Virus record (IMG/VR): IMGVR_UViG_3300009079_000117
Span: 1 to 25,272 of that record
DNA from: a virus
Strand: one strand, 5' to 3'
DNA: 25,272 bases
Below the pieces are notes generated by a model. It had not been told where the DNA came from. It searched no databases and saw only the letters and a list, made by a program, of their open reading frames with translations. Every line of letters begins with the position of its first letter. The stretch's first letter is position 1. This document shows, piece after piece, positions 1-25,272 of this stretch. The position numbers and the translations under genes were made by a program.

Positions 1-1227
1 ACTACCCGAGATGTTTGCTCTAACATCTGGTTCTACGTGAATTACAAAATCTATACTTTCAAAAGGACTGCTAGTATGATCGCTTAAAACTTGCAAATTA
101 CCTGTGTAGTCCATTGCTACACTATTATCTAATAAAGTGTATTTGTGTGTTATTGTTCTAGCAGTATCTCCACTTTGATTACTACCTACATTTACAGTTG
201 TAATTGTACCATCGCCAAAGTCCCATAGATAACGTGTTCCGTATGTACTATAGCTTCCTATAGTTGCTTCAGTGCCATTAGTAAATGTTACTGTTAATCC
301 GTTATTTGATTCTTCGTTAATACCTGTTGTAATGTCTGATGTTGCATCTGGTGTATGTGTGTCATAAATTTTATAACTTGCATCATCATCTAATGGAAGT
401 AATGATGGCGTAGCTGTGCTATGACTGTCTAATGTTAGTGTAACGGTTCTTTGCACTTCTTGTTGTGTGCTAAGAGCAAATGTGTGGGCTATACGTCCTC
501 CGCCTACGCCACCTGCTACACTATCTAAGTTAATAACATCATCTGCGGAACCATCTGCCCAATCCCATGTGTATTGAATTACTGCTCCTGATGTGTTAGT
601 TGTTGTATTTTCAAAATAGACAGTATCGCCATCATCCCAATATGTAATTGCGTTGCCACCAGTTGGTGCATCGTATACTACAAATGAAACGGCTGGATCG
701 CCTGTGAAGATTGTAATATAATCTTCTCTTAATTTTTGTGCTGAGCTACCGGCACCTGTTCCTGTGTTATTAAATGCTGTAACATTTACATCAAAGGGAC
801 TACCGGTGTTAGTTGCGTATGTGTGAGTTGGTGTTGAATCTGTTGTTGCAGTTGTTGTGTTTCCATCACCCCAATCAATTGTATATCTATTTGGGTCGCC
901 AACAGTACTAATGGTTAATGTTGCAGTTAGTCCTGCTCCACCTGTTACTATATCAGAAACAAAATCTACAGACTTAACATAAGCATTTATTCTTATGTTT
1001 TCAATAATCTCTAAAACAGAAGCAGTATCGGCATCGCCGCCTGCATCAACATTTGATATTGCTGTTTCTAAAAATACTTTTGTAACAAGATCTTGGGCGT
1101 CAACTGGGTCTGATGCATTTTTTACGATCTTAGCGGAGACATCAATATTATTTGAAGCACCTGCATCTAATATTAGGTCAGATTCAGATTTAATTTTATC
1201 TGCCTGATGATTTATGTTTATAGCCAA
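1..1227 (-). CDS. PKD-repeat virion/fibre protein, partial (C-terminus outside window)
   Basis: The minus strand is open without a stop from 1227 to the window edge (409 codons). The frame has no early ATG, so I take TTG at 1227-1225, which reads M-A-I-N-I-N-H-Q and has a GAGGA ten bases upstream; a TAG lies just before it. The protein contains PKD-like immunoglobulin repeats, visible as YTIDWGDGN (about residues 126-134), YTWDWADGS (about 218-226) and RYLWDFGDGT (about 332-341), each followed by a T-H-x-Y/F strand. Such repeats are typical of surface-exposed fibre or head-decoration proteins in marine myoviruses. Low-complexity Thr/Gly/Asp composition agrees. It follows a short fibre-like gene on the same strand behind a weak late-promoter box. 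Virion surface protein is a confident inference; the exact role (fibre, adhesin or decoration) is not known. Confidence 0.8.
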   Translation of the reverse strand, partial: MAININHQADKIKSESDLILDAGASNNIDVSAKIVKNASDPVDAQDLVTKVFLETAISNVDAGGDADTASVLEIIENIRINAYVKSVDFVSDIVTGGAGLTATLTISTVGDPNRYTIDWGDGNTTTATTDSTPTHTYATNTGSPFDVNVTAFNNTGTGAGSSAQKLREDYITIFTGDPAVSFVVYDAPTGGNAITYWDDGDTVYFENTTTNTSGAVIQYTWDWADGSADDVINLDSVAGGVGGGRIAHTFALSTQQEVQRTVTLTLDSHSTATPSLLPLDDDASYKIYDTHTPDATSDITTGINEESNNGLTVTFTNGTEATIGSYSTYGTRYLWDFGDGTITTVNVGSNQSGDTARTITHKYTLLDNSVAMDYTGNLQVLSDHTSSPFESIDFVIHVEPDVRANISGS

Positions 1228-1267
1228 CTTCTTCTATTCCTCACAATTTCGCCGCTCTTGCGTTTTT

Positions 1268-1275
1268 GTATTTAA
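1268..1275 (-). promoter_or_regulatory. candidate late promoter box (TTAAATAC)
   Basis: The minus strand reads TTAAATAC about 40 bases upstream of the TTG start of the PKD protein. It differs by one base from the ATAAATAC box seen before other structural operons here. The short 1228-1295 gap holds nothing else. Confidence 0.4.
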
Positions 1276-1295
1276 CGTTTTAAAATCTTAGTATA

Positions 1296-1898
1296 TTAAG
1301 ATATACCAGGACTTCCAAAACTAGAAGTAATAGACCAGCCAGCACTTGTGTATATCATTGTTGCACTTTGAGCCACTGTTGTAAACGATATACTTGTACC
1401 ATTTAAAAATGTATCTGGGGTAATAACTATTGTACCAGTCGGTGTTGCAATTGCAACAATTGTTTTTGTTTCACCTTCAATACCGTTTGCCAAAGACAAT
1501 GTTGTAGAGGTGCTTCCGTCTATATAACTTATACCTGATGTATTTAGACTTGCTGCGTTTGTGACTGATGTAGTTATTGTAACTAATTTTTGTAAATACT
1601 GAACGTTCCATGGATTGGTTGCACTACCTAAGTTATACTGTATTCCTGAGCTTACATTAGGTAAAACATCGCTACTGACATTAGCATTTATTGTGATAGA
1701 AGCGTTACCGTTGCCTAACGAAATAATATCGCCGTTTACAAGTAATGTACCGCCTACATAGAGATTACCTTCTGTATATGTTCCACCCTTGACATGTAGA
1801 GCTGCGCCTACAGGATCAACAGGTGATGCGGTAACGTCTAATGCGTTAGTGCTTTCTATAACTAGTGTTCCAGAATCTGGGTTAATGTGTGATGACAT
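1296..1898 (-). CDS. fibre-like virion structural protein (200 aa)
   Basis: This is a 200-aa protein starting at ATG 1898 with an AGGAAGAAAG ribosome-binding region. It is rich in Ser, Thr, Gly, Val and Ile, with no charged enzymatic motifs. Residues about 35-60 contain a repeating beta pattern (LHVKGG, LYVGGTLLVNGDI) typical of trimeric beta-helical tail-fibre proteins. The C-terminal part (TGTIVITPDTF, then SATMIYTSAGWSI) resembles a recurring C-terminal motif in marine phage fibre and tail proteins. It is preceded by a strong late promoter at 1921-1942 and followed by the PKD protein, so the two form a late surface-protein unit. I do not recognise a specific T4 counterpart; short tail fibre, collar or decoration protein are all possible. 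Confidence 0.7.
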   Translation of the reverse strand: MSSHINPDSGTLVIESTNALDVTASPVDPVGAALHVKGGTYTEGNLYVGGTLLVNGDIISLGNGNASITINANVSSDVLPNVSSGIQYNLGSATNPWNVQYLQKLVTITTSVTNAASLNTSGISYIDGSTSTTLSLANGIEGETKTIVAIATPTGTIVITPDTFLNGTSISFTTVAQSATMIYTSAGWSITSSFGSPGIS

Positions 1899-1920
1899 AA
1901 TACTTTCTTCCTACTACTTC

Positions 1921-1942
1921 CTTTATTATATATGTATTTATC
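1921..1942 (-). promoter_or_regulatory. T4-type late promoter for the fibre-like gene
   Basis: The minus strand carries GATAAATAC at 1942-1934 followed by an A/T-rich stretch. The 20 bases at 1922-1941 are identical to those at 8118-8137 upstream of the portal gene. The box lies about 35 bases upstream of the ATG at 1898. T4-family late promoters, read by gp55, have the consensus TATAAATA. Confidence 0.75.
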
Positions 1943-1968
1943 AAAGACAAACCTTTTTGGCTGCTCAA

Positions 1969-2214
1969 AGAAAAAGACGCCTAAGCGCCTCTAGGATGTA
2001 TAAGCAAAATAGGTAGGATTCGGTTATACCTACAACCCCATAACACAGATACCATCTGAAATAAGGGAGCCAAGTTCCGCTCGGTAGAGCAATGTGACTC
2101 AGCGTATTTCTACTACCAAGCCTGGGTACCACCCCTAACTTGCCAAGTTCGACCCTCTGGTAAAGGCCTCTTCCTTGCACTATAAACAAAAGCTAATTAT
2201 TCTTTTGTTGCTAT
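1969..2214 (-). ncRNA. candidate structured noncoding RNA (about 245 nt) with its own promoter and terminator
   Basis: This stretch is bounded by a good sigma70-type promoter (2221-2249) and an intrinsic terminator (1971-1992), both on the minus strand, so it should give one discrete transcript. It begins with an 8-bp hairpin (arms 2202-2209 and 2185-2192). Further local hairpins include AACTT/AAGTT, GCTC-TACC-GAGC, CAGAT-GGT-ATCTG and GTAGG/CCTAC. The nine bases GAACTTGGC occur twice (2150-2142 and 2077-2069). The only long minus frame (74 codons) has no ribosome-binding site and reads through the terminator, so I do not call it a gene. I see no tRNA, tmRNA, 6S or RNase P signature. The function is unknown. 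Confidence 0.6.
1971..1992 (-). terminator. intrinsic terminator of the 1969-2214 RNA
   Basis: On the minus strand AGAGGCGC pairs with GCGTCTTT around a TTAG loop (8 pairs, two of them G-U), and the stem runs into a T5 tract. No T tract follows on the plus strand, so it acts on minus-strand transcripts. Confidence 0.7.
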
Positions 2215-2220
2215 GTACTT

Positions 2221-2249
2221 AATATACAACATATTTGTATAAAGGTCAA
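2221..2249 (-). promoter_or_regulatory. sigma70-type promoter of the 1969-2214 RNA
   Basis: On the minus strand the -35 box TTGACC (2249-2244) is followed by a 17-base spacer and the -10 box TATATT (2226-2221), giving a predicted start near A2214. An A9 tract and GG precede the -35 box, as at the other two early promoters in the window. Confidence 0.75.
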
Positions 2250-2281
2250 CCTTTTTTTTTAAAAAAAATTAATCTTTAGTC

Positions 2282-2310
2282 AAAAAAATAGGCCCCGAAG
2301 GACCTATTTT
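2282..2310 (-). terminator. intrinsic terminator after the major capsid gene
   Basis: On the minus strand AAAATAGGTCC pairs with GGGCCTATTTT around a TTCG tetraloop (11 pairs, one G-U), and the stem continues into a T7 tract. It lies 25 bases after the gp23 stop codon and closes the capsid operon. Confidence 0.9.
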
Positions 2311-2334
2311 AGTATTTCTTGTTATTTACAAATA

Positions 2335-3504
2335 TTATGCAAAAGCCAAGTTAGCGCCTACAACATCAATTTTCGCTAAGTAGTCAGCTGCGTTACCAAG
2401 TGATGAAGCCTGGTTGTTTAGCTCAACATAACCATAACGTGTCATGAATGACACTGTTGGTTCGAAAGTTGATGGATCTAGTACTGTGCCTGAAGACATT
2501 AATGGAATGTATGGGCAATAGAAAGCTGCCGCATCAATTTCACCGTCGCCTTTGTAGCCAACTAGTACTGGAGCTGAATCGCTCGCATACTGGTCAACAA
2601 ACACACGCATAGTTCCGTTTAAAGTACCAACAAATTTAGTGTTAGTTGGAGCTTCAAATGGTCCTTCAGTTGTTCTTGCGAACGCTGAAGTTGTCGCACT
2701 TTGTAGTACAGTTAACATAGTTGGTGAAATCACCACATAGTTACCTGCGCCACGTCTTGTGCGTGCTGCAATTAGGTTAGCTGCTCTGTTGATTTGAACT
2801 GCCAATGCTGCGTGAGTATCACCAACAAAAGTTGTTGTGTGCTTCGCTGCAATCGCTGTTTGATCAAAAGTATCTGTAGCCGCGCCTGCTAATGAACGTA
2901 ATGAACCAATTACTTCTTGGTCGATTTCAGCAGTAATCTCTTGTGCAAGTGCTTGCATGATTTCTGCTTCAACATCTAAGCCGTGCATTGAATTAGCATC
3001 TTGTGCCGCTTCAAATGTCCAACGTGCTGATAATTTACGTGTTTTTGCTTCAACAGTTTGTTTCAATACTTGGATTGAAAGTTTACGACCTGCTTCTGCT
3101 TCTAGAGCTGAAGTTGAAGTCGGTCCACCTGTTGCTGCGTCACCTGAGTAACCTTTTGCAATTGCGAAAGGAGATAGTGCTTCATCACCAGCTGTTACAC
3201 CAGCTGCTGTTTGGCCATATCTTACTCTTAAAGTGTGGATTTGTCCTACTGGACCTGTCATAGGTTGTACACCTACTAGTTCGTTCGCGATAACTGTTGG
3301 CATAACACGACGAATAACTGGAAGAATCACTTTGTTTAGTGATGCTACGTTACCTGCCATTGTGCTACCAGCTGCGGCTGATTCTGAAAGATAGCTCTTA
3401 GTGTTTTCTAGAACTGACTCCATAACAACCTTTTTGTTACCTGTTAAACCATCTGTAAGGGCGTCTTTAGTTACAGCCCAATTTTCAAATAGATTCTGTG
3501 TCAT
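2335..3504 (-). CDS. gp23: major capsid protein (gp23-like)
   Basis: This 389-aa protein forms the hexamers of the head shell. The stretch VIRRVMPTVIANELVG followed by QPMTGPVGQIHTLRVRYG (about residues 63-97) is the hallmark N-terminal region of T4-type gp23. Position also supports it: last gene of the block after gp20, gp21 and gp22, and followed by a strong terminator. The start has an excellent ribosome-binding site (AAGGAGAATTCCAA before ATG). At 389 aa it is much shorter than T4 gp23 (521 aa), as in many marine T4-like phages. An L-S-E tripeptide at residues 39-41 fits the (L/I)-x-E consensus of the gp21 maturation protease and is a plausible cleavage point, but this is inferred. Confidence 0.95.
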   Translation of the reverse strand: MTQNLFENWAVTKDALTDGLTGNKKVVMESVLENTKSYLSESAAAGSTMAGNVASLNKVILPVIRRVMPTVIANELVGVQPMTGPVGQIHTLRVRYGQTAAGVTAGDEALSPFAIAKGYSGDAATGGPTSTSALEAEAGRKLSIQVLKQTVEAKTRKLSARWTFEAAQDANSMHGLDVEAEIMQALAQEITAEIDQEVIGSLRSLAGAATDTFDQTAIAAKHTTTFVGDTHAALAVQINRAANLIAARTRRGAGNYVVISPTMLTVLQSATTSAFARTTEGPFEAPTNTKFVGTLNGTMRVFVDQYASDSAPVLVGYKGDGEIDAAAFYCPYIPLMSSGTVLDPSTFEPTVSFMTRYGYVELNNQASSLGNAADYLAKIDVVGANLAFA

Positions 3505-3516
3505 TTGGAATTCTCC

Positions 3517-4614
3517 TTAGTTGATTCCTGCTAACTTTTTAAGGTTAATAATTTCGGCTTCATTTGCAGTTTCATTTGCAGTTGCTGCCTTGTTACCGGT
3601 AATCACAGTCTTCTGTGATTCTGTTAGTTTTTGTGATTTAACTGGGCTTGATTCATTTAATACTGTTGGTAAGTATTTGTTGAATTGAGCTTTTAGTTTA
3701 CTTGTGCTTACGCTTTCAAGTAAGTTGTTCATTAATTCACGCTTATCTTTAGATAGTGGAGACATTAGTTCAGTCATAACTGACTCACGCTCACGGCTTT
3801 CATTAATTTTAGTAACTTTATTAGTTTCTATAATAATTTTTGCCTCTCTATCTGCAATTTCTTTTTGCGATTCTTCAATTTGAATCTTCGCATCTGAAAG
3901 TTCTTTTGAAAGTTTAGAAATATGTGTTCCTTCAGCTATATGTGAACTCATAAACTCAGCTGCAAAAGTTTCGAACAGTTTACGTCCAAACATATTTTCT
4001 TTTGCTTGCTTTATATCTTCTTTCAATGTACCTAGTTCTGTTGATAACGTTGTATCTACAATACTAGCTAATTTAGTTGAAGCTTTGTCAATGAAATCAG
4101 TTTTAGCTTGATTAATCATTTCTTTACCTTCTGCAACAAGTTTTACCTTTTGTTCAATAAGGTCTTTCTTGTCACTATGGAATTCATTAAGTTCTGAAGT
4201 AAGTTGTTCCATCACAAAATCTTCTAGCTTCTCAAAGTTGCCTTCTTGTAGCTTTCTGTCTTTGCGTAGTTCTGTAATTTCCTTGTTAAGTGTTTCCATA
4301 ACAAACTTATCAAGTATTTCTGCATGTTGCGAAATTTGGCGTTTATACTCAACTTGAGCTTCTACTGCCGCTTTTTTGTCCGCTGCAAATTCTTTCAATT
4401 CGGTATTAATCGTATCTGATACCATGGCATCTAGTGCTTCCACCATTGATGTCTTATCAGTTTCGTACCTGTTAGCGAATTCTTCACGTAATTCAGCAGT
4501 GATCTCTTCTCGAGCTTCTGTTAAACGTTCTTCCCATGCTTCTGAAAGTGTTGAACGCACTTCCTCAGAAAGGACTTCGGAACTTAGGAGTTGTTCTATT
4601 GCATTATTAGCCAT
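3517..4614 (-). CDS. gp22: prohead scaffold protein (gp22-like)
   Basis: This is a 365-aa, strongly charged, almost wholly alpha-helical protein with long heptad-like stretches (for example EKLEDFVMEQLTSELNEF and repeated VMETLNKEITEL-type segments). That suits the elongated scaffold core around which gp23 assembles and which gp21 later degrades. It starts at ATG 4614, directly after the gp21 stop, and its AGGAGA ribosome-binding site lies inside the last gp21 codons, suggesting translational coupling. The C-terminus (NLKKLAGIN) resembles other marine gp22 proteins. It is longer than T4 gp22 (269 aa). Assignment rests on composition plus position between gp21 and gp23. Confidence 0.88.
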   Translation of the reverse strand: MANNAIEQLLSSEVLSEEVRSTLSEAWEERLTEAREEITAELREEFANRYETDKTSMVEALDAMVSDTINTELKEFAADKKAAVEAQVEYKRQISQHAEILDKFVMETLNKEITELRKDRKLQEGNFEKLEDFVMEQLTSELNEFHSDKKDLIEQKVKLVAEGKEMINQAKTDFIDKASTKLASIVDTTLSTELGTLKEDIKQAKENMFGRKLFETFAAEFMSSHIAEGTHISKLSKELSDAKIQIEESQKEIADREAKIIIETNKVTKINESRERESVMTELMSPLSKDKRELMNNLLESVSTSKLKAQFNKYLPTVLNESSPVKSQKLTESQKTVITGNKAATANETANEAEIINLKKLAGIN

Positions 4615-5244
4615 TTAGCTTCTCCTAATGTTTAGTTTTTCAATGAACTTTAATACTTCCTTCTGGAGGTATTGATTTGCTATTGTGTCGTCTTTTACTG
4701 CGGTTGCAACATCCAATAAAATATTACCACGGTGTCCATTCATGATCTGCTCATATAGAGGATCTGGATATGCATCCGGGGCACTTGGATTAGCAACAAT
4801 ATCAACAGTTTGTATTTCAAAATCACTGACATTACCGCTTTCTGCTACATTACCACTACCTCTTGACGAAACGCCAAGTTTTACTCCATTTTCTAAAAGG
4901 GTTTTACAAATATTTCCCATTGGAGTAGGTAACAGTTTTAAACGACCATAACCGTCTTGGCCGTCCATCCACATTTTTTCAATCATGTGAGATACACGGT
5001 CCAAATTGACTTGCAAATCATCTGGATGATCTGCTTCGCCTAATACTGAATAACCAGTTTCAATTTTTTCTTGTATTGCCTTAACGGCTCTCGAAATTTC
5101 TGTAACTGGATAAACTCTACTATTTTGATTACGCTTGTCACCTTGTACAAAGATACCTTGCATAAACAAGTTTTTACCTTCCTGATCTGACTCAGTAATG
5201 ATTTTTGCTTGATCGAATGATAGGTTCTCTTTAAGTGTAAGCAT
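4615..5244 (-). CDS. gp21: prohead core maturation protease (gp21-like)
   Basis: This 209-aa serine protease of the T4 gp21 type (usual length about 212 aa) digests the scaffold and trims capsid proteins before DNA packaging. The expected catalytic elements are visible: His73 in GEADHPDD and Ser126/127 in GVSSRGSG. The N-terminal half contains the NSRVYP strand and the C-terminal half the VDIVANPSAPDAYPDP segment found throughout the family. The gene sits between the acidic core protein and gp22, four bases from one and directly abutting the other. Its ribosome-binding site is weak (AAGG), so translation may be coupled to the upstream gene. Confidence 0.93.
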   Translation of the reverse strand: MLTLKENLSFDQAKIITESDQEGKNLFMQGIFVQGDKRNQNSRVYPVTEISRAVKAIQEKIETGYSVLGEADHPDDLQVNLDRVSHMIEKMWMDGQDGYGRLKLLPTPMGNICKTLLENGVKLGVSSRGSGNVAESGNVSDFEIQTVDIVANPSAPDAYPDPLYEQIMNGHRGNILLDVATAVKDDTIANQYLQKEVLKFIEKLNIRRS

Positions 5245-5246
5245 AA

Positions 5247-6119
5247 TTAGTTAGCCTTGCCTTTTTTCTCAGCGCCGTGTCCTTTAGTCTCTGCTGATAA
5301 TTTTGCACCATCACCTGGGTGAGTTACATTCATATCTTTTGCAGCGTCTGTTAGACCTTTGCTTGCACCGTCTCCAGATTTTTTAGACATATCAACTGCT
5401 TTACCGCCCATGTCGTTTTTACCTGCAACTGGTGATGATTTACCATCATCGCCTGCTGGCATATCAACTGGGTGTATTGCACCGTCTTTGCCTACTTTAT
5501 CTAAAGATGCCGCTTCTTCAAGTTCTTCTGCTTCATCATCTGAATCTGAATCAGCTTCTTCATATACTGATTCTTCCATTTCTGGTTCCATGTCCATTTC
5601 TGGTTCCATTTCTGGTTCCATTTCTGGCATAGCTTCTTCTTCTGAATCGCCCATAACTTTGGCAAATTCTGCTTTAAGATCTGCTAGTGCGTCTTCGACG
5701 TTTACTAACTTATCTTCAATTTCTTCATGCTCTTCTTCGTGTGCTGATTCTTCACCATCACCATCAAAGTCCATGTCGCCATCTTCATCTGATAATTCCA
5801 TTTCAGCTTCTGGGTCGCTTAGATCTGATTCAGGAGCGTCTTCGCCGTCTTCGTCTTCACCGTACATTTCTTCTGCTTCGATTTCTTCATCATCTTCTTC
5901 GATGTCGTCAATAAAGTCGTCAGCTTTTTCTCCGCCGATCGCTTCATCTATTTCTTCTTCTGCAACTTCATCTTCAACAACTTCGTCAGCTTCGACTAGG
6001 TCATTCCAGATTTCACGTGCTTTTTCTACGAATGCTTCGTGTAATAGATCCGATGCTTGTGCTTCTTCACCATTAACTAGGCTTTCAATTACTTTAATAT
6101 AACGTTCGCGAGTACTCAT
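5247..6119 (-). CDS. acidic prohead core protein (gp67/gp68 position)
   Basis: This is a 290-aa extremely acidic protein. I start it at ATG 6119 (MSTRERYIKVIE), which has AAAGGAGA eight bases upstream; the longer in-frame start at 6167 lies above a late-promoter box and lacks a ribosome-binding site. Residues 1-45 form a helical, conventional segment (LLHEAFVEKAREIWNDLVEA). Residues about 46-215 are mostly Glu/Asp, including M-E-P-E repeats. The C-terminus is Gly/Lys/Asp-rich and disordered-looking. In T4-like genomes the slot between gp20 and gp21 holds the small prohead core proteins gp67 and gp68, which join the scaffold and are degraded by gp21. Sequence identity to either cannot be claimed, so the role is inferred from place and composition. 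Confidence 0.75.
   Translation of the reverse strand: MSTRERYIKVIESLVNGEEAQASDLLHEAFVEKAREIWNDLVEADEVVEDEVAEEEIDEAIGGEKADDFIDDIEEDDEEIEAEEMYGEDEDGEDAPESDLSDPEAEMELSDEDGDMDFDGDGEESAHEEEHEEIEDKLVNVEDALADLKAEFAKVMGDSEEEAMPEMEPEMEPEMDMEPEMEESVYEEADSDSDDEAEELEEAASLDKVGKDGAIHPVDMPAGDDGKSSPVAGKNDMGGKAVDMSKKSGDGASKGLTDAAKDMNVTHPGDGAKLSAETKGHGAEKKGKAN
5575..5630 (-). repeat. 12-bp tandem repeat coding M-E-P-E units
   Basis: The plus strand repeats TCTGGTTCCATT, with copies at 5581, 5599 and 5611, a degenerate one at 5623 and a short insertion after the first. In the acidic core protein this encodes repeated Met-Glu-Pro-Glu. Such repeats readily change copy number by slippage. Confidence 0.75.
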
Positions 6120-6150
6120 TTGACATTCTCCTTTAAAGGTTATAACATGT

Positions 6151-6160
6151 GTATTTAGTC
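6151..6160 (-). promoter_or_regulatory. late promoter for the capsid operon (CTAAATAC)
   Basis: The minus strand reads GACTAAATAC at 6160-6151, a one-base variant of the ATAAATAC box, about 32 bases before ATG 6119 and just after a strong terminator. It would drive the core protein, gp21, gp22 and gp23 up to the terminator at 2282-2310. Confidence 0.6.
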
Positions 6161-6188
6161 TTGGCATAGAGCAAGATGTCTTAAATAC

Positions 6189-6218
6189 AAAAAAAACCGC
6201 GGTTTTGATGCCACGGTT
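6189..6218 (-). terminator. intrinsic terminator after the portal/small-protein unit
   Basis: On the minus strand AACCGTGG pairs with CCGCGGTT (8 pairs, one G-U) around an 8-base loop and runs directly into a T8 tract. It separates the portal transcript from the capsid operon. Confidence 0.88.
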
Positions 6219-6251
6219 AGGGTTTTGTGCATTATAAGTGTATATTACTTA

Positions 6252-6446
6252 CTATGCTTCGGGGCTAGCGCCGTACTGTAGTTGCACATCTTCTACTTTA
6301 TCTGCATGCTCACTACGAGTCATTTCGCGTCTATTACGCATTTTGTTTAGATGTTTTAGTGTCAATTTAGGTCTACGAGTATCATCCTCGTCCCATTTAT
6401 TGAAGTTATCATCTTGTTCGTTTTGTGCTAATTCATTAAATCGCAT
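6252..6446 (-). CDS. small conserved protein in the gp67 position (64 aa)
   Basis: This 64-aa protein starts at ATG 6446 (MRFNELAQ), supported by CAGGAG nine bases upstream. An earlier in-frame ATG at 6503 lies deep inside gp20 and is not supported. The start overlaps the end of gp20 by 11 bases, suggesting coupled translation. The acidic first third (NEQDDNFNKWDEDD) is followed by a basic helical segment, RPKLTLKHLNKMRNRRE, a pattern I associate with small proteins next to gp20 in other marine T4-like phages. It is probably a prohead core component (T4 gp67 is about 80 aa), but this is inferred from position. Confidence 0.75.
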   Translation of the reverse strand: MRFNELAQNEQDDNFNKWDEDDTRRPKLTLKHLNKMRNRREMTRSEHADKVEDVQLQYGASPEA

Positions 6447-8106
6447 CGTCTGGTACTCCTGTATCTCCACCTGCGGCATCGCCACCGTCTGTTGGTAGAT
6501 CATCTAATCCTTCGTCTCCGGCATTCTCTGCTCCTACATCAGTAGGTTCAAAGCTATCTACATCTGAGCCTCTAAGACCCATTCCGCCCAAGTCGCCTGT
6601 TGCCGTTCCGGCTGGTTGATTGCCTGCTTGGTTTTCTTCTTTCCACATTCTTTCGTTCTCAACCATTTCTTCTTCGTTAAGGCCCAAGTATCTTTGAAGC
6701 ATAAATCTCTTAGATAAGTATGGGACTCCTTCAATAGAACTGAATAGGTTTGCCTTTTGAGCATCAATTTCAATTGTTCTATATTGTGAGAAACTCTGTG
6801 GTTCACTAAATGTTACATTAAACAAACTAGCACTAACATCAACACCTCTGTGTTTACAGAATAATTTAAACTCGTGGTCTAAAGACTGTTGTAATGTTAG
6901 TTGTAATCTTTCGCAATATTTTGCAAAACGGAATTCTTGGATCATTGCAGTACCAATTCGTCCGTCATTAAACGCCGCAATACCGTCTTCACTTCCAGTA
7001 GGAAGGTACGATGTTGGTACACGAAGTCCACGCATTAACTTGTTATTAAAGTACTTTAAATCATCAATCTCACCAAGGTTTTCACCACCCGGTAATACTT
7101 CAACTTTAGATCCACGCCCTTCTGCCGTTTGAGCAAAGAAGTAGTCTTCCATTATTGATAACGGGTTATAAGCCGCATCAACTACTTTAGTACCACCGCC
7201 ACTGCTGTTTGGAATACGTGTTTGGTGTACTTCATTTTTAACTCTTTCAACAAAGCTCATTGCCTTATGTGCTGGCATGTTACCAACATCAACATAAAAT
7301 ACTCTACGCTCTGGAGCTCTTTGTACACGATAGATAATAATACTATCTTCTAATAATTCTTTTTGTTTGTATACTTTAAACACTGGTTCTAATATACTGT
7401 CGCCAAATGGCCAGTTGCCATTCATTCCGTCTGATAAACTAACATGTACTACATGTTTAGCATCAACGGCAAATTCTGAATTTTGTCCACCTGATGAATT
7501 TGGTGTAACGATGCCCGAGTTTCCTTTACCAACTGTATAACCAGTTGTTGGATTTACTGCGGTTGCATCTGAATGTTTCTTAGTATCAGTTGCTACTAAG
7601 TCATGTAAGTTAAGTGCTATATTTTTAATAACATATTGATCAATTTCTCTGCCTTCGCTTTCGTTAACAATTGCTTTAGCAATGTCACCCGGTTGTACAA
7701 AGATAAGTTTATATGTTTCTGGATCTCTGATAAAGAATTGATCACCATACTTAATACAAGATCTAAACATAGTAAATATTCTACGTTCAAAGTTATTAAT
7801 AGCAACCCACTGCTTTAATGTAGTTTCTAATGCACTTACTTCCGAGTCAGTTGGAGCTGTTTTATAATTAATTTCAAAAGGCAAATTTGATTCTGGGTTT
7901 AATTGTGTACTAAACTCTGCAATAGTATCTAGTGCTGCGTTAATCTCACTGTCTTGGTCCATTTGATCATACTGAGTATAACGCTCAACACGGTTTGGTT
8001 GACCTGAATATACTTCCGGTAACCAACTTTGCCAGCGATTATTACTAGTAGTTCCAGATGTTCCACCCTGTGGATTGTATTTTGTAAAGTGTTTTTTCCA
8101 ACTCAT
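6436..8106 (-). CDS. gp20: portal vertex protein (gp20-like)
   Basis: This 556-aa protein forms the dodecameric ring through which DNA is packaged and to which the tail attaches. T4 gp20 is 524 aa. Family-typical segments include RVERYTQYDQMDQDSEINAA (residues about 38-57), the IYRVQRAPERRVFYVDVGNMP core, TKVVDAAYNPLSIMEDYFFAQ, GRGSKVEVLPGGENLGEIDDL and the LRVPTSYLP motif. The C-terminal 60 residues are Gly/Asp-rich and probably disordered. It is the first gene of the head module, with a strong late promoter directly upstream (8118-8137). Confidence 0.95.
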   Translation of the reverse strand: MSWKKHFTKYNPQGGTSGTTSNNRWQSWLPEVYSGQPNRVERYTQYDQMDQDSEINAALDTIAEFSTQLNPESNLPFEINYKTAPTDSEVSALETTLKQWVAINNFERRIFTMFRSCIKYGDQFFIRDPETYKLIFVQPGDIAKAIVNESEGREIDQYVIKNIALNLHDLVATDTKKHSDATAVNPTTGYTVGKGNSGIVTPNSSGGQNSEFAVDAKHVVHVSLSDGMNGNWPFGDSILEPVFKVYKQKELLEDSIIIYRVQRAPERRVFYVDVGNMPAHKAMSFVERVKNEVHQTRIPNSSGGGTKVVDAAYNPLSIMEDYFFAQTAEGRGSKVEVLPGGENLGEIDDLKYFNNKLMRGLRVPTSYLPTGSEDGIAAFNDGRIGTAMIQEFRFAKYCERLQLTLQQSLDHEFKLFCKHRGVDVSASLFNVTFSEPQSFSQYRTIEIDAQKANLFSSIEGVPYLSKRFMLQRYLGLNEEEMVENERMWKEENQAGNQPAGTATGDLGGMGLRGSDVDSFEPTDVGAENAGDEGLDDLPTDGGDAAGGDTGVPDDAI

Positions 8107-8117
8107 AATGTATGCCT

Positions 8118-8137
8118 TTTATTATATATGTATTTAT
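8118..8137 (-). promoter_or_regulatory. T4-type late promoter for the portal gene
   Basis: On the minus strand ATAAATAC (8137-8130) begins a 20-base stretch identical to 1922-1941. It lies about 25 bases before the gp20 ATG at 8106, in the short gap after the upstream gene's stop. Confidence 0.75.
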
Positions 8138-8154
8138 GCCTCAATTGCAATTGC

Positions 8155-10143
8155 TTATTGATAATTGTTAACAGCCTCTGCTCTTGCTTTTGCATTTATT
8201 TCGTCTTCTGCAGCTTGGTTAGACAACTTTAAATACTTAATTTGAGTTTCTAAGTTCTCTTTCTTTCGCTGTAAGAATATTCTTTCGCTTTGAGATAGTT
8301 CTTCATCACTATTATACAACGCTTTGTCAATATTGTCAACCTCTGCAATTAACTCAGATACTACTGGTCTACTGTGTGGAATAGCTACTTCTGGTCCTGT
8401 AGCATTTACATGCGGATTTGTAGTGGCATCAGTTTTTGTTTCAACAGTTTTTGTTTCATCTGTCATAAAGTAGTCAATTATACTTCCTGCTCCATCTCTG
8501 GCACCTTCTGCACCTTTGCGTAAAAATGTACTTACTGCTTTAACCGAAGTAGAAAGTCCCTGAATATTTAGTGTAAGTAGTTCTTGAGCAGTTAAAAATG
8601 CCTTAGACATATCATTCATTGCTTCTACTGTTGTTCCGCTTTCTTCTAATTTACCATATGTATTTAAAACTTTCTTCTCAAATTCTTCATTGCTTTGTGC
8701 CAACCAAGCACCCATGTCTTGATTAAGCTGAATTAAACCTAGTTGTCCTTTGTATATAGAATCAACCATTCCACCTACTTGTGCGCCTGCATTAATATAA
8801 CCAGTGTCTGTGTCTGCTTCTCTTATCATTTCTCTAAGTTTTTCTGATACTTCGCCTGGTAGCATTTTACCTTCGTTAATCATACTTTCCCAATCAGAAA
8901 TTGCACTTTCACCTAATAGTCTATCAATTACTACTGGTAAGTTTGTATCTTGAGCTGCTAGCATGGCTCTCATATCAAACTTTTGGCCGCCACCTGCAAA
9001 GTCAAAATACTTTTGCGAGAATGCTGCAAATATGCCTTCAAACATAGGAGCTGCTTCACCACCTGCCATTGCTAACAGTTTAAAAGTTTTACCCATCTCA
9101 GATCCAATGTCAGCAGTAGTATCCATACCTCTGTCTCTTAATCTCTTATTAGCCGCTGCCATAAATGGTTCACTCATAGCAGTTGTATATGCCTGCATTG
9201 CTTCACTTCTATCAAGTGAAGTTAAACTAGCTAATGCAGTACTTTCAACAACTAATCGTTGAAAAGAAGTTTCTAGTTTCTCTCCGTTGTTGGCTAACAT
9301 GGATTCCATGTTACCTGTTAAACGTATTGATTCAATATATTGTGCATATGTTTCCATCATTTCTTTATTTTGCATTCCTAGGTCACCCATAGTATCTGTT
9401 GAATCTTGTAATCTTTTAAACAATCCTAAAAACTTTACAGAACCCTGTGATGTATCACCGCCGAGTGCTACCATTGTTCCACCAAAATTACTTACTGTGT
9501 CTGCAAATGCATTATATGTTACGCCTGCATTAAAACTTGATTTATATAAGTCATCAAATGTCTTGCCTGTTTCAAACATAATAGCACCGTTGTTAATCAT
9601 TTTTGCTTGTACTTCAGCAAATTGCTCAAACTTAGCTGCGTTCCAACCTGCCCATGCAAATATCATATCAGAGGCAATACCTGCTGCTCCGCCCCAATCT
9701 TTCATCTTTTCTGCAAACAGTGGAAACTTTGTAAATACTTTATTCATTGCTGATTTCTTATTGGATGCTGCTGCTGGCCCAGTTAAATTATTTGTTAACT
9801 TTTCCATTGCATCTACCATTCCGGTTAATGGCTTTTCGGAATTTCCAAAAAAGTTAGCAACATTTTTTACATGATTTGCGCCTGCTAATACCATTTCTGC
9901 TTTATCTCTGGCTGCACTAGCATTTGCTGCCTGGTTAGAATCTACACCCTGGATTGTTTTCTTTATTGCCTCTAGTGTCTGAGTATCAAGTTCTTTCATT
10001 TCCTTGACTCCGCCTAGCATGTCATCTAGTACTACATTAGTTCGTTGCGACATTAATACCATTGCTTCTGCAGTTACATCAGTTGCCCATGCTGGAACTT
10101 GTATACCTGCTCCTATTGGTAAGTTTATTTTTTTATCTGCCAT
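8155..10143 (-). CDS. large tail/internal virion protein, tape-measure candidate B (662 aa)
   Basis: This 662-aa protein is mostly alpha-helical and rich in Ala, Gly, Met and Lys. Residues about 150-170 (GGAAGIASDMIFAWAGW) form a hydrophobic segment flanked by helices, as in tape-measure proteins. The C-terminal 130 residues are polar, with a heptad-like tail (LSQSERIFLQRKKENLETQ). It appears paralogous to the gene just upstream: both have G-D-T-x2-G-x-V (here residue 229) and, 24-25 residues later, D-x-G-M, at the same distance after the hydrophobic segment. Its ATG overlaps the upstream stop by one base (TAATG). A tape measure is suggested by size, composition and nearness to the gp26 frameshift gene, but no family is recognised with certainty; internal head or tail-tube-associated protein is an alternative. 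Confidence 0.7.
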   Translation of the reverse strand: MADKKINLPIGAGIQVPAWATDVTAEAMVLMSQRTNVVLDDMLGGVKEMKELDTQTLEAIKKTIQGVDSNQAANASAARDKAEMVLAGANHVKNVANFFGNSEKPLTGMVDAMEKLTNNLTGPAAASNKKSAMNKVFTKFPLFAEKMKDWGGAAGIASDMIFAWAGWNAAKFEQFAEVQAKMINNGAIMFETGKTFDDLYKSSFNAGVTYNAFADTVSNFGGTMVALGGDTSQGSVKFLGLFKRLQDSTDTMGDLGMQNKEMMETYAQYIESIRLTGNMESMLANNGEKLETSFQRLVVESTALASLTSLDRSEAMQAYTTAMSEPFMAAANKRLRDRGMDTTADIGSEMGKTFKLLAMAGGEAAPMFEGIFAAFSQKYFDFAGGGQKFDMRAMLAAQDTNLPVVIDRLLGESAISDWESMINEGKMLPGEVSEKLREMIREADTDTGYINAGAQVGGMVDSIYKGQLGLIQLNQDMGAWLAQSNEEFEKKVLNTYGKLEESGTTVEAMNDMSKAFLTAQELLTLNIQGLSTSVKAVSTFLRKGAEGARDGAGSIIDYFMTDETKTVETKTDATTNPHVNATGPEVAIPHSRPVVSELIAEVDNIDKALYNSDEELSQSERIFLQRKKENLETQIKYLKLSNQAAEDEINAKARAEAVNNYQ

Positions 10144-12068
10144 TAGTGTGCTGCCTCTGTTTCCATTGTTGATTTGTGTTGGTAAACTTCTACTTGCTTA
10201 CGAAGTAGTTCTGTTAATAATAGTTCTTGATCAAATACTTGTTGTGCTAATGATTCTAGTTCGTATTTTATTGCATCTCGTGTTTCTTGAGTTATTTCGT
10301 TTCCATCATCATCTCTAAAGTCTGCATCTAGCATTTCAGTTAATGATTGTCCAGTCTCTGTCATTTCGCCCTTTGCTAATGTTGTTTGAAGTATATATGC
10401 GTCTATATTGCCTTCATTTACCTTTGCCATTTCTTCAGTAATCTGTGTTTTAACTTGTTGTATGTACACTTCTTGAAATCTATCTCCCAAGTTTAATCTC
10501 TCAGATATTGCACGACCCATTCCCATCAAGCCCTTACTAAGTGTATCAAACCCTTTACCTGTTGTTTTATAACCAGGTAGTAATGTTGTTTGCATAGATT
10601 TAAATGCAACTGCCATGTTATCTAAAGTATCAATTGTTGTATCGGCTTGGTCTGCTGTTTTTGCTAGATAATCTGGATCCTTAAATATTTGAGGATCTTG
10701 TCTAAAAAAGTTATCAGGAATTTGTAATGCTTCTGCGATCATCTGATTTCTTTTTTGAATACTAGCATCAAATCCAGCAGGAATAGGATCTGTAGATCTC
10801 ATTTTTGTTAAGAATGATGTGTACTGCTTATATGCATCTGCTCCACCATCTGTTCTATCATTAATCATATTATCCAACATTGCAATATAATCTTCTAGTA
10901 TTCCCATACTGTTTAAAGATCGTGCTAGATCTTCTGGTATATTATTTGCTACGCTAAAGTCACCCTGATCGAATTCATGTATTGCCATAGTCATTGCATC
11001 TTGTGTTGCTTTGCTAAATTCTTCTCCCAATGTAGGTCCCATAAGCATTGCCATTAAACCTTGATTCTGTGCAATATTTTTTTCTGCTTCTTCACCGTAT
11101 ATTTCTTTTATCTTCTCACCATTCTGTATCATAGCAGATCTAAAGCCTATTTCTTTTCTAGCTGTATCTCGTAAAGCCATTGCTTCGTCTCGCTGCATGC
11201 CAAGGCCACTTGCCATAAACAATGCCATCTTGTTTGCTTGTTCGTATGATTCTATTACTTTTCTTTTTGACCCATTGCTTAGGTCTGTTATTTGTCCTAG
11301 CTCATATAATGTTTCGGCTTCTTGTGCTAGTATTCTACTTTGATCTTGTATGCCCATTCCAAAGTCTCTGAAACTAGTATCTTTGTCAATATCGTCAAGA
11401 AATCTTGTCAATGAAACTTGTCCCTTAAAGGTATCACCTTCAGCTGAAAGTAGTAACGGTTTAGCATACTCGCCAATGTCTTTAAAATCTTTTAGACTCA
11501 TTCCTAATGCAGAAACTTGTCTTCTAAGTGTTGTATAGCCTTGTAAATCGTTTGTAATAGCACCTACTCCTATTAAAGCTCTAACATCTTTTTCTTGCTC
11601 ACTTAATAATTTAGCAAATATAACGCCCATTCCTGTTGCAATTACAGCGCCTTTGCCAACAGTACTAGATGCGAATGACATTGCTTTTTGAAATTTACCT
11701 CCACCGGGAATTAAGTTTGTTAAACCAGTACCAACATTTGCTAATAGCTTAGATGCTTCATGTGTTAATTCAGCAACTGCCGAGGCTGGATCTGAATCAG
11801 CCATTACTGCATTCATTGTTTGTTTACCTTTTTTTAGATATTTTTCTGTTTTTGCTGCAGACTTTTTAGCTTTAGATTTTACTTTGTCAGCTTCATCATC
11901 TACATCTTCGGCTTTGGTTTTTTGTTTACCAGCTTTAACAAGTGTTTGTGCAATACGAACTAGGTTAACATTTGTCTGATTACCGGCGCCAGCAAGGCGT
12001 TGTAGAGTGTCTTCCGTTATCCAAGGTGGGATAGCGGCTAATATTCCATCAAACTCTTCTTGTGTCAT
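10143..12068 (-). CDS. large tail/internal virion protein, tape-measure candidate A (641 aa)
   Basis: This is a 641-aa protein. A Lys/Ala-rich segment (about 45-90) precedes a glycine-rich hydrophobic stretch (VGKGAVIATGMGVIFAKLL, about 137-155), and then come long helical regions. G-D-T-F-K-G-Q-V starts at residue 211 and DFGM at 235, matching the downstream neighbour at similar spacing; I infer tandem duplication. It is the first gene of the leftward unit, behind a late promoter at 12129-12136 that faces the gp26 promoter. Tail tape-measure genes usually lie beside tail-assembly chaperones made with a frameshift, and here such a chaperone-like gene lies directly across the promoter region. 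Either this or its neighbour could fill the role of T4 gp29 (590 aa). Virion protein is likely; the exact identity is tentative. Confidence 0.7.
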   Translation of the reverse strand: MTQEEFDGILAAIPPWITEDTLQRLAGAGNQTNVNLVRIAQTLVKAGKQKTKAEDVDDEADKVKSKAKKSAAKTEKYLKKGKQTMNAVMADSDPASAVAELTHEASKLLANVGTGLTNLIPGGGKFQKAMSFASSTVGKGAVIATGMGVIFAKLLSEQEKDVRALIGVGAITNDLQGYTTLRRQVSALGMSLKDFKDIGEYAKPLLLSAEGDTFKGQVSLTRFLDDIDKDTSFRDFGMGIQDQSRILAQEAETLYELGQITDLSNGSKRKVIESYEQANKMALFMASGLGMQRDEAMALRDTARKEIGFRSAMIQNGEKIKEIYGEEAEKNIAQNQGLMAMLMGPTLGEEFSKATQDAMTMAIHEFDQGDFSVANNIPEDLARSLNSMGILEDYIAMLDNMINDRTDGGADAYKQYTSFLTKMRSTDPIPAGFDASIQKRNQMIAEALQIPDNFFRQDPQIFKDPDYLAKTADQADTTIDTLDNMAVAFKSMQTTLLPGYKTTGKGFDTLSKGLMGMGRAISERLNLGDRFQEVYIQQVKTQITEEMAKVNEGNIDAYILQTTLAKGEMTETGQSLTEMLDADFRDDDGNEITQETRDAIKYELESLAQQVFDQELLLTELLRKQVEVYQHKSTMETEAAH

Positions 12069-12106
12069 TTAACTATTCCTCTGCATTAACTGGTATTTTA
12101 ATTCGG

Positions 12107-12114
12107 ATAAATAC
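12107..12114 (+). promoter_or_regulatory. late promoter for gp26 (ATAAATAC, plus)
   Basis: GGATAAATAC on the plus strand lies about 60 bases before the gp26 ATG. With T4-like spacing, transcription would start near 12120. It faces the minus-strand box at 12129-12136. Confidence 0.7.
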
Positions 12115-12128
12115 TATTGTAATATACT

Positions 12129-12136
12129 GTATTTAT
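12129..12136 (-). promoter_or_regulatory. late promoter for the tape-measure pair (ATAAATAC, minus)
   Basis: CATAAATAC on the minus strand lies 14 bases from, and inverted to, the plus-strand box. Transcription would start near 12123 and run left into the 641-aa gene, whose ATG (12068) has a GAGGAAT ribosome-binding site. Confidence 0.7.
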
Positions 12137-12176
12137 GAACATCATAATATATGTATATAATTGGAGAATAACAAAT

Positions 12177-13007
12177 ATGACAAACCCATTAATTCAAGCA
12201 TATAAAAAGCCAGCACTATATGTTACATTACCAAGTGGAGGGAAGTACTACAAAAACCCACCAAAACTTAGTATTGATAACGAGCTAGCCGTATATGCTA
12301 TGACAGCAAGGGATGAACTTATTACTAAAACACCAGATGCGTTGTTTAACGGAGAAGCCACGATAAGTTTAATTAGAAGTTGTTGCCCAGACATTGAAGA
12401 TCCAGAAACAATGCCTGTGGGTGATTTACTTGTAATTTTAATAGGCATTAGACATGCTAGCTATGGTAAAGAAATCGACATTGATGTAAAATGTCCTAAA
12501 TGTGAGTTTGATAATCAATTACAACTTGATGCAAACATAATGCTATCAAAAGCAGTAACAGAAATTGCAGATACCAGCATTACACTACCAACTGGATTTA
12601 AACTTATATGTAATCCATACACATTAAGAGACAGGACAATGCTTCAAGTTCAGCAAATAAAACAGGCTAAAATGATTCAAGGTTTATCAGATGCATCACT
12701 TGATGATCAAAGTAGAACAGATTTATTTGGCAAAACATTTGTTGAAATTGCAGAGCTTACAGTTAACTTAATTACTAATTGTATTGTAAGTGTACAGGGC
12801 GAAGGCACTGATGTTATAGCTGACAAAGATACAATTAAAGAATGGCTACAGACTATAACCAAAAAAGATTATGACTTAATCAAAGGCAAAGTAGAAGAAC
12901 TAAGTGAAAATGGATTAGAAACTGAGTTTAATGCTAGTTGTCAAGATTGTGGTCATACTTGGAAAACTGGTGTAGACTTAGATATTGCAAATTTTTTCGA
13001 GGGCTGA
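12177..13007 (+). CDS. gp26: baseplate hub assembly protein (gp26-like)
   Basis: This 276-aa protein starts at ATG 12177 (MTNPLIQAYKKP), with TTGGAGA ten bases upstream; the longer in-frame start at 12135 falls in the promoter leader and is rejected. Family-type segments are LPSGGKYY near the N-terminus and RDELITKTPDALFNGEA (about 45-61). Two Cys pairs, C106-P-K-C109 and C255-Q-D-C258-G-H, form a probable zinc ribbon. T4 gp26 (208 aa) is needed for assembly of the baseplate hub. The last codons carry a slippery sequence followed by a hairpin, and the -1 frame stays open for 78 further codons, so a longer gp26 fusion is probably also made. It is transcribed from a late promoter and is divergent from the two tape-measure candidates. 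Confidence 0.85.
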   Translation: MTNPLIQAYKKPALYVTLPSGGKYYKNPPKLSIDNELAVYAMTARDELITKTPDALFNGEATISLIRSCCPDIEDPETMPVGDLLVILIGIRHASYGKEIDIDVKCPKCEFDNQLQLDANIMLSKAVTEIADTSITLPTGFKLICNPYTLRDRTMLQVQQIKQAKMIQGLSDASLDDQSRTDLFGKTFVEIAELTVNLITNCIVSVQGEGTDVIADKDTIKEWLQTITKKDYDLIKGKVEELSENGLETEFNASCQDCGHTWKTGVDLDIANFFEG

Positions 13008-13028
13008 TAGCTTCTCGTCAGCCCGAAG
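12989..13028 (+). promoter_or_regulatory. programmed -1 ribosomal frameshift site at the end of gp26
   Basis: The canonical heptamer A-AAT-TTT (12989-12995), in register with the gp26 codons AAT and TTT, overlaps a second one, T-TTT-TTC (12992-12998). After a 5-base spacer comes a perfect 7-bp stem, GGGCTGA (13001-13007) with TCAGCCC (13018-13024), around a 10-base loop. The gp26 stop TGA lies in the 5' arm. Loop bases CTTC (13011-13014) can pair with GAAG (13025-13028), allowing a pseudoknot. The -1 frame is open across the site. Confidence 0.75.
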
Positions 13029-13231
13029 AAATATTGAATATTGTTGAAAGATATAATAAGGAATTAAAAGAAACAGAAGGTAGCTACTTAGATGTAGTTA
13101 TTCGAAGTGATGGTGCAGTAAGTTATCAAGACATTATGACAATGCCAATTGATAGTATTAGATTAATGGTTGAGAGAATGAATCTCCGAGTTGAAGAAAT
13201 TAATAAGTCAAGAAAGGGCGGTCGTCAATGA
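12995..13231 (+). CDS. -1 frame extension of gp26 (78 codons), probable gp26 fusion / gp51-like chaperone part
   Basis: The open frame runs -1 relative to gp26. Read from the slip site it gives FRGLIASRQPEEILNIVERY and onward, ending KSRKGGRQ, so the fusion would be about 351 aa (273 gp26 residues plus 78). There is no ATG near its beginning. The first possible independent start is TTG in ATA-TTG-AAT (13034-13036), with only a weak GAAGAA before it. The segment IMTMPIDSIRLMVERMN looks like a genuine conserved short helix and the frame is not a shadow, because gp26 has already ended. In T4, gp51 acts with gp26 in hub assembly, and G/GT-type tail chaperones in other phages are made by -1 frameshift. 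The role of this extension is inferred by analogy. It overlaps the convergent next gene by 7 bases. Confidence 0.75.
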   Translation, partial: FRGLIASRQPEEILNIVERYNKELKETEGSYLDVVIRSDGAVSYQDIMTMPIDSIRLMVERMNLRVEEINKSRKGGRQ

Positions 13232-13668
13232 CCCATTATTAGTTTATAGTATTCTTCAGGCCAACTATCGTAATAGTTTGTATTATCATGTAAGTGTTTG
13301 CGTTTTTCTAACAAGTCGTTAGCACGTTGAATAAACACACAATCCGTAAAGTTCTTAACAAAATGTCCACTTTGTCTTGTACTAGTAAAGTATAAGAGAT
13401 GTGGATTTTTCTTTGAGTACTCCTCGCAAATTTTTTCTACAGGAGTAATATCATCAATATCACCTAACCAAACAATACCCATTTGATATGTTTCAGGATC
13501 AAAGGTATCCATAACTGTTAAATCATCACGACCATCAATGAACTGCAATGCCCGTTTTATTCTGGCACTCTTAGCATAGGGACATACAGGATATCCATCA
13601 TCTTTAAGGGGTTCAACTTGCTTTTCAGTAAACTCTAAAAATTTACTCTGAAATTCGTCCAACGTCAT
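13225..13668 (-). CDS. conserved-looking protein of unknown function (147 aa)
   Basis: This is a 147-aa soluble protein with no membrane segment or signal peptide, starting at ATG 13668 after a GAGAGAAC region. A YPVCPYAKSARIKRAL motif (about residues 26-41) and several aromatic/acidic segments (MGIVWLGDIDD, YYDSWPEEYY) suggest a folded protein. I do not recognise the family. The CPYA motif superficially recalls redox or metal-binding Cys motifs, but other Cys residues are few. Its 3' end overlaps the gp26 frame extension by 7 bases from the opposite strand. Its leader carries two near-perfect hairpins (13694-13736) and possibly a late promoter further upstream, so its translation may be controlled. 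Confidence 0.7.
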   Translation of the reverse strand: MTLDEFQSKFLEFTEKQVEPLKDDGYPVCPYAKSARIKRALQFIDGRDDLTVMDTFDPETYQMGIVWLGDIDDITPVEKICEEYSKKNPHLLYFTSTRQSGHFVKNFTDCVFIQRANDLLEKRKHLHDNTNYYDSWPEEYYKLIMGH

Positions 13669-13693
13669 ATGTGTTATTGTTCTCTCATGTAAT

Positions 13694-13736
13694 TGATATC
13701 TACGATATCATCAGTTTCACAAAGCTAACGCTTTGT
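13694..13736 (-). other. two tandem hairpins in the leader of the 147-aa gene
   Basis: On the minus strand ACAAAGC-GTTA-GCTTTGT (13736-13719) is followed by TGATATC-GTA-GATATCA (13710-13694), each a perfect 7-bp stem. The second ends 26 bases before the ATG. No T tract follows either, so they look like RNA-stability or translation-control elements rather than terminators. Confidence 0.5.
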
Positions 13737-13813
13737 TCACTGTTTATGCTTACGCTTCTTTATGTTAGTTAATTGTCTTAGATAAAAACTATTTTTTTAA
13801 TTAGTTCTTATAC

Positions 13814-13821
13814 TTATTTAT
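13814..13821 (-). promoter_or_regulatory. possible late promoter box (ATAAATAA)
   Basis: The minus strand reads CACATAAATAAG about 145 bases upstream of ATG 13668. It lacks the final C of the better boxes. It is the only late-type box between the noncoding RNA region and the 147-aa gene. Confidence 0.35.
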
Positions 13822-13839
13822 GTGATTATTATAATGGTT

Positions 13840-14322
13840 ACTTGACAAGATATTTTATTCACACTTAGCCTACTAAGGGCCAAGTGTAAATTGAGTTCTT
13901 GACATAGAACAGCACCCACATTACCATAGTAAACCTAGTTTAACACCTAGGAAGGGCGGTTACGCTGTACCCTTATTACATACTGCTTTTCTAACGCAGA
14001 AACATCCGGAGCCATGGTATCGACTTTTGGACTATCCTCAAGTTACGAGCGTTCGTAGAGCTTGATCATTTTGATTTGTCAAATCAGTGTATTGACATTG
14101 TTAAGCACACCAGTATCTAGTCACGTGAATTCGTAACCTCAAGGTGAGTCGACCTATGCCGACCAATCGGAGCTTTGAAGCCTTTGTTAGTTTTTATTAG
14201 CCTGATTGTGTTTTGAACGGTGCCAGTAATTGCTTGACTTTATGTCTGTGTGAGTTTTGGTTTTACACTATTAATTATCTGATGCTTTAATTATTTGCTT
14301 CAAACAAAGTTAAAACGCTACT
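13840..14322 (-). ncRNA. candidate long structured noncoding RNA downstream of a strong early promoter
   Basis: There is no protein gene between 13669 and 14353; the longest frames are about 30 codons and lack ribosome-binding sites. A strong minus-strand promoter (14329-14357) points into it. Pairings seen on the minus strand include a leader stem (AACAAAAG with CTTTGTT, one bulge), TGATTT-GAC-AAATCA, TACGA-ACGC-TCGTA, AGGTTACG (14139-14132) with CGTAACTT (14047-14040), and ACACTTGGCC with GGCTAAGTGT at the 3' side. GACTA (14122-14118) can pair with TAGTC (14034-14030) across the third, giving a pseudoknot. The flanking bases resemble group I intron R and S elements, but no split gene is seen. 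The 3' end is uncertain. Confidence 0.45.
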
Positions 14323-14328
14323 TTTGTT

Positions 14329-14357
14329 ATAATAACAAAAAAGTTGTGCGTTGTCAA
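14329..14357 (-). promoter_or_regulatory. strong sigma70-type promoter of the 13840-14322 RNA
   Basis: On the minus strand a consensus TTGACA (14357-14352) is followed by a 17-base spacer and TATTAT (14334-14329), with an A7 tract and GG upstream. The -35 box overlaps the TGA stop codon of the GIY-YIG-like gene. The predicted start is near 14322. Confidence 0.75.
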
Positions 14358-14803
14358 CCTTTTTTTAAGTGTTCTGTAAGAATTTTAGAACTACCTATTC
14401 TTACATTAATTATTCCGTTATAGTATTCATCGGTTTCTAATACTCTACGGTCAAATTGTTCTTTTGCTTCCATATAACTTAGTACGCCTCTACTAGGACA
14501 ATAATGTAATATTTCTCTAGTAAAGTTTTCAGAACCAATTGTTAATACATCTGCATTTAAATGATCTGATGAGCCCCAATAGTCTCTCCAGTCACTTTCT
14601 TTCGTGCCACGCCTTTTGTTTTTCTTACCTTTAAGAGGCGGCTTTGTTGTTTTAAATCTTGCTAGTTTCTTACCAACATACTTGCGATTGTTAGTAAGGT
14701 TTGTAATTAAATAAACAAATCCTTCACAGTCAGCAGGAAGTTCGTCAACTACAACACTATTGTAAGTCCACGGACATTTGTCGCTACTCTTTGATCCACT
14801 CAT
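14354..14803 (-). CDS. GIY-YIG-like endonuclease domain protein (149 aa)
   Basis: This 149-aa protein has a degenerate GIY-YIG core: GFVYLITN (residues 28-35) in place of GIY, then RKYVGKK (40-46) in place of YIG. A basic loop (KGKKNKRRGTK), DYWGSSDHLNADV, ENFTREILHYC, and MEAKEQF with a candidate catalytic Glu (112 or 115) follow. Similar free-standing proteins occur in T4-like phages and may be homing or Seg-type endonucleases, or domesticated derivatives. It is the last gene of the gp55-gp47-gp46 unit, and its start overlaps the preceding 51-aa gene. Its stop codon lies in the -35 box of the next promoter. Nuclease activity is inferred; the first GIY residues are diverged. Confidence 0.75.
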   Translation of the reverse strand: MSGSKSSDKCPWTYNSVVVDELPADCEGFVYLITNLTNNRKYVGKKLARFKTTKPPLKGKKNKRRGTKESDWRDYWGSSDHLNADVLTIGSENFTREILHYCPSRGVLSYMEAKEQFDRRVLETDEYYNGIINVRIGSSKILTEHLKKG

Positions 14804-14939
14804 TTATTATTTTTCTAATCAATTCTATTGTGTCTACACCTAATGATGATTCGTTTATTGTTTCAGGAGCATGCAATAGTACATACTCTGGATTTGTTAT
14901 TCCGTTTTCCAAATTAAATTCTCGTTGATGTTTATCCAC
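14784..14939 (-). CDS. small protein with GTG start (51 aa)
   Basis: This 51-aa frame begins at GTG 14939 (VDKHQREFNLENG) and ends at TAG 14784. The start overlaps the TAA of the upstream 194-aa gene in GTGGATAA, a typical coupled arrangement, and its end overlaps the GIY-YIG-like start by 20 bases. It fills an otherwise empty gap in a tightly packed operon and has a balanced, protein-like composition (NPEYVLLHAPETI, then IELIRKIINEWIKE). I recognise no family. No strong ribosome-binding site is visible, so expression probably depends on coupling. Confidence 0.6.
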   Translation of the reverse strand: MDKHQREFNLENGITNPEYVLLHAPETINESSLGVDTIELIRKIINEWIKE

Positions 14940-15516
14940 GATGTACTCGAACTGAATAATTATCTAGTTCGTCTATCATATCGTAGTCACCTGCCATGCG
15001 AGCAATTTTTTTAGAAATCTCTAAATGATCTGTTGTATATTTTTTTATTTCTTCTTTAGTAATATCTAATTGTGTATTACAATCAATAAATAAATCTTCG
15101 TAATCAACATAAATTAATTCGTGTACTTTTTTTAATGTTTCTTCTGTTTCGTTATAATTATCTAGTGTAAAATTTTTACCCGCATCAATAATTGTATTTA
15201 AAGTAAATTCTTTAAGATGATCTTCTTCGTGTGTACGCTCTAGTGTTCTAAGCCAAATAAGATATGATAAACAAAATACAGTAGGGGCTAGTAAGTTTCC
15301 AACCTCTATTTCGTACTCTTCTTTAATGTGCGTTTGAATATCTTTTAATTGTTGTCTTTCATCATCTGTTAAAAAATTAGGTACACCAGAAATGCCTTTG
15401 TGTTTCATCATTTTCTTAATACCTAGTTGCATCTCACTATACCAATTGGGTTTTACTATGATTGCCTTTTCGGAATTGCCAAGTCTAGTAATTCCATAGT
15501 TCATAAAATTAAGCAT
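14932..15516 (-). CDS. unknown early protein in the gp46/gp47 operon (194 aa)
   Basis: This is a 194-aa, mainly helical, acidic soluble protein. The first ATG (15516) overlaps the gp46 stop by 8 bases and has GAGG seven bases upstream; a second ATG four codons later is an alternative start. Segments such as WYSEMQLGIKKMMKHKG and APTVFCLSYLIWLRTLERTHEED suggest a compact helical fold, but I see no catalytic motif. Its place directly behind gp46 hints at a DNA replication or recombination accessory role, which is only an inference from context. Confidence 0.75.
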   Translation of the reverse strand: MLNFMNYGITRLGNSEKAIIVKPNWYSEMQLGIKKMMKHKGISGVPNFLTDDERQQLKDIQTHIKEEYEIEVGNLLAPTVFCLSYLIWLRTLERTHEEDHLKEFTLNTIIDAGKNFTLDNYNETEETLKKVHELIYVDYEDLFIDCNTQLDITKEEIKKYTTDHLEISKKIARMAGDYDMIDELDNYSVRVHRG

Positions 15517-17284
15517 CTATCACCTCTATCTCTGTATTAAATGTAGTGAAGCCATTTTCTTTAGTAACCTGCAATACACTTTGTACACGACCAACTAGCT
15601 CATCTCTATGTGAAATAAGTAGAATATTCTTTTCTCTATCACGTTCCATCTTCTTCAATACACCTAATGCACTTTCTACACCAATTGTATCCATGCCACT
15701 GTCAACTAGTTCGTCTATACAAACAAAGTTAATAGGGTGATTCATACTTTCAAAGACATCACGGAAACTCCAACTTAGTCCAAGTATTAATCTGTTACGC
15801 TCACCCCTTGACAAGTTATCAAAATCTAAGTCTTGTCCAAGTTGTGTAATAGTTACAGTTAGGTCACTTTGGAATTGTACTTCATGTGGTAAACCTAATC
15901 GTGTAATATAATATTCTAATCGTGTGTTTAAGAACTGCAAGTTTTGTTCAATAATCTTTTTACGAATAAAACTATCTTTGTTAGTTAATAGTTTTAATAA
16001 AAAGTCTTGATGCTCTCTTAGTTCCTCAAGTCTATTTACCTCTGCCCAATTTACTTCTTGTAGGCCAGTTTCTGTTAGACTGTCAATTTGTTCTATATAT
16101 GGATTTGTTTCTTCTTTAGCATTATTTAATGCAGTTTGTAACTTATCTATTTTGCTTTGATGTTTGTATGCTTCTTGTAGTGTGTTATACTCTGTGCGTG
16201 GTGCAACACCTAGCTCTCCTAAGTCTGCAATTGCAGTATTGTATTCTGTAATTAATTGATTATCATCGTCTAAATGTTTTTGACTTTCATCTACAAGTTC
16301 TGTTTTTTGTACAACAATTTTATCATGTTGTTCGTCGTGTATTTCTTGTCCACACGCATAACATTTGTGTTCTAATGTTGAATCTAGATCAGTTTGTGCT
16401 TTAGTTAAACGCTTAGTCTCACGCTCAACACTACTTGTTAGTCTAGCAATCTCGGCAGTTAATGTATCTATTTGATTCTTTTTTTCATTAAATTTTGTAA
16501 ATTCTTCGTGTGCTTTTATTTCAGCATCAATGTCAATGTGTTCTAATGCAGCCAGTTCGCTAGTGTTTTCTTGTATGCGTTCTTGTAGTTGTGTAGCCCA
16601 TGTTTTTTGTCTACGCTCTAAATCTTTAATGCTACTACCAATGCGATCATTAGCATCTTCTATGCCTTTAATTCTAAATGTTTCTTCTGTAATTCTGTCT
16701 TTAGTGCCTTTAAGAAGGTCTTTTAGTATGTCTGCCTTCTCACTAAGTTTAGTAATACCTAGCAACTGTTCAATCATTTCACGCTGATCGTTTGCTCGCA
16801 TACTTAGGAATGGATCAGTGTAAGTGTTTAGTGCAACAATATGCTTAAACATTGTATGACTCATACCTAGTAGTTGTTCAATTACTGCTTGACTCTGTCT
16901 ACCTTCACCTTGCATCTCATCTGTAATGCCTTCGTTGTTATCTATGTCATTGATTAGATATTTAAATACATTAGGCTTACGACCACGTTCAATTCTATAC
17001 GCCTGTCCGTTCATTTCAAAGTCACAAGTAACCATCATGTTTTTATTATTGGTTTTGTTAACTAAGTTATCTTTTTTAATATTATAAAGTGCAGCACCAT
17101 ATAGTGCATAACTAAGTGCGTTAACAATAGTAGTTTTACCTGTACCATTACGAGAGCCATCGCCGCCCAAGTCTAAGTTGTTACCCAACACAAGTGTTAA
17201 GCCTGCGTTGTCAAAGTGAACTGCCTGTGTGACATTGCCCACACTCATAAAATTCTTTACAGTGATATTTTTAATTATTAGCAT
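15509..17284 (-). CDS. gp46: recombination endonuclease subunit, SbcC/Rad50-like ATPase (gp46)
   Basis: This 591-aa SMC-like ATPase pairs with gp47 to resect DNA ends for recombination-dependent replication and host DNA breakdown. Visible features in order: Walker A GSRNGTGKTT (43-52); a Q-loop region near 160; a long coiled coil (about 185-300); a zinc hook C308-Y-A-C311; the returning coiled coil (about 320-450); the ABC signature LSRGERNRL (491-499); Walker B INFVCIDE (518-525); and a D-loop DSGMD. Length is close to T4 gp46 (560 aa). The ATG lies just after the gp47 stop, with no clear ribosome-binding site, so the pair is probably translated in tandem. Confidence 0.96.
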   Translation of the reverse strand: MLIIKNITVKNFMSVGNVTQAVHFDNAGLTLVLGNNLDLGGDGSRNGTGKTTIVNALSYALYGAALYNIKKDNLVNKTNNKNMMVTCDFEMNGQAYRIERGRKPNVFKYLINDIDNNEGITDEMQGEGRQSQAVIEQLLGMSHTMFKHIVALNTYTDPFLSMRANDQREMIEQLLGITKLSEKADILKDLLKGTKDRITEETFRIKGIEDANDRIGSSIKDLERRQKTWATQLQERIQENTSELAALEHIDIDAEIKAHEEFTKFNEKKNQIDTLTAEIARLTSSVERETKRLTKAQTDLDSTLEHKCYACGQEIHDEQHDKIVVQKTELVDESQKHLDDDNQLITEYNTAIADLGELGVAPRTEYNTLQEAYKHQSKIDKLQTALNNAKEETNPYIEQIDSLTETGLQEVNWAEVNRLEELREHQDFLLKLLTNKDSFIRKKIIEQNLQFLNTRLEYYITRLGLPHEVQFQSDLTVTITQLGQDLDFDNLSRGERNRLILGLSWSFRDVFESMNHPINFVCIDELVDSGMDTIGVESALGVLKKMERDREKNILLISHRDELVGRVQSVLQVTKENGFTTFNTEIEVIDA

Positions 17285-17286
17285 GT

Positions 17287-18309
17287 TTAAGTTGTTAGTC
17301 CTGTATAAATGTCTACTAGTATTTGTTTCTTAATAGTGTCGCTTTGTACTGATTCAAGTTGCGACAATACAATAGTATCTACATTCTCTACTTGAATGTC
17401 TACACCTTTATTCCAGTCTTGTGTGTGTTCTTCTTTTTTACTTGGCATAAGTGTAATCTCACGCAAGTCATATTGTTTAGCAAATGTTTCTTTAATAAAG
17501 TTTGCTTCTTCATATGTAATGCCTACATCTAAACTAACACGAGCATGTGTTTTAGATCCCAAGAACTTATCTGGATTATCAATTAGTTTACTTAATGTTA
17601 GTGTACGATACTTTGGTGCATCTGGCCATTCTTGATAATCAATTGTGCCATCCCAATCTAAGAACATACATCCTCTATCATCATCCCATGCATCAGCATA
17701 GTTGTGTGGGAAGCAGTTACCTGGGTAAATTACATTACCACGCTCTTGTCTTTTATGGAAGTGTCCACTAAAAACTTTCTCAGGTCTTGATAAATCTTCT
17801 GCTTTGAGTCCGCCGTGGTCTGGCATTTGTACAAGTGCATTCATGTAAAAACTAGGCAATTCAAAATGCCCAAACATAAATTTACAATCAATCTCTTTTA
17901 GTTTCTTCCACTCGTCATCACATAACCAAGGAATAAACGCAACACCATCTTCAATAAACATTTCATTGTTTATCATTCTAATGTTTTTAAATTCTTCGAT
18001 CATTGATAAGCTATGTATCTCACGCTTCTCACGATAATATAAATCGTGATTGCCTGTAATCATAATAACTTCTTCAAATGATTCACTGAGTTTACGCAAA
18101 TTACTAGTTGTGTAATTTAGTGTACTAACATTAATACTTGCACGGTTGTGATGCCAGTCGCCTAAAAAGAAACATTTTTTAATGCCTCGTTTATGTGCTT
18201 CTTCGATCATCCATGTAATAAAATCTTCACAATCTTGATTGTGATGTCTACTGTTATTCTTCATGCCAAAGTGAATATCAGTAAAAATTACTGCTTTATC
18301 AAAAAACAT
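17287..18309 (-). CDS. gp47: recombination endonuclease subunit, SbcD/Mre11-like phosphoesterase (gp47)
   Basis: This is a 340-aa metallophosphoesterase, the nuclease partner of gp46. The full motif set is present: TDIHFG (D11, H13), GDWHHNR (D51, H53/54), GNHD (86-89), then GHFELPS and GHFHKR. These residues coordinate two metal ions in Mre11-type nucleases. Length matches T4 gp47 (339 aa). ATG 18309 directly follows the gp55 stop, and the GGAGAA ribosome-binding site overlaps the last gp55 codons. Confidence 0.96.
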   Translation of the reverse strand: MFFDKAVIFTDIHFGMKNNSRHHNQDCEDFITWMIEEAHKRGIKKCFFLGDWHHNRASINVSTLNYTTSNLRKLSESFEEVIMITGNHDLYYREKREIHSLSMIEEFKNIRMINNEMFIEDGVAFIPWLCDDEWKKLKEIDCKFMFGHFELPSFYMNALVQMPDHGGLKAEDLSRPEKVFSGHFHKRQERGNVIYPGNCFPHNYADAWDDDRGCMFLDWDGTIDYQEWPDAPKYRTLTLSKLIDNPDKFLGSKTHARVSLDVGITYEEANFIKETFAKQYDLREITLMPSKKEEHTQDWNKGVDIQVENVDTIVLSQLESVQSDTIKKQILVDIYTGLTT

Positions 18310-19227
18310 TTATTCTCCAGTTTCTTCGTTGTCTACTTCTGGTACTTTATAGTTTGTTACTTTAACTGTAGGATTCATTTCTTTTTTCTTTGCTTCATTT
18401 TTAATATGAGCTTCCCATTCAGCATTAAATGTTCTAGTGCTACTTGGGTTTAATCCTTCTTCTTCTAGTAAGTCATCTCTAATATTTTGACTACGCTTTT
18501 CTAAGTTTAACACTCTAGTAAAACTATTATTAATTGCCGCAGTGTAATATGCAAATGGATTTTGTGATTTAAGTTCATTAAATTGCAATCCAATTTGTGC
18601 TAGTTGCAATAATGCTTGTCCACGCATTTCGTCTACATATGTGTAACCTCTCCAGTTACCACGCATGCTATAACGCTCGCATAGTTTAATATACATCTTT
18701 GCTAACATATCGTTTGTTTGTCCGTGATGAACATTAAAATGTCCATTATCTTTGCCACCTTCCCAATGACTACGAGCTACTTCTGTCCACTCACCTTTAA
18801 TTACTGCATAGTGTTTAAAAGGAGGAAAGTTACATTTAGCATGTAAGTCTGCTTCAGTCTTTGGTTTATTTTTTCTGTTCTCTTCTGGTACATGTTCAAA
18901 TGTCATTACCCTTACTACAATGTCGTCATCTTTAATAGTTTCAACATCTACTGCAAAATCAGCCGCTCTTGGCTTAGTCTTTTTGCCTGTTAATCCTTTT
19001 TCCCAACGGGCAACTTCTACCTGATGAGCTAGTTTTTGTAGTCTTGTTGCTCTGTTTTGTTTTGCTTCAGCAACAGCTTCTGGAGTAACCTCATCAAAAC
19101 CTGTTACAATGAGATCAAAATGTGTATAGTTCTCGTCGTGCGTCCAACAATACGTCATTTTACTGTTATGTATTTCTCTTAACAAGTCTTTGTTTGTTAA
19201 GTAAAAAGTCTTTTTTGGTTTATTCAT
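18310..19227 (-). CDS. gp55: late-transcription sigma factor (gp55-like), with long N-terminal region
   Basis: This is a 305-aa protein. The C-terminal half carries the gp55/sigma region 2-like segment: LAKMYIKLCERYSMRGNWRGYTYVDEM followed by RGQALLQLAQIGLQFNELKSQNPFAYYTAAINNSFTRVLNLEKR (about residues 177-250). These parts bind core RNA polymerase and the -10 type late box. T4 gp55 is 185 aa, so about 120-150 residues at the N-terminus are extra; they include TYCWTHDENYTHFDL and a helical Ala/Lys-rich stretch of unknown role. It is first in its operon, behind a near-consensus sigma70 promoter (19254-19283) and an AAGGAAA ribosome-binding site. That suits early synthesis of the factor that later reads the ATAAATAC promoters. 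Confidence 0.9.
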   Translation of the reverse strand: MNKPKKTFYLTNKDLLREIHNSKMTYCWTHDENYTHFDLIVTGFDEVTPEAVAEAKQNRATRLQKLAHQVEVARWEKGLTGKKTKPRAADFAVDVETIKDDDIVVRVMTFEHVPEENRKNKPKTEADLHAKCNFPPFKHYAVIKGEWTEVARSHWEGGKDNGHFNVHHGQTNDMLAKMYIKLCERYSMRGNWRGYTYVDEMRGQALLQLAQIGLQFNELKSQNPFAYYTAAINNSFTRVLNLEKRSQNIRDDLLEEEGLNPSSTRTFNAEWEAHIKNEAKKKEMNPTVKVTNYKVPEVDNEETGE

Positions 19228-19253
19228 ATTGAGATTTCCTTTATATAGTTAGT

Positions 19254-19283
19254 ATTATACAGCATATATGGCCTAAATGTCAA
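19254..19283 (-). promoter_or_regulatory. strong sigma70-type early promoter of the gp55-gp47-gp46 operon
   Basis: On the minus strand consensus TTGACA (19283-19278), an 18-base spacer and consensus TATAAT (19259-19254) give a predicted start near 19247, about 20 bases before ATG 19227. An A6 tract and CCGG lie just upstream of the -35 box. Confidence 0.85.
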
Positions 19284-19300
19284 CCGGTTTTTTCAATTAG

Positions 19301-19308
19301 ATAAATAC
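19301..19308 (+). promoter_or_regulatory. late promoter of the baseplate operon (ATAAATAC)
   Basis: GATAAATAC on the plus strand lies 20 bases before ATG 19328; the leader would be only about 14 bases and consists almost entirely of the GGAGA ribosome-binding site. It is back to back with the early gp55 promoter. Confidence 0.75.
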
Positions 19309-19327
19309 TACGAACGGAGAAGTAATT

Positions 19328-19975
19328 ATGTTAATTGAACATGTTTTAAAAGAGGGAGTTGACAACATAGCTGTATTTTATGGCGGTCGTTTCCAACCTA
19401 TGCACCAAGGACATCACGATGTTTATAAACATCTGGTTCAAAAGTTTGGTGCGGATAATGTATTTATCGCCACAATGGTGTCTGCAAAAGTGCAAGGACT
19501 TATTACAAAAACTAATGCAGGTGGAAAACTTACTGATCTTCAACGAGGTGAATTAAGCAAGAATCCATTTACATTTGATGAAAAAGCAAGCATTATGAAT
19601 AAGATGTTTAATATACCTGGAGATAAAATTATCAACACAAATCCATACAGACCAGACATGGCTGCTGCAGGCAGAGATGCAAATACTACTGCACAGATAC
19701 TTGTATATGGTGAAAAGGATGCAAGTAGACTTGCAACAGGTGGCGAAGGGTTCTTACATGAATTACCAAAAGATATGAACGAATTGATTCCAACTGCACA
19801 AGAAAGAGGCTATGTATATGTAGCACCGCTTATGCAAGGTGGAATGAGTGCAAGCGACTTCCGTGCTGACATGGCAAGCGAAGGTGATGAAGAAGCTAAA
19901 AAGCAAGCATTTACTAAGTTCTTCGGCAAATACAATGAACAGATTTTTAAGTTTATTCAGGAGAGGTTAACATAA
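19328..19975 (+). CDS. nucleotidyltransferase-fold protein (cytidylyltransferase/NMN adenylyltransferase-like)
   Basis: This 215-aa protein is of the HxGH nucleotidyltransferase superfamily. FYGGRFQPMHQGHHDVY (residues 17-33) holds the nucleotide-binding H26-Q-G-H29 signature. LVYGEKDAS (about 125-133) is a following beta-strand/loop, and MSASDFR (173-179) stands where the family has the I-S-x-T-x-x-R motif. Relatives include NMN adenylyltransferases and phosphopantetheine or glycerol-phosphate nucleotidyl transferases; the substrate cannot be told. Related genes are found in marine T4-like phages. Unusually for a metabolic enzyme it is first in a late baseplate operon, with TAATG coupling to the next gene. 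Confidence 0.85.
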   Translation: MLIEHVLKEGVDNIAVFYGGRFQPMHQGHHDVYKHLVQKFGADNVFIATMVSAKVQGLITKTNAGGKLTDLQRGELSKNPFTFDEKASIMNKMFNIPGDKIINTNPYRPDMAAAGRDANTTAQILVYGEKDASRLATGGEGFLHELPKDMNELIPTAQERGYVYVAPLMQGGMSASDFRADMASEGDEEAKKQAFTKFFGKYNEQIFKFIQERLT

Positions 19976-20574
19976 TGAAAAAAGCAAGTTTAGTACTAAA
20001 AAAGACAGGCGGACCAATTGAGATTACAGGCCTACTGTATCCACTAAAAGATAACAACGGTGTTATATTCCCATACACACCTACTATTATGTTTAGCCAT
20101 GCTGCAGGTTACGGACAGTATGATATTACAGGCGCAAACTATCATCAAAATTATTATACAGGTACTTCCAACCCAACTGTATCAGTAACTGCAATGTTCT
20201 CTAGTAATACATTAGATGAAGCAAAATACACAACTGCAGCAATACAATTTTTTAAAGCAAGTACAAAGTCACAATTTGGTGTACGAGCAGGTGCAGCAGC
20301 AGGTACTCCACCACCTATATTAATGTTTAATGCATATGGACAAGCCAATGCAAAGAATGTTCCAGTAGTGGTAAGAAGTTTTAACTACACATTACCAGAA
20401 GACACAGACTATGTAACCTTTGATGATCCAGTGTCTGGAGAATTAAGTGTTCCTGCATTGATATTAATACAAATAGAACTAACCCCACAAATTCCACCTA
20501 AAACTGTTAAAGATAATTTTAGTTTACAAGACTATGCAAGTGGAAATAATTTAAGAGGCGGAGGATTTTTATAA
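19975..20574 (+). CDS. gp48: baseplate tube/cap protein (gp48/gp54-like)
   Basis: This is a 199-aa beta-rich protein. PTIMFSHAAGYGQYD followed by ANYHQNYYTGTSNPTVSVTAMFSS, then AGTPPPILMFNAYGQ and VPVVVRSFNYTLPEDTDYV, match the pattern I know from baseplate tail-tube proteins annotated gp48 in marine T4-like phages. These proteins sit on the hub and start tail-tube polymerisation. It is well below T4 gp48 (364 aa) and gp54 (320 aa), close to a minimal tube fold. AGGAG precedes the start, which overlaps the upstream stop by one base, and the stop overlaps the gp53 start the same way. Whether it corresponds to gp48, gp54 or both is uncertain. Confidence 0.75.
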   Translation: MKKASLVLKKTGGPIEITGLLYPLKDNNGVIFPYTPTIMFSHAAGYGQYDITGANYHQNYYTGTSNPTVSVTAMFSSNTLDEAKYTTAAIQFFKASTKSQFGVRAGAAAGTPPPILMFNAYGQANAKNVPVVVRSFNYTLPEDTDYVTFDDPVSGELSVPALILIQIELTPQIPPKTVKDNFSLQDYASGNNLRGGGFL

Positions 20575-20858
20575 TGGCAAAATACAGAGCAGATAGTTTA
20601 TATAGAAATACAAAAGTTGTTAGTAACCAATATTTAGATACATTAGATTTAGCAAGTGTAGATATAGACAACACATCTACAAAAACAGTAACAATACAAT
20701 CTAAGCACGAAGAAAAACCAGACTTATTAGCATACGAATTATATGGTAATTCAAAACTATGGTGGGTGTTTGGACTATTCAATCAAGATGCACTTGCTGA
20801 TCCTATTATAGATTTTAAAGCAGGTTTAAAAATTATAGTCCCAATAAGGTTCTCATAA
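20574..20858 (+). CDS. gp53: baseplate wedge protein (gp53-like)
   Basis: This 94-aa protein has the conserved gp53 core: LLAYELYGNSKLWWVFGLFN (residues 51-70), then DPIIDFKAGLKIIVPIRFS at the C-terminus. The fold is LysM-like, and gp53 clamps neighbouring wedges during baseplate assembly. It is shorter than T4 gp53 (196 aa), keeping only the core. The start overlaps the preceding stop (TAATG). Confidence 0.88.
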   Translation: MAKYRADSLYRNTKVVSNQYLDTLDLASVDIDNTSTKTVTIQSKHEEKPDLLAYELYGNSKLWWVFGLFNQDALADPIIDFKAGLKIIVPIRFS

Positions 20859-20859
20859 C

Positions 20860-23232
20860 ATGTCAACATTGTCGGATAAAAACAACAATCCACTAAACAT
20901 TAAAACAAGCAGTGACAACTGGCAAGGAGCCGATGGCAGTAATGCTGGTTTTGTTAAGTTTAATAATCCAGAGTACGGTGTGCGAGCTGCCACTAAGAAT
21001 TTATATACAAGTCAAGAAAAATATGGAAACAATTCAGTAAGCGACATTGTAACAAGATGGGCACCACCAAGTGATAATAATCCAACTGAAATCTACATAC
21101 AAAAAGTAGCAGATGATTTGGGAGTAGGACCAAATGATGACTTAGGATCTTTAAGAGACAATCCAGAAGTCACAAAAAATCTAATAAAGTCAATGGCAGA
21201 AATGGAAGGGGCTACTGTAGGTGAAGATGGAAAATATACAGATAGCGTAATCACAAATGGTGTAGCTATGGCAAATGGTAAGTCTGCATCAGAAGTTGAT
21301 TTTGTAGCACAAGACACAGATTTTGCTGGAGAAGGATTTGTAAACGCAGTAGACGAAGAACAAGGATTAGTTGCTACACCCGAAGTAAAAAAAGAAGCAG
21401 CGCCGGCTTATAGTAATTTAGAAAATATAGGACAATCAAACTGGATGAGTACTGTTGACAGTCCTGCATATCGTTGGACATTATATGTAGTTAACGATAG
21501 AGTGTGGGAAGATGTAACTAAATTGTACGGAAGTGATTCAGCAGTTACAAATAAAAATGAAGCTATGATAATTGCAAAAACAGGTGTAACTACAGAATTT
21601 TCTTTAGATAACTTTGTAACAGTAGCAACAGTTACGCCAGGACAACAACACGGTAATACAACACCGGGCATAATGCAATTTGATATTTTTGAAAATCTAG
21701 GGTTTACATTTTTAGATAGAGTATTAAAAGCAGGTATTAATATTGGAAAGCCTGGAAATCTGTATGCTCAAAATTATGTATTAAAATTAGAATTTATAGG
21801 CAGAAACCCTGCTACAGGATTTAGTGTTACTAATCCAAGTGTATTCTTTTATAGAATAAAAATAAACCAAATAAGAAGTACAACAGGTCCAGAGGGAACT
21901 AGATATAATGTTATTGGCTGGTCATTAAATAAACATTCACAATTAGAAGCACAGACATCGAGTGCATTGACAGTTAAAAATATAACTACTGCACAATCGT
22001 TTATTGACGGCTTACAAGAAAGTTGGAACAACTCAATGATTGAGGCAATGCCGGGTGGCAAAGATGCATATGCATCAGGTATGGTAATTCCGTATAAACA
22101 AGTAAAGATAAAGTTTGGTCCAAGTACTACTATTAAAAATGACCCTATACCGGGTATTAATAATTTTGTATTGCCTATTGCAGAAATGGGAGCAGGAGCA
22201 AATACACAAACATCAGGTGGACAAGATGGAAACAAAGATGATCCAAAAAATAAAGATATTCCAATTGGTCCAGACACAAACATATCAAACTATATAGTAG
22301 AATACATTAATAAAAATTGTCTTACTTGGGTAGAGTATCGTAAAAAAGCACAGGAACTAGGAGTAACTTATTCTTTAAGTGTTGGGCTTGAAACTACATA
22401 TCCTATAGTAAATAGTACAATGGCATATGCTTATAACAGAGCACCGGAATTAATTACATTTACAATTAAGGTATCGAGAAATGAAACTACACCTCCTACG
22501 GATTTAAAAGTACACAATGATAATTTTGATAGTGCAGCTTACCAAAATGCAAAAATAAAAAGATTGCCTATTGAAAAAAGTTATTCGTTTCTTTACTCTG
22601 GATTAAACACAGAAGTAATAACTTATCAAATTGATATAGAAAATTTATATTTTATGATTAACCAACCAGCTGGTGGATTATATTCAGATGCAAATTTAGA
22701 AACATATGCACCAAGTGTTCCAAATAAAATCACTTCACCATATGTAGAAGATATTGAACTAGGTGATTCTAAATCATACGGTAATACTGTAAAAGGTACA
22801 GTAGCATATGTTGGAACAGATGAACAACAGGTCAGTGCTACAGTGCAAAGTGATGCAGTACAAGTAAACTTAGCCTCTAAGATGTCCAAGCGAGACATTG
22901 ATGCATATAACTTTAGTATGGAAATCAAAGGAGATCCGTATTGGATGGGTAATATGATGGTAGACATACAAGGGAATGGAACGCTTAAAGTTCCAGATTA
23001 TGATACAAGAGATGCTCTAATAACTTTTTTACAATATCAACCAAGTAATAATTTATTAACAACAGAAACAAAAGGCCCAGTTGATTATGTATCATCTGGT
23101 GTTTACAAATTAAATAAAATTGAAAGCAGATTCCAAGGAGGCAGATTTACACAGACATTGTCTGGTTATAAAGATCCTACTTCGAATATTGTTCATATAT
23201 TAAATCAAATAGAAAAACTAACTAGGAGTTAA
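20860..23232 (+). CDS. baseplate hub protein with N-terminal lysozyme-like NNP domain (790 aa)
   Basis: This is a 790-aa multidomain protein. Residues about 6-95 (NNNPLNIKTSSDNWQGADG, FVKFNNPEYGVRAATKNLY, IVTRWAPPSDNNPTEIYIQKV) resemble the N-N-P-x-N-I module of phage virion proteins with a lysozyme- or transglycosylase-like fold. A linker (about 145-195) follows. The long central and C-terminal part is beta-rich (YRWTLYVVNDRVWEDV, PGIMQFDIFENLGFTFLDRV, LKLEFIGRNPATG) and suits a hub component such as T4 gp27, since the gp5-like spike gene comes next. A gp27-type hub is inferred from order, not from a recognised signature. Fusion of a wall-degrading domain to the hub would explain why the next gene lacks one. 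Confidence 0.7.
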   Translation: MSTLSDKNNNPLNIKTSSDNWQGADGSNAGFVKFNNPEYGVRAATKNLYTSQEKYGNNSVSDIVTRWAPPSDNNPTEIYIQKVADDLGVGPNDDLGSLRDNPEVTKNLIKSMAEMEGATVGEDGKYTDSVITNGVAMANGKSASEVDFVAQDTDFAGEGFVNAVDEEQGLVATPEVKKEAAPAYSNLENIGQSNWMSTVDSPAYRWTLYVVNDRVWEDVTKLYGSDSAVTNKNEAMIIAKTGVTTEFSLDNFVTVATVTPGQQHGNTTPGIMQFDIFENLGFTFLDRVLKAGINIGKPGNLYAQNYVLKLEFIGRNPATGFSVTNPSVFFYRIKINQIRSTTGPEGTRYNVIGWSLNKHSQLEAQTSSALTVKNITTAQSFIDGLQESWNNSMIEAMPGGKDAYASGMVIPYKQVKIKFGPSTTIKNDPIPGINNFVLPIAEMGAGANTQTSGGQDGNKDDPKNKDIPIGPDTNISNYIVEYINKNCLTWVEYRKKAQELGVTYSLSVGLETTYPIVNSTMAYAYNRAPELITFTIKVSRNETTPPTDLKVHNDNFDSAAYQNAKIKRLPIEKSYSFLYSGLNTEVITYQIDIENLYFMINQPAGGLYSDANLETYAPSVPNKITSPYVEDIELGDSKSYGNTVKGTVAYVGTDEQQVSATVQSDAVQVNLASKMSKRDIDAYNFSMEIKGDPYWMGNMMVDIQGNGTLKVPDYDTRDALITFLQYQPSNNLLTTETKGPVDYVSSGVYKLNKIESRFQGGRFTQTLSGYKDPTSNIVHILNQIEKLTRS

Positions 23233-23233
23233 A

Positions 23234-24436
23234 ATGTCAGTATTAAAAAAAGATGGAATAGAAGTTTCAAAAAGAGTAGGACCCAACAGTGTTGTTGGTA
23301 TTAATAATATTCAAGGAACTTATATCGGCGAAGTTATTGACAATGTTGATAGCTTATACACAGGCAGAATAACAGTACGCATAAACGATTTTCAAAGCCA
23401 AGATGCAGAACATATTTGTTTACTAGCATTGCCATTTGGCGGACATACTAAAATTAAAGACAGTGGTGATGACAAAACCAAAGAAGCACAAGCTCCAATA
23501 AGTTATGGAATGTGGCCACAACCTCCGGAAATAGGAACCAATGTTGTTGTAGTTTTCACTGGTAGTTTAGAGCAAGGCATTGTTATGGGTTCGTTAGTCT
23601 CAAAGGACAATAACTCTATGATGGGCGGTAGAGCAAGTGGACAAGCATATGTAAATGGTGAAACTGAACTAGCACCAACAGTTGAAAAAAATCCATACGA
23701 CACAGATGATGATGACACTAAACCACTTGACGAATACTTCCAATCAGTATTAAATCAGCAAGGACTAAGTCTTGACTATGTTAGAGGACATAGTAAGAGT
23801 GGAGCAAGAAGAGAATCACCTAGTAAGGTATTTGGAATTACAACACGCCAAGGACATGTATTATCAATGGACGATGGCGATGATGAAGAAGCCAGTAAAA
23901 ATATTAGATTGAGAACTAGAAGTGGCGCTCAAATTTTAATGGACGACAGTAATGGATTTATTTTTGTCACCACACAAACCGGTGACGCATGGATAGAAAT
24001 GAACAATGTAGGACAAATTGATGTTTACAGTAAGGCAGGCATAAACATGCACACTGAAGGCGACTATAATGTACATGCTAAAGGTAGCATTAATATGCAA
24101 GCCGAGGTAGGAGTAAATATTAAAAGTACAGGTGGAGATGGAATTAAGTTAGAAACAAAAGTTGCAGGCATAGATGTTTATAGTGCATTAGATATAAAAA
24201 TGCAATCGCCAAATAATTATCATCTAAAAGTAGACGGCAATGTAATAATGAAGGGCGGCAAGATAGACATGAATGGTCCAGAACCAGAAGAAGCTACAAA
24301 GATTACAATACAAAATCAGGAATCAAATGATAATGTAAAAACTAGTATAGCCAGTAGAGTACCAGAACACCATCCGTGGAAAGGTGTTGATGGACTTGAC
24401 CCAACATATAAAACGCAAAAAGGAAGAATATTATAA
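23234..24436 (+). CDS. gp5: baseplate spike protein (gp5/VgrG-like), no internal lysozyme domain
   Basis: This is a 400-aa protein. Residues about 25-125 form an OB-fold of the gp5/VgrG kind (GTYIGEVIDNVDSLYTGRITVRI, LLALPFGG, YGMWPQPPEIGTNVVVVFTG, QGIVMGSLV). After a polar linker, residues about 200-345 hold the repeated short strands of a triple-stranded beta-helix needle (QILMDDSNGFIFVTTQTG, INMHTEG, YNVHAKGSINMQAE, IKLETK, IKMQSPNNYHLKVDGNVIMKGGKIDM). T4 gp5 (575 aa) has a lysozyme domain between these parts; here none is seen. An AGGAG site precedes the ATG. Role: membrane-puncturing spike. Confidence 0.88.
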   Translation: MSVLKKDGIEVSKRVGPNSVVGINNIQGTYIGEVIDNVDSLYTGRITVRINDFQSQDAEHICLLALPFGGHTKIKDSGDDKTKEAQAPISYGMWPQPPEIGTNVVVVFTGSLEQGIVMGSLVSKDNNSMMGGRASGQAYVNGETELAPTVEKNPYDTDDDDTKPLDEYFQSVLNQQGLSLDYVRGHSKSGARRESPSKVFGITTRQGHVLSMDDGDDEEASKNIRLRTRSGAQILMDDSNGFIFVTTQTGDAWIEMNNVGQIDVYSKAGINMHTEGDYNVHAKGSINMQAEVGVNIKSTGGDGIKLETKVAGIDVYSALDIKMQSPNNYHLKVDGNVIMKGGKIDMNGPEPEEATKITIQNQESNDNVKTSIASRVPEHHPWKGVDGLDPTYKTQKGRIL

Positions 24437-25143
24437 TGCCATCGTTTAAGTTAAAAGCAGTTGTAGATAGCAGTAATTTAATTGACTATGGACTATTCAC
24501 TGTAATAGATAGTTCAGCAGTGAATACATTAATAGATCTCAAAACCTTAGAAGCAAGTGATAAATTAATTAATATTAAAATTAGAAACACCAAATGGCTA
24601 GGTTATGCAAAAGGTTCTGTTATTGGATACAAAACAACTACACAATTAACAGGTGACGGATTAACAGAAGCCGCTGCTTATACACTATGGATTGAAAAAT
24701 TCAAAGACAAGGAAAGAGCATTTAAACGACAATTTCCATTGGAACAATTATCACAAGCACAATATGATGCTATGTTAGGACTTTATATAGATACTGGAAC
24801 ATTTCATAAAGTAGGATCAGATTCTAGACAATTTGATATATTGGAATATATACAAGATAGAAAATGGGAGTATGTGGCTACTGCACTAACATTAAATACA
24901 TTAAACAGAAGAGACAGACAATCAGAAGCAAAGTTGCTTATGCTAGGTGACTATGGGATGTACAAAGATAGAAGTTATATCAAAGAAGAAGGTTTGCAAA
25001 CTATGTTAAAAGAATATGTGTCATCGCAATTAAACGATATACAAAAAAAGCAAGCAGAATATGTTTACTACGCAGAAACAAAAAGGTTTCTACCAAATAT
25101 GATTGAGAGCAGGAAAAGAATTCTTGCAAATCTACTCAGTTAA
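24436..25143 (+). CDS. lysozyme-fold-like protein of the baseplate operon (235 aa)
   Basis: This 235-aa protein starts in a TAATG overlap with the spike gene. Residues about 95-180 resemble the helical lobe of GH24 phage lysozymes: PLEQLSQAQYDAMLGLYIDTGTF, FDILEYIQDRKWEYVATAL, LNRRDRQSEAKLLMLGDYG. The N-terminal part has GYAKGSVIGYKTTTQLTGDGLTEAAAYTLW where GH24 enzymes have the strand with TIGYG and ITxxxA, but the expected catalytic Glu before a L-x-x-Y segment is not obvious. It may be a diverged lysozyme, or a structural lysozyme-like baseplate protein that has lost activity. Position directly after the spike suggests a hub-associated function. Confidence 0.7.
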   Translation: MPSFKLKAVVDSSNLIDYGLFTVIDSSAVNTLIDLKTLEASDKLINIKIRNTKWLGYAKGSVIGYKTTTQLTGDGLTEAAAYTLWIEKFKDKERAFKRQFPLEQLSQAQYDAMLGLYIDTGTFHKVGSDSRQFDILEYIQDRKWEYVATALTLNTLNRRDRQSEAKLLMLGDYGMYKDRSYIKEEGLQTMLKEYVSSQLNDIQKKQAEYVYYAETKRFLPNMIESRKRILANLLS

Positions 25144-25151
25144 CTCACCAC

Positions 25152-25167
25152 ATAAATATTTAAATAC
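25152..25167 (+). promoter_or_regulatory. tandem late promoter boxes before the HNH gene
   Basis: CATAAATAT (25151-25159) and TTAAATAC (25160-25167) stand side by side in the short gap after the lysozyme-like gene, 26-41 bases before the HNH start. The second is a one-base variant of the usual box. Confidence 0.5.
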
Positions 25168-25192
25168 TAATATAATACAAGGAATTTTTATC

Positions 25193-25272
25193 TTGAATAA
25201 AAGCGTTTTACTACTTAATGCTGATGGGCAACCATTATCACAAATGCCACTTAGCACAGTCAGTTGGCAAGA
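25193..25272 (+). CDS. HNH endonuclease, N-terminal fragment (runs off window)
   Basis: The frame begins at TTG 25193 with AAGGA about ten bases upstream, and is open to the window edge (26 codons). It reads NKSVLLLNADGQPLSQMPLS then TVSWQ, the typical N-terminus of a phage HNH endonuclease family, in which this strand region precedes the HNH core. The catalytic part lies outside the window. These genes in T4-like phages are usually free-standing homing-type endonucleases or packaging-associated nucleases. No in-frame ATG lies closer to the start, so the TTG call is fairly safe. Confidence 0.75.
   Translation, partial: MNKSVLLLNADGQPLSQMPLSTVSWQ

Follow-up and report, generated by a model that had tools for sequence, protein, structure and literature searches.

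A gp26 homologue with a slippery 3' end

The window, a virus record of 25,272 bases analysed over its whole length, carries a set of T4-like genes, among them those for the portal, the head maturation protease, the late sigma factor, gp46/gp47-like (SbcC/SbcD-like) subunits, a hub/lysozyme-like protein and a tape-measure-like protein. The portal finds its nearest relatives in the jumbo T4-like phages Phosso, Atu_ph07 and PA5oct, at 50-55% identity. The features under study are the following.

12177..13007, +: gp26 homologue (TAC-N, G-like short form), 276 aa; PF12322, phrog_150, conserved start
12989..12995, +: slippery heptamer A-AAT-TTT, in register with gp26; kept in the window's group, dispensable in other lineages
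12992..12998, +: slippery heptamer T-TTT-TTC in the gp26 frame; universally conserved element
12992..13231, +: extension in the -1 frame (TAC-C, T-like domain) of 77 codons beyond the shared FF; open, conserved, with gp51 homology
13001..13024, +: stem-loop with the stop codon in its 5' arm, probable stimulator; fold and covariation
13005..13007, +: gp26 0-frame stop TGA, read at base level
20860..23232, +: probable tape measure protein; phrog_2276 tail length tape measure (1.5e-20), phrog_873 (2.3e-40)

The gp26 homologue matches PF12322 T4_baseplate with E=1.2e-21 and 78 bits (cut-off 24.5), and phrog_150 baseplate hub with 1.1e-23. Served by a GGAGAA ribosome site, the start at 12177 opens the conserved N-terminus MTNPLIQ and is kept in relatives; the ORF call from 12135 is 14 codons longer. 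At the 3' end the 0 frame reads GCA AAT TTT TTC GAG GGC TGA. The original prediction had placed two overlapping heptamers here in register with gp26, and reading at base level confirmed both (12989-12995 and 12992-12998). A slip on either would give the identical product, ...AN-F-F-R-G-L-I-A-S... to 13231, a predicted fusion of about 351 aa whose junction-spanning sequence is ...DIANFFRGLIASR.

The -1 frame, already open ahead of the heptamer, stays so through 13231. Its first 25 codons after the slip contain neither ATG nor GTG and a single TTG at codon 15, in agreement with the earlier claim that this frame has no ATG of its own, and no Met appears in the printed translation before residue 49. 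We rejected an independent start for the frame in the window, as no ATG or GTG lies near its beginning. When the window extension (P0002) was searched alone against Pfam and PHROGs, no significant family was found. Among the 21 ORFs of the window, gp26 alone combines a slippery heptamer near its 3' end with a long open -1 frame. Yet in-register X-XXY-YYZ heptamers account for 0.6% of codons in this AT-rich window, so that the motif alone proves nothing and comparison with relatives is needed.

Conservation of the slippery site across relatives

Relatives were collected by peptide patterns taken solely from the N-terminal part of gp26, which left the slippery site itself unselected. The set comprises 220 IMG/VR loci: 44 seeded with the window's marine group, 16 from enterobacterial jumbo phages, 80 from a mixed group seeded with Atu_ph07, Phosso and PA5oct, and 80 cyanophage-like. 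Because some of these are near-identical copies, they were clustered, which gave 71 clusters below 70% identity.

An in-register heptamer near the gp26 stop was present in 220/220 loci (T-TTT-TTC/T in 219, A-AAT-TTT in one), and in 220/220 the -1 frame open at the heptamer continues beyond that stop. It runs on for at least 40 codons after the stop in 216 loci, and of the four shorter ones the three listed in full end at the contig end. Such constancy shows that the slippery site is not there by chance. Aligning the gp26 loci of relatives had been proposed as one check on the prediction, which thus held for the heptamer and the -1 frame in every locus and for the stem, by covariation, in the window's group. 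The same arrangement is found in the isolates SCTP-2, BF, PA5oct, Atu_ph07, 121Q, RaK2, Vibrio 2.275, GAP32 and XaC1, and further in Phosso, RAS14, Munch, CBB, Hallingskeid, XacN1 and the cyanophages S-RIM8, P-SSM4 and Syn19.

The codon usage at the site was compared over the clusters, all 71 of which contain the TTTTTTC/T heptamer. The codon preceding TTT TT(C/T) is AAT, AGT, GAT, CAT, TCT, ACT, GCT or CGT; the residue before Phe-Phe thus varies among seven (S, N, D, H, T, A, R), while the last base of its codon is T throughout. TTC serves as the second Phe codon in 70 of the 71. The probability that T.TTT is retained by synonymous chance is about 1e-31 with the 71 clusters taken as independent, and about 1e-9.7 for the 19 clusters under 50% identity. 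These codon choices indicate that constraint on the 0-frame protein is insufficient to account for the conserved T-run.

Two distant gp26-like genes, in Streptomyces phage BRock (L034, 4490-4718) and Streptococcus phage GXN1 (L033, 4715-5060), have an open downstream frame that is +1 (or -2), not -1, and their junctions have no poly-T heptamer. The direction of the shift may differ in these lineages.

A covarying stem-loop downstream of the heptamers

Positions 13001-13007 pair with 13018-13024 in seven Watson-Crick pairs, to which U13008-G13017 is added. The perfect 7-bp stem containing the stop codon was therefore recovered as predicted, with one G·U pair in addition. The predicted 5-base spacer held in part, for A-AAT-TTT; counted from T-TTT-TTC it shortens to 2 nt. 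The stem folds with -14.2 kcal/mol (z = -3.2 against shuffles). Across the 21 distinct sequences of the window's group, six stem pairs are kept in all and 95% of cells are paired. One pair occurs as U-A, C-G or U-G, never C-A; another varies between U-A and U-G. The seventh, A-U, is missing from seven of the sequences. Changes at the main covarying positions are silent in the -1 frame (CTG/TTG Leu, CAG/CAA Gln), an indication that pairing is under selection. Fold and covariation together make the stem-loop a probable stimulator of the slip in this group; in other lineages the downstream sequence differs.

A possible 4-bp pseudoknot, CTTC 13011-13014 with GAAG 13025-13028, had also been proposed and was rejected. 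Between 2 and 5 of the 21 sequences break any given one of its four pairs, whereas the stem holds, and MFE folding favours GAAGAAA paired with the slippery run.

The extension is related to the C-terminal part of T4 gp51

T4 gp51 matches PF12322 over residues 1-201 of 249 and is thus made up of a gp26-like domain followed by about 48 residues. This C-terminal part matched the cyanophage -1 extension with 96% probability and E 2e-9 (for example, YSLTEIENMIPWER against YSLNSISKMIPAER), and the window/jumbo extension with 71% probability and E 4e-5, a moderate similarity. A further link is phrog_634 'baseplate hub assembly catalyst', which was hit by T4 gp51 147-246 (1.2e-23) as well as by the cyanophage extension (4.1e-31). 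Direct BLASTP of window gp26 against T4 gp51 was not significant, so the link rests on profiles.

Genes 26 and 51 of T4 are thus like the present locus in that both belong to PF12322 and the C-terminal part of gp51 is homologous to the -1 extension. Unlike it, they are two divergent genes, and the 3' end of gene 26 has no slippery heptamer; T4 gp26 keeps FF, as TTC TTT. The gp26 3' end has no heptamer in the six Straboviridae compared, and gp51 is a separate gene in each, divergent from gene 26 in five and co-directional in RB43.

Residues 32-141 of T4 gp26 (L018, 4303-4929, minus strand) match phrog_1140 'baseplate hub distal subunit' weakly (E 9.4e-4). T4 gp28 goes by that designation, which hints at gp28 as one more remote paralogue. 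Three cyanophage genes annotated as gp51 or 'baseplate hub assembly catalyst' (L031 4738-4923, L032 4741-4878, L030 4738-4875) are start-truncated pieces of the -1 extension. More broadly, cyanophage and jumbo phage records that list a 'gp51' or 'hypothetical protein' gene after gp26 probably show a piece of the frameshift product with a wrongly placed start.

A probable pair of short and long tail assembly chaperones from one gene

Taken together, we put at about 0.93 the probability that this phage makes a short and a long tail assembly chaperone by a programmed -1 slip in gp26. We infer the slippage, its rate, the binding to the tape measure and the chaperone function. Most ribosomes would end at TGA 13005-13007 and release the 276-aa short form, and a minority would slip one base back on A-AAT-TTT / T-TTT-TTC, aided by the downstream stem-loop. 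The slipped ribosomes would read the -1 frame to 13231, giving a long form of about 351 aa that bears one more domain at its C-terminus. If lambda G/GT is a guide, the chaperones, mostly short and only a few long, would coat the tape measure protein, the expected client being the product of 20860-23232; they would nucleate hub and tube assembly and then depart. T4 and other Straboviridae would obtain the same two forms from separate genes, 26 for the short one and 51, in which a gp26-like domain is fused in frame to the extension, for the long one.

The -1 frame could instead be a separate small gene, translated from an internal start by re-initiation or coupling after the gp26 stop. The GenBank records of BF, 121Q, Munch, P-SSM4 and Syn19 do annotate a separate downstream ORF from an internal ATG, and about half of the extensions across clusters have an ATG or GTG within their first 25 codons. 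However, conserved homology already sets in at the slippery site, ahead of the annotated starts, and members of the window's group have, ahead of the extension domain, only a TTG at codon 5 or 15, no start, or in one case an ATG at codon 25. The heptamer, moreover, is universal, and T4 gp51 has the extension fused to a gp26-like domain. We regard a separate gene as improbable.

Still less probable is an ordinary gene overlap in which the T-run is kept merely for Phe-Phe in the protein. FF is nearly invariant in gp26, and constraints on the site are indeed partly coding, with FF in frame 0 and FFR in frame -1, a point that counts against the frameshift reading, as do the moderate likeness of the window/jumbo extension to gp51, the distance of gp26 from the tape measure gene in this phage and the lack of a clear PDB match to the predicted gp26 fold. 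Against an overlap of this kind, a T always precedes TTT TTC although the residue changes, and TTT TTC itself is used in 70/71 clusters. Straboviridae with a separate gp51 have no 3' heptamer, even though T4 keeps the two phenylalanines, and among the relatives we saw none that keeps the -1 frame with neither a heptamer nor a separate gp51. Homopolymer runs are error-prone, and a one-base indel in the T-run, arising in sequencing or assembly, could split one normal gene in two. This explanation is refuted by the same split in hundreds of independently sequenced loci with differing codons around the run, and in isolate genomes as well.

Comparison with lambda G/GT and earlier work

In lambda, gpG is accompanied by gpGT, the product of a low-frequency -1 shift (gpG to gpGT about 30:1). 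The two act as chaperones of the tape measure, with the T part bringing in the tube protein, and neither is found in the virion (PMC5009743). The suggestion that gp26 and its extension form a G/GT-like pair is supported by the conserved heptamer and by the kinship of the -1 domain with the C-terminal part of T4 gp51; a short form and a rarer frameshift-extended form are common to both systems, the latter here as predicted from sequence alone. Unlike lambda G/GT, window gp26 carries CxxC pairs that probably form a zinc ribbon, and it lies apart from the tape measure gene. The lambda-type position beside that gene holds in cyanophages, where the gp26 homologue lies directly upstream of a large tape-measure/endolysin gene, but not in this phage, where about 7.9 kb separates gp26 from the tape-measure-like ORF. 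Adjacency was also met in Streptomyces phage BRock. In Bacillus phage 0305phi8-36, gp143 and gp144 are a two-gene G and GT without frameshift (PMC2147016), in line with the logic of T4 26/51.

Foldseek of the gp26 model against the PDB gave no significant match (best E 0.58), and neither a sequence profile search of the PDB nor NCBIfam returned anything significant. VIA-align superposed the model on the HK97 tail assembly chaperone 2ob9 over 101/107 residues with Z 6.3 and rmsd 5.3, an alignment that is suggestive at most, unrelated helical rows reaching a similar Z. Named matches in BFVD were mostly other T4-like hub/baseplate proteins, the remainder being uncharacterised. The PA5oct record gives an ESI-MS/MS mark to some neighbours of the gp26 homologue and none to the homologue itself, which is weakly consistent with absence of the chaperone from the virion.

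The main idea, frameshifted chaperones in T4-like phages, was already published in 2022, as far as citing papers convey it, and the present locus is a new lineage of a known system. The abstract of that paper by Vladimirov, Gautam and Davidson (Virology 566:9-15) reportedly names gp26/gp51 and describes frameshifting as conserved in several T4-like groups, with separate genes in the T4 group. Citing it, the PRFect paper states that some T4-like phages have a short TAC gene and a longer fusion gene (PMC10885494), and the Adele paper of 2025 refers to poly-T as known -1 signals in the TAC-N genes of T4-like phages (PMC12846349). As described in these citing papers, the T4-like TACs of the 2022 study resemble ours in their short and long forms and in their poly-T slippery site. 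The original prediction had known of no report of this for gp26 and was anticipated by that study, cited in both papers. None of the papers searched dealt with gp26 frameshifting in cyanophages or jumbo phages, and the marine group and its covarying stem-loop may lie beyond the coverage of the 2022 study. What the present analysis may add is a comparison of the jumbo, marine and cyanophage groups side by side, with a statistical test and a covarying stem.

T4 gp26 and gp51 are listed as hub assembly chaperones, gp51 being essential and of unknown function (PMC3004832). The several hundred loci collected here suggest that many T4-like phages beyond the Straboviridae share the G/GT ratio trick, and support the view that these long-puzzling hub assembly proteins are short and long tail assembly chaperones. 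We lean towards the view that poly-T frameshifting at the end of gp26 is ancestral in most PF12322 phages (cyanophages, jumbo T4-like phages and the marine group); the Straboviridae would have lost it through a duplication that fixed 26 as the short form and 51 as the fused long one, and the covarying stem-loop would tune the ratio in the window's group.

Other elements in the window

A non-coding stretch at 13860-14215 (extending up to about 14260), between two minus-strand ORFs, is strongly conserved in 21 relatives. Its alifold energy lies 11-13 sd below column-shuffled controls on either strand, the shuffles ignoring dinucleotides and gap structure. Compensatory types occur in 25 of about 84 predicted pairs, with many covarying stems. 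Searches against Rfam gave no credible match (best E 0.58), and neither tRNA nor tmRNA was found in the stretch, which is possibly an undescribed structured RNA of this phage group. The ORF beside it, 14354-14803 (minus strand), matches NAD synthetase/homing endonuclease families (phrog_447, 2.3e-36; phrog_7363, 3.4e-14). Elsewhere in the window, 2003-2207 (minus strand) matches the manA RNA motif, a cis-regulatory RNA family (RF01745), with 63.2 bits against a gathering threshold of 55.2.
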